A stretch of DNA of 64,000 nucleotides, taken from the NCBI GenBank assembly GCA_025526995.1, contig JAHLKG010000006.1:806001-870000 (forward strand), in the 5' to 3' direction. Positions 1 through 64,000 of this stretch are shown one piece after another; position 1 is the first letter of the stretch, and every line of letters starts with the position of its first letter. The position numbers and the translations under genes were made by a program. The notes below the pieces were generated by a model. That model was not told the DNA's origin. It saw nothing but the letters and a program-made list of their open reading frames with translations, and did not search any database. The DNA is from Powellomyces hirtus (taxonomy: Eukaryota; Chytridiomycota; Chytridiomycetes; Spizellomycetales; Powellomycetaceae).

Positions 1-1841
1 AACGAGCTCAATGGGATGTTCGCGGAGAAGGGTCTTGAACATTGGTTCTTTTGACAAGTCCATGACGCTTCATTAATTAGCGACATTAGCATCTGGTCAT
101 GCCATAGCGAAAGACATTTGAAGCTGCGAAACCCACTTTCCCGTTGCCATCCAAACCGCATCAAACGTGTCCTCGCCCATGTTCTCCTCGAATGTCTTTT
201 TGGTACATGTCTCACAACTACTCTTCGTTGGCAATCTTTCAAAAACAACTTCCCATTTCTTTGCCTCATCGTTCCATTGTGCAGATTGAACTGTTTGACA
301 CGCCCGCAACTCGATACGGTTTTGCGAGACAAGATTTTGTACGTCACGAAACACTTCAGGAGTGAGGGAGCCGCCTTGTTTTGCCGTTTGGATCATGGAG
401 AGCCGCGCTGGAAGTCGAGTGACATATGTTTGAGCGGCTTAATTGTGAGCAGATATCGACGGGAATATGAAGCGACTTACTGGCTGGATCCTTCTCGCTC
501 CAAAATTTAGCGAAATGGTAGAGCCGATGTCTTCCTACCCAGGGCAAGGATATGTCAAATTGCTTGATACGGATGTGGGTTCGCGATGCCAAGGTAACCT
601 GCAAAGGACAAAGAAGTTGTTATCGCTCAAAGCCTTTAAGAGAAGAAGGCCACGATGAAAATAGCATGGTCTGATCACAAGCAAGCTATTCACACCTTGT
701 CATATGCTCCAGCCGCCTTCTTTGCCAAATGTCCAGCCGTCAAGCCTCCACCCACAATCAAGAGCTTTTTCTGTTTGTTCAGGTCCTTTCCTCTCCCTAC
801 TAATCCGGGGCAGCATATCTCACAGGCCCTCTCATAACCGCACCATGACGCGATGTCGCTAGAATGAAGCAGCGTGTCGCGTGGGAACGAGGTCTTGGGA
901 ATCGCATGGAAAAACGGCGGGTAGTTTGGAATGTTGGTGTGTCCAATGCTCACAACTACCGCTTTGGCATGAACAACCCGGGCTTGGGAAGGTGATGAAG
1001 CGTCCTTTACGGCGAGGGTAACTTTCATCCCGCCGTTTGCGTCCGCTGCAAGATTAATCACCGAAGCCTTGAGTAGTAGCGACTGAAGGGAATGTTTGTG
1101 GACGAGCTTGTCGCATAGGTCATTGAAGAGTGCGGTGCTGGGGACGTAGAAGGAGGTGTGTTGCGAAGCATTGAAGGTTCGCTTGCCACGACCACTTTTT
1201 GCGCTGTAGTGAGAACAAGTAGTAAGATGGGGCGCTCTGTACATGATGCTGTCGAGTGTGTTGCACCATAAGATGGCCTGTGACCATACCCTTCCCGGCT
1301 CCCCATGCCCTTCTCCAGGAAACCGACAATCTCAGTGATTTCTTCCGTGCGATTCCGCGAATGCGCAAAGGAGCGGAGTGCTTCCGGGTCCGTCCTGACG
1401 GAAAAACACGTGTCAAAAATTGAACGGAGAACAGACAACAACATTGCCCCCCATCTGCCCTTACGCGTCGGGAGTCATTTCAACGGGACTTCTCAAACAG
1501 TCGATACCAAATTCAGTAAAGCTCTTCTTCCATCGTGTCATCCAGGAACCATGAGGATCTACTACAACAACGCCGTCAAGAGGATCTCGCACGTTCGTTC
1601 CATCTGTGGCGGGAGCTTCACCAGGAGTCACCCGCCGAACGTGATGATGGCGGTGATGGATCCTCGAATGCTCAATGTCCGAATACGTTGTGGAGGGATG
1701 ACGAGTGCAAAGACGGGTCAAGAGAGTCAGACTGTGTGGGCCTGCGCCAATGACCAGGAGGTTGTAGGGCTTTTCCTCAGAGCCAAAGGCGACGGCGGGC
1801 TGGATTGAGCCGCCGTGAAGAGGGGACGACGACGGAGACAT
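1..1841 (-). CDS. FAD-dependent oxidoreductase / N-hydroxylase-like (3' end outside window)
   Basis: Two-dinucleotide-fold flavoprotein. The first exon carries the FAD-binding motif VIGAGPHSLTLLTRL close to the N terminus, and a later exon carries a second Rossmann motif, LLIVGGGLTAGHLAKK, as expected for NAD(P)H binding. This layout resembles the lysine/ornithine N-monooxygenase and flavin-containing monooxygenase superfamily; the substrate cannot be told. I chose the ATG at 1841 because it lies just ahead of the FAD motif. Exons join in phase: intron 1464-1395 (GTAAGG...CGTCAG), a second near 1280-1210, a third near 690-600 (GTGTGA...TTTGCAG), a fourth near 465-405 (GTAAGT...TTCCAG) and a fifth near 120-80, after which the reading frame (VMDLSKEPMFKTLL) runs off the left edge. 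The C terminus is therefore missing. The oxidoreductase family is fairly sure; assignment to the N-hydroxylase branch is inference. Confidence 0.65.
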
Positions 1842-2479
1842 GGTCTTGCAGAAATTTGTGATAGTTAACCCCAACGACAACAGTTATGGAAGGACGCAGG
1901 CAGACCAGGTGAGCGGGCAGTGGGGTGAGATGCCGGGGCCCCCGTAACCAGGGAGGGACTCACTCGCGTCATCTTAACCAATAACTGGGGAGGGACCCAC
2001 GTGACAATGAACGCTGCGCCACGTGTGTCTCGACAAGGGCAAACGGAAACCAACCTTTAACAGTGACTTCAACTGTTCAAGTGTGATGGAAAGCAACCAT
2101 AGCTGGAGGGGGCGGTAGTAAATATTCTAACTGCTTTGAAAAGAATGACGACTACCATCCACGATTAGAACCTCCTTCGTCGCACGTCTCACGAGTGATT
2201 ATCTTGGGTTCCGTCGGTTGAGGTGGTCAGCTTTCCACCAGCTTGATAGAGGCCGTACCAAACAGATATATGCTTTCATGACCATGCCGTAGTTCATTCG
2301 GCTCTATATTTGTTACATTGTAGGTTGTCAGACAAAACACAGATGAGATAAAAGAGGATTGCAAAGTTCTCAAGCGTCAACCGATTCGCCAAGTTGAAAA
2401 TCTTCCATGAGTTGCTACATGGCAGATCTCTGGAAGCGACCATGAGTCCACCCGTGTGTGACACCTCTTTCGAAATGCA
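1842..2479. other. No gene seen (about 640 bp)
   Basis: Upstream region of the flavoprotein gene. No long reading frame with protein-like composition and no repeat was recognised. It presumably contains that gene's promoter. Confidence 0.4.
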
Positions 2480-3405
2480 GTGGGCCCTCAACTCGCGTAT
2501 ATAGAACGTGTTTCAAGATTGCCAACGTCCCGCGATTTGTGCGTGAACGATATTGAAGAATTCATACGAATGTTGAGGTTTCACGGACTTTACTACAATC
2601 GTACCTTTTCAAGCTTTCTGGATGCCAACTGTGACGCTTGGATAAGCATTTTTGCATGCTACTTATCCCACGGTGAACGAGAAGACAAATTACGGTTGGA
2701 AAATCTTTGGAAGTGATATTGCTGGTCCGGTTCTGCGTCGACAGCGGGTGACCACCTCACCAACATATGCCACCACGTCGTTCTTCGGGATTATGTTCAA
2801 TGGAAATGAGTACTTTCCAGCTGTGGCGTACGTTTTTTGAAGTATCTGCTGACCAATCGACAAATTCCAAGTCTCATTTCAACGTCCCATGTGCAGCAAT
2901 TTCGATGCGGGTGGAAAAGCACGACTACATTCTTAATGCGACCGGATTTCTGATCTGGTCGGACACGGCAGGTTCTTACAAGTTCGTGTTCAGCTAATCC
3001 ACCACTATGTCGATGGTGCTTACCCCCAGACGAACTACGGAGTCTATCTGCAATACTATGAGCGACATATCCTGATGAGTTTCGTAGACATCGATGATGG
3101 TACTTTCCTTGATAGATGCATCGAGTGACGTCCCGTTGTTGGGGGCCACGGCTGCGCGGCTGCACCCACATTTTGCAGTGACTGCAGCGTTTGGGGCTCA
3201 AGCGAGCGGTTTTCTATCAACTACGGCCCCGGCATCACCATGTGCCGTGGCAATCGCGGCAATTACGCGAATGCATGCAGCAGTCCATGGTATATATCGT
3301 TGCAGCCTTACAATGTCATTGGGATTGGGGAGCTGGGGTCAAGGCCTTACGGGGTGTTGACGTACACTAGTCACACGTCCCTGCGGTCCTTTGCTCGAAT
3401 GCAGT
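2480..3405 (+). pseudogene. Unrecognised coding relic or unresolved multi-exon gene
   Basis: Several stretches on the plus strand look like protein but do not join. In one frame 2994-3125 reads LIHHYVDGAYPQTNYGVYLQ and onward until a TGA at 3126. In the same frame 3129-3403 reads a glycine/aromatic-rich segment including SINYGPGITMCRGNRGNYAN and ends at a TAA. A third segment near 2905-2996 (ATGFLIWSDTAGSYKFVF) is in another frame. I tried GT-AG introns. A 2829-2896 intron (GTACGT...GTGCAG) has good splice sites, and a 3084-3206 intron would bypass the TGA, but no set joins all the pieces. It may be a decayed secreted-protein gene or one with assembly errors. No family was recognised. Confidence 0.3.
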
Positions 3406-4400
3406 AAATGCTGCGCTCGGGACGCTTATCGATCGCTGATGTGCTGGATGCTTCGTGGTCTCTTGGACTGGGGGAGCACTTACGGATATGGAGATATCGA
3501 CGTAGAAGGAGAATAATATAGGGGTATAAACCTTCCGGCATGCTCCATCCTCGCAAACAGACGCAAATACATGTAGGCTGGAAGGCAAGGAGCGGATGAA
3601 GCGGGGCAACGTTTCTGCGAGCGCACCCATCTTTACATCCGCCTCCAATCAATGCGAAGACTCTCAAAAATTGAAAGGTCCAAAGCTAATCTCCCACGGA
3701 TCATGGTCTCCTCCTTGCATGTTATTGCGAGCCCGTCATCAGCATGATACGCCTTCGGCCATACAATCACTATGTTCATGCTATCATCAGTAAACTGACT
3801 CCATCATCTTCACGTTGACCGTGGGGGTGATCACAGATACATAACCCTACAGGTCAGTATCACTGCGTGCTGGTTGTAACCACCACTTGGTTCATTATGT
3901 CAGGCCGAACCTGTTTGGTGAGGCCGCGCCGTTACAAGGTCTGCCTCGGGTTCTTAGCTCCCGTGCCGCGCAAGTCGGAGCCTCGCTCGGCTAGTGCCGG
4001 TGGCCTCAGATCAGTATATAGCCTCATGAATTCGGCATTAGCGCCTCCAATTCGGTTTCACCTTCCCTGCGGTCATGCGGTCCGGTGGACCCTTTCCTAA
4101 TCCGAACTGGCAATCAATCGGAGTATCAAATCAGTAATTCGGCTCGGTGTGGGGCACTCATTCCAATGACAAGTCGGATACGCCTATGTTTCCATCGTGC
4201 ACTGAGTACTGAAGGATCCCGCGTCTCCGATGAAAGTATACCTTCCGACAGGCGGCTTTATTTCATTTAATCGCTATGTACTACAATCAGTTGACAAAAC
4301 TCGATGCCACTGAGGCTCAACCCTAATCAGCATTTTGCACGCAATCCTCTGTAAACAACAACTCATCTATGAAATCTCAAGATCAAGTATTCAAGACTCC
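3406..4400. other. No gene seen (about 1 kb)
   Basis: Only short, mutually overlapping reading frames without recognisable content. It lies between the coding relic and the 3' end of the phytase gene. Confidence 0.4.
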
Positions 4401-5889
4401 TCACTCGTCCTCCTCGTCCTCCTCGTCATCATTCTCCTGCCGTGGATCCCACTTGGGATTCAACTTGAGTTTCTGACCGCTTCCACGAGCAATATCTCTA
4501 AAATCAACGTATTTGAAAGTGGTTTGCTCGGCCTTGGTGCCGTTCGCAAAAGTCTTGTGGTCATCGTGGACGACTAGCAGGCCCGCTGGGAACTCGTCAT
4601 TCAGACCAGTGGACACGACCGCAAGACCGTCAGTCTCCGTGACCTATATCAGTGAGCAGTTAGCGCCAAAGTATCATGTATTGAAGATGTTCTCACGTAC
4701 TTGGTCGATGCCGTTTCCTGGGATCAAGGTGAACGTGGAGAGATATTTGTGAGGCGCTTTGCGCTCATAGATATTGTAGGCGTTAATGCCTTGAACTGAC
4801 ACAATCAGATATCCATCATCCTGAGGCAAGCGGGTGAGTAGCGTGCTCGCAGAAAGCGATCGATTTTTGCATAGTTTTAAGATTATCAGTTACCTTGCTT
4901 TTCCCGTAGAATAAGGACATGCCTTCGACATCAGGGTATAAATGGCCTCCATTCGCTACATCGACACTGTCGACTAGAGTACCCTTGGGTTGCGCTTTGG
5001 GTTCCGCATCGTATCTCCAGACTCCCTGCATGAGACGGTCATTAGAGCCGAATAAATACCAGGAAACGATGCGCTGGGGAAGCCGGACTTACGTTATCCT
5101 CTTCGCCAATGAACAACCAACCATTGTCCTTATCAGCCACACATCCTTCCACCTGGCCGCCGTTCCCAGCCATGAAACGACGCACAAGTTTTGACTGCAG
5201 CTTGTTGTCCTTCTCGGAAATCTCGTATTGGAGATATTCGGATGTTTTAGAGTTGATGAAAACTGGCGGAGAGTAGTACCTTTAGCTTCAGCTTCTGCCG
5301 TAAAAGACATTTACGTGTTTGCCCTCACCGTACTGTTTGCCAGTCTTGGCACTCTTGTATTCACAGCTACCGTACACCGTGAAATTGGCTGGAGTCTTCT
5401 GAGATCCACCCGGGATCTTCTCCAACAGGCCCGATTTTTTGTTGATGTTCCACATGCAGAGGGTATCGTCGGTTCGGCAAGCAGCAACAGCGAGGTCGAT
5501 CTTGTCGTCATCAAATTCAAAATCATAGATCACGTCCACGTTATCGGGTCTGCCTGCCGGGACAAACTGCAAAGACTACATCGCGACTCCCGTCAGTTGT
5601 GTTAACAAAGCAGCATGCTAGCTAGGCGTTGCTTCGGTACCTTGCCCTGCAAGTCAAACACATGCAAACCGCCGTCCTCTTCTTCCTTGGATGTGGTTAT
5701 GACGACCGAGCGGGCCGGGTCTTTTTTATGAATCCATATGGCTGGGTCATCACCGTCGAGACCAGCGGGGCCGGTTTCTCGCTTTGGAACGATTTCATAC
5801 GGTTTGACGCCAGGACCGCTGACTGGGGCTGCGGCGGTCAAGCCGAGGATGGCCAGGCCAGAAAGGAGAGACAGATGTTTGAAAATCAT
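4401..5889 (-). CDS. Secreted beta-propeller phytase (3-phytase-like)
   Basis: Predicted to remove phosphate from myo-inositol hexakisphosphate outside the cell. The first exon starts with a signal peptide ([20 protein letters not shown]), followed by the blade motif [16 protein letters not shown] and [11 protein letters not shown]. Later exons contain [25 protein letters not shown], the acidic pair [24 protein letters not shown] and [18 protein letters not shown]. These are hallmarks of the calcium-dependent six-bladed beta-propeller phytases known mainly from Bacillus and other bacteria, and are unlike the histidine acid phosphatase phytases common in fungi. Six exons are separated by five short introns, for example GTACCG...GATGTAG near 5641-5583 and GTAAGT...CATGCAG near 5094-5033; the phases agree. 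The C terminus ends in an acidic run ([10 protein letters not shown]). The start ATG at 5889 is the one that gives the signal peptide. Confidence 0.85.
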
Positions 5890-6941
5890 CGCGAGGTGCG
5901 ATCACAGCCTGATGCGGGTATCTGAGGGTATACAGCTGGGGTGACAGGAGGTGCATTGGTTTGTTTATATAGGCAGTACATATAGCTCATATTTTTTTTT
6001 GAAGCTTGCAGCAGTTGACGTGTGATCCGTCCTCTGATCTTTTCCAAATGCCACAAACACATGGAGATGCATGCATTTGATGCACGTTTTTCAACGTTAT
6101 AGCCATACGATTGGCCATGTTCCTCAACGTGCAGAATGCGCATTCGAACGTTCCGCGTGTTGCGAAACAGCACGTTGGGGCAAAAACCTTTCACGTTGGA
6201 TCCACCATTGCGACTCATTCCGATGTGACGACGCAGACGACGCGGCGGGCTGTGGTGATACAAGAAGCACATGGCAGCCTGACGCCTCCACGCTTTCCCT
6301 TCCTCTTCTTCAACACTTCCCTTTGGCATTCATTGACGTTGACGTTGACTCGGACGTGCAACGCACCTAACGGTTTCGTGCAAGTGCATGCAATGAGCTG
6401 AATCTCATGGCCTACCATATGGTGGCCATAGCTGGAAGACCCTTGGGAGTCTCATGATGGCGAGAATCTTGACGATGGCGGCAGCAATCCGCGGCATGTT
6501 GCAAGTGCGGGAGCTCACCACGCAAACATTTTCTCCTAACATGCGGGAGACGCCATGGACACGGATCCTACCGCACCCTACTATCTGGAGATCTGTCTCT
6601 TCATTTCTTTTTCAGCATTTCAATTCGGAATTCCTGACGCCGTCAGGCTTGTCAGACTTGTTCTTCTGCCCAAACAACCAGAAAAAAAAGCATTCACAAG
6701 AACATGCTTTTACTAGTGAAACTCCATAACAAGGGGACGGATGATCTGGTGATGGTCTTGCGCGGGCGGCCCCCCGGGAGCAGTTGCTGATGCTGCGAAA
6801 TCTTGCGAAAACATAGCCCGACACGATTTGCTCGGCCGACTGATTATGACGCTATGGGGTCAGACACTATCTAGTCCGGACCAGTGGACCGTATTGGAGG
6901 CATTTTGAGGGTACGAAGGGAAACCCTGAGATGGTGGTATA
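5890..6941. other. No gene seen (about 1 kb)
   Basis: Upstream of the phytase gene. Reading frames on both strands here are short and overlap each other, with no recognisable domain. It presumably contains the phytase promoter. Confidence 0.4.
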
Positions 6942-7235
6942 ATGGCAGATACGCCCGACATTGAAGCAGCATGCTTTTTGGAGACGCTGTTGAAGGAGAA
7001 GACCGCCTCGCAGCACACTGCAGCCCAACTCAATCCAACCAGCGAAAACCGAACTGACATTTCTCACGCATGGAGCAATAGGTCAGTGTTGGAGCGACGC
7101 CTACGATCTGCTGGCCGCATAGTAAGCTGTTTGATGAAGATGACAGAAAGACAGACAAAGACAGACTGGACTTGTTTGCCGAATTGCGATGCGCGGATTG
7201 ATGAGATCGACGCGACACGTGGGCGTACTATATAG
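6942..7235 (+). CDS. Small hypothetical ORF, doubtful
   Basis: An open frame of 97 codons starting at an ATG (MADTPDIEAACFLETLLKEK...), with a mixed, protein-like composition and no recognisable domain or signal. It lies about 100 bp upstream of the metal ATPase start, so it could also be part of that gene's leader region. An antisense frame overlaps it. No function is proposed. Confidence 0.2.
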   Translation: MADTPDIEAACFLETLLKEKTASQHTAAQLNPTSENRTDISHAWSNRSVLERRLRSAGRIVSCLMKMTERQTKTDWTCLPNCDARIDEIDATRGRTI

Positions 7236-7339
7236 AGCGTGTGTGCTAAGGCTATAGTAGGATGGTTGGACTTTCACAGTGTTAACTTTCTCAAGCATTT
7301 GGACCTTTGAACATCTGCTTTGACATCTGCGAGAAACAA

Positions 7340-10300
7340 ATGCCTTGCTGCGATGGCCCTCGGTGCTCAGAGAAGGAGCCGAAAAAAAGCAGCTCAGAAA
7401 AGCAGCAGTGTCCCGGCGGGTCCAAGAAAAGTCAATCTTCCTCTGGACCCACGCCGCCACCCCCAACTTGCGAGGGTAAATCCTGCTGCTCAGCTTGTGT
7501 GGTGGACGTGGGAGGCAGCGCTTCCGCTTCCAGCGGCGGAGGTGGGTCTGCCACAGAGGATGAAGGGGGCGGAGGTGACGACGACGACGATGGCGATAGT
7601 TCGCTCGGAAAGATTCCAACCGTTTTGAAAGGTCGGTAACATCAAAGAGTCCCCTCCTGTGCGTGTTCGCTAGAAGCTACCTACATAGAGCAAGCCAAAG
7701 GTCGCATTATTCCTCCAAAGTCCTGCTGCAAGAGTTCGAAAGGGTCTTTCCTTGGACAACCATCCGGCGGCGGTACTTTTAAAGCGGCCGAAGGTAGGTT
7801 AGGAATCGAAGTTGTGCGAAGCCGCTGGTCTTATACTTACAGAGGATTGATCAGATGACAAAATGCCCGCTTCCGCATGTAGTGTAGTAGTCGACATCGC
7901 GACATCCTGCTGCACAAGCCCTGTCAATCCACCGGCACTGAAGCCGCGCGAAAGCAAAGTTTCTAATGCGACATCCTGCTGCCCAAGCACTGTCAATCGA
8001 CCGGGACTGGAGCCGTGCGAAAGCAAAGCTTCTATTGCGACATCCTGCTGCCCAAGCACTGTCAATCCACCGGGACTGGAGCCGTGCGAAAGCAAAGCTT
8101 CTATTGCGACATCCTGCTGCCCAAGCACTGTCAATCCACTGGGATCAAAGCCGTACGAAATCAAAGCTTCTATTGCGACATCCTGCTGCCCAAGCACTGT
8201 GAATCCACCGGGCCTGAAGCCGTGCGAAATCAAAGCTTCTATTGCGACATCCTGCTGCCCAAGCACTGTGAATCCACCGGGACTGAAGCCGTGCGAAAGC
8301 AAAGTTTCTAGTGCGACATCCTGCTGCGCAAGCACTGTCAATCCACCGGGACTGAAGCCGCGCGAAAGCAAAGCTTCTATTTCCATCGATACGATCAACG
8401 AACACCCTAGGACCACAGAGGAGATTCCTAGGACATGGGTGAAGCTAAGACTCAAAGTATCTGGCATGGTAATTTCCAATCGTTCCAGGGCTGAGTCGAG
8501 CAGTACCTGAATGTCCTTTCTAGACTTGCACCTCCTGTGAGAAGACTCTCCTGGACGCCATGCGGGAAGGATCGTATACAAAACCTATTGGAGTCTCACT
8601 GTTTAGCAACACCGCTGATCTCGCATACGACCAGCAAGCGACAAGTGCGGAGGAGATAGTCCAATACCTGATCAAGAAAACAGGTTTTCAATGCGAGGTG
8701 GAGCATGTCGCGTCCGCCACCGTTGCCCGTTACCACGTCGCAACGACCGACAGCATGGTCGCCAAGACGGTATCGATCGTCGATGTTCAACCTGGTGTAA
8801 TCAATCGCACACTCAAGCGACAAGGTCGCACAGATCAATATCTATTGGAGATTGAGTTCGATGCTGATCTTACAGGACCGCGGACGTTGCTAAAGGGCTT
8901 GATCGGAGCGGACATTGACGCAAAAATATTCAAACAAGAAGACAGTGCTGATCATGGCCAGGAGGAGATCAGATTTTGGGGAATGCGCTTGGCACTCTCG
9001 ACTCTGCTATGCATTCCCGTCATCGTTTTGGTTTATGCCATTCCGGATTCATCTGCGAATATTCGAGTCACAAACAACCTCGACTTGTGGACCGTCCTGG
9101 CCGCAATATTCACTACGCCTATTCAATTCTATGCTGCCGGTCCGATCCACAGCGCAGCCTGGACCACTCTGAAGTCGAAGAAAGTTGAAATGGACATGTT
9201 GGTAACCCTCAGCACATCCGTGGCGTACATATATTCCATCGTCGTCTTGGTGATCCTTTCTGTGAAAGCCAACTCGTCCCTAGAACCCTTCTTTGAGACT
9301 GCCGCACTGCTCGTGACTCTCGTGATCTTGGGCCGCTACATTACTGCCCTTGCAAGGGGCAAAGCGTCGAACGCAATTGCCGCGCTCCGCGGCATGCAAC
9401 CCGACACGGCTCTACTCGCGATAGAAAGGACAGCAGATTCGAAAGATTACGAGGAAGGGGAGGAGATTGACGTGGATCTTCTCCAGCGTGGAGATGTCGT
9501 TGTCATCCGTCCTTCGTCACAAATCCCGGCTGATGGTAAAGGCTGACCGTGCTGGTTTTACTGTTCTCCACCTAAAAAGAGTGCTTTGCCTTCCCGTCAG
9601 GAATTGTGGTGGCAGGTAGAGCCGATGTGGACGAATCCATGATTACAGGAGAACCTGTTCCAGTAATGAAAGAGACAGGAGCCCGTGTGGTTGGCGGAAG
9701 CTTGACATCGGGCGGGATCCTCTTCGTACGGGTCACCCATGTTCCATCTGAGGGAGTTCTCAGCGGCCTCCAACGGATGGTGCAGGAAGCCCAAGCTTCG
9801 CGGGCGCCTGCACAAGCTTTGGCTGACAGGATTGCCGCAGTGTTCACCCCTGCTGTGCTGGTGATTGCCGGCATCGTATTCGTCATTTGGCTTTCAATCG
9901 GAATGGCGGGACAATGGACCTCGGACCGACCTCCTGCAATCGAGGCGCTATTGTACGCGATTGCCGTACTCATAGTATCATGCCCATGCGCCGTTGGGCT
10001 CGGTAAGGCTCCCCTGCCTGCGACAATTTATCCGCGTAGTCTATGCTGACCTTGCGTACATTTCAGCGGTGCCGACAGTTATTGTGGTCGCCACAGGTGT
10101 CGCCGCTCAAAGAGGCATTCTCTTCAAAAATGGCGGAAATCTCGAGGCTGCTGCTGGACTTGATGTAGTTGTATTCGACAAGACGGGTACGCTTACATCC
10201 GGGACATTTGCAGTCGTCAGCGAAACTTATGTCAAGGACGATACGATGCTTGAAGAGATACGATCTACCATTTTGACCATCGCGACCTTGAGTGAACACA

Positions 10301-11299
10301 TTTTGGCACGTGCTATCGCCGACCATTTGAAGAAAATGGAAACTAGCGGTTTTTCAAGCGTGTCCCATGTGGTCAGCCAGCCAGGTTTGGGCATACAAGG
10401 AACGGTGAACGGTGTCGATGTTAGGCTGGGACGACCTTCCTGGGTTGCAGAGAACATACATGACCGCGAGTTGGACGCTGCTCTGCATCTGGCCAAGATT
10501 GAAGGATGTTCTGGTAAGCTGCGATGCGAAAATTCCCATTTGCATTTACCGTTTGATGCGGCAGATTCAACCAAAATTGATGGGTTACCTATTTCAAGTG
10601 GTTGCTGCGTCCATCAATGGCGTCACCGTTGCCATTTACCGATTGAGTGATTCCATCCGCGTGGATGCAAAGGAAGCGGTTGATTTCCTGATTTCCGCGG
10701 GAACCCAGGTTCATATTCTTAGCGGCGACCTTCCAGATACTGTACGACGCCTGGCACAAACACTTGGTATGGTTGTCAATATAGTTTCTGACTTGCCACC
10801 TACATTTCATCTTACCAGCTTGGGTCCCCATTTAGGAATTGAGGCCGCAAACGCGATAGGTGGCTGTCTACCCGCCGATAAACTGTTACGGCTGAAAGCG
10901 CTACAGTATTCCGGACATCGAATTGCGTTCGTCGGCGACGGGTCTAACGATGCACCCGGGCTTGCACAAGCCGACGTTGGAATAGCTTTCGGCTCGGGAA
11001 CGGACTTGGCAATGAGCACAGCAGGTGTTATCCTCCTTCAGCCCCGTGTCATGGGGGTACCGGATGTGCTGGTTATTGCCAAGAGTGCTCGACGTACGAT
11101 CAAAGCGAACTTTTCGTGGGCATTTCTTTACAATGTGGCAGCCATACTTTTGGCAGCCGGCGCCTTCACAGCTCTTGGTGGTGTGCGCATCCCCCCGGCA
11201 CTTGCGGGTCTTGGGGAATTAGTCAGTGTGCTTCCAGTTATCATCTTTTCCATGATATTGCGTAAACAGCGCTGGCCATCAGCAAGTCGTGGCAACTAA
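7340..11299 (+). CDS. P1B-type heavy-metal ATPase with cysteine-rich repeat N terminus
   Basis: Seven exons (7340-7631, 7689-7793, 7855-8468, 8524-9535, 9601-10002, 10067-10513, 10599-11299) join in phase to about 1,190 aa. The N terminus is cysteine-rich (MPCCDGPRC, GKSCCSAC, PKSCCKSS), then seven 23-residue repeats containing SCCPST, at about residues 148-309. One heavy-metal-associated domain follows; its GMTCTSC motif is formed exactly across the 8469-8523 intron. The P-type core has TGEP, the intramembrane CPC, DKTGTLTSG (phosphorylated Asp) and GDGSNDAP. CPC predicts Cu+/Ag+ or another soft metal. Two things are odd: the nucleotide-binding SEHP motif reads SEHI, and the last transmembrane segments lack the usual Met/Ser-Ser metal ligands. 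It is convergent with the CDF transporter gene, which suggests a metal-detoxification pair. TTG 7307 lies upstream in frame; the ATG at 7340 is preferred. Confidence 0.9.
7901..8383 (+). repeat. 69-bp tandem repeat, seven units, in frame
   Basis: Seven head-to-tail units begin at about 7901, 7970, 8039, 8108, 8177, 8246 and 8315. Each encodes 23 residues with the pattern ATSCCPSTVNPPGLEPCESK or close variants. Unit length is an exact multiple of three, and the central units are nearly identical at DNA level, so the array probably expands and contracts by recombination without breaking the frame. Each unit supplies a CC pair and often a third Cys. Confidence 0.95.
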
Positions 11300-12100
11300 G
11301 GTGGGCAGAAGGTGGAATGCGTTCAGAATGGTGCTTTCAGCTTGTACTCCAGCGGATTACGAACGACGGGTAGCCAGTGGATCCCCCAATATGTAACTCT
11401 TGACTATCAATGATAGTAGTAGTCCATCTTAACAGGGCATACATTGTCTGCTCTTCAATATCACGGATGCGGGTTTTGCTCATAAGCTCACCGGGACCAA
11501 AAAGCTCCTCAAGGCTGTAAGGCTCTCCGTGTCCAACAGCACGTTTGAGTCTCGGCCAATAGACCCCTGCCTTGCTAGTGTGCGACTTGTGTTCCTATGA
11601 GACGGTGCATTTGCGGCATTTTCGAACTTGACAACGAGCGAACGCAACTGGCCGTCGTGTAGGCGGAGAGATCCCCTGTTGGAATCAATACGCTTTCTCT
11701 GCACGTCAGACTTGCCGAGTGTCCGTATCTCAGATAGGAAACGACTATACTAGCGTTGATGCCAAATTTCATACGCAAAGATGGGCTTCGACTGGATCAT
11801 CCAATCATACACATTTAGCCTCGTTCCCGGTATTCTTTCCCCATAGTTAGCAAGCAACAATGTTTTCCATATAGGAATTAGGGCGGCATCAGTATAAGTG
11901 ACAGGATTCCATTGTCCCTCGATCTACGCACGCATCCGGAAGCTCAAGCCGGGACCTGAGAATTACTTATTCACCGCAATGCTCTCTAAAGCCACATTTC
12001 CGCTTCCATCCACACCACGTGGAGATGGTATAGGAACCGGGCAACAAATGTTCGCCTCACAAATATTTTCAGAACACTTCAAAAGACATGTTGTCTCGCT
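11300..12100. other. Convergent intergenic region, no gene seen
   Basis: Lies between the 3' ends of the metal ATPase and the CDF transporter genes. A minus-strand open frame of about 70 codons (11480-11704) has protein-like composition but no recognisable domain and no supporting context, so I do not call it. Confidence 0.4.
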
Positions 12101-13708
12101 CTATGTAGAAAAGAGATGGCGATAAGTACACGAAATACGAATATCTAACACGGATGGTTTTGGAAAGCAATGTGTAACGCAGGACTCGCAACGTACTGCC
12201 GAAGTTTCGGACTCATTGCCATCGGGAGAGGTATTATCACAGGCTTCTTCGGTTCGGCTGGCAATTTCTGGCTGGACAGTTGTGCTGTGGATTCCGTATT
12301 TCTGCGGGAGGTATAACGGCATCCGTTGATTGTTCTACAAGCGCAAGCGTGAACTAGAAGAGGTACCATACATGCAAAAGCATCTTAATGTCCAAAGCAA
12401 TGTCCATGTAAGGTCGTTCGGCGTCGGTTGCGGCATCAACGCTGATGCCGCCCTCTTTCTTCCTGTCATGGCAGTCACGACATCCAGGTGCTTCAATCAA
12501 CGCATGAACACTCGCAACACTTTTCCCCTCTGCCAACTGCCAGACATGAAACTCGTGAACTGCAAGGACCCCGTTTACTTTCAAAATCTCAGTTCTCAAG
12601 GCTTCCATTTCGATACCCAGCGGCGCCCCCTGCAGCAAGATCAAAGAGGCATTGCGTACGAGAGGAATCGTACCGGCGACCAATATGACGGCAATCGCAA
12701 GACTGGCGATTGGGTCCACGTACTGTACCCACTTGCCCCGGCAGTACATGTTAACGAGAGCGGATACCATGACGCCAATGGACCCGAGAGCATCGCCGAG
12801 AACGTGCAAGAACACACCCCGCATGTTCATGTGAGAGCTGGAGTTGAACGCAGGGGCAGCGGAATCGCGCGCCAAGTTGCTGCTCAGACGACCGGTACTG
12901 ACGCTGATCTCACAGGGGCTCAAAGACGCTTCAATTATCGAATCGGTGGTTTTCGTGTCCCCGTTGCGGTGGGTGTGACCATGCTCTAGGTTGCGATTTG
13001 GGACGATATAGATATAAGGTCATGGCAAGGGGTATTTTGGCAAACTCTCAAGATAAAGCAGACCCACTGACCCTACCATGGAATAAACCCAGTCCAACAA
13101 GGTTGATCGCCAATCCCACCCCACCTACGATCAAGACCAACTTGGGGTCTTCGAGTGCTGAAGATATAAGCAACGTTAACGCACAAGTTTGGGTTGCGAC
13201 CCGGCCTGGTCACCACGCACTCTGTGGTTCGAAAAACCTCTGCAGTGCTTCAACAACAATGGTGAAACACAATGCGAGAAGGAAGACCCCGTTCACGAGG
13301 GCACCAAGAATCTCTGCTCGTTGCCAACCGTATGTGTACTTGTTGTTGCGGGCAGTACGAGCTGCGAGCTGCAAAATAGAACCAGGCAATTCAGTATATG
13401 ACGAGATTCCGATCCAGTTTGCCCCTTGTGCGCTATAACCCTTCCTAGAACTTACTGTGATGGCGTACCAAGCAACTAACATAGAAATGATGTCGGACAA
13501 CTACAAGACCGGGAAGCATTCAACATGACAAGAAACATTCCAGGGTTCACCTTCATTGGCCATATTTACGCACCATGTGAAAACTATCCGCTACAAGCGC
13601 TATGCTTCCAGCGAGATGGCCTACAATTATCTCGACTAGAAAATAGCTCGTCGTCCCGATACACATGACGCCCAGACGGGCTTGCCGGGATAGCTTAAAG
13701 ACTCGCAT
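12101..13708 (-). CDS. CDF family zinc/metal transporter (ZRC1/COT1 type)
   Basis: Moves divalent metal, usually Zn2+ or Co2+, out of the cytosol into the vacuole or other compartments in exchange for protons. The first exon holds TM1 with SIALVADSFHM, then LSDIISMLVAWYAIT after an intron: the HxxxD-type metal site of cation diffusion facilitators. NNKYTYGWQRAEILGALVNG is the conserved TM2-TM3 loop. A histidine-containing loop follows (EHGHTHRNGD), then HVLGDALGSIGVMVSAL with the second HxxxD site, and a cytosolic C-terminal domain (VNGVLAVHEFHVWQLAEGK). Introns at about 13577-13500 (GTGCGT...CTTGTAG), 13455-13375 (GTAAGT...TTTGCAG), 13212-13150, 13075-12995 and 12345-12317 separate the exons. 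The start at 13708 gives a short N terminus like yeast ZRC1. The C-terminal tail (ESCVTHCF...) is less certain. Convergent with the P1B ATPase. Confidence 0.88.
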
Positions 13709-14765
13709 AGTTGAGAGCGCGAAAGAAAGGGGCCGGGAAGGAAGGGAGCTTTGTTTCTGTCAGAGTATGACAGGCAAATTCGGGTTTAACGTTTCTCGTA
13801 AAAGATTGGAACAAAAACACAGGAACACACAGCGGCGTCTACTCTTGCCATAACATGCGGCGACCGCACCCCTCCTCCTCCCCCACATGACTCAAAAAAA
13901 ATGAGAACCTTGCCGGCGGGAGGACCTCCTCGGTGAAGCGGTGGTTGGACGCCGCCCCGGCCGCTCCAGCGATATCTCCTCTAGGAGATGTCGTTATTTT
14001 GCTTGGCCTATCTCGCGCTACTGACTTTAGCGACCTGCCTTAAGAGCGCTCTGCGCGACAGCCGCTTTCTCTCCCCCTCCAGTCGGGAGTGGGAATAATG
14101 CACTTGATGGGTTCCGCCTCAAGCGACAAAGCCTAAGCACAGGTTCGTTGTTAAATTCTATCAAATGCCCTTGTCTTTCTTGTATGAGCAGCCAGGTAAC
14201 AATCGAGCTATGTCCGACCCTCCACTCAACACTTTTCCGAAGCGTCTGAGATGTGCGGGATGTAGGAGATGTGGGAGCCGGTGACACCCGGTGATCCGTT
14301 GGGCCTTTGAGGAATCAGCCGGCTAGACTAAATATCGATATATTTATATTCGGACGGTCCTCAAGACCCGTCTCATGTAGCGATTTTATTATTGATGTGT
14401 CCGATTGGAAAAGCCGTGCCTTGAGAACGAAAACGACGCGTTCCAGAAAACATTGAACAAGCCAGGACGATTGCACGTACTAGGGTTCTTAACAGTCTGA
14501 TTCTCCGAAGTAAAGGGAAATGTCCGAATTACACACGTTATATGGGTAAGAGAAGGAAGGATCACTATGTATGTACTATCATAGCGGAGTGACTATATCA
14601 AAAGGTTTCTATATACTACTCGGCTTTAGTAAGTTTGCCGTTCTGAATTCTACAAGTGGATCCCAAATCTATATCGCGGGATTTTGGATACAATCAAAGG
14701 TGCGAATAAGAAGCGCGTATTATGTTCGCATGTAAGCTTGTCGAAGGCGGGAGAAGGGGGCTGAT
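13709..14765. other. No gene seen (about 1 kb)
   Basis: Upstream of the CDF gene and downstream of the secreted protein gene. No recognisable reading frame or repeat. A minus-strand frame at 14027-14287 is open but featureless. Confidence 0.4.
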
Positions 14766-15866
14766 CTAGACCTCACCGTCGAAGACGTCACCAACGACTT
14801 CGATGTCATCAACGACTTTCTCATCGCGGGTGAAGAGATCGGTAGAGCTCTGTTCGTCGACGTCAGCGATGAAGGAGTCGGTTTCGTCACGGCGAGTGGG
14901 CTTGCGGACGGCCGGCTTCGCAGTGGCGGGCTTGCGGGCGGCGGGCTTGCGGACGGCGGGCTTGCGGACGGCGGGCTTGCGTGCGGTAGGCTTGGCGTTG
15001 CCAGTGACCCTGGTGGGAAGCTTACGGCCATCAATGGTCTTGCAGGTAGCATCCGTGTTACCCTTGCTGATAACGGAGCCGGTGACGGAGATAGGGAGCA
15101 TCTGGCTACGCGTAGGACCCTTGGCCAAGGTTTCCAATCTGACATACCAGGTCCTGAGGGCAGGCCTGTCCATGCGCAACTTCATAGGGGAGGGGAACTC
15201 AATGCCCAACCAACCACTGAGAGTGAGCGGAATGTGACCCGCTCCCCTGAAGCGGCAAGTAGCCTGATCCACAGCGATGGTGCAAGTCTTACCGGGACCA
15301 AGGTCGGTGATGGTGCGGGTGATGGTGGTCGTCTGAGGGTCACTTTGCTGGACGGCAGTGGATTTACCGAGGGTGAAATCATTGCTAATTTTCGTGGTGA
15401 AGGCCGTTTTGGCGCCGGTAATGAAGAAAGCTCCCCCAAAGCTCATCTCAAGGTTCACATCCAGGCCTGTAGAGTGACTCTTGGATTCGGTGGAGGTAAC
15501 AGTGGTAGAGATGTCATTTCCTTGGGAGATTGCGACGGAGGCTGTTCCCTCGGCATTACCAGTGACGGTGATGTAGGTAGCAGAGGCATCGCACTTTTCA
15601 GGAATTCCCACTTGGCGAGCAGATGCGCCCCAACCGTCAGCGCAGATCCGACCCTTGAATTGACCAGCGCCGGGAGTGAAGAAGACGCGTTTCCACGAGT
15701 TGGGGAGGACGTTTAAGGCTTTGGCGGCGTTCTTGAGGATCACGGTTTTCTTTGAGCCAGCCATGAAGTTCCAATCCTGAGTTTGGGCCTGTCGGCAGGT
15801 GTCGGCGGCCACGCTGGAAGCGGCGGTGAGGACAACCGCCGCGGTGGTGATGGTAGCGAACTTCAT
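14766..15866 (-). CDS. Secreted protein, aerolysin-type beta-pore-like
   Basis: Single exon of 366 aa with a clear signal peptide (MKFATITTAAVVLTAASSVA). The middle section is rich in Ser/Thr with alternating polar and non-polar residues (for example TSTESKSHSTGLDVNLEMSF and SNDFTLGKSTAVQQSDPQ). It is followed by a PGKTCTIAVDQATCRF strand pair. This pattern is typical of the stem and insertion-loop region of aerolysin/ETX-MTX2-type beta-pore-forming proteins, which occur as secreted proteins in bacteria, fungi and animals. I cannot confirm the family without a profile search. The C-terminal quarter has repeated RKPAV/RKPAA units and ends acidic. It lacks introns, unlike most neighbours, which may indicate transfer or retroposition. 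Function as a toxin is inference only. Confidence 0.5.
   Translation of the reverse strand: MKFATITTAAVVLTAASSVAADTCRQAQTQDWNFMAGSKKTVILKNAAKALNVLPNSWKRVFFTPGAGQFKGRICADGWGASARQVGIPEKCDASATYITVTGNAEGTASVAISQGNDISTTVTSTESKSHSTGLDVNLEMSFGGAFFITGAKTAFTTKISNDFTLGKSTAVQQSDPQTTTITRTITDLGPGKTCTIAVDQATCRFRGAGHIPLTLSGWLGIEFPSPMKLRMDRPALRTWYVRLETLAKGPTRSQMLPISVTGSVISKGNTDATCKTIDGRKLPTRVTGNAKPTARKPAVRKPAVRKPAARKPATAKPAVRKPTRRDETDSFIADVDEQSSTDLFTRDEKVVDDIEVVGDVFDGEV
14900..15000 (-). repeat. Short in-frame repeats encoding RKPA units
   Basis: A run of near-identical 15-bp units (GGCTTGCGGACGGCG on the plus strand) encodes five or six KPAVR/KPAAR units in the C-terminal part of the secreted protein. The spacing keeps the frame. 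Confidence 0.8.
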
Positions 15867-16109
15867 CGTGATTGATTGACTGGTTGATTGGTTGGTTGGT
15901 TGTAGGACTTGTTGTTCTGTGTGTGATGAAAAACAAATTGGGGAGTTGAAGGCCGGCGTTCCTTTTTATACACATTCCAACGGTCACCACCCGGACGCAA
16001 AGTCCTCAGAGAGCTGGGCAAAGTTGTTCATGTCGGGAGGGTCCCCGAGCAAAAGAAGTCAGGCTCCTGGACAAAAGGATCCGCACTGTAAACGCCACCG
16101 ATGAGGGCT

Positions 16110-16695
16110 TAAAAGGACGTTACTCCGCCTGCAAAAAAAAAAAAAAAAAAAAAAACTCGTCCTGCTAGTTCCCGGACGTAAGTTCGACGTCAAGCGAAAA
16201 GATTCAATAGGAAACCGACACAAAGAACCGGGAGAGTGTCCGCAGCCAGCAGGCGATGCGCTCGAGTGCCATCCAGAAAGTGCTGCAAAAGCCATCGGTG
16301 AGGGCATAAAAGGACGTTACTCCGCCTGCAAAAAAAAAAAAAAAAAAAAAAAACTCGTCCTGCTAGTTCCCGGACGTAAGTTCGACGTCAAGCGAAAAGA
16401 TTCAATAGGAAACCGACACAAAGAACCGGGAGAGTGTCCGCAGCCAGCAGGCGATGCGCTCGAGTGCCATCCAGAAAGTGCTGCAAAAGCCATCGGTGAG
16501 GGCATAAAAGGACGTTACTCCGCCTGCAAAAAAAAAAAAAAAAAAAAAAAACTCGTCCTGCTAGTTCCCGGAAGTAAGTTCAACGTCAAGCGAAAAGATT
16601 CAATAGGAAACCGACACAAAGAACCGGGAGAGTGTCCCCAGCCAGCAGGCGATGCGCTCTTGTGCCATCCAGAAAGTGCTGCAAAAGCCATATGC
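16110..16695. repeat. Three 197-198-bp tandem repeats with internal poly(A)
   Basis: The unit marker GACGTTACTCCGCCTGC followed by about 22-24 A residues occurs at about 16116, 16313 and 16511. The first two intervening units are nearly identical; the third has several substitutions (for example CCCGGAAGTAAGTTCAACG in place of CCCGGACGTAAGTTCGACG). On the plus strand each unit ends in an A run, as would a reverse-transcribed RNA copy, but the arrangement is head to tail. No target-site duplication was recognised. Confidence 0.85.
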
Positions 16696-17921
16696 AGACA
16701 GATAGATATCAGTGTTAGATTTGTCAAACACCTTGCGCAGCGAGAGCCGGGGAGTCAAAAAGTTATTTTTCATGCCGGGAATGTTGACGCCACTTATCCA
16801 CACCCAGTTGGTTCCCGAGTCCCAGTAACCCAGATGTTGGCGTCGTTGGTACTGCCTGCTTTCAGGGTCCGACGTCAAGGAACGGCTCAATGTGGACAAC
16901 AAACCAGGTCTGAGATCGGGACCCCCGCATCCAGTTCCAAGGACGGCCTGCTCGACCCACGGGTATGGTACCACCTGAGGCTTATTTCGGCGTCCCGAGA
17001 CCCAGTGCACAGGAACGAAAAGACATCGGAGGCCTGAGCCACCCACCGGTCACGTGCTCTAGGGCTTGCTGCAAGTTGAGAATGCGAACGATTCCTCAGC
17101 TGAAAAGGAAGTAGGAAGGAGACCTTGGTTGTCTGCACGCTGATTCTCAATCAATGCGTAGCACATGCTGTGGTTAGGGTTGAGGAAAATCAATCAGACA
17201 CATGGCAATATAACCTTATTTGGTAATTGCCAAAACCACATATGGAATGCATCACCTATGGAGCCCAGAGGCTCCTACGCCATAGGTTGATTGCGTTTAA
17301 AGAACTTGTGAAATCCTCTGAGCCAGACAGGTTGCTCAGACAGCGGATGACCGGTGACTTCTCCAAAGGTCACATGCTGATGCATTCCGTAGACAGCATG
17401 ACTTGCCTTGACTTTAGAAGTTGATGACAATACATTTGCACACTGCATTTGTGACTGCGACGACTCACTACCGTCTTCTGCATCCCCGTCAACGAGATCT
17501 GGTTTCCGGGGAAGCGTTATACATAGATGGAGTGTCATTACAACCATTCCACTGCACAGTACGGTCAACAGGACTGCCGTCCTCAATTCTAACATGCGCC
17601 ACTACCTCAAGACGCGTTTCCCGACACCCAGCGCGTGGTCTGGGCCTCTATTGTCCATGAGCTTTTGTCGCTGATTCGGCAAACCCCTGGGCAAACCCCA
17701 TTGAAGGTCCACTATTCATCCATTCCGTAATTATAGAAATGTTCGTCCTGCAACGCAATTGTGGCGTAACAATTTCATCGTATTCAATGCCGGTTTTTGT
17801 CCCTTGATAAAGCTGAGACATCGGGAGCGTCCTCTCCAAAGTCCTTCGATTTGATCGTCTCCGATTGCTAGCATTGCAAGCTTTCTGACCCATCTTTTCT
17901 AGCATAAATTCCATCCCATAA
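16696..17921. other. No confident gene (about 1.2 kb)
   Basis: Minus-strand frames at 16600-17046 and 16887-17150 and plus-strand frames at 16660-17037 and 17408-17674 are open, but none has a recognisable domain and they overlap in antisense. The minus-strand frame 16600-17046 runs into the third A-tailed repeat. A decayed gene that once included the repeat unit is possible. A minus-strand frame of 132 codons (17648-18046) overlaps the membrane-protein gene. Confidence 0.3.
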
Positions 17922-18989
17922 ATGGCATCATCGGCATGTCGCACCTCTTTTACCAACCAGCTAGCCGTTGACCCGAGTCGGACCAACATCGCCATGCCCC
18001 CTGCCGCAACGGGCGTCGTTCCGTGCTGTGGGGGTGTGTCCACCATTTGTGCTGGATCCTACACGCTCAACTTCGAGATGATGATGCCTGGTCCATTCGC
18101 GCCTTGCAAAATGTCGGTATTCAAGTCCTCGAACTACGATACGGCGTGGTGGCTGGAGCCTCCTGCTGCGACGTTTGATTATGCGAATAACGGGTCGTGT
18201 GGATTGATGTTTGATGAAGATACAAATCTGGGTGGGTGGGCGCTTGCTGGGTGGCAGAAATTTGGGTACTATTGGCAGACAATGAAGATGGATCTAAAAC
18301 CGCAAAGCGCTGATGATGATGTTGCTCGATGTCGATCGGACACCGCTACACCAACTAGCACCTCTGCAATTGTCCCAATGACAACCACTTCAACGTTCAG
18401 CTCCCTCTCAACAGACGAAAGTGTTCAAAGCGGCACGAAGAATATCACTCCGATCGACAATGGAACCAATCACGTCGTAATGGCAGGTGCCATCGGCGGT
18501 GCAGTAGGCGGTGTTGGCCTGGCTGCGGCCGCGGGGCTGGCGTTTTGGGGCTATAAACGGCGAGCCATCAAAAATGCAGGAGTAATGGAAAGCGGCGGCT
18601 TACACGCGCGAAGCAGTGCATTCCCGGGGCTTCCCGTGCTGCCTCATGTTACCGCACCATCGGCTGCAGCTAACCTTGCCTCAGCCGGAGATAATGCCAA
18701 AGTGATAAGCGGAGAGGCTCCTACGCCCATGGCTGCTGCGCTTCCGGCGAGTGGAAGCGCTAGTAAGAGGAACAGCGCCAAACCTTCCCAGTCACCGACG
18801 GCTACAAGCCCCGCGGATGGAAAGGCAAGCAAGAGGCGGAGCGCGGAACCCTCCAATATACCTCCTGCTCCGAGCCCAGTAGAGGAAGATCTTAGCCAGA
18901 GAAACAGCCCAGAGGCGCACAAGTCACCCCTTGCTCCGAGCCCAGTAGAGGGAGATCTGTCTACATCAAGGCTTCCCGGTGGGAGCTAA
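17922..18989 (+). CDS. Single-pass membrane protein with extracellular Cys domain
   Basis: Open frame of 355 codons from an ATG directly preceded by an in-frame TAA. The N-terminal 140 residues contain spaced cysteines and aromatic residues (VVPCCGGVSTICAGSYTLNF, SCGLMFDEDTNLGGWALAGW), then a Ser/Thr-rich stalk. One membrane segment follows (GAIGGAVGGVGLAAAAGLAF) with the basic stop-transfer YKRR. The tail of about 150 residues has repeats of KRNSAKPSQSP/KRRSAEPSNIP type and APSPVE(E/G)DLS. The topology suggests a type I cell-surface protein, but there is no signal peptide in this frame, so a 5' exon with the signal may be missing. No family was recognised. Confidence 0.6.
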   Translation: MASSACRTSFTNQLAVDPSRTNIAMPPAATGVVPCCGGVSTICAGSYTLNFEMMMPGPFAPCKMSVFKSSNYDTAWWLEPPAATFDYANNGSCGLMFDEDTNLGGWALAGWQKFGYYWQTMKMDLKPQSADDDVARCRSDTATPTSTSAIVPMTTTSTFSSLSTDESVQSGTKNITPIDNGTNHVVMAGAIGGAVGGVGLAAAAGLAFWGYKRRAIKNAGVMESGGLHARSSAFPGLPVLPHVTAPSAAANLASAGDNAKVISGEAPTPMAAALPASGSASKRNSAKPSQSPTATSPADGKASKRRSAEPSNIPPAPSPVEEDLSQRNSPEAHKSPLAPSPVEGDLSTSRLPGGS

Positions 18990-19966
18990 GGTGGGCAGCG
19001 GGGAAGTTTCAGCCAGACCAGAGACAATGTATTGCACGAGTCAGATGAATTTTGTATGAAAAGTTTTCAAACATTTGTGTAATCTCTTGCAATCCGTCGA
19101 ATTTGTGCACTATCTGATTGCCCGATCTCACAACTCTATAGTGCGCTCTTTTTTTGCTGGAAGAAACACAGGAATTCTACAGTACCGGTATACAGTATTT
19201 CAGGAAGACAGACCCTGCTTTGGTTGGTTTGGTTGGAATTAGCTGTTGCGCGCGCACGCAGCAGCCACTTTTCTTGACGGTTTTTTGATTATGGACAACA
19301 TCTCCGTGTGCATTTCGCTTTCTCAACCCGACACAGATCCCCCGCCGCATTACCCCATCGTGGAGCGGACCCTGGCGAGTAGGAATATCGCTGTCTCGTC
19401 CCATTTGGTCTGGTATTGACAGAGTTATTTCCATTTGGCGTTTTTTTGACGGTTTTGAGTCTAAATAGTATAATCGATGCAGTATAATAGGGTCTGTCTT
19501 CCTAAATATAATGTGCGTAAAGGGAAGGCTTTTACAAATGCGCGACTTTACCTCTCACCGCTGTCCACCTTTGACAATGTATCTGTTTTGTTTAGACCCA
19601 ATGTCGATGCTCATGTCAGTGCTTTGTCCTACCCGGTCATCTCCTCTATTAAGGGTGTCTGATGCAGGAGGAAATGAATTGGTACGTGTTCAATCTTTGA
19701 CCTAAGCCTTCTGTGCCCAATAGCCGCTGGACGAAGGGCTTTGCGCAGTGCTTCGTATTCAGTCTCGTGGCGATACTGTCCACTTTTCCTTACGTTTCTC
19801 TGTCCTACAGCCGAATAAAATGCAGTTAGTACGGGTCCCCAGTAATAAGCCTCTTCGCCAGCGAAAACAATTTGCTACTGCACAACAGAGTACTCAGCGA
19901 CAATTACAGTTAATCACAAAGACTCAGCGGAAAGCGACGCACAAACACAATCCCAGCTACCAGTTT
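18990..19966. other. Intergenic region containing a MITE
   Basis: Outside the putative MITE (listed separately) no gene was seen. It lies between the 3' ends of the membrane protein and the sodium symporter-family gene. Confidence 0.4.
19198..19506. mobile_element. Putative MITE (about 310 bp) with 18-19-bp inverted repeats
   Basis: The left end reads TTTCAGGAAGACAGACCCT at about 19198. The right end reads AGGGTCTGTCTTCCTAAA, ending at about 19506; it is the reverse complement of the left end apart from one base missing. Both ends are flanked by TA, as expected for a Tc1/mariner-type target duplication. The interior has no open frame of useful length, so the element would be non-autonomous. 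The interior also repeats TTGACGGTTTT near each end. Confidence 0.6.
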
Positions 19967-22156
19967 TCATGTGACCGTCGCGGCCGACTTGTCTCTCCCC
20001 TGATGAACCTGGGTAACCTCGTCACCCGTGATCTGGTTGTGGTCAAACACATCCACCACGGGCTTCTTGACGGGTACGAGGAAGGTGTAGAGATTTGGTG
20101 CGACCAACCCGACCATGAACATCAGCGGAACCAGTAGCGCAAAGGTCAGGCCCAACCACGACATCGGCATGTCAATCTTCTCGACAACGACGCCGCGATA
20201 GGTGACGACCTGGAGGATGCAGAGCGCGGGGGTGGTGATATACTTGATGATGACGGCCCACGCGATGGGGAGTCGGGTTTGGTTCCGCGTCGCGATGACG
20301 GAGTTGATGTCGTTGACAAGTTCGCGGCTTTGAAAAAAGAGGAGATCGAATATGGCTGATCGCCCGCCGTGTTTCATCGCCAGGGAGCAACCGCCAACGG
20401 CTAAGACGGCGCACAAGCCGAGACCGACCCCGAGTCCGATGGCGAGGTTTGACACATATCCGCTGATGGTACCCGCAATAGGTGCCACGACCCAGGCAGC
20501 ATTGAACAAGAAGAAGGCCGGGGAACCGACTCGGTGACGGGCCTCGTCGGCGCGATACCACGTTCCGGCAGCCCAGGCTTTCACGAGACCCAAAAAGATC
20601 ATTCCGATGCTGTTGATGAATGTGTCGACGGTGTCGAGGGCGTGGATGCCGATGTCGGAGGCGTACAAACCGAGGAAGAGGACGCCGATGATGCAGAGCA
20701 CGCCGGATATTGTTTGGCCAGGGTACTTGCTCAACCAACGTGAGTCCTTGAGAGTGGTACTGGCACCTTCCACGAGCGAGAAGGCCGAGCCGAGACCCAG
20801 CAGGAAGAGGGTGAAAAAGAACAAGACATTCCAGAATTGCGGTGCGGGCAGGCTAAAGGAAATGCGGTGTTAGAGAAGGATTTACAGCTCGGTTGAAGCT
20901 TGGCCGTTACTTACTTGCTCAGGGCAACAGGATAGGTGATGAAACCCATCGAGAAGGTTCCAACCATCCTTTTGACATTTTCAGGGCCGAGGAAGCCAAT
21001 GACGCCAAAGACAGAGAACCCGGCAATGACCTCAAACGCCGAATTGCTGAATCCGATGATGAAAGCATCTTGCACCGCGTCTTGGTGACGCGAGTTGTAC
21101 AAGGCATAGGCAGTCATGACACCAAAGCCGATTCCGATGGAAAAGAAGATGTGCGAAATTGCGTCAACCCAGACTGAACCAACTGACAATTTGGAAATGT
21201 CAAATCGGCCAAAGTAGAGTTCGATGCCGGCGCCGGCGTTCGTGAGCGTGACACCACGGATAACGAGGATGGCGACAAAGATCGTGGGCAGGGTCATTGT
21301 GAACTGGACGACTCGGCCCGCGGTGAGGACGCCCTTCGAAATCGACAGGTAAACAAATGCCCATGCAAAGATACCCGCGACAAAGGTCGCGCTATAGGGA
21401 GGCAAGAGAAGAAGAAGGTTAATATCTGAACCGCATTTCCTATCTTCTTTCAAAGAGTGTTTTCTCCTTACCCGATGATGTGCTTTGTGTCCGAGGGATT
21501 TGCAACGGCTTGCACAATGTTGTTGGAGAAGTAATCGGCCGAAACTGTAAGCTTCTCTCCGGTACCGGCAGCCCACGGCAGGTTGCTTTGGAAGCTCCTG
21601 ACGAAGTAGAGCAAGATCCAGGCAATGATGACGTTGTAGTAGAGGGCAACGGTGTATGAGGTGTGGGCGGATGCGACACCGATTCCACAAAGACGCTTGT
21701 GGATGTTGCCAAAGGCAAGGAGGTCACCGGATCGGCTGGTTTGGCCTGTTAAAATTTTTGAAGGGCGTGAGTGTTGTTGCCAAAGCAGATGCTGCCGGAA
21801 GATCTGGACGATGACTACGTACCGAGGACCAATTCCAGCGTGAGAATGGGAATGCCGACAAGGGTAAGACCGAGGCCATATGGGATGAAAAATGCGAGGC
21901 CGGCATCGGCGTTGTACACGACGCCCTATAGTGCGGAGGTAAAGAGAGGCGAGCGACTGGTGAGCAAAGCGTATGTCCGTAAAATGAAATGCCAAAGAAA
22001 ACGTTTAACACCTACAGAGAAACGAAGCAAGTTGCCGAGACCGATAGCCGAACTCATGGCAGCGAGAACAAAGGCCGTTCTGCTTGGCCAAGCGTCTCTG
22101 CCATCGTCGTTTTGGTTTTTCGATCCAAAGACTGACTTTATCTTTTGCCAAATCAT
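19967..22156 (-). CDS. Neurotransmitter:sodium symporter (SLC6-like) family protein
   Basis: Multi-pass transporter predicted to carry an amino acid or related solute with Na+. The first exon has WPSRTAFVLAAMSSAIGLGN, equivalent to TM1 of the family. Further exons continue with NADAGLAFFIPYGLGLTLVG, SYTVALYYNVIIAWILLYF, AFVYLSISKGVLTAGRVVQF, VSHIFFSIGIGFGVMTAYA-like TM6 sequence (its exact text is DAISHIFFSIGIGFGVMTAY), and LFLLGLGSAFSLVEGA. Introns: about 22007-21930 (GTAGGT...CTATAG), near 21823-21750, near 21475-21390 and near 20914-20855. The motif after GLGN reads LLRFSG rather than the usual xWRFPY, so the unwound part of TM1 differs from animal members. The start at 22156 is the first ATG ahead of TM1. 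Family assignment is strong; substrate is unknown. Confidence 0.85.
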
Positions 22157-22388
22157 GCCAAAGGGAATCTAAGTGGTGTCATGCAGTAGCAGTAAGCCTT
22201 GTTTGGAATTTTGCGGCGGGGGTTGTGAAGAGGAAGCGACGACAAGGGACGTCGGGCCCATTCATTTTATACATGTTGATGTCCCCCGCCCTCAGAGTGT
22301 GCCTCGTGTTTTAAGTTTTAAGGTTGATGAACGCGTCGCGCTTTTTCAAAGAACGGCCACACTACAAAATGTTGAGGCAATACAAAAT

Positions 22389-22806
22389 ATGACGTTGTCA
22401 GCCGAATCCTCACCAGCGTCCCCGACCATTGTACTGTCCTCCGCTGCTGCACCGTCAGCAAGGGATGGAATGCCCTCATCCGCTCCCCATCGCGCCCGCC
22501 ACATGTGGCAAGGCGACGGTATGCACGTGATGTCCAAGTTCAACAACCTCTCCGACGAGGATGTAGGTTGGCTCCACGATCTCAGAAAGGGCATGGTTGC
22601 AAACGGCGCCGAAGCGTGGGCATGCAAATATATCACCGCGCCGGCAGAGTTGGTAGACGGCGCGCATCCCGGGTCCTTGTGCTGCCAAAGGTCAATGGTT
22701 CAACCTCATGCGGGAGCTTGGAGTCATGGAATACATTGTGCGGCTGGTGGGCGAGGACATCCGTGAAGAGGTATACCCGCGGCGAGCATATCCTGACGTG
22801 AAATAG
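22389..22806 (+). CDS. Small hypothetical protein, splice pattern unresolved
   Basis: A plus-strand frame reads MWQGDGMHVMSKFNNLSDED and onward to about 22655. A second frame from about 22657 to TAG 22804-22806 reads WFNLMRELGVMEYIVRLVGE, then EEVYPRRAYPDVK. Both look like protein, but they are in different frames. Possible in-phase introns are 22561-22656 (GTAGGT...GGTAG) or 22653-22716; I could not decide between them. A frameshift is the alternative. The start codon is also uncertain. No family was recognised. Confidence 0.35.
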
Positions 22807-22887
22807 GGTGGACATGATCCACTTAATTTGCGTAGACTTTTGATAGTACAAACACATTGTGATGATTACCGTGCAGTAAACTATGAT

Positions 22888-23485
22888 CTATTGCACTTTT
22901 TGACGGGCCTCAACTCCAGATGCGAGGGGCTTCCTTTGGTTTCTCTTAGCTCTTTGCGCGTTATATGAAGCGTCCATGCCAAAGAGCCAGTCCCAAATGA
23001 CGAACGAGGAGCTATAGTTGCCTTTGAATGTCTCATGATGGTGGTCATGAAAGGCCGGGCCGCCAAGAAAAGGGACCCAGTGGTGCAAAGCCTGGTGCAA
23101 AGAGCAAGCATAAGTCATAAAGGATCGCAGTGGCATGTCGAAAGAGCAATACTGTCCATACCCAAGGGAAATCGTAGCCAGCGTGCACATCAACTGTTTC
23201 AATCAGCCTGACCGCCAACCAGATGGCCATCGTAACAACGTGGACATCCACTCCCATCATCAACAGCATCACAGGTCCAAGAAAAAAGCCTTGCCCCAAC
23301 ACTACTGTCTCGATGGGATGCGCGTACTCAGCAGCGATACCGAAGGGTGCGGAAAACTCGTGATGAACTAAGCACAACCCAAATCCCCCCGCGACAAAAA
23401 CACCCGCCGCGGGTGGGTCCGACGTGCAGAAATCCGCCGACCATATGTCCTCATCGTCAGATCCAGGTATCCACATTGCCAACAT
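22888..23485 (-). pseudogene. Truncated sterol desaturase/C-4 methyl oxidase-like (ERG25 family)
   Basis: Two exons joined at an intron near 23148-23085 (GTATGG...CACCAG) read [55 protein letters not shown] and GNYSSSFVIWDWLFGMD. This matches the C-terminal half of the ERG25/fatty-acid hydroxylase family, including the third histidine cluster (HDHHH). The N-terminal membrane region, the first histidine box (HxxxH) and the first His of the second box are missing. The upstream codons ([19 protein letters not shown]...) do not resemble the family, and a run of T in the minus sense precedes them. About 190 aa can be read against a usual 260-310. It is probably a 5'-truncated, inactive copy. Confidence 0.65.
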
Positions 23486-24095
23486 TCACCAAGTCCGAAA
23501 AAAAAAAAGAATAACGAGAAAGATTAGTTTTTTGTAAAGAGCTTAAGGTTTTAGTTGGAGCAGAAGGTCACATAAGCATGGCGGAGTTTTCCGGACCGCG
23601 CGTCGATTCATAGAAAAGCACATGTGCGAACAACGAGGGGAGTCACTCAGATTTCGCAGCCGCGGGATGTTGTTCTGCTCTTCTTATAGAGCCCTTGTCC
23701 GACTGATATCACCCGCCGACAATGCGCAAAATAAGTTTAATCTTGTGTCGCAGAGAATGTACCATTTTTGCACCATTGATGTTTCCAAATATAGGTACCG
23801 GGGAGTTTTGGGGGAAGAATTCGCATGCGATGTTTTTTTTTTGGAAACTCACGAGGATCTTTGACCCTCGTGTGGGGCGGAACATGGTGAAAATTACTCT
23901 TTATTTAACAACAGTCAAAAAATCGTTGGGTGTCCACCCTGCTCATCTAGCAGAACAGCTGCTGCAAGTGTGCAGTGCGCTCTGTCACTTTAGCGGTTTT
24001 TGTTGGACATTTCCGTTCTCCGCACATCGGAAAGCAGAAAAGCACTGCAGCGCGCACTCTGCCACTCACGACCACCACATACGTACGACACACAC
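23486..24095. other. No gene seen (about 600 bp)
   Basis: Divergent spacer between the truncated sterol-oxidase-like gene and FAM72. It contains short A/T runs and no recognisable coding exon for the missing N-terminal half of the oxidase. Confidence 0.4.
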
Positions 24096-25140
24096 ATGTC
24101 TTCGTCGTCTTCATACATCCCTCGTCCGCGGGCGCACGCGAATCCGCCTTCCTCAGCGCGGCGGAGAAACGGCGATCAGCAGCAGCTTCAGCAGCGGCCC
24201 CGGTCAGCCGCGTACGATTCATCGACGCCGTCGGGCCCGAGCTTGCTGCAACCACAGTCGGGCCCGACCATGGCATCATCGTCAGCAGATAATTCTACCT
24301 ACAATTACTCGTCCCGGCGGCCTATTGCGGAGTTACCGATGGCGCGGTCACGGCAGAACTTTGACCATTCTCATCACCAATATCAGTACACCACGCCACC
24401 GCCGCCGTCCATGCTAGTTCCGAGTGCAGTTCCGGCAGCCGCGTCGCACCATCATCCGCAGTTCAGAAGCAAAATGGTGTGCACGCTCAGTTGTCGCCAT
24501 TGCACGAATGTGGTTTGCTCGAGAGGAATGAAGGCGATACTTTTGGGAGACCTGCGGGTGAGTTACTTGGGAATGTGAGTTCGACGGCCTCAATGCATCT
24601 TTTTCTGAACGCTGTTCTTGTTTGGCATTCTTTTTCGTCTCTGCAGGTGGAGCTTTATTCAACGGATTCCCCGCCCGCAAAGTAGGTGTCATATGCCTTG
24701 GAATATGATTGTAACAAATGCTCCGCACACATGGCTAATGAAAGAATCCTCTTGGCAGGGTATCGCTCGTAGAACATGACTATATGACGCGCAACTGCCG
24801 GTGTCGCATACGAGATGTCGCGTGTCTTGGATGGTAAAATACGCTTCCATCGGAGGGATACAGTCTGTATCAACGTATTCTTCCAATAGGATACTGACCC
24901 CGTCTCTCTATTCACAGTGGTAATGTGATTGGGTACCATGTGACGCAACCATGCGCAACGTGCCTCGAGTCCTGCAATAATGGGCATTTCTGGATGTTTC
25001 TTTCTGACGGGGTTACGAGCACGGCGCGGATGGATTTGTCGGGGACAAAGCATCTTGTGTGGGCGCAGCTGCCTACGGTGGAGTTGGATGCGATGGGCGG
25101 GATGTGCAGGGAGGGCGTTTACGAACTCTTGTGCAGATAA
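24096..25140 (+). CDS. FAM72 family protein
   Basis: Four exons (24096-24557, about 24647-24681, 24759-24833, 24918-25140) join in phase to about 264 aa. After a low-complexity N-terminal extension of about 125 residues (Ser, Gln, Pro, His rich) comes the FAM72 core: MVCTLSCRHCTNVVCSRGMK, VELYSTDSPPAK, YMTRNCRCRIRDVACLGCGN, VIGYHVTQPCATCLESCNNG and HFWMFLSDGV. The paired cysteines suggest zinc binding, related to the Yippee/CULT fold. In vertebrates FAM72 antagonises the base-excision enzyme UNG2; whether that holds in fungi is unknown. The N-terminal extension is not present in the animal protein, so a start at the internal Met of MVCTL is an alternative. Confidence 0.88.
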
Positions 25141-26434
25141 TTGTTGTTTTTATCATATTATTTCTCGCAGTCGTCCTCTTTTGTCAAACCACGTTCATCA
25201 GACAGTGTACCGTTGACCAGCCACTAGGTGTGACTCCAGATACAGTGTTGCAAGTACTGTGCAACTGTTCTCTTTGTCACTCTGTGTGTGTATCTACATG
25301 TACATGTGTTCGCCTGATGACGTTGGTGTTCTCATTCGGTGTGCCCATCTCTTCAAGTTGGCTACTTGTGGAGAAAAACGCAACAAATCTTCCCGCCGCG
25401 TCGCGCGCTCTGTGGGTTCCTGAATCGACAGCGCGACAAGCACGCGTTACCCATACTCGCTCTAAACCGAGGACAAGATTCGACATGGCATCCCCCCACA
25501 TGTCATGCCTGTGCTCCCGCCTGTGTATGGCTGATCATTCCGTACGCTTTTCTCGCTCGTATCATAGTGTACTCCACTACGATTTGTTGAGTGAATGGCG
25601 CGGGGCCACGGAGGGAAGAACACCGCTGCACAAGGGTTGCCGGATTGTAGGCGCAATATATGGATATCGCCCACGTCGCTAGTAGCGGCACTTACAAACC
25701 TACAGAGCTTTTCTGGAAAATGATCGTGATCATGATGATGCCCCATTGGCCCAATTGATTCACGCATTTTCTGTTAACCGCTTTGCCTCATCAATGTATG
25801 GGTGGGCCGCAATCATACGTCAGTGAAGGGGAAATGAATGAACTTGAACTGGGCGACAAAACTTACCTGCATTTTTGCGTTCATGGGTGGACTTCCCACA
25901 GCGTACCCACTCCCCTAATTCTTCTGTTTTCCCAAAATGTGAAAAGTTTTGCATCCATTGTTCGCAAAACGTGTCCTTACCGCCGCGAATGGTGATGGAA
26001 TTGTGATGATAGAATTTCGCTCTTTGCGCCCTCCACCTGCCGCACGTCGTCGGTTCGTCCTCTTTCCACACTGAATGAAGTTTAATGAACCATTCGTTTT
26101 TCTCGTACAAGGATCCGGCGACACGGTCGTGGTCTGCTGTCTTCTTTGTATTTACACAAAAGCCTGCCAGTGTATTGGGTGGAGGGGATGGTCCTGGAGA
26201 GTGAGCCACAGCTGCTGCACGCACGACGGCCACATGCGCGCATCACAGGAGCGCACATATACATCACAGCTATCCTCCACGCACTCAGAACGAACAAAAC
26301 ATATAACGCAGAGGTTTCCCAGGCCTCCCATCTGCGTGATTTCCCCGACCACGAGACAATGCTAATTTAGTATACCTCCCAGCCGATTGAATTCTAGATA
26401 TATATTTACATTCCTCCCCGCACGAATCCAAATC
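25141..26434. other. No gene seen (about 1.3 kb)
   Basis: No convincing reading frame; several overlapping short frames on both strands. A TGTGTGTGTATCTACATGTA stretch near 25282 is simple sequence. A TA-rich stretch (GATATATATTTAC, near 26397) precedes the next gene and could act as its core promoter. Confidence 0.4.
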
Positions 26435-28002
26435 ATGAAAGTATCCCTCGCGACTCTCTTCACAGCCGCCTCGCTCGCCTGCGTCGCGAGCGCCGCCCCC
26501 GTCGCTCCATCAGGCGGTCAATTCTCGGCTCTGACGCTCAACGTCGCCGGCCTGCCTGGCATTATCTCGTCAGGAAACCCGGAGAAAAATACGGCGGTGA
26601 TGGGGCAGCGCATCGCGAACTTTGATCTCGTAAACGGTAAGTGTAGGGAGATGAAGAAAGTGAAAAGGGGTTGATCAAGTGAAATTAGGATCAGTATTCG
26701 CTTCTGTGTCTTTCTGTCATTTCTGATTGGTGTTATGTTTTGTTATACAGTGCAAGAGGACTTTAATTATCATGCGACGCTCTACGCCAACGACAAGCAC
26801 CCGCACCGCACACCCACCAGCGGCGGGGTGCCGTTCGGCAGTGGTCTGAACACCTTGTCCAACCTTCCGTACATTGATTTCCAGCGCATCAAGTGGAAGA
26901 CGTGCGCCAATGCATCTGGTACAGGCTCAACAGCATCTTGGTAACAATTGTGCTTCATCTGCTTACTCTTTGTTTGCGTTTTGTATGGAACAGGAGCGGA
27001 TTGCCTGACTCCCAAAGGATTCACGTTCATGCGCGTTCGGCTGGCCGAGGGCGTATATATCGGTATGTGTGCAGCGGTAGAACAACCAGGGCATAAAATA
27101 AAGCTCACACTCCATCTCATGCACCACCAGACGTTTACAACCTGCACACGGACGCCGGATCCGACGCAGCCGACCTTTCCGCCCGGGCTTCCAACCTTGC
27201 TCAAGTCAGCGACTTCATCCACTCCAATTCCATCGGTAACGCCATCCTGGTCATGGGCGATACCAACACCCGCTACACGCGTGCAGGGGACACCATCCTC
27301 GAATTCGCACAGCGGTCCGGTCTGACTGACGCGTGGGTCCAAACCATCTTGCGTGGAGTGCCTCCCAAGAAAGGAGCCCCGGCTATCGTGTGCGCTGACC
27401 CGCCGACGGATACGTGTGAAGTGGTGGATAAATTTTTGTACCGCGGCAACACGGTTGTGAATCTCAACGCTGTGGGATACATGAACCAGAACGCAGCTTT
27501 CCTTGACGAGCAGGGCAAACCGCTTTCGGATCACTACCCGCTTTCGGCCGATTTCAAGTACACGCTGAGCGACTCTGTCCGCATGAGCGACACACTCGGC
27601 GGGCCTCATGGAAACTACTTCAGCATGCTCCCATCCACGTCCAAGACCAGCGCCGTGCGCTCCTTGACTCTCCGCGGCGGGTCGCGCCTCGACGGCGTTT
27701 CAATGACCCGCACCGACGGTCAAACCTTCACCTACGGCGGCAATGGCGGAAGTGCATCGACTCTGGATCTCGCCGCCGATGAACACCTCACATCCGTCAC
27801 TCTTACCCAGGGCAAAAAGAGCGACAAGACCCGAGTGTTTTCGGCGAGATTCACCACCAACAAGGGCAGATCTGTCGCGGTTGGATCCCCGACGAAGGAG
27901 GCAGCGACGTACAATGCACCAGCTGGCTGGCGCATTGCGGGATTGTGGGGCAGAGCAGGAGAGGAAGTTGACCGTCTTGGTGTTATCTACACCCTTATCT
28001 GA
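26435..28002 (+). CDS. Secreted EEP-type hydrolase fused to a jacalin-like lectin domain
   Basis: Four exons (26435-26636, 26751-26918, 26994-27062, 27131-28002) give 436 aa in phase. A signal peptide (MKVSLATLFTAASLACVASA) is followed by an endonuclease/exonuclease/phosphatase fold: LTLNVAGLPG near the start, VQEDFNYH (catalytic Glu), DVYNLHTDAG, ILVMGDTNTRYT (Asp/Asn pair) and SDHYPLSADF (terminal His). From about residue 300 the sequence reads as a jacalin-related lectin: GNYFSMLP, RTDGQTFTYGG, EHLTSVTLTQG, RFTTNKGRSVAVG and GWRIAGLWGRAGEEVDRLGV. EEP enzymes include DNases, sphingomyelinases and inositol phosphatases. The lectin domain would hold the enzyme on a glycan surface. Substrate unknown. 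Confidence 0.85.
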
Positions 28003-28239
28003 TACACCCCCGCAGTTTACATTGATACATGCTGGTTACCAAGATATGTAAAACTGGATAGATGATCTGATATTGCTCTTTCTCCCGCACCCCTAGTTGT
28101 CGCATCTGGGCAAAAATTCTGGTTTCCTTAAAATGCAAACGCGACGTGCTTACCCAAGCGAGCGCAGCTTGTGATCGCTTGACAGTTTTAGTAGACCCTC
28201 TCCAGTTAACCCAGAAGTTTACACACCAGTCAGTCAGCT

Positions 28240-29058
28240 ATGGATCCTGAACTCAAAAACCAAGTATCCAATGCCCAGAGGATTCGACAGTAAGACAGGA
28301 CTGCTTGTACAGTCCCAAAACTCGGGCCACAAGTCTCACCGTGTTCTGGGACTTTTGACAGGTCGACCACTTCGATGATGAAACCGAAAGCAACCGTGGC
28401 TAAAAACCAAGTACCCACCCACGAGGCACTCGCCGCCCACATCCTGAACCGCATCCACGCCCACGCCCACATCTCGATTCTGGACGGCGCTTTCCAAGAC
28501 AGCGTGATCATCGACAAGTTGAGAGACGACGCACAAGGGGCCATCGCATATACCGTGCAGTTCGCACCCGTCAAACAACAACCTAGATACGAAAAGTTTG
28601 ACTGGCTTCCGACCTCCACTGTTGGCTACCAAGAAATCCTCCTGGACACTTTCAAACGACGCCAACAGTGCTTGATGATCACCAACCCGCAACCCCTTGC
28701 CCAATTTCTCCAAACCATCCTCGTCCGGCCCAAACATGCATTCGACAAATGCGCCAAGGAGAAGATTATTGTGGTCAGGGATTTTTCACCCACCAAATGT
28801 GTCCCACCTACCGCCTCCCAACCGCTATTCCATGAACCCTGCTTGATCCGTTGCTTGACGGCCAACAACAACTTGAAGTACGTCAGTCCTTGTCTAATGG
28901 ATGTGGAAAACATCATTTGGGCATATAAGTGCGTGCCGGGGAAGAAGACCCCGGCGGGGAAACTATCAACCAAGTATGAGTTCGAGATGGTGCCGACGGA
29001 TGCCGTCAAGAAGGCATACGGTATCATGCAGGGGATGGAAAACGAAAGGTTCCTGTAA
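28240..29058 (+). CDS. Hypothetical protein, 248 aa
   Basis: Two exons, 28240-28289 and 28362-29058, with a 72-bp intron (GTAAGA...TTGACAG) that joins in phase. The product begins MDPELKNQVSNAQRIRQ and continues with a His-rich stretch (AAHILNRIHAHAHISILDG). No signal peptide or membrane segment. It ends GIMQGMENERFL. No domain was recognised. The regular composition, good splice sites and a plausible start context make it a likely real gene. It sits next to another orphan gene on the same strand. Confidence 0.6.
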
Positions 29059-29554
29059 TCACCTCGTCGAAATATCCTTATCATACTGGCGTAACCGAGA
29101 GATCATATCCTTCGTACCATTTACGTAGCAGTTCACTCAATAAATATAACTGTATATGGCTCATTTCGTCGTCTTGGCTCGATATCCCAAGAGACTAGCA
29201 ATAGGTCACCACATAAGTAACGAAACCTGATTGTGACATCCGACCGTTGGCCAGTGACCCATCCTGTCAATGTGAAATAGCTTAGAAGATGTAATTGGCG
29301 CACTCTATGTTAAGCTTAAGTCTCGAGAGGCGGAGCTCACTCCCCGCAGATGTGTGACGTTTCATCTGTCAAAACCGATAAGCAGGAAGACGCGCGACGC
29401 GCTGTCAAAAATGTTTTGACAGCTTTGAGTGAGAGAAGCCCGTTCCTGCGTATAAGAAATACCCCTTTGCCCCTTTGCCCCTATTATTTATCCAACCCCT
29501 TCAAATACCCGCTTGGACAACATACACACTCTCAAAGCATTCTCAGTCTCAGTC
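29059..29554. other. Intergenic spacer, promoter-like 3' half
   Basis: No gene. The stretch TATAAGAAATACCCCTTTGC near 29451, about 100 bp before the next ATG, followed by repeated CCCCTTTG, resembles a core promoter and 5' leader. Confidence 0.4.
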
Positions 29555-30581
29555 ATGGGTGTCACTGACAAGAGCGCTTTCCACCTGTTCGCGGAGGACG
29601 GCGCACCCATCCCCGAGTTCTCGCCCTTTGGGTTCAAAAGCGCAACAACCTATAGGGCCGCAACGACTCGGCAAGCGGTTCATGATCTTTGCTAAAAACA
29701 TCAGCTGCCGCCCCGCGGCAATCGCCACCCCTCTATCCTCGTCCACCATTGCCGTCACCCCCAATATCGGCCTCATCATCTACGTCGATGACGAGCTTGT
29801 GTACGCGAGCGTGTTCAACCGAATCGGCGAATATGTTGAGGTTGATGGCCATCGCACCGGCTCTAACCAACGCCAACACCTTGAGTTCGGCTTTGGAAAA
29901 AACTCGAAAGTCGTCCCATGCAACGGCGACACGGTGCTCTTTTCCGGTACCGTCCGAATGGAGATCTGGAAGTTGGAACTCATTCAGATGCTAGAGGGAG
30001 TCGAAGCCGTATGGCCAGAAAACAAAATCGGGCAGAAGAGTATCGTGGCCTTGCCTCACGCAAATATACCGACCCCAGATCCGCGGCACATCATCAGCGA
30101 CACAATCTCCGACAACACCGCCTCCGCACCAGTCGGAACAAGATCTACCGCCCTTGGCCGTAAAGTCGGTGACGTCCCAATTGTCACACAAACCATCATA
30201 TACGGTCCGCTTCCAGACATGTTCATCCAGATTCTTCGCGTCCCCGAGCATCGCCCAGCCCCTCTTGCACCATGCGCTAACCCTCAAGTGGAAGGCAGCA
30301 AGTCACGTCAGGATCCCTGCAAGTCAAGTAACAACCTGTGCACAGACTGCCGCGGCACCTTCGTAGCCTCGACCTGCCATAAATTACTCGTCAGAGCGTC
30401 TCAGGTTCATCAGGACTTGAGTTACAGGAAGCGCCAACGATCTATTGACAGCGACGATCTGGATGAGGCCGCGCCTCGTCAGCTGAAGCGAGCCATGAAG
30501 GAGCGCACCACACTTGCAAGAAGCCGTCCCGTCAGGTCCCTAAGCACAACCAATGCTGAAGTAGTTGTAGCGAACATGTAG
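29555..30581 (+). CDS. Hypothetical protein, 317 aa
   Basis: Two exons, 29555-29631 and 29705-30581. The 73-bp intron (GTTCAA...ACATCAG, branch-like TTTGCTAAAAAC) repairs what at first looks like a frameshift. The product reads MGVTDKSAFHLFAEDGAPIP, then IGLIIYVDDELVYASVFNRI, HLEFGFGKNSKVVPCNGDTV and VRMEIWKLELIQMLEGVEAV. A Cys cluster follows (CANPQ, DPCKSS, LCTDCRG), then a basic tail with KRQR and RQLKRAMKERT, which could be nuclear-localising. No family was recognised. Confidence 0.65.
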
Positions 30582-31451
30582 TTGCCTTGCGCATTCCACC
30601 CCTTGACCCGTAGACAGCACCTCGTAGCTTTCGCAATCACCTATCATTAGCTCTCAATAGCGCCATCGGTGGAATAGATTGAGGGTGCCTTGCGTCCATG
30701 GGTGCGAATCACACTAGCGAGGGCTTGCATCCAGATTCACGTCCATCTCGCGCAATGTTTGCCCTCAAGGGAATTTCATCTGCGTAGCAGGCAGGAAAAC
30801 GCATTGCTGCGATTGCACACATAGATCCTGCAGATTCACGACCATCTCGCGAAATGCTTGCGCAGCCGGGCGGCGTGGAACGTTGAACTGCGTGAAAATG
30901 TTCCCACGTTCCTTTTGGATTGAAAACACGATAGTGCAACTGCTGCAATTGTATACTGTACATCTTACACACTACTTCCTTACCTGCTGGGCACCCGAGA
31001 AAACCCATCCTGCACAATGTTTACTCGCAGAGGGCCACCCTGGGAATGCCAGCTGCGCAGAAATGTACGAGTAAACCGCATGGCAAGAGGATTTTTTACA
31101 AGTGGATAGATTGGAATTGCATATAATGCATACATGTCCATCCAGTTGCAAGAAACCCACCATAAGGTGGGAAACTTGCTGTAGGATACCAGACCCGCAC
31201 TTGGAGATACGGAACTTATCATGAGCTCGCCTTTTATAGCCGAAAAAAAGCACACTGGCGCACATACTTCATTTTTCCGGAATTAGTCTTTATGAATATC
31301 TTTTTTCAATCCTGAATCTGGATTGAAGGGTCTGTCCGAAAACGGACATATCAACCAGCAGCCCCCTTGCGCCCGCTCAGGCAAGTCAGGAACGCGCGGT
31401 TTCCCCCCAACTCTTCCCAGCTCTCCAATACCATTTACATAGAGCAGCAAT
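30582..31451. other. Intergenic region with a small dispersed duplication
   Basis: No gene was seen. Two copies of a roughly 32-bp motif (CAGATTCACGNCCATCTCGCG plus AATGNTTGC) lie at about 30731 and 30833. Confidence 0.4.
30731..30868. repeat. Two imperfect 32-bp direct repeats
   Basis: The copies at about 30731 and 30833 share CAGATTCACG, CCATCTCGCG and AATG with three or four differences, about 100 bp apart. Function unknown. Confidence 0.6.
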
Positions 31452-34120
31452 ATGCCCCCCAAGACAAGATCTGGCTCTGCTGCCCAGATAACTGCGGCTC
31501 CTGTCCCGTCGGGTTCAGACCTCTTTGTCGGGTCGGTCTTCTTTGTCTCAGCACTGGCGTGGAAAAGCCCGAATGCAGGCGACATCTTGAAAACAATCCA
31601 AAACGAAGGTGGAAAAGTCGTCGCGAGCGTCACAAAAACGGTAAAGCATCTTTGCTGATTTCAAAATCCTCGTGACTTTGATTGATCTTGATGAATGCTT
31701 TTCCTGCAGCTCAATTATTTTGTCGCCGTTCCCGAGGACGCAGAGAAGCAGTCGGCAAAGTGGAAGCAAGCTTCTGAACGCTCCGACGTATCCGTCGTCT
31801 CTGGCGATTTTGTTCTAGAGTCGGCCAAAAAGGGCAAGGTTTTGGATGTCTCGGATTATCAGATCAAGGCCTCTGCTACTCCGGCCCCCGCCGCTGCCCC
31901 CGCGCCGGCCGCGAAGGAGGCTCCCGCCCGCGCGTCCGCTCCCAAGCAGGTTCCCGCCGCAAAGCAGGCAGTTCAGCCAAGCAACGACGATGCGGCCGAC
32001 AAGAAAGAGTCCAAGAACAAAAGAAAAAGACCAACTAAAACAGCAGATGACGCTGAGGAGGAAGAGGAGGAGGAAAAACACGAGCCTGCCAAAATGGTCA
32101 AAATGATCAAGAAGGGTAGAGCTGTATGTGCATGTAGTGCCCTGCGGTTGGTTAAGCAAGATTTCTATGCTAACATCATTCGGCTCATCAAAAACAGGCG
32201 GTTGACCATGAATGCCCAATGGCTGCACAATGTCATGTCTACGAAGATGGCACAGGAGTTTATGGTTTGTTTGGTCGCCCGTTGCCTCGAGTCACCTGCC
32301 GCCTCTTCTATTGAACACCTTCGTTCTTCAGATGCCATGTTGAATCAGACCGAGATCAAGAACAACAACAACAAATTCTATGTCATTCAGGTTCTCAAGA
32401 GTGACACCTCTGACGTCTACTACGCATGGACCAGGTATGGTGGCTTGTTTGCTGCTTGGCTCAATGATGACCAGTTGTAACTGTAAAGTGTTTTATATGC
32501 ATGTGTTAGATGGGGTCGCGTTGGTGCCAAAGGGCAAATGTCGGGGATGAACCCAACATCCAAAGAGAGAGCCATCTCGGAGTTTCACAAAAAGTTTCAC
32601 GACAAAACCAGGAATCAGTGGGAGGATAGAGATAACTTTGAAAAAGTGCCAGGAAAGTACTTTCTCATTGAACGTGAGTTTGGGGATGACCCCGAGGATG
32701 AAGATGAGGACACCAAGCCGGCGGACGCCAAACCGATCCCTCCCTCGAAACTGGCGCAGCCAGTGCAAGATCTGGTTAAGCTGATCTTCAACGTGGAGAT
32801 GATGACCCAGTCCATGCAAGAAATCGGCTACGATGCCAAAAAGCTTCCGCTGGGAAAGCTCACCAAAGCAAACATCAAGAAGGGATACAATGCGCTCGCG
32901 AAAATCTCGGACGAGCTCAACAAAGCCAGGCCCGATCGCAGTCGGCTTACCGACTTCAGCAGCGAGTTTTACACCATTATCCCGCACTCCTTTAGTGGCC
33001 GTCAAGTCCCACCGGTTATTGATACAGCAGCGGCCTTGAAATCGAAACTTCAGATGGTCGAAGCACTTGGAGATATTGAAATCGCTACCGAAATCCTCAA
33101 AGCAACGGAAAATCTGCTTGATCAAAACCCGGTTGATGTTCACTTCAAGAAGCTGAACACCGAGCTGGTCCCTGTTAAGAAGGATACGGAGGTTTACAGT
33201 CTTGTGGAAAAGTACATGCGAAACACGCACGCGGAAACGCACCGCGATTACGAACTCGATATCGAAGATTTATTCGAGGTTTGTTGCAATATCGCTCCCG
33301 GCATTGCACGGCTAGGTCATACAATAGCGTGCTCAACACCACTATCTTTACAGGTCGCGCGGAACGGCGAAGAAAATCGGGCAAAGAACCTGCATAACAG
33401 ACAGCTTCTTTGGCACGGAAGTCGTCTGTAAGTTTTACCCGGAATACCCTTGACCTTGATTGAGATCTTTTGCTGAACCATGTTACAACCCAGTACAAAC
33501 TACGTGGGAATTCTTTCTCAGGGTCTCAAAATCGCACCTCCCGAAGCGCCCGTTACCGGATACATGGTACTGTCTGGAAGAAAGTTCACACTGTGACCCG
33601 AACATTACCGCTAACAATATCATCCCACGCGTTTCCAGTTCGGAAAAGGAATTTATTTTGCCGACATGGTGTCCAAGAGCGCCAACTACTGCTTCACGAG
33701 TAACCAATCGCCCACCGGAATTCTGCTTCTCTGCGAGGTTGCACTGGGTGATCAATGGCAAGCGACCAATGCCGAATACAATGCTAGAGAAATCTCGGAG
33801 AAGAAGGGGTGCCACTCTACATATGGACAGGGTAAAACGATGCCAGACCCTAAGCAGTTTGAAACGCTCCCTGGCTCTCCAGACGTGATAGTGCCTTGCG
33901 GAAAGCCTATCAACAGCAATGTCAAAGGAGCCTACTTGCTCTACAACGAATTCATCACCTATGACATTGAGAAGGTCAAAATCAGGTATGGACATCGGTA
34001 TACCACCAGACACGAGACAATTCGCGATTTTCCTTTGCTACCAACGGCTTTGGCTGATGAGGGTTCTGTTCCATATTATTTAGATACTTGATCCGCACGA
34101 AATTCAGGCATAAATACTGA
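31452..34120 (+). CDS. Poly(ADP-ribose) polymerase (BRCT-WGR-PRD-catalytic)
   Basis: Transfers ADP-ribose from NAD+ to proteins, usually in DNA-break signalling in the nucleus. Nine exons (31452-31640, 31710-32123, 32198-32264, 32332-32434, 32510-33278, 33354-33427, 33494-33566, 33639-33985, 34084-34120) give 690 aa in phase. Order: BRCT domain ([20 protein letters not shown] to LDVSDYQIK), an Ala/Pro linker and Lys/Glu-rich basic region, a WGR domain ([16 protein letters not shown]), the helical regulatory domain ([19 protein letters not shown]), and the catalytic domain. The H-Y-E residues are all present: [14 protein letters not shown] and NEFITYD. This is the arrangement of filamentous-fungal PARPs; there is no zinc-finger module. 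Confidence 0.95.
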
Positions 34121-34471
34121 GGGCATCCTGGACGTTTTGATGGTCGAGACGCGATGTCCACTAAAGTAATTACGAAATGTCGCCAGATACTGGCAAAGAA
34201 CGAGAAGGGAAAAGTGTGTGGGCGTGTGTTAAAGAACAGTGGTGTACACATAAGGTCTCTCGGTTTTCAAATAGGCTACAGGTTCATGATAATCAACAAG
34301 AGCTTTCCTTTTCTTTTTATGGTCCATCACTGTTAGAACGACGCGTTTTGGACAGCTCATTGACGCGTTGGTCGAGGCTTTAGCCTGCATCCCCCCGGCA
34401 CAAGCAAATTCTACCTGCCCAAGTTCTGTTTTGAAACGATATCTCAACCATCACTTTGCTGAATCCACAAG
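34121..34471. other. Intergenic spacer, no gene seen
   Basis: Between PARP and the helicase gene on the same strand; it contains the helicase leader. No conserved frame was seen. Confidence 0.4.
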
Positions 34472-36603
<2,132 letters not shown>

Positions 36604-36845
36604 GAAAATTTGAGTCGCTATTTGTTGTTCAGCGAGGGCCTTGCGGCTTTTTTCCGTCGGGTCTCCTATTAACCCACATCTTGCGTGTAGCCGCCCCTGG
36701 CGTATCTGAATATGCACTATTTGTTGTCTTTGTTGTCTAGTGTTCGCGAACGAAACACAGGCCCCCATGTATTCTAGAACTATAGCTCTAGCTAGCTAGC
36801 TGCTAGTCGGAAAAGAAAATATACTTTGCAAATCAACACATATAT

Positions 36846-39074
36846 CTATAACATGAGAGGCCGTGACGTTGGCTCCTCTTCATCTCCGCCTGCTGCCTCG
36901 ACGTCGACATTGTCGTCGTCTTCTCCTCCTTCATCAATCGGTATTCGCCGCGCAGCCTCTTCCACCTGGTCCAGGTCCCACCCGATTTGACTCTTTGTGA
37001 TCTTGACATGGTTGAGCTCGCTCGCGAGTGATTGCAGTTGTTTGTCGCTGGGGGTTGGCGAGAGAGATGCAGTGAGCGAGGCGCGACCCACTATCTTCTG
37101 ATCACTCTCCATCACATACCTTGCCCGTTGAATCCACACAGAATAATCGTCCAACCAGACTCTACTCAGGACATACATTCTATCATCCCCACCCACCAAC
37201 TGCCTCATTTCCAAAAGCACCTTCAATATCGCTCTCTTTCCCAGCTTAAACAACACAGCGGTATCTTCCACGCATCGCATCGCGAGCGGGAAGGATCGGT
37301 AGAGCGGGTACGCGAGGCACCGTCGAATAGAGGCCACGAGTGTTTCGGTGAGAGTGTGGAAAGTGTCGAACGAGGAGAGGGTGGCGCTGAGCTTTGTGAG
37401 TGTCCACGGGGATTCAACCGTGGATTCGCCCGAGGTGGTGCGGTGGTTGTAGGCGTAGGCGAAGAGGAGATCGACGAGGCCGAGGTAGGTGGATTGCGGG
37501 TCGTTGAGGAGGTCTGTGGAGAATGGTATTGTGAGAGTTGGTGGAGAGTTGGGTGGGGGATGGGGTAATCTGACTTACATTCCTTGTTCGGCAGACTCCG
37601 CATCTGTTCTTGTTCGGCCTCAGTGAAGGTCAGCCTGGGCTCGGTTAAGGATGGGTCCGAGGCGGTGGCGGAAGGGTCGGAGGAAGATGATGCGTGAGAA
37701 TTGAGGTTCATTCCTCCCACATTGGGCATGTCGAGGGATGGGGCAGAAGCCGAGAATGGTGGTGATAGCGATTGTATGAGAATAGGTTGCGTTTGTTGTT
37801 CTTCTGCTAGCTTTGTTGTGTTTCCGGCTCCTACTGCGCGTGCCTTCTGAATTCTTTTCAACGCTTTCCAGAAATCAGGCTTGTAGTCAATCATGGGTTG
37901 GATCTCCTCCTCGCGGTTCAAGTAATCTGCCCTGAAGGAAGAAAGAACGATGATTCCGTGAGTCCGATGGGTTTTCCTGACAAGCCGCTGACGGGGAGCA
38001 CGCGCGCGAGACGTACATGTAGTGATCCTGGTCGAATTTGAGGTCCTCACGGACGATTCGTTGTTCCCGGCGCGATTGGGGGGTGGAGGTCTCGAGGTCG
38101 GTGACGTCCAACACTTCGTATGCAATTTCTTGAATGTGGGCGCCGTACCCGCTGTGGGCGTTGTTGAAGCCGTACCGGGCGCTTGTTTGCAGTTCCTATA
38201 GATGCGAATGATGAGAGGTGATGAGAATGTTTGAAGAGATGTGATGCCCAATGTGAAGAGAGAGTAACAGGAGAAACAGGAGACATACAGGTTGTGGGAG
38301 GGATTCTTGCGGATAGTCCCAGTGATAGTTCTGACCGTCATCTGTGAATCAGTTTGTAATCAGAATCGATCTCGCGTTAAAGTGCGTGTTTCCACACGCT
38401 CACACACCTTCGTCGTCATCCTCCCCGTCTCCGCCGTCGACCCCTTCCATCGTATCAACTCCATTCGGGGGTCCGTCTCCAATCACCTCAATCAAAGGTC
38501 CAGATCTCGGATTCGGTGGCTGTGCGGACTGCATGTTTGAAGAAACACTGCCAAAGGACTCGGACGACGCGGCGGCAGTGCCTGGGGCAGGACCGCCTTT
38601 GGGAGCCATGAGTTTCGTGAGAAAGTCCAAATCAGCAAACGCTTCCCCCTTGATGGCTTTCGGCAGCTTGACGGTAATCTCCCCCTTGTCGACATCGTAG
38701 GAGGCCTTTTCCCGACCGTCTTCGATAATGGATGCGGGGAATGTGAGTCTGTAGACAGTGGAGGACTTAAACATGAGCGCGTATTGGGCAAAGGCACACA
38801 TTTGTGCGCCTATATGTAACCCATGGCGTTGTGGTCTGTCGACAGACTGAGGAGTGATACTAACCTCAGGAAATAAGGGCGTACGTAGAACTTGAACTCT
38901 GTGTCTTGTATGTAAAACTCGACGTCCTGAGCCTATGGTCACCAGGCTTGAGAACTTACTGACAGTTTCGAACGGTATCGTACAAGATAAGAGGCCTACC
39001 TTAATGTAAGGACATTTCAGAAGCACTGTCACAAACTCATCGTCTTGTGAGATGCTGAACGCGGGAGTCAACAT
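36846..39074 (-). CDS. SHQ1: SHQ1-type H/ACA RNP assembly chaperone
   Basis: Holds the pseudouridine synthase Cbf5/dyskerin before box H/ACA snoRNP assembly. The N-terminal CS domain begins MLTPAFSISQDDEFVTVLLK and continues through FPASIIEDGREKASYDVDKG and ITVKLPKAIKGEAFADLDFL. After a Pro/Ser linker come RYGFNNAHSGYGAHIQEIAY and VLDVTDLETS. The C-terminal SHQ1 domain has REEEIQPMIDYKPDFWKAL, LVDLLFAYAYNHRTTSGEST, RRCLAYPLYRSFPLAMRCVE and LDDYSVWIQRARYVM. Several introns interrupt it (for example near 38985-38905, 38400-38345, 37985-37935 and 37578-37515). The tail is strongly acidic. It shares a 154-bp divergent spacer with SEC11. Confidence 0.9.
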
Positions 39075-39228
39075 GGCTGCGGTGAATGAGCAATTATTGA
39101 CAGGGTGTTTGTTGGCAAAAAATAAAAAATAAAAAATGACAGGATGGAGTGACACGTACGCGCCGCCAACCACATTCTGCCGACTTCCACTTTCCCAATT
39201 TCGAGCATTCAAACAAATACTACAGAAA
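39075..39228. promoter_or_regulatory. Bidirectional promoter, SHQ1 and SEC11
   Basis: Only 154 bp separate the two divergent start codons, so both promoters must overlap here. An A/T-rich stretch (AAAATAAAAAATAAAAAATG) sits near 39117. No named transcription-factor site was recognised. Confidence 0.55.
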
Positions 39229-39991
39229 ATGGACGGATTGAAGAGCCTCTCACGGCTGTCTTTCCGACAGGTGCCTCTCCTTCTCACACTCTGCTGTCAT
39301 TACAATTCAGGGCTTGACCACTCCAATTACTACAGCTTGCGCAACAAGCTCTGAACTTCTGCTTGATTGTTTCCTCAGCGCTCATGATATGGAAAGGGCT
39401 CTCGGTAGTCACAAACAGCGAGTCGCCCATTGTCGTTGTTCTCAGGTAGAAAAAACGATACAACGAAGCTCTGAAGCTTATGGACGTGCCGCTGATGTCA
39501 ACCCTGCTCATTTCAGTGAAAGCATGGAACCAGCATTTGCGCGAGGAGATCTCCTGTTCCTGACATTACCATCAGCGCCAGTGAACATTGGCGATATCTG
39601 CGTTTTCAAAGTGGAGGGCAAGTCGGTTCCGATAGTTCATCGGGTGCTGGAGATCCACACCAGTACGAACAACACTCAGTTCATGTTGACGAAAGGAGAC
39701 AACAACCCGGTGGACGACAGGGGTCTCTACAACCAGGGACAAATGTGGATTAGGCAGGAGGATGTGGTGGGGAAGGTGCAAGGGTAAGCAACGATTGAAG
39801 AGCATGTTGGCTTTGACCACGATGACATCAAACGGGGATGGTAACAACAGCACTCCTTCTCCTGCTCCCCTTCTCACAGATTCCTTCCATATGTCGGGAT
39901 GGTCACCATCATACTGAACGACTATCCGCAGCTGAAAGTCTTACTGTTGGGCGTTTTGGCCGTTTTTGTTTTGTTTTCAAAAGAGGAATAG
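39229..39991 (+). CDS. SEC11: Signal peptidase complex catalytic subunit SEC11
   Basis: Cleaves signal peptides in the ER membrane. Four exons (39229-39270, 39336-39445, 39517-39783, 39880-39991) give 176 aa in phase, the usual size. One N-terminal membrane segment ([20 protein letters not shown]) precedes [20 protein letters not shown], which holds the catalytic Ser of the SMEP motif. [11 protein letters not shown] holds the catalytic His, and [12 protein letters not shown] the conserved Asp. A C-terminal hydrophobic helix ends [18 protein letters not shown]. The residue before SMEP is Glu, where yeast and human have Gly. The assignment is clear. Confidence 0.95.
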
Positions 39992-40249
39992 ACTTGTTCT
40001 TTATTCCATCACAGCCACCGAACAATGCACAATCATAGGAAGACTCGTGCAGTCGTTGGTGGTGATGTGTTGTTAAAGTTCAGTTATGTCTAAGAGAACA
40101 ACGGAGGAGGACGGGACTCTCCACGAATCTGAAACGCCGCATTTTGATGATTGCAAAAGTAGAATCTGGAACCACTCTGCAGTAGTGTAACGCATCCATT
40201 TTTCGGAGGACGATATGAATTCACGACATTGACTAAATTGTAACAGCAC

Positions 40250-43200
40250 TCAAGCCAGGCGCTGGTACGCGTCGGCCTCCGCAGAACCACATGTCAACAG
40301 TCTCCCCGGCTCAAACATTAGATCCACAATCGTCTCTTCTTCCGGTATTGGATCATCATCTTCCACCGGACTTGGGATAGCAATGGGGACGAGTGTCGCT
40401 GGTGGCTGTGGTGGAGTTGGCGTCCCAGTCCCTACAACATTTGCACCCGTTCCAACCAGTCCACCTGCTGGTGCCGCCCCTTCCTTTTCTGCCTTGGCCG
40501 CATTCGGTGCCTCTCGTGACCTCGCTGATTTAATCGGCTTCTCATTCTTGGCGGGTGTGGACGGTGCAGCTGGGGTGGCTGGTGCGGATACGCGTGGGGC
40601 AGCGAACGTCTGTCTTGAAAGATCAACAATGTTCCACGCGCGCCCGTACTCTCCTCGTATCAATGTGCAGGGTGCGAGGCCGACCTTGTCGCAGAGGTAC
40701 TTGAACAGCAACGCACGATGGTAGAAGGTGCCTTGCGATATCTCCCCAACCGGGATCACATTGGACTCACACTTGAGCTTCAGTTCCGTAAGTTTGAACT
40801 TGTACGCAAAGTCCTGCAGTTTGGACGGGTTGACCGGCCCGCCCATCACCTGCGCGACCACCGATGCGATTTGCCGGATTTGCTGTCGCGGGGTACGAGA
40901 GTATAATGGACCCTCGGAAACGACGTGCAGTAGCGCGGCGAGATGACTGTCTTGCGTCGAATCGAGAACGAGAACCTCGCGGCGCTTGTCGACGGCACAC
41001 TCTTTGAGGTCTTGCAGCAGGGGGAATTCGTGCAGCGTCACGGGATTCGTTCCAGCGGATCCCAGATCGTAAAAGCCGTCCGACATGATGTTGGACGCGG
41101 AAAGATGGTTTTGCAGCCAGTATTTGGCAGCCAAATCTGTTTATCAAACCGGAACGCGAATGCAATTCCTTGCTTTGAGCTCATGTTTAGCGCGCACCAT
41201 GTAAAGAAACAACGAACTCACGGTAATTCAGAAGCTTGTCAAGCGCGTCTGCTGCAAATCGCGGAGCGTGCCGCAGCTTGTCGCTCGACAAGTCTGTCAA
41301 CGCCTCGAGACCCCCGGCCCTACAGGCCGCCGTCGCAATGGCATCTATAACCGGAGGGAATGCAGAAAAGATTAGAAGCCAGATCCGCCACAAATAGAAT
41401 TCTTGAAAACCGAGACAAATACCATTCTGAGCGCTCGCTGAAAGCGCATATGCTGCATTTTTGCACACGTTCAGGTCCTTCGAACCGATCAGCTCAATCA
41501 ACCGATTCAGTCCGCGCTCTTGAGGCTCACGCGTAAGAGCGAGACGTCCCTCGGCTAAAACGGTCTTGTTAAACCAGCCGGGATCCTCCCAGCATAGGTT
41601 TGACTAGTACTTACGGTCCTGCATCAATCGCGCGATTGCGAGTGCTGCCACGCTTTGCAGTTTCGGGTCGACTCGTTGCAGGACCATCACTACGGAATGT
41701 ACGACGTTGGCTTTGATGAGGTCAGAACGTGCGGTGGCTGTAATGCGAGAACTCTCGATTAGCTCAGAGCGAACATGTTACGCGCAATTGGACATCACGC
41801 ATAGCTCGGAGCCGTCACGTACAGTCTTCTCCAAAATTGGCCACACATGCACAAGCATTGGTCAACGTCGTCACATCTTCAAGACTGAGAAGTTTGAGGA
41901 CTGCCGACACGAGGTCGTACTGACGTGCTTTCACCCTCAGCTTTGCTGATTTGGAGTGGATATTTGATGGTGTGAGTTGATTGCTTCCAGGAAACGTCAG
42001 CACCCAACACCGCTGCGATAAAATAGCTCACGTACCGTTGGTACACAAGCTTGATATTGCCGCGATGCTTTGGCGGGGCACGTCCAAATCGTCATGAGAC
42101 AGATTTCTTATCAAAATCTCCAGCACCCCTAACTTGTTAAGCTCCAGTTGATTTATCTCTGAATGAGCTATGGATCAGACTACAATTTGGGAAGAGCCTC
42201 GGCCGTCGTCTGACCTACCATTCTTCCCGAGCTCTGTTAGAGCAATGGCGGCGTGACTGCATGTCAGAGCATCCGAATGGGAAAGATTGGCAATGAGCAA
42301 GGGCAGCGCGCCGGCATCACGGATGTACAGCTGGTTGCGTTCTGGAGTAATGATGTGGTGTGTTGACTCGACAAAGCCTCCAAACATGAACATAAACATG
42401 ACACACTCCTGTACCTGACTTGGCAGCCCTCGCCAAAGCCAAGGACGCATTGCGCTTTACTTTGGCATCGTCCGCGCCGAGGTGCTTCACGAGTGCCATT
42501 ATCCCGCCAATCTCAAACAACAAGCCGCTTGTTTCAGCTAGTGGGACATAGAAGTCAGTTAGTTCTTGACGATCATGACCATATCCCGAACCGGCGGAGT
42601 CGATGGTCCTTACTGTCTTCAATGCAATTGGCCAAGCACAATAAGGCGAGATGGTGCAACTCTGGGATATCCTGGCCCACAAAGTCCACCAACCGCCTAA
42701 TTCCGTTGAGTTGGCGGATCTCCGTTCGGTTGCCAGCTGCATGAGACCTTCATGAGAATTGACTCACGGCAACTAGTGACAAAGCGATACATCTACTCAC
42801 GATCTTCCGCACATCGTATCAGGCAATTCAATGCGTTTTCCTGCACTTCCTGATATTCACATGCTAGAAGGTTCAGTAGTGAAGCAAGGCCGTTCACGTA
42901 TCGCACTTCCGTGCGACTAGAAACTAGATACAACGCAATTGGTTCTCTGAAATTGTTGGGGCAAAACTTAGAACTGGCAGCAGGAACTCACAGTCGTCGA
43001 GCATTGCCGATAGCGCGTAGGCGGCTGTCTTTTTTACATCCGGATCCGGAGAGTCCAACAGAAGAACAAGCGCCTTGATCCCTCCACCCTTTCGTATATC
43101 AGTTTTGTTGGCAACTATCCAACAAGAATGGGTTTATTGCCATCACTTTGTCAACATAATGACGGCTTGCGCTCACAGTCTTTGGCCAAATTCGAGAGCC

Positions 43201-43779
43201 CAAATGCCGCTTCATCCTGAACCTCCGGAGGTTCCTCATGTCTCAGCAATGAGATCAATGTATGCGTAAGATCTGTTCGTCGAAGTTCGGGGTGGAAGTC
43301 GCTAGCTTTTGGTTGGGAACGGCAGATGGTATGAGCATCGTCACGGACAAGTTCGGAGTGCGACAGTATGTTCCATTCACATACTCAGCTCTGTTGACGC
43401 GGCAATACATGCAACTGCTGATTTTTTCACTGAGGCGTCACTCGATTTCGTCAATGCAAGCAGGGGATCAAGGGTCTTCAACGAGAGGAGCTGGACTCGA
43501 TGTTTCGATGCTACGATTCTCATTTAGGCTCCATGTAGTGATATCATGTCCCGCCGTTTGAGCAGCACATACCAGTCTCTGCGTACTTTGTGAGTGCGTC
43601 CAACGCAGCTACGCAGACTGGTGGTTCTGGAGAATTTAGCAGCAGCTTCAGCGTTCGGACGTCCCCCACTCCAAATGTGGAGGTATCACACTGCAAATGG
43701 ATTGAACCATGAGTTGTTCGCTACAGTTCCCGTGCCTGGAACCGACTCAAACAAAGCCTACCATTGTTTGTTCCGCCAT
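40250..43779 (-). CDS. ARMC3-like armadillo-repeat protein with EDR1 domain
   Basis: Large multi-exon protein. A short first exon (MAEQTM, from ATG 43779) splices to a frame starting CDTSTFGVGDVRTLKLLLNS. A run of armadillo-type units follows in small exons, for example LPLLIANLSHSDALTCSHAA, GGIMALVKHLGADDAKVKRN, and LIGSKDLNVCKNAAYALSAS. The C-terminal exon (40250-41134) matches the EDR1-type domain found at the end of ARMC3: GFYDLGSAGTNPVTLHEFPL, QIASVVAQVMGGPVNPSKLQ, GTFYHRALLFKYLCDKVGLA and CTLIRGEYGRAWNIVDL. A Pro/Ala-rich linker and ETIVDLMFEPGRLL then close the protein. ARMC3 is associated with cilia and sperm flagella in animals. I read the gene across roughly ten introns but did not fix every boundary in the middle. 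Confidence 0.82.
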
Positions 43780-44107
43780 GCTGGGCGTTCGTGGTCGGTA
43801 TGTCCTCGTTTGCGAAATGCTCAAAAAAGTACAAACAAGGACCGAGGGGTGGTGGAATACGTAAGCCTCTTGGGGCTATCGCGAAACCGGGATTCCGGTA
43901 GGAAGGTCGTAGGTAGATGCGCAGCTCAACCTGCCATGTCGTCAATTGCTTGTCTTCTTCAACGCCATTTAAACGATCGTCATACAGACATCTATGAGGC
44001 TTCATTGATTGGTTGAACAGACTTTCAAATTACTACATAAAAATTTTGTATTTCCTGGAAGATCCAACACTGTTCCTTGACAAAAATGGTCAAACATTGC
44101 TTACGTG
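43780..44107. promoter_or_regulatory. Divergent spacer between ARMC3-like and FAM161 genes
   Basis: 328 bp between the start codons of two genes whose animal homologues act in cilia or flagella. It probably contains both promoters. I looked for an RFX X-box-like palindrome (GTNRCC-RGYAAC) and saw no convincing match. An A/T-rich stretch (ACATAAAAATTTTGTATTTC) lies near 44035. Confidence 0.5.
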
Positions 44108-46282
44108 ATGATCGGAGTCCCCTCCGATGTCCGAATTCAAATGACAAAAGAAAATGATTTGCGCTCGTTCAAGAAGGCCGTTTCTGTAAAAGAGGAAACA
44201 ATGACAGAACTAATGCAGGATCAACCAGACCAATTCTCAAAGGCCCTCTACGCAACATGCTCCGCAGCACTCGGGCAGCTCGACGATCTGGAGACCAAGG
44301 CGCTGCAATCGCATGTCTTCAATCAGAAGTCGGCGGCCTATGCTGAGCAACAGCAAGAACTCAGACGACTTCGAGCCGCACCTGATTTCTGGGGACATTG
44401 GCGTCCGGAAGGCTCGACCACATTGGGTGGACCAGATATCGACTATATGTTATTCGACAAGTATGCGGACATGGACATGGATGACATGTGGCGAGCTGTG
44501 CGTGACTACGAGCAACATGTCTTCCCGTTGGAAAGCCGGAGGGTTGCGGAGCAGTTTTTCGAAGAGCTGGAAGGAGCTTGGACTATTGATGAGGAACATG
44601 CTACGCATGGGTTTCTTAGCCCCGAAGGCAGAGGTTGGCTGCAACGACCTTTGTTTAACCTGCTGCGAGATCTCACGTATTTTCTTGGCAGCTCGATGGG
44701 ATATGATTGAAATGAACACAGAACAGGACGAAGATATACTGGGCTTCAGTCGCAGAATACCAAATTCAAAGAAACAGGCCTGGGTTCCCCGAGCGGCGAT
44801 GACCCTTCCACCGCGAAAGACGACCTCTCAGAAGCGCATGGAGAAAGACTTGGCAGAAGCGGAAGCTCAGGCTCATGCTCTTAGGAAGCAGGGGTTCCCA
44901 GCGAATCCAATCCCTGCCTCAATTCTGATTCCAAAGTAGGTGACACGACCTGTTGCCGATATATTCTGTTTTTGATATTTGACTCCAGAATATTGACGGA
45001 ACGTTTCCGAAAGATACGCCGCGATAATGGCCAATAGGAGTACGAAGAGCGCCATTATGAGAGCAGAAGCTTCGCGGGATGCGAGTCGCCGTGCCAAACC
45101 TCACGGCCTGCTCATCGAAGCACCTCGGCAGTCGCCCGAACCTCGTCCGGCTTCCGGATCTCCTTCGCCCGGGAAGGCCCAGCCGCCACGACTGGTCGCA
45201 GAGGCAGCCGAGGATGGGGTGCGTCGCAGGCAGAGATTAGAAGGTTGGCAGTCGGTCGCAGAGAGGCAAAGTTCGCAGAAGGTAAAAGTCTCACTGACGA
45301 TCAATCTAGAGAACGAGGGACTGGCGGGCATGACGAATGAACACATATTCAAGCCGGCAATTAATGATGGACCCCCGAACTTTCCGCTCATGCAAGCACA
45401 ATTCGCCGAGGCGCTTCTGATGCGAAAGAAAGCACACACGCCGATAATGTAAGGCATCAGATTTCTTGAATTTTGAATTGAATTTCTGACTAATCTGACC
45501 GGATAGACCTCGTCCATTCCCGGGGGTGGAGGCTCATCACGCCCGGCCAGTGAAATCAAAGCATCAGTGTAAATCGACAAAGCATGTTCCTCGACCAGCT
45601 TTGCCAGCGAAACAGGCGGCCAGCGTTACGGTAGGTATTGGGGTGTCATCCCGAGTCATACATTCTGCTTCTAACCAGCCATTCTTGCTATTCTTCCGGA
45701 CCACCAATCGCAGTCACCTCCACCACGGAAAACATTCTCCAGCAAACTCAAGGAATCTTACCGGAAAGAATTAGAGAAGAAACGTGAAATGGAAAAACAA
45801 CAGGAAGAAAAGAGTGCTGCTGACAAGGAAGAGCAACGAAAGGTACCATTGGTTTTACACAGTCTCTCCAATCAAATACTCATCGTATGGGACACAGAAA
45901 CTGCAATCTCAGATCCGCGCCCATTTGGGTCTGACGGTGGGCAAACCAAGAACCCAGATAGAGGAAGAAAGACGGTCTGAATTTCAGACCAGACAAAAGC
46001 AGAAGGATCGGGAATATCTGCGACGGCTAAAGGAAATGCGAGCACGTGTGGAATCTCGACCCTGCCTTTTCGAGCAAGTGCACATAATGAACGCCAAGCG
46101 GAAGGCAATAGCAGGTGAGAAGGGGATTGTATTTGCCAAGCGCTGCCTGGAGTACTGAAGTTGCAATCTCGACAGACTATGAGTCCATTCTGGAGGACCA
46201 CGGTCTGAAACGAGACGATTTTGGATCAGATCGACATATCTCTCAGAATCCAAATCTCCCAGGAAAAGCAGGATGGGGTTGA
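44108..46282 (+). CDS. FAM161 family (centriole/ciliary) protein
   Basis: Multi-exon protein. The first exon encodes an acidic/coiled region (SVKEETMTELMQDQPDQFSK). The frame then passes through an intron whose donor follows PEGR (GTTGGC...TTGGCAG) into WDMIEMNTEQDEDILGFSRR. Later exons give PRAAMTLPPRKTTSQKRMEK, then basic coiled segments (KESYRKELEKKREMEKQQEE). The FAM161 signature LQSQIRAHLGLTVGKPRTQI leads into LRRLKEMRARVESRPCLFEQ and ending NAKRKAIA. The last exon, reached by an intron at about 46113-46159, reads YESILEDHGLKRDDF and ends at TGA 46280-46282. In animals FAM161 binds microtubules in centrioles and connecting cilia. The start could also be the ATG at 44141. Confidence 0.8.
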
Positions 46283-46369
46283 ATTGTGTTCCAGTCGCAA
46301 GTCCAAATAGACACCAAAGAGTACAATGTACAGAGTATCGCAATGTATTTAAGAAAGGGATCAAGACAT

Positions 46370-46849
46370 TTACTCTTCGTCCTTGGCGACGGGCTTCTCC
46401 TCAGCATCCTCGGCCTAAAGTTGAAAACGTAAGATTCAATTTCCAAACAATGACGATAGAATTTATGAACCCACCTTGGTAGCGCGAGTGTAGATCAGCT
46501 GAGAGTTGTGGCTGGAAACGAGACGGATCAAGCCCTTGGACTCGAGCTCACGGATGGCGACACGAGCAAGGGAGCCGTTGATACGCAGACGGTCAACAAG
46601 CACTGATGGGGTGATCAGCTTGTATGTGGGGGCCTCCTTGAAGAGTTTGTCGTAGGTGGTCTTGTCGAACACAACGGCGTTGTTGGCCTTGTCCTTCACC
46701 TTTCCCTTGGACCACTTCTGCTCGTTTTGCATTCATCAGCAACCAGTTTACAATTCATCCTGCTACGGAACCGCGTACGAACCTTCTTCTTGGCCTTACC
46801 GCCACCGCTGGAGGTAGGCTTGGTAGCCTTTTTTTCGACAGCCTTGGCC
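46370..46849 (-). CDS. RPS25: Ribosomal protein eS25 (5' exon unresolved)
   Basis: Small-subunit ribosomal protein. Exons read [20 protein letters not shown], then [40 protein letters not shown] and [20 protein letters not shown], and end [14 protein letters not shown] before TAA (46370-46372). Introns: about 46783-46722 (GTTCGT...GAGCAG) and about 46475-46416. The first exon, carrying the ATG, must be upstream of 46849; an ATG near 47000 followed by GTCTTG is possible but not certain. Length and sequence fit the family. Confidence 0.9.
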
Positions 46850-47991
46850 TAATCGTACAGACGTTCCACCGGTTATTCAAATGTCATTTCAAAGTTCCAA
46901 GGTGGTGCGATCCCCTCCGCTAGCTGCCAGGATATCGGATTGTTTCAGCAATCCTCTAGCCCAATTTGTCAAGAGTCGTAGGTCCAAGACCATATTTTCG
47001 TTTGGCGCATGTGCCGTGTCGGAAATGTCTCAATGCAAATGTCCAATTCCATTGATTTCGGTACCGGTCAACCTCGCTATAAAATCCATCCATCCATCCA
47101 TCCATCCATCGGACAACTCGTGAATCTGTTTCCGCCCCTCCCAATTTCCTCCAGCTTGCCATTCCGCCAGCGTCTCTCGTAGCTTCGCCATACGCACCAT
47201 ATTTGGATGTGTCGAAGAAAAGGTCGAATTCGGCCGGATCGACACGCTCTGCTGTGAAGGCAGGTCGCCCGTCGCGGTCGATCGTGCTATATCTAGTATG
47301 CACGTCTAGCGGCTGGTCGGAAGCGTTTGCAGGATCATGCCCTGTGAAGGCGTTTGGCCTAATGGCACCCTTACTTCTGACGCTAGCGGTGGAACGGTCT
47401 CAAGAATTTAAACGCGTTACTGCCCATCAGTCTTTTTAGATTGTTTTCCGTGCAATATGCCGATGTTTCGTTGAACTGCATAGCCACATTGAACCCTTCA
47501 CGCAGCATATAAGAGCGTGGGCGCTGCCATTAATCAATCTTAATTGGCGCACACCGAATGCGATAGGATCACGTCCTTCGGAAGCTTTCATTCTTCCGAA
47601 GCTCCAGATGACGGGAGCATGGAAAGTCTATGCCGCATGCAGATGGATGCGGGTCCAAACTTATGGTACTTTTTATCGCGTTGGAGGGCAAAGTGGGAAC
47701 TCTTTCTGTCTGTTTATAGTCCCCATAGCCACCAGGCCCGATTTGCAAACCGGCCACTTGCCACCGCGAAGTGTCAACTATTGCGCAGCACCCAAATTAC
47801 TCTCATCTTGCTCAAGCAACTTCTTTCCGCTCTCTTCTTCCTTCATTTCCAACATTTATAAGCCACTGGCGAGTGCAATTGATACATGACGAAACCGACA
47901 TCTCTGTTGTATGTAAAACGAAACACACAAAGTCGATCCCGCAATTCCCCGAAAAATGCAAAGCGCAGAGTCGCGATGTCCTCGTCGTTGT
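46850..47991. other. Spacer with a possible small gene and a microsatellite
   Basis: It holds the 5' region of RPS25, including a (ATCC)n run at 47084-47110. A minus-strand frame (46956-47345) with protein-like text (RPAFTAERVDPAEFDLFFDT, EATRDAGGMASWRKLGG) may be an exon of a small gene, but it runs through the microsatellite and I could not find its start or splice partners. Nothing was recognised in 47400-47991. Confidence 0.4.
47084..47110. repeat. (ATCC)n microsatellite upstream of RPS25
   Basis: About seven perfect tetranucleotide units, upstream of the minus-strand RPS25 gene. On the gene's sense strand this reads GGATGGATGG. Confidence 0.9.
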
Positions 47992-49025
<1,034 letters not shown>

Positions 49026-49455
49026 TTTGCAACGTTCTAGTAGGACGTGTAGAGGTTCCAGCGTCAGGATTCTCATTTGCCAATTCCGCTCCCGTTGAAC
49101 GATATCGTAGTAGTCTGTTCATCCAACCATCCAACCATCCATCCATCCATCCGTCGTGCCAGTTTCAACCGTTCGCCCAATATCATCCTCTTCTCCATCC
49201 GTCCATCCATCCATGTCGGCCATCTCTATCGCTGTCTCTGACGCACCTTCAAAGATGTGTTCGCGGGAAGGAAAGCTCAACTCTGGATGCCAAAACGAGG
49301 TCCATGAAGGGCACCCTCGCAGGCGAGCCGAAACACCGGTAGCGTACACGTGTGTGCAGACACGTGTTGAATCGACTGCGCATATTATACCACGGCTATG
49401 GCCTACGGTCGTGAAATTCTGGCATTCTGACTGATCACCTCAAATTGCAAGCACA
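49026..49455. other. Divergent spacer with TCCATCC repeats
   Basis: Lies between the uS7 and DDX42-like genes. ATCC-type microsatellite runs lie at about 49120-49153 and 49195-49214. No gene was seen. Confidence 0.6.
49120..49214. repeat. (ATCC)n microsatellites upstream of RPS5
   Basis: Two short, partly interrupted runs of ATCC/CATCC units, about 100-190 bp upstream of the uS7 start. They match the type of run found upstream of RPS25. Confidence 0.85.
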
Positions 49456-51808
49456 ATGTTTCAGCGGAGTACACAACGAGGGGGAAGCGGCATAGGAAAA
49501 GGCAGGGGCCGCCCGTTATGGGATGGAGACGATCCTTTGGAAGATGACGATACCGAGATGTCCGCCCCACCTCCGAAACGACGCTTCCTGGGCTTGGGCG
49601 ACGACGATGACGCAGACCATCACCTCAACCGAATGTCAAATGCAGGGCAAACAGCTGATGGGCCGGAATCACGAATGGGCGGTTCCGCTGCACCTGCAGT
49701 TAATGACGAAGAAGATGAACTGGATGCGTTCATGGCCGGTATCAATGCAGAAATCAAGCATCAGGAAACGGCGCCTACAGCGCCAAAACCACGAGCAGCA
49801 CCCGAAGAACTCCAGGAAGAAGACCATATGGAGAGTTATGTCAAACTCATGAAGAATAGAGGCGTTGTGATTGGCAAAAGTGGTCCTGCGGATGTACATC
49901 GCGAAGTGGATTCTGATGAAGAGGTCTACGCCACGGCACGCGCGGTGGACGCCGCGATGGGCGAACTGGACGAAGGCGGGGACCTTCAAGGAGATGTGCG
50001 GCGGCGGGACATCGAACCGCTCGCGGCAGTTGATCACTCAAAGATAGAATACCAGGAAATTGCAAAGGATTTCTACGAGGAACATCCGGACATTGCGGCA
50101 CTGACTGAAGCGGATGCAGTAAAGATTCGGGCCCAATTGGACATGCGGGTTCGCGGTGCGGATGTCGCGAAGCCCTGTATATCGTTCGCGCATTTCGGAT
50201 TCGATGAGGCGCTCATCAACGTCATCCGCAAACACGGATACACGGAGCCAACGGGAATTCAGCGGCAAGCCGTCCCGGTTGCTCTTGGTGGCCGCGACAT
50301 TATCGGCATTGCGAAAACGGGAAGTGGCAAGACAGCAGCATTCATATGGCCCATGCTGGTCCATATGATGGATCAGGAAGAACTCGTCAAGGGTGATGGC
50401 CCAATCGGCCTCATCCTCGCACCCACCCGAGAACTCGCGCATCAGATCTACATTGAAGCCAAAAAGTTTGCCAAAGCTTATTCCCTCAAAGTCTCGGTCG
50501 TGTATGGTGGCGCACCGAAAGGGGATCAATTCAAGGAACTGCGCGCGGGAGGCGTGGAGATCCTGGTTGCGACGCCTGGCCGTCTCATTGATCTCGTTAA
50601 AATGAAAGCGACCAACCTTCATAGAGTATCCTATCTGGTGCTCGACGAAGCTGACAGAATGTTTGACTTGGGGTTCGAGCCTCAGGTTCGCTCCATCTGC
50701 AATTCTGTTCGTCCCGACCGCCAGACTCTCCTCTTCAGTGCCACCTTCAAGAAGCATATCGAACGGCTTGCTTCCGATATTCTCACCGATCCGGTCCGCA
50801 TCAGCATTGGCGCAGCAGGCACGGCCAATGCCGACATCACGCAGGTCGTCCAGGTGCTGCCGGACGACGGATACAAATGGAACTGGCTCACAACCCGAAT
50901 CGTCCAGTTCTCGGTCAATGGGGCGGTTCTCATCTTCATTGGTCGGAAAACAGGCGTTGATCAGCTTGCGGAGAGCTTGAATGACGCGGGATTCCATTGT
51001 CGACCGCTGCATGGCGATATGCCGCAGCATGAGCGAGACGCAGTTGTGAGAGATTACAAGGCTGGAAAGTTCAAGATCCTAGTCAGCACAGACGTCGCTG
51101 CCAGGGGACTCGACATCAAGTCCATCAAGACCGTTGTCAACTATGATGGTAAGTGTGTTATTTGCGCTCGTGCTGAATGATATGAGCGGCACTAACGAGG
51201 TTTTCCTGGCACTAGTCGCGAAAGATATCGATTCTCACATCCATCGTATCGGCCGAACCGGTCGCGCCGGTGAAAAGGGCACAGCCTACACACTCGTAGC
51301 AGCAACAGAAGATCGATTCGCCGCCGAACTGGTCACCAACTTGCAAGACGCGAACCAGCCCATCCCGGAGGACCTCCTTACCGTCGCCCTGAAGAACCCG
51401 CGGTTCAAGAAATCGCGAGACAGAGGCGCAGGGGGAGGATTTAAAGGCCGCGGAAGAGGTCGCGGGCGAGGTGGACGGGGAGGCGGGAGAGGCGGAGGTG
51501 CTTTTAGTGGGGGCTCCAATCCCAACATGGCACCGTTAGGCAGAGGAGGCATTGGACATGCACCATCACCACCATCTTCAAATTACCCCAACAACCGCCG
51601 TGTCCCACCACCATCTCAACATGCGCCACCACCGCCGCGCCATTTCATGGCGTTTCAACGAGCTGCCTCGTCACAAGGAAGCTCGACATCTTTCATCGGT
51701 ACACATCACCAACAGTCATCAACACATGCGCCACCTCGTCAATCTCCAGCACAGAATCACCAATCACCACCTCCCCATCCTGAGCGTAAACGAAGATGGG
51801 ATGCGTGA
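49456..51808 (+). CDS. DEAD-box RNA helicase, DDX42-like
   Basis: Two exons (49456-51148, 51216-51808) give 761 aa. The acidic N-terminal third ends with a segment like the DDX42/DDX46 group (MESYVKLMKNRGVVIGKSGP; YEEHPDIAALTEADAVKIRA). Helicase motifs: TGIQRQAVPVALGGRD (Q), [55 protein letters not shown] and HRIGRTGRAG. The C terminus is Arg/Gly-rich (RGRGRGRGGRGGGRGGG), then Pro/His/Gln-rich, ending KRRWDA. DDX42 associates with the U2 snRNP in animals; here the role is inferred. The single intron lies between motifs V and VI. Confidence 0.9.
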
Positions 51809-52395
51809 GTCTTACCATAAATATACCAATCTGTTTCCAGGCACCCATCCGATGCCCAGTGTGCCTGCCTTTCTTTTGCTCTGTCTGCTACCTTCTTGAT
51901 AATTGTGTTTGCTTGATCCTGTTTGTCGCTTTATGAAGGCATTGCTTGCACAAATCATCGCGTTTTGTCCATGTATTTGGCAGACACGGCTCCATGAGGT
52001 CGGAAGGTGCACTGTAGAGAATTACAAGCATTACACATCCCAAGGCGTTGTAAAGAGGTCGAGTAACTTGCAACCAAAAGCTGCACGTATACCCTTCCCT
52101 TTTCTATGACTCTAATCACAGCGAAGCTAGTGTCTCCAGGCATGATTACAGACTCCGGGGCTTTTCATCGATGCTCCAGAGCGACCTGAAATGATCGGTT
52201 GGAGACTTCCCCAATGCGCCAATCTTTCAAAACATACGGTCAACTTTGGTAAAATGTTTGATTGACATACCGATCACATGCTCTCCATGTGATCGCAGAA
52301 AGAACACTTCATGCAAGGATGCATCGAGCCAGTGCAAATAGAGAACCAAAAGTTGTACTATGTATGAGGGGAGAGAACGCAGGCGCATCACAAAA
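51809..52395. other. Convergent spacer, no gene seen
   Basis: About 590 bp between the 3' ends of the helicase and bZIP genes. Frames here are short and overlap on both strands. Confidence 0.4.
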
Positions 52396-54042
52396 TCAAT
52401 ACATCGGGCGCGGTATCGAGTCTCCAGACATAGGAGACAATGTATGGGAACGTTGCTGTCGAGACGGAGACGGTTCCAGCTGCTGTTGGCGTTGCGGGGA
52501 CTGTTGTTGTGAGGGGTGTCGCTGTTGTTGTTGCTGGTGTGGTTGCAGTTGCTCTTCTTGAGCAGCGTTTCCGTCATTTTTTGGCGGTGCGTTCGGGGGT
52601 TGTTGAGAGAACTGGCAAGGCGCGGGATGAAGGATATGGTTAACGAAAGTCCGTCACAAAGGTAGATCAAGGAGTATATAGTGTACCTGAGGCGACGTGG
52701 AAATATACTGCTGAATGACATTACAAGTGCAGTTCTGATGAAGCAGTAACTGACTTTTGAGAACCATGACTTCCTCCTTGAGCTGCGAGATGATAGCTTG
52801 CAACTGACGGTTGGTCTGCCCGACTTCGGCCGACTTGACTTCAAGGTCCTGCAGCCATTGTTTCTTCTTCATGCGGCACTTTGAGGCCGCAAGTCTGTTT
52901 CGCTCCAGGAAGCGCTTTCGCTTGTCATCCTGTTCTTCCTCGGTTGGTGGCGTACGGCGTTTGATGCCAGGTTTCAAGTCACTGCCGTCCTCGCTGCTAC
53001 CAATGTTGCGTTTCTGATCGACGGGCGACGCCTGAAGTGTGCTGGTGGTGCTGATTGCAGAAGCTCGGCGGTTGGTTAGCAGATTGCCCGGTGCCACAGA
53101 TGACGGATACACAGCTAGCGGGTCGATCGTGTGTTCTAGATGCGACTTTTGATGTTGATACATCTGTTGTTGCTGTTGCACAAGATGTGCAGCTTGCTGT
53201 CGCTGGAACTGCTGCTGAGCCGTTAGCGGTATTTGCATTGTAGTTTCCATAAATGACAACTGTTGTTGTTGATGTTGCTGCTGATGAAATTGGAGATCGG
53301 TGTTGGGGAATTGAAGCGAGTCAACTAGATTGACATGTGTCGAAGGCGCTTGGATGCGCTGCCGTTTTGCTGGCAACTGCAACCCGAATGAGTGCGGTTG
53401 CAGCACCTGCTGTGAGACCACTGCACCTGTGGCGAGGAGGTCCGGCACCTCATTTGCCATGCCATACATGCTGGCATGGAAGTTATGGCAGTTTTCGCCA
53501 GCAGGAGCCACTGGCGGCGATGTTGTGATAGGGATCGGCGTAGAATCTGATGTGCTCGGACTGCTGGACGGGGTGGGCAAAACGGTGGCAACATTTGCTC
53601 TTGGGAACGCTTCGGAAGGGTTGGAAAAGTTGGTAGCATTCCAGGTGAGGGAGACACCGGTTGCTGCAAGCACTGCCGCATTCGCGTCAGCCGTCGTTGC
53701 TGCCGTGATGCCGTCTGCCGTGATTGACGACATATTCGTGTTCATCGGGTCATCGAGCTTTTCATTGAAGCTTAATTCGAACGGATTGAAGTTGCCAGAT
53801 ATGTACGAGGTGATCAAACCAGGCGTAAACTTGAAGTTGACACATTCTTGCAAAAAGCGGGTGGGCGTTGCAATTTGAGAGTCTATCAAGAAAAGCGACC
53901 GGGGAAATTGATCAATCTTTGCGCTGTACGAGTTCATCTACACGCTAACAAGCTTACCAGTGCCACCGTCGAGGAACCCTACGTCTGACTGTAGGAGCGA
54001 GGGAGTTGGTAGAGCATCGGTGAGGAGAGACATGGAAGACAT
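52396..54042 (-). CDS. bZIP transcription factor, ATF/CREB type
   Basis: Three exons (54042-53958, 53882-52687, 52611-52396) give 498 aa in phase. The N terminus begins MSSMSLLTDALPTPSLLQSD, then TPTRFLQECVNFKFTPGLIT. Long Gln-rich runs follow in the middle (HQQQHQQQQLSFM; QQQFQRQQAAHLVQQQQQMY). The bZIP region has the basic segment RKRFLERNRLAASKCRMKKK, containing the NxxAAxxCR DNA-contact signature, and a leucine zipper starting LQDLEVKSAEVGQTNRQLQA. The third exon adds another Gln/Pro tail (QPHQQQQRHPSQQQSPQRQQ) ending PMY. It is most like fungal Atf1/AtfA stress regulators; the target genes are unknown. Confidence 0.88.
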
Positions 54043-55037
54043 GTTTCTCCCAGAGTTGGCGACCGGATGCCGGGACAAGCAACCAAAGGAGCAAGGAATG
54101 CAATGGTAATAAGCGTGGGTGAGGACACTGTGACAAGACAGGGACCGAGCGGACAGAGAGAAGATACTTGGACAGAGTATTGGGCGAAACGCAGAGAAGG
54201 GTTCTTGGCGCAAGGAAAAAGGGAGTTCGCCAAGAAAAAAAAAGGGAACGAGTGGGCGCAAGGGGAAGGAAGGGAAGGAACGACGGTGGGTGCAGCGTTC
54301 GTGATATACAAATATCCAGACAACCGACGACGACACGCAAGTCCAACGAGTCAAAAGCGAACGAGTGAAAAGCGTCAAAAGAAAGTAGGACTCCCCTAGT
54401 AGTGTTACTTAGTTAGTAGTTCTCTAGTATGATAGTAGGAAGTACAAGGAGGTTGGCCAAGCGTGGCTTCGCAGTCGTTCCCCATCCACCATTTTCTCCA
54501 TCCATGTCCCACTATTAAACCCGACTGTATCGATATATCTCGCCATTGCCCACGCTTCCCTTTTCCTAGCAGCCACTCACTCATCTCACTCCGAGTCGTC
54601 GTTCTCGCCTTCCGCCGGTTCTGGGCCCCCTTGGAATGCCTGCAATCAGGGTCTACCGCCACTTTGGCCATCTTGGCAACTACATACGTCATGATTTCTC
54701 CAACTAAACCCCAATATTCGATCTGCGTCCGCAAAGCCGTCCGTGAAATCGAACCTTGTCGTTACCAGCGATCTCTTCTTGGCCATTTGTCCACCACCCA
54801 CAGATCCCGTGACTCCCCGCCTCTTGCTGACATCCGAGCCTAGATCTGGGGGCAGCTCGCTTTTGACCTCGTGTCTGTCAGTATACCGTACAGTGCGTGC
54901 ATGCTACTGAAATCTCGCAAACCCTCAAGCCAAACCACACCTGATCGTCAATGGTAAGATCACTCTCCGTATTGCCAGACTTCCCCTTGTACCACACGGG
55001 CTTAACCTCACTGCATCTGCTTTGGTCACTGTAAAAC
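54043..55037. other. No gene seen (about 1 kb)
   Basis: Upstream of the bZIP gene. Frames are open on both strands around 53938-54400 but are shadows of each other without recognised content. The putative Ty3 LTR begins at the right-hand edge. Confidence 0.4.
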
Positions 55038-55390
55038 TGTCATATGCCCCGCGTCCAAAGATACTATTTTCCAAGCCACTGGTTCAATTTCTGAAGGACG
55101 CGGATCGAAGTTAGCTAAGGAATGGCTGAAACAAGCCTCATCCCACCTCATTATCACATGCATCCTGAAATAAGGATAATGCGTGTCTTTGTACACGGTG
55201 AACTCACCGCTGTATCCGCGATAAGAAAAGCAGCTTAATAGTTGTCGCAATAAGCGGAAATGGGTGCAAAGTATAAATAGTAGAGTACTTCCCGCTCCCT
55301 TCTAAAGAAATATATGGTCTTCTGAACCCACACTTGTGTTCTATTCCTTGTTCTATTTGACCTAAGACACTGAAAACCACTCGTATTACA
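55038..55390 (+). mobile_element. Putative 5' LTR of Ty3/gypsy element
   Basis: Right end is well supported: ...CGTATTACA directly followed by a primer binding site. The left end is placed at TGTCATATGCC (55038), the best TG candidate, giving about 353 bp. The left end is a guess because the matching 3' LTR is not in the window. Confidence 0.5.
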
Positions 55391-55402
55391 TGGTAGCACC
55401 AC
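55391..55402 (+). other. Primer binding site (initiator tRNA-Met type)
   Basis: TGGTAGCACC immediately follows an LTR end in ACA. It matches nine of ten bases of the Ty1 primer site TGGTAGCGCC, which pairs with the 3' end of initiator tRNA-Met. Confidence 0.75.
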
Positions 55403-55450
55403 TTCATTGATCTCGGTTATCCTCACTATTGTTATTCTTTACACCATCTC

Positions 55451-58267
55451 ATGTCGACCGCAAGGATCAAAGCATCTATCACTGCATTAGTGGCAGCGGC
55501 CACGGCTGCTGCCGCTGCCTTGCCAGCCGGAACGGCACCTTCGCCTCCGTTATGGATTGCACCAGTGTCAGCTCCAGCCGGCGGCTGGCCCGCTGCTAGT
55601 GAGACTCAAGCGGCTCGTACTGCCATGGAGGCAGCTCGCGCCGATACTTTGCGTTATAAACGCCAGCAGGATCTAGAAGTGATTGATCGATTTGTTACCT
55701 ACCATCAAAATACTTACCCTATCCTGAATCGTATTCACAATGGGATCGACGAGCTCACTTACCTTACCCGACATGTACCAACTACGTTGTCAGCTGAAGT
55801 CAATGTCTGGCATGCCCAATATATGCTATTGATGGTGGCTTTGCCGGCTGCCCCAACGGAAGGCCCGTTGGAATCGTGGGTTTCTGGATTCCTCTATTGA
55901 TGCGCACCAAAAAACGTTACAGTTCGATTACACGCGGAGATTCGTGCTGCTTCTTTGAAAACATCGCTTGAAGACTATATTTGCTATATCGAACGCCGAC
56001 TCCACTTGGAAGCATTAGCCATCCGTGCCAATGGCGCCTATATGGAACGCCCAATGACGAATCATGAACTTGTTGACCTGTTCAAGTTGGGTTTATCTCG
56101 TCACCCTCGATACAACCAATATCTGGTACACTCGATCGAACAATATGCCACAAACACGCTTACTAGTGATCGAACGCAGATTGATTTCCCGACCGCAGTT
56201 ACGGTCACCCGCAATGCGTTCAACGCCAAAGGTCTAACCAACCATGATCTAATGGCTACGCAATGGACATGGTCTTCTCCAACAAGTTCGCCCGGTAATC
56301 GGTCTACGCCTTACTCACGACGAGGCCGTAATACTCCTCCGACGACTCCTAATCGTCAACAAGGACCACCTCGCACCCCAACTCGGAGGCAATCAAATAT
56401 AGCCGCCGATCCTCAGACCCCTCAGACGCTGTGCCCACAAAGATAGGAGCCACAATCACAACGACGTCAGGGTAATCAAGGAAGGTCTTCCAGTTCCAAT
56501 CGCATGTTTTGCACTTGATGTGGTTGTACGAATCATCGAGCCAAAGACTGTTTTGCCAGACAACATGCTGATGGAACGCCTCTTGATGATACCGCTGCAT
56601 CTTTAGGCCGACGGGTGAAAACAGAATCTATAACGGATTTTCTGAACGGTTGGGACCAATAAGGGACTCTGTATCCCAACCACATCAAGTATCCCGCTTC
56701 TGATCTTCCATTTTGCCCACGTCTCCTATCTGCCATCAATCAAAAATGTCCAAGTCAAACTTCGAATTCTTCGGCTCCATCATGGATGATCACTGTGAAG
56801 ATCGCTGGCAAAATCATTCCTGCTTTACTTGATACCGGCTGCAACACTATGGTGATGCAACCTCGTTTTGCCTATGATATGAAACTTTTGACCACTCCAC
56901 TACCTAAACCCTATCAAGTCCACACTGCCGCCGAAGAGCATGTGCTAACGATTGACACAACTACGGAGCAGCCTGTGGATGCATTCAATGCGAATACCGA
57001 CACTTTCGAATGGATTGCCACTTTTAAGTTCGAGATTGCTCCTATTGGCCTTACTTGTATTCTGGGTCTCCGCTTTTTCGAAGCGATCGGCAATCATTAC
57101 GTTACGACATCTATTCGCCCTCATCATATAGAATTCAAGATGAATGGACGAGACTCTAAAATTATCACCCTTCGAGACTTTCATTACGACAAAGAACCGG
57201 ACTCCTTTGTTCGACGTGTTTCAGCTTATCAATTGAAACACATAAGTCCCGAACAGGATTGCCCCCGTCAACAACCATATAAAGGCCTCTCCTCGGTTAC
57301 AACCAGAAGATTCAATAACGAACTCGCCGGGAATAAATACGTAGAGGCCTTCGCGATTCATGTCTGCCCGTGTTCTTCCGTTAATAACAATTCTACTTCT
57401 ACCTTGTGGCCAACATTCCTTGATGAAGTTATGCTGAAATTTCAGGATACATTGTTCACCGAACCTGAGCACTTACCACCCAATCGAGGCGATGACAACT
57501 TTCATATTGACCTCTTGCCGAACACACAACCTGTGTTTCAACAACTACGTCCTTTATCCCAAATACATCTAAAGGAACTACGTGCTCAACTCGACCACTT
57601 ATTGAAGAAAGGATGGATCCAACATTCCAAATCACCTTGGGGCGCCTCTGTTGTTTTCGCTGTCAAGAAGAACGGGGGTCTTTGAGTTTGTTGGGACTAT
57701 CGAGGCCTTAATTCCGTTACAAAACGTGATTGAACTCCCTTACCAAATCCATGAGAAATGCGCGATTGTATCTTGGGAAGCAAGTCTTTTCGCTTATCGA
57801 CCTCAAAGATGCGTACCACTGCCTTTTAATTGCACCTGAGGATCGTGAAAAGACAGCTATTCGAACGCATTTTGCCCTTTTCGAATATGTGGTTATGCCT
57901 TTTGGGTTATGCAATGCTCCGGGAGCTTTTCAACGACTGATGAATCGAGTTCTTGGTGACTTATACGATGTCACTGTTATTTGTTATCTCGACGATATTC
58001 TCATCTTTTCCGATACTCCCGAGCAACATGCGGATCACCTCTTGGAAGTCTTTACTCAGTTACGAGAACATGACCTTTATGTCAACATTGACAAATGTCA
58101 TTGGGGCAAGCCGGAAGTTGAGTTTTGCGGCCATATGTTTAGTGCTGAAGGCATGCGAATTTCCCCAGAAAAAACGGAAATTGTTCGCAATTGGCCGTTA
58201 CCTGCAACAACTCAACATATTCGCCAGTTTCTTGGTCTCTGCAGCTATTTTATTGATTATATCGAAC
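55451..58267 (+). mobile_element. Decayed Ty3/gypsy retrotransposon, interrupted at its 3' side
   Basis: Gag begins MSTARIKASITALVAAATAA, breaks with a stop at about 55900 and resumes at LEDYICYIERRLHLEALAIR. A pol frame follows with an aspartic protease (ALLDTGCNTMVMQPRFAYDM) and reverse transcriptase: QLDHLLKKGWIQHSKSPWGA, then a TGA and frame breaks where the VDYRGLN motif should be. The frame recovers at FSLIDLKDAYHCLLIAPEDR, MPFGLCNAPGAFQRLMNRVL and YLDDILIF. It stops at FLGLCSYFIDYIE, directly against the LTR end at 58268. RNase H and integrase are absent from this side. Several stops and frameshifts make it non-functional. This copy is older than the element inserted into it. Confidence 0.9.
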
Positions 58268-58506
58268 TGTTGGTCTGAGAGTATCTGAGTAGATAGTTGA
58301 GGAAGCTTTAGGGTAGTTGACTGAGCAGAACAACGAAGTATCTTAATCCCGCTCTACTGGAGAAAAAGAGAAAAGTCCCACCGATATATTAAGTGTGGAA
58401 GGAAAACTACTTATATCGGAGTTGATCACGTGGGTTCACGTGATCACGTAATACGCCCTGCAATGGCGCAGTTGTGACTCGAGGACAGAGTCTGTACGTG
58501 CTAACA
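58268..58506 (-). repeat. 3' LTR of the copia-type element
   Basis: On the plus strand it begins TGTTGGTCTGAGAG and ends CGTGCTAACA, so on the element strand it runs TGTTAGCACG...CAGACCAACA: a terminal inverted TGTT/AACA pair typical of copia LTRs. CGAAC (58263-58267) just outside is the candidate 5-bp target duplication. Confidence 0.82.
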
Positions 58507-58514
58507 CCCCCACT
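58507..58514 (-). other. Polypurine tract
   Basis: On the element strand AGTGGGGG directly precedes the 3' LTR; on the plus strand it is CCCCCACT. This is the expected plus-strand priming site and fixes the LTR boundary. Confidence 0.75.
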
Positions 58515-58622
58515 CAGACCTGTCAGTCTGGCAGTGAGAGAGTTGCTCTATCTACTTTTACAACACAGCCCCGCGCCCACCCCCAAACACCCCCATTTAT
58601 TTCATTTTTAAAGATACGAGGA

Positions 58623-59310
58623 ATGGCCAGGGTACGTCTATGAGATCCGCACCAAAGAGGCGTACGTTTCTAATTATGTGCTGGTGTAGTTGTCAGGTTC
58701 GGGCAAAGCAAAGCAGACGGCGAGAAAGACAGGACCACCGGTAACCGCTCCTGCGACGACCACAGCTCCTGCTGTGCCGTCGTCAGTGGTGCCCTCTGCG
58801 CCACAGGGAGGCGCACCCGCTGCGGGGTTGTCCCGAGCGGAGACTCGAACGATGTCGGCAGCGCATGCCCGACAGTTCCACCGGAAGGACCGTCAAGGGG
58901 TCCTTGAACGTCACATCGAGCAGGCGAAAGACCGGGTAAAAGACCGGGCGAGGTCTGGTACGCCTCTGGGTCGCGCACGGGCGACCGGGACGCTTGATGG
59001 ACTGAGGTCCATACTAGAGGACCGGCGGAGCCAGAAGCTGGCGGTTGGGAAGGGCAAGGATACGGCCCAGGCGAAGAAGAGGGCTGCGGACAAGAAGTCT
59101 GCAGCGGAGGTGAAGAGGATGTGGGACATCCTGGAGCGTGAAGCTCCATATAATGATGAGGAAGAGGAGGAGGAGGGGGCAGCCGAGGAGTTGGAGGGAC
59201 CATCGGGTTCTTCAAGCCGACGCTCACCCTCAAGCGATGAGGATGATGGAGGAGGGGCAGGCCCATCCTCCTTGGGAGGCATTGCTTCGGGTTCCGCAAT
59301 TGCGGTGTAG
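58623..59310 (+). CDS. Antisense accessory gene in the retrotransposon, H3-tail-like N terminus
   Basis: Two exons, 58623-58631 (ATGGCCAGG) and 58690-59310, separated by a 58-bp intron with GTACGT donor, TCTAAT branch-like site and GTGTAG acceptor; the phase agrees and the product has 209 aa. It begins MARLSGSGKAKQTARKTG: the KQTARK is identical to histone H3 residues 4-9. The rest is charged: a Pro/Ala/Thr stretch, then a basic region (GTPLGRARATG, KDTAQAKKRAADKKSAAEVK), REAPYND and a long acidic run, and a Ser-rich acidic end (SSSRRSPSSDEDDGGGAG). No known domain. It lies wholly between the RNase H end and the LTR and runs opposite to gag-pol. The sense frame here is also open but gives Pro/Ser/His-rich text. 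I judge the plus strand to be the coding one. Confidence 0.6.
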
Positions 59311-59329
59311 TACCCAAGGTAAGCCAGTG

Positions 59330-61080
59330 TTGTGAGTAATTCTCCTGACATTCAGCAAGTAACACTTGGGTTCGGTGTGCTTCCGTAGGCGCGCCCTCAT
59401 TGCGTATTCTTTCATCAAATATATGAGTTCCATTCGTAATCCTCAGGACAGTGTCTTTATGTTTGACAGTTGGGAAAGGCTTCGTAAAGATGTCCGCCAG
59501 TTGATCGTCCGTATTGGTGTCAATGATTTCGATAATTTGCTTTGCGAACAAATCGCGTATAGCGTGGTACCAAACGTCGATGTGTTTGGTGCATTGGTTG
59601 ATAGCCTTAGACTGAATCAAGGCCCCGGCGCTCTGATGATCGACATGGAGAGGGACTGGTCGAGATTTGTAATCCGGTTGAGGTCCCAAAACTTCCGCCA
59701 AGAGTTGGTGTAGCCATTTGGCTTTGTTGTGGCCGGTACTGGCAGCTATATACTCCGCTTTGGTCGTACTTTGGGCGGTGCACTTCTGCTTGCTGCTTTT
59801 CCACAGAACAGGAAACCCATTGTAAAGGGCCAAAATACCTGTAGTGGAAGTCCGGTCGGTGAGTTCTCCGGCATAATCCGCATCCGTGAATACGCGTAGG
59901 CCACGCGGATCATTTCGTTCGGATGTAAACTTGAGGGCATAATCGCGGGTACCCTTCAAATGGCGGAAAATGCACTTAACATTGTTCCAGTCGGAGTTGG
60001 TAGGTGCGGCAATGCGGCGCGCAACGTAACCAACTGCAGTGGCGATATCCCATCGCCATGTGATGGAGGCCCAAGTGAGGACCCCCACTGCTTCCTGATA
60101 CATTTTCAGATTCGTGAATGGGGTCGAATCCTCCAGTTGTTGGTTACGCGCTGATACGGTGTACGGAGAGGAGGCCGGATGGCAGTCGCTCATGCGGAAT
60201 TGTGCGAGAGCGTCGTCGATGTACTTGACATTTGAGATTTCGAGGGTACGAACAGGAGAGTCAAAGTCATATTTGTAGACGAGACCAAGGTGACTGGTTA
60301 CGCGACCTTGTTCCGTAAACTTGAACTTCGAATGTAGCTCCATTTTGCTGTTTGTCAGAATCTCCTGATCCTTCGCTGCAATCAGCAGGTCGTTGACAAA
60401 GACCATAATAAGGACCAAGTTGTCGTTCGACGGAGGTGTACGGTCGTCTGTCGCGTACTTGAAAAAGATACACGGGCATACAGAAACCGCTTCGTAGCGG
60501 AGCTTCAACAGTGCAGTCTTCAAGGTCTCATACCAAAGAAGAGGTGATTGCTTCAGGCCGTAGAGAGCTTTCAGTAGCTTCAGGACCCAATCGCCTTTGG
60601 GGTGATCCGGATCTTCGAATCCCTCAAACTGCTTGATATAGATATCCTTATCAATATCGCTGTTAAGGAAGGCGGTGACAGCGTCCATACTGTGGATGTC
60701 CAGCCCGTGCTGGACACAATACGCCAAGAAGAGGCGTAGTGCTGTGAATGGTAGCGTTGGTGAGTATGTATCACCAAAGTCGTGACCGGGTTGTTGAGAG
60801 AAGCCTTGAGCCACTGCTCTGGCTTTGAACTTGTTAAAGGTGCCATCGGGATTGACCTTCGTTCAAAAGACCCATGTTGTTCCGATCACGCGCTTGTTAT
60901 GTGGACGCTTCGTGAGTTCCCATGTACCGTTATCGACCAGGGATTGGTACTCAATGCGTGCAGCCTTGAAAAATTCCTCCTTCTAGGGGTTTTCATCGCT
61001 TGCTTCCATGTCATGGCGTCTTCGTTGATTGTTGCTTGAGTCCGCGCGCGGGCGGCGTATGCAGCAATGGGGTCATTTTG
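59330..61080 (-). pseudogene. Copia reverse transcriptase and RNase H (damaged)
   Basis: On the minus strand: ARIEYQSLVDNGTWELTKRP (the usual start of copia RT), a TGA after TTWVF, then KFKARAVAQGFSQQPGHDFG, TLPFTALRLFLAYCVQHGLD, MDAVTAFLNSDIDKDIYIKQ and LKALYGLKQSPLLWYETLKT. The catalytic box reads FVNDLLIAA in place of the usual YVDDLLI. RNase H follows with DADYAGELTDRTSTTG, TKAEYIAAS and HIDVWYHAIRDLFAKQIIEI. After RITNGTHIFDERIRNEG the frame stays open to 58670, but that tail is antisense to the accessory gene and is probably not RT-RH protein. In-frame TGA, a one-base shift near 60985 and the FVND change argue that this copy is dead. Confidence 0.9.
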
Positions 61081-62436
61081 TCATGTGCCAACATCGTACG
61101 CGGCTACTTGATTCTCCCAGTCATCCAATGCTGTAGTGTCGAGTAGTGAAAGTCGGGACTCCCACGTAGGTTCTTGATATCCCTCCCACTTAACCAAGTA
61201 CTCTTTTGTGTGCACCTTACTGCGGCGCTCGTCGATAATCGCCTCCACAGTGTATTCGACGTCATCCTCCTGACTCTCCTCATCTAGAAGGTCAAGATGT
61301 GCTGGGTCCTGCTGATATTTGGGTTCGAGTCCCAAGTCTTCTTTGAAGATCACGTCTTGTGACACTTCGACCTTGTCAGTGATAGGATCCCAAACCAGAT
61401 ACCCCTTGGTACCTGATGGTTGAGCATAGCCTACCAAGTAAGCCTTCTTTGCTCGATTCCCCATTTTATCGCGTCCTTTGCTTGTTAGAACGGAATACGC
61501 CACGCAACCGATACGCCGAAGATGGGCGACATCAGGACGCCGGCCAAACAGTATTTCATGCGGCGTCTCCTTGTTGATGCGGTTGTATGTAAGGGAATAG
61601 ATGTATCCAGCCGCTACCAGTAGAGCAGGCCAGAATCTTCGAGGTAGTTTCGTATCCGCAAAGGTGGCGCGGACCCTGTCCAGCGCCGTGCGATGCCATC
61701 GTTCGGCAATCCCGTTTTGCTGACTCGAATAGGCCGCGGACTTTTGATGAGTGATACCATTTTCCAATAGGTACTCTAGAACCTCGCCAAAGTATTCGGT
61801 GCCTCGATCCGTGCGTAGGATCTTGATTTGTCGGTCAGTCTGTTTCTCAATCCACTCCTTGTAAATGAGAAACTTGTCGAGTATGACTGCTGAATCCTTT
61901 GAAGGAATAGGGAAAACAGTCACGTATCTGGATGCGTGTTCAATGAACTCCAGCGAATAGCGTGATCCTTCGTAACCAGGGATGCGAAATGGTCCTTGTA
62001 GGTCTGAATGAATCAGCTCACAGATCTCCCTGGTTTCAACGTTACCAGGGGAGAATGGAAGACGAGCGGCTTTTCCTAACACGCAGGCTTCACAATCTTT
62101 GAAGTCGCTTAGATCCCCCACTACGGACCAACCGTCCGTAACCGATGCCATCTTCTCCAGGACGTGTTTGCCAACGTGTCCAAGACGAGCATGAGCGAGT
62201 TTAGGAGAGACTTCAACAGTGCATGCTTCTGAATCCGTCCACAGACTTTCAGACAGCAGCGTACCTTGCAGGTAATACGCGTTGTTGCGGCGTACGCCTT
62301 TGGCGATTTCTTTGCCGTCTTGCGTGAAAATGATGTCTCCATTCGACTTGAAGAGCATGTCAACGCCTTGATCGTTGCATTTCGCTACCGATACGAGATC
62401 TCGTCGTAATCCTGGCACATGCAGGACTCCGTCCAA
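61081..62436 (-). pseudogene. Copia integrase with C-terminal chromodomain
   Basis: Frame of 451 codons. GAG-pre-integrase: HARLGHVGKHVLEKMA and CEACVLGKAARLPFSPGN (HHCC-type zinc site). Catalytic core D-D-E: ELIHSDLQGPFRIPGYEGSR, ILRTDRGTEYFGEVLEYLLE and SSQQNGIAERWHRTALDRVR. ETPHEILFGRRPDVAHLRRI and KAYLVGYAQPSGTKGYLVWD are the copia-specific C-terminal region. The last 59 residues form a chromodomain (VEYTVEAIIDERR, KEYLVKWEGYQEPTWES, DDWENQ) at about 61084-61260, with all three aromatic-cage positions kept (Tyr of VEYTVE, Trp and Tyr of KWEGY). It ends at a TGA before RT, so in an intact element the chromodomain would lie between integrase and RT in one polyprotein, or end a separate integrase product. 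Confidence 0.9.
61084..61260 (-). other. Chromodomain coding segment
   Basis: Encodes the 59-residue end of the integrase frame. It shows the HP1/chromovirus pattern: Y-V-E-x-I-(I/L)-D at the start, (E)-Y-L-V-K-W-x-G-Y in the centre and TWE followed by a helix (TTALDDWENQ). It lies in the same frame as the copia integrase, with no stop between them. Confidence 0.88.
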
Positions 62437-62446
62437 CTCGAGCGGA

Positions 62447-62910
62447 TTACGGATAGTCGTTAACTTCTACTTGTACCATACCCCGAACTGTAGAGGGTAG
62501 TGATGTTTTGTCAGCAAGCATAACAGCTCTGACATCACTGTACACGGTTGAGTGATCCAAGGTTGTTTTGTGAGGTGTCATGTGGTCCGTAGCGCCAGAG
62601 TCGATGAGGGCTTCATACGGTTGTTCTTGGCGGACCCAGACGTGTAATGCTTCTACAGCATTTGTGCTAACAGCACCATCATATGACTGCTTCGTCTTGT
62701 TCTTCTCCATCTCGGATTTGAACTTCTTTAACACTTCGCCCTCCTGTGTTCGGTGTTTAGGGTCTCCACAGGCCCAACAACCCGACTTTTGTGATTGTTG
62801 ACCTTTGTTTGATGGAGTGGATTCCTTATCCTTCTTGCCGTTCGTTGACTTCTCCCCGTGGTTCTTGCCACCCTTTTGTTTCTTAGATGCGTCAGTGTGT
62901 GCGGCACCTG
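62447..62910 (-). pseudogene. Copia zinc knuckle and aspartic protease segment
   Basis: Minus-strand text after the gag stop: KKQKGGKNHGEKSTNGKKDK, then a knuckle CWACGDPKHRTQEG (CX2CX4H, with Gly where the last Cys should be), KFKSEMEKNKTKQ, and the protease YEALIDSGATDHMTPHKTTL (DSGAT active site). It ends in VEVNDYP and a stop; the integrase frame is shifted by one base. The stop before it (TGA at about 62912) separates it from gag. Such breaks could be programmed recoding, but the lost Cys favours decay. Confidence 0.8.
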
Positions 62911-62911
62911 G

Positions 62912-64000
62912 TCACGTATCCGTTGTGGTCCCGCTAGGTTTCTTAGCCATGTTGGCAGCGATCCTGGATGCAGCGGCCTGTAAACTGCTCAAATCAGTTA
63001 TGTTTTCTTCATTAGCCTGAACCAAGGCCGCGAGGTCTGGTGTTAGCGCGTTGATGAAGTAATCCTGAAGGACATAATCCGGTGTCTTCGGCAGAGAAAA
63101 TGTCAGCATGTTGAACTGAGTGATGTACTCATCCATGCGACCTTTGGGACGCAATTCCCGTAATTTCTGCAGCGAATCTCTGGTGTGGTTTCGTGGCGCG
63201 AACCGCGCCAGAAGGGCGGACCTAAGACCGGTGTTGGTTCTGCCTGAATCAACGTCTTCAAAGTCATGCCACGTCGTAATTTCGTTCCTTTTATTTGGTG
63301 AGAGCGACTGCCACCAAGTGTATGCCCATCCTGTGAGTTTCGTAGCCACAAAATCTACGAGAAACTCGGGCGGAACCATTTCGTACTTCACAACCGTCTC
63401 AATCTTGTCGATGACCGTTCGAAGTTTGACCATATTGGCTTCCCCGTTGTAAGATCCAATATCTTTCAGCGTTCCATCCACGAAAGCCTTCGCACCTCGA
63501 CTGTCGACGATTTTGGTCGTCACGCTGTGTATGCTCGATGTCGGTGATGTAGGGCGGCGTTCAAATGGAGGACGTTGGTATTCCTGTTGAGCTCCAATCT
63601 CCTGATTGTACTCTGTCCACGGTGCAGCAAACCCGTCGTTGCGAGTGGGTGATGGTGTGCGTACGCACCGTGGCGCCGTACGTACCTGAGGGTTGATCGG
63701 GACGTTCACATCCTGATCCATGCGCCATTTCATTTGGAGCATTTCCGTTAGTTGGGCTAGAGAATTCTCAAGCCTATCTATCCTATCCACGTCCGCCTCA
63801 CGCGGGCGGACATGCACGGTGTTCGCTGATTCCCCACTTGGGAATGCCGCTGGAGTACTGTAGTTGATCGTTCTGTGATCATCTGTACTGCTTGATAGGG
63901 GACGGGTATCGACCTTGCCATCGCGTCGGTCGATGTTTTGGGTACGCCCTTCCAATGCGTCGTCGCCCTCGTTGGCGTTAACGCTCAAAGGCGTTGGCTC
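62912..64000 (-). CDS. Gag protein of the mosaic element, Ty3/gypsy-like (start outside window)
   Basis: Open frame from beyond the right edge to a TGA at about 62912; about 360 residues visible. The C-terminal half has the pattern of the Ty3/gypsy retrotransposon gag family: FVATKLTGWAYTWWQSL, ITTWHDFEDV, LLARFAPRNHTRDSLQKLRE, GRMDEYITQFNMLTFSLPKT, and VLQDYFINALTPDLAALVQA. Copia gag proteins normally belong to a different family (UBN2-type). The N-terminal half is polar and includes VDRIDRLENSLAQLTEMLQM, a likely coiled coil. There is no ATG at the right-hand edge of the visible frame. Confidence 0.85.
   Translation of the reverse strand, partial: EPTPLSVNANEGDDALEGRTQNIDRRDGKVDTRPLSSSTDDHRTINYSTPAAFPSGESANTVHVRPREADVDRIDRLENSLAQLTEMLQMKWRMDQDVNVPINPQVRTAPRCVRTPSPTRNDGFAAPWTEYNQEIGAQQEYQRPPFERRPTSPTSSIHSVTTKIVDSRGAKAFVDGTLKDIGSYNGEANMVKLRTVIDKIETVVKYEMVPPEFLVDFVATKLTGWAYTWWQSLSPNKRNEITTWHDFEDVDSGRTNTGLRSALLARFAPRNHTRDSLQKLRELRPKGRMDEYITQFNMLTFSLPKTPDYVLQDYFINALTPDLAALVQANEENITDLSSLQAAASRIAANMAKKPSGTTTDT

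What the first reader, a model, noticed from the sequence alone, without database searches (positions are those of the whole stretch)
61081..62436. Chromodomain fused to a Ty1/copia-type integrase
One uninterrupted frame goes from a copia GAG-pre-integrase/D-D-E core into a chromodomain with a complete aromatic cage. Chromodomains at integrase C termini are the defining feature of Ty3/gypsy chromoviruses; I know of no common Ty1/copia lineage with one. It would let a copia element target H3K9-methylated chromatin, a convergent or borrowed solution.
Basis: partly seen in the sequence, partly recalled or inferred. Interest (0 to 1): 0.88.

Follow-up and report, generated by a model that had tools for sequence, protein, structure and literature searches.

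The report
Chromodomain-bearing copia retrotransposon in chytrid fungus
In what is probably a chytrid fungus genome, families of the copia type of jumping gene carry a histone-reading chromodomain fused to the enzyme that inserts them into DNA, a feature normally seen in the rival gypsy type; it is real and conserved, though a diatom copia lineage with the same fusion was described in 2009.

Summary
Window 61084-62466 (minus strand) is one open frame holding a copia gag-pre-integrase domain, integrase core, SH3 domain and a chromodomain (Pfam 2.6e-8) with all three cage aromatics; RT downstream is RVT_2, copia-type. It is not an inserted fragment: 81 of 94 same-family matches in the genome run through the chromodomain, an unbroken 1270-aa frame in another copy reads from gag through integrase and chromodomain into RT, and the chromodomain is under purifying selection (pN/pS 0.12). 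Two more copia families here (B, C) have a chromodomain in the same slot; a fourth (D) has none. Relatives occur in the chytrid Powellomyces hirtus and in unnamed contigs. Gag is Ty3-type instead of the usual copia type. The host has HP1 and a Pre-SET match. The likely role, reading H3K9 methylation to guide integration, is inferred. Chromodomain-copia itself is not new: diatom CoDi-A/CoDi-I elements are published (PMC2774666, PMC5348765). Nine literature searches showed me no report from fungi. Verdict: new variant of a known kind.

The parts
61084..62466 (-). Open frame: copia gag-pre-integrase, integrase core, SH3 domain and chromodomain (461 aa)
61111..61254 (-). Chromodomain (residues 405-452; cage Y405, W427, Y430)
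   Evidence: PF00385 34.1 bits; cage columns; chromodomain fold predicted, best matches H3K9me3-bound chromodomains
61336..61548 (-). Integrase SH3-like domain (residues 307-377)
   Evidence: PF25597 1e-21
61726..62016 (-). Integrase catalytic core (residues 151-247)
   Evidence: PF00665 2.3e-8; D155, D220, E255 invariant
62071..62232 (-). GAG-pre-integrase domain (residues 79-132)
   Evidence: PF13976 7.8e-9
58673..60862 (-). RT-RNase H frame of the same element (RVT_2, copia-type)
   Evidence: PF07727 2.4e-45; RNase H by reading, no Pfam match
62450..62911 (-). Protease region, Pol_BBD, DSGATDHM motif
   Evidence: PF22936 5.6e-7; motif seen in the translation
62915..64000 (-). gag frame, Ty3-type capsid; runs on past the window end
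   Evidence: PF03732 8.7e-11 and PF19259 Ty3_capsid 2.2e-10; no other family at E<=1
58268..58506 (-). 3' LTR (239 bp) of this copy
   Evidence: 95% identical to the LTR of another copy at C2
57730..58267 (+). Gypsy RT frame (RVT_1) that the element's 3' LTR abuts and cuts off
   Evidence: PF00078 9.4e-31; junction at 58267/58268

Best explanation
The window holds a decayed copy of a Ty1/copia LTR retrotransposon family (family A) whose integrase has gained a C-terminal chromodomain, placed between the integrase SH3 domain and RT. Shown: the domain order gag, protease region, integrase, chromodomain, RT; its fixation in the family; purifying selection on the chromodomain; a complete aromatic cage; related families in this genome, in Powellomyces and in unnamed contigs. 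Inferred: after polyprotein cleavage the integrase keeps the chromodomain, which binds methylated histone H3 (most likely H3K9me2/3), tethers the integration complex and biases insertion towards heterochromatin and other transposons. It would work like a type I chromovirus chromodomain, on a copia integrase. Families A and C and the environmental relatives probably form one clade that also carries a Ty3-type gag.
For: Pfam architecture of the window frames and of an unbroken 1270-aa frame in another copy. 81 of 94 family matches extend through the chromodomain. pN/pS of the chromodomain is 0.117 against 0.211 in the integrase core, over 20 copies (the 20 best of the 94). Cage aromatic in 20 of 20 rows. 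The domain model's best PDB matches are chromodomains bound to H3K9me3: CDY1, Chp1, Oxpecker. Families B and C have a chromodomain in the same slot. Host HP1 with partial chromo and chromoshadow and one Pre-SET match. 28 of 70 merged family A rows lie within 15 kb of another (random mean 6.0, maximum 16 of 500 draws), and 29 of 72 rows lie within 50 kb of a family D row (mean 7.1, maximum 17). The C2 copy sits inside a family C element, with a 5-bp target duplication; the window copy's 3' LTR abuts a gypsy RT frame (other flank not shown to be gypsy). With A and C rows held together the tree likelihood is higher than in the free quick tree, AU p 0.921.
Against: No binding or integration data. 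Family D, without a chromodomain, is even more clustered (74 of 78 rows within 15 kb of another), so clustering does not need a chromodomain. Family A is hardly enriched at the D rows themselves (7 of 72 within 15 kb; random mean 3.4, maximum 10). The low pN/pS is not special to the chromodomain: the 27-residue linker before it gives 0.098 and the gag-pre-integrase part 0.118. The chromodomain score is modest (34 bits). 13 of 94 family matches stop before the end of the chromodomain; some may be versions without it (not read). The clade of A, B and C is not supported by the free trees, only not rejected by the AU tests.
Confidence: 0.74

Rival explanations
1. The chromodomain is a chance insert: a chromovirus fragment or an assembly joint next to a copia integrase in this one copy.
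For: The genome has many gypsy chromodomains, and the window copy abuts a gypsy element.
Against: 81 of 94 family matches across the genome reach through it; it is under purifying selection; P0001, from a public contig, has it at 69% identity over the integrase-chromodomain region.
Confidence: 0.02
2. The chromodomain is real and functional but does not read H3K9me: it could bind H3K27me or another methyl-lysine, or serve integrase assembly or DNA binding.
For: Foldseek also matches H3K27me3-bound chromodomains (CDYL2, CBX7). Plant type II chromovirus chromodomains lack cage residues and have unidentified partners (PMC6317226, passages).
Against: All three cage positions are kept aromatic in 20 of 20 rows, and the host has HP1 and a Pre-SET match.
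Confidence: 0.2
3. Copia elements in this genome captured chromodomains more than once, for example family B from host HP1 and family A from a gypsy element.
For: The free IN+RT tree needs 3 changes of the label. The B chromodomain groups with host HP1/CHD1 (85/83), and A plus environmental ones with one gypsy family (89/77) (68 columns, bootstrap not settled, long-branch warning).
Against: All 15 chromodomain rows as one clade has a higher likelihood than the free quick tree (AU p 0.709), and the chromodomain tree does not reject one copia clade (AU p 0.543). 13 of 13 listed proteins with Ty3_capsid also have the chromodomain, which suggests shared ancestry.
Confidence: 0.4
4. The family is simply a member of the diatom CoDi-A/CoDi-I lineage of chromodomain copia elements.
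For: CoDi-A is a published copia group with a C-terminal integrase chromodomain (PMC2774666, passages).
Against: The only named organism among the closest relatives is a chytrid, Powellomyces hirtus; I saw no diatom name among the listed hits, but most rows carry no name.
Confidence: 0.15

Closest known systems
CoDi-A / CoDi-I Ty1/copia elements of diatoms (PMC2774666, PMC5348765)
   Same: Copia pol with a chromodomain at the integrase C terminus
   Different: Host is a stramenopile, not a fungus; gag type and phylogenetic relation to the present elements not compared (sequences not obtained)
Chromoviruses (Ty3/gypsy), including the gypsy chromodomain families of this genome
   Same: Chromodomain after the integrase; Ty3-type gag (recalled for chromoviruses in general)
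   Different: Here RT is copia-type and lies after the integrase, so the chromodomain is internal to the polyprotein
Chronos (oomycete Ty3/gypsy) and Ectocarpus gypsy lineages with chromodomains or a Tudor domain (PMC5348765, PMC12477816)
   Same: Chromatin-reader domain captured by an LTR element outside the chromovirus clade
   Different: Those are Ty3/gypsy
Ordinary Ty1/copia elements (listed relatives without chromodomain)
   Same: Domain order, RVT_2, gag-pre-integrase, SH3; primer site complementary to the tRNA-Met anticodon arm in the C2 copy
   Different: By eye, most listed relatives without a chromodomain have the copia-type gag PF14223

Membership tests
Ty1/copia (Pseudoviridae) | RT of the RVT_2 type | tested here: met
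   2.4e-45 in the window, 4.7e-56 in L013; no RVT_1 match at E<=0.001 in L013
Ty1/copia (Pseudoviridae) | Integrase upstream of RT | tested here: met
   one unbroken frame in L013: integrase core 616-712, RT 978-1234
Ty1/copia (Pseudoviridae) | GAG-pre-integrase domain rather than Integrase_H2C2 | tested here: met
   PF13976 in frames of A, B, C and D; gypsy frames L029, L040, L048 give Integrase_H2C2 instead
Ty1/copia, usual but not defining traits | 5-bp target duplication, TG..CA LTR ends, primer site to the tRNA-Met anticodon arm | tested here: met
   C2 copy only: duplication AGACT, seen also against the empty family C site; 239-bp LTRs; 14-nt primer site complementary to a host tRNA-Met gene
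Ty1/copia, usual but not defining traits | Copia-type gag (PF14223) | tested here: not met
   gag matches Retrotrans_gag and Ty3_capsid instead. I therefore call the pol copia and the element a mosaic
Chromovirus (Ty3/gypsy) | RT of the Ty3/gypsy type and integrase after RT | tested here: not met
Chromovirus (Ty3/gypsy) | Integrase C-terminal chromodomain | tested here: met
CoDi-A / CoDi-I | Copia integrase with C-terminal chromodomain | tested here: met
   definition from passages of PMC2774666
CoDi-A / CoDi-I | Placement in the CoDi-A clade of the RT tree | not tested
Type I (H3K9me-reading) chromodomain | Three aromatic cage residues | tested here: met
   20 of 20 rows at each position
Type I (H3K9me-reading) chromodomain | Binding to H3K9me | not testable with these tools
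   only a predicted fold

The most novel reading that the evidence does not exclude
A distinct mosaic lineage of LTR retrotransposons, in chytrids and unnamed environmental eukaryotes, in which a copia pol is combined with two chromovirus-like modules, a Ty3-type gag and a cage-bearing chromodomain; it acquired heterochromatin reading independently of the diatom CoDi-A elements and of Ty3/gypsy.
Probability: 0.45. Interest if true: 0.72.

Novelty: new variant of a known kind. Interest (0 to 1): 0.57.

Why it matters
Chromodomain targeting is usually told as a Ty3/gypsy story: a plant survey found chromodomains in 94% of chromoviruses and in no other LTR group it included (PMC6317226, passages). 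High-copy copia families with a conserved, cage-bearing chromodomain in a small genome, beside a copia family without one, give a natural comparison for asking whether a chromodomain changes where an integrase inserts. The linked Ty3-type gag suggests that modules move between the two superfamilies.

Tried and rejected
Inserted chromovirus fragment: rejected by 81 of 94 copies and by pN/pS. RT of Ty3/gypsy type: rejected by profile and domain order. Separate origins of the chromodomain in A and C: suggested by the free trees but not upheld by the AU tests; left open. Clustering of family A as proof of targeting: not accepted, because family D without a chromodomain clusters more; the first count (32 of 72) included two copies split into four rows, so I recounted with 70 merged rows (28 of 70). 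Host identification by 18S failed because the machine was busy; the chytrid assignment rests on Powellomyces hits for family C (75-88% identity; taxonomy) and is likely, not shown. The first PDB search of family B used the wrong frame, repeated in frame. Gypsy sequence was not found beyond the window copy's other end, but the query there could not contain the gypsy part expected on that side.

Full report
WHAT IS THERE. The window is C6:806001-870000 of a 29.3-Mb assembly in 60 contigs. On the minus strand at 61084-62466 lies one open frame of 461 aa. Pfam finds, in order, GAG-pre-integrase, integrase core, the retroviral SH3-like domain and a chromodomain at residues 405-452 (34.1 bits, E 2.6e-8, cut-off 25.1). 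The same element continues into an RT frame (RVT_2, 2.4e-45), and upstream lie a protease region and a gag frame. D155, D220 and E255 are invariant in 20 aligned rows. This copy is broken: the four parts lie in separate frames, and homology at its 5' end stops about 30 nt short of the LTR of the compared copy. Its 3' LTR (58268-58506) abuts a gypsy RT frame at 58267. Beyond the window's right end, family C sequence starts in L081 (637-1200, 97% identical to a family C gag).

NOT AN INSERT. A search of the own genome gave 94 matches (lower bound: 92 of 781 candidates scored). 81 of the 94 extend to residue 453 or beyond and so cover the chromodomain; 13 do not. Other copies have unbroken frames across the fusion: a 1270-aa frame in L013 reads Ty3_capsid/Retrotrans_gag, Pol_BBD, gag_pre-integrs, rve, SH3, Chromo, RVT_2, and L004, L012, L018 and L019 are open across their whole 4.4 kb. 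In 20 copies (the 20 best of 94; two with a stop in the region) pN/pS is 0.117 in the chromodomain, 0.211 in the integrase core and 0.201 over the frame; the linker before the chromodomain (0.098) and the gag-pre-integrase part (0.118) are as low. In the chromodomain Y405 and W427 do not vary and Y430 varies only synonymously.

ELEMENT ANATOMY. One copy at C2 was examined with its flanks in separate pieces: LTRs of 239 bp, 99.2% identical, about 6.2 kb from end to end; TGTT..AACA ends; 5-bp target duplication AGACT; and a primer site whose first 14 bases are complementary to the anticodon arm of tRNA-Met. The genome has that arm at four places; one was read and is a tRNA-Met gene. Priming from within the tRNA (half-tRNA) is known from some copia elements (recalled). 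This copy lies inside a family C element: its left flank matches L043 up to base 1939 (99.4%) and its right flank from base 1935 (99.6%), so the same five bases flank both ends.

OTHER FAMILIES IN THE SAME GENOME. Family B (L021-L023; 12 rows at 86% identity or more) and family C (119 rows) are also copia by RVT_2 and gag_pre-integrs and also carry a chromodomain between SH3 and RT. The one family D frame tested (L053) has no chromodomain match, even with filters off. Gags: A and C match Ty3_capsid (2.2e-10 and 2e-17). B gives no Pfam gag match at E<=0.1; its first gag piece matches a profile built from the A, C and environmental gags (52.8 bits). That profile also gives up to 36 bits to ordinary copia proteins, so the B gag type is likely but not sure.

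RELATIVES. Three protein searches were made with integrase-chromodomain regions (200, 1747 and 53 hits; 120, 120 and 53 rows listed; in 46 and 47 the candidates were capped). By the precomputed Pfam labels the chromodomain is in 3, 16 and 1 of the listed rows. The last (P0263, Closterium) also carries gypsy-type domains and is not counted as copia. All 13 listed proteins with Ty3_capsid also have the chromodomain. By eye, most other listed relatives have the copia gag PF14223 and no chromodomain; some of these (such as P0076, P0234, P0252) also match Retrotrans_gag, so that family alone is not distinctive. Named relatives of family C are Powellomyces hirtus proteins (P0121-P0123, 75-84%; P0136, 88% over 38% of the query). 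Powellomyces is a chytrid, so the host is probably one too. One chromodomain hit (P0135) is labelled as a bacterial MAG.

PHYLOGENY. On 211 of 298 proteins with full integrase and RT domains (87 dropped, 10 of them with a chromodomain, counting P0003), the free FastTree trees give A+P0001 (1.0), C plus ten environmental rows (0.999 in the combined tree; in the RT-only tree C falls elsewhere) and B as separate groups without support for joining them. An IQ-TREE of 81 of these 211 rows gives the same three groups. AU tests do not reject one clade: all 15 chromodomain rows together, p 0.709; A+C, p 0.921; in both cases the constrained tree had the higher likelihood, so the free search was incomplete. 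The chromodomain tree is short (51 rows, 68 columns, bootstrap not settled, long-branch warning): A with environmental rows 94/95, nearest gypsy family 89/77, B with host HP1/CHD1 85/83, C apart. One copia clade is not rejected (p 0.543), nor is one without B (p 0.894). A single origin for A, C and the environmental elements is my reading; B is open.

CHROMODOMAIN FUNCTION. The cage positions are Y/F, W, Y/F in 20 of 20 rows. AlphaFold models give the three-strand-plus-helix chromodomain fold (mean pLDDT 75.3 for the whole frame, 78.3 for the domain alone, modelled on alignments of 20 and 8 rows). Foldseek's best PDB matches for the domain are CDY1, Chp1 and Oxpecker chromodomains bound to H3K9me3; one match is below E 0.001, and the 50 listed all have probability 1.00. 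By sequence the window's chromodomain matches HP1-type chromodomains of the PDB (best E 1.1e-6). The integrase part matches retroviral intasomes. The host has HP1 (partial chromo plus chromoshadow in L037) and one Pre-SET match, so H3K9-type heterochromatin is likely present (inference).

DISTRIBUTION. On contigs C1-C20 (22.8 of 29.3 Mb), 28 of 70 family A rows (two split copies merged) lie within 15 kb of another (random mean 6.0, maximum 16 of 500 draws). 29 of 72 unmerged rows lie within 50 kb of a family D row (mean 7.1, maximum 17), but only 7 of 72 within 15 kb (mean 3.4, maximum 10). D rows are the top 119 of the 150 RVT_2 rows, taken as D by score and not checked one by one; 74 of the 78 on C1-C20 lie within 15 kb of another. 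This fits placement of A in TE-rich or pericentromeric surroundings but does not show that the chromodomain causes it. Duplication of segments and purging of insertions from genes would also cluster copies.

LITERATURE. Passages read in PMC2774666 state that CoDi-A copia elements of diatoms have a C-terminal integrase chromodomain and that none was then known in other copia elements; PMC5348765 (passages) repeats this for CoDi-I. PMC6317226 (passages) found chromodomains in no LTR group of its plant survey other than chromoviruses. PMC3248453 (passages) speaks of chromodomains in fungal Gypsy elements. PMC12477816 (passages) reports further captures in gypsy. Nine searches of the open library gave no report of a chromodomain copia element in fungi among the listings and passages I saw; most papers of subscription journals are not in that library. 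That chromovirus chromodomains direct integration to heterochromatin (Gao et al. 2008) is recalled; of that paper I saw only the title, in reference lists.

VERDICT. Real, conserved and well outside the usual pattern, but not without precedent: a new variant (probably fungal, several families, with a Ty3-type gag) of the known chromodomain-copia kind.

Noticed in passing
G000 contigs, e.g. C8:380-441k, C12:336-398k, C16:513-559k, C25:143-225k, C28:3-59k: Copia family D (1368-aa frame, many copies with identical scores, no chromodomain in the frame tested) forms a dense cluster on many contigs (two places on C7), as centromeres made of a copia element would.
   Followed up: partly
L021-L023 (family B): The chromodomain of copia family B is strikingly HP1-like; by eye it shares the stretch GKL.F.IKWKGYPSSDNTWE with the host HP1 exon in L037, suggesting a possible capture from host HP1.
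   Followed up: partly
P0138 (Trichonephila clavipes copia protein): A possible methyl-CpG-binding domain (PF01429, residues 221-270, weak) sits between SH3 and RT, the same slot as the chromodomain here.
   Followed up: no
L081:637-1200, just beyond the right end of the window: A family C gag on the plus strand (97% identical to L084) lies next to this family A copy, with the same 14-nt tRNA-Met primer site at L081:581; with the gypsy element the area is a cluster of retroelements.
   Followed up: partly
13 family A rows, e.g. C28:100235, C8:691988: Matches that stop before the end of the chromodomain, some with long open frames; they may be truncated or lack the domain.
   Followed up: no
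C22:380-442k: A cluster of six diverged family C relatives (78%) whose matches skip residues 211-298 of the query and resume at 299.
   Followed up: no
window 49456-51180 and 52654-53937: Host genes: a DEAD-box helicase and a bZIP transcription factor.
   Followed up: no
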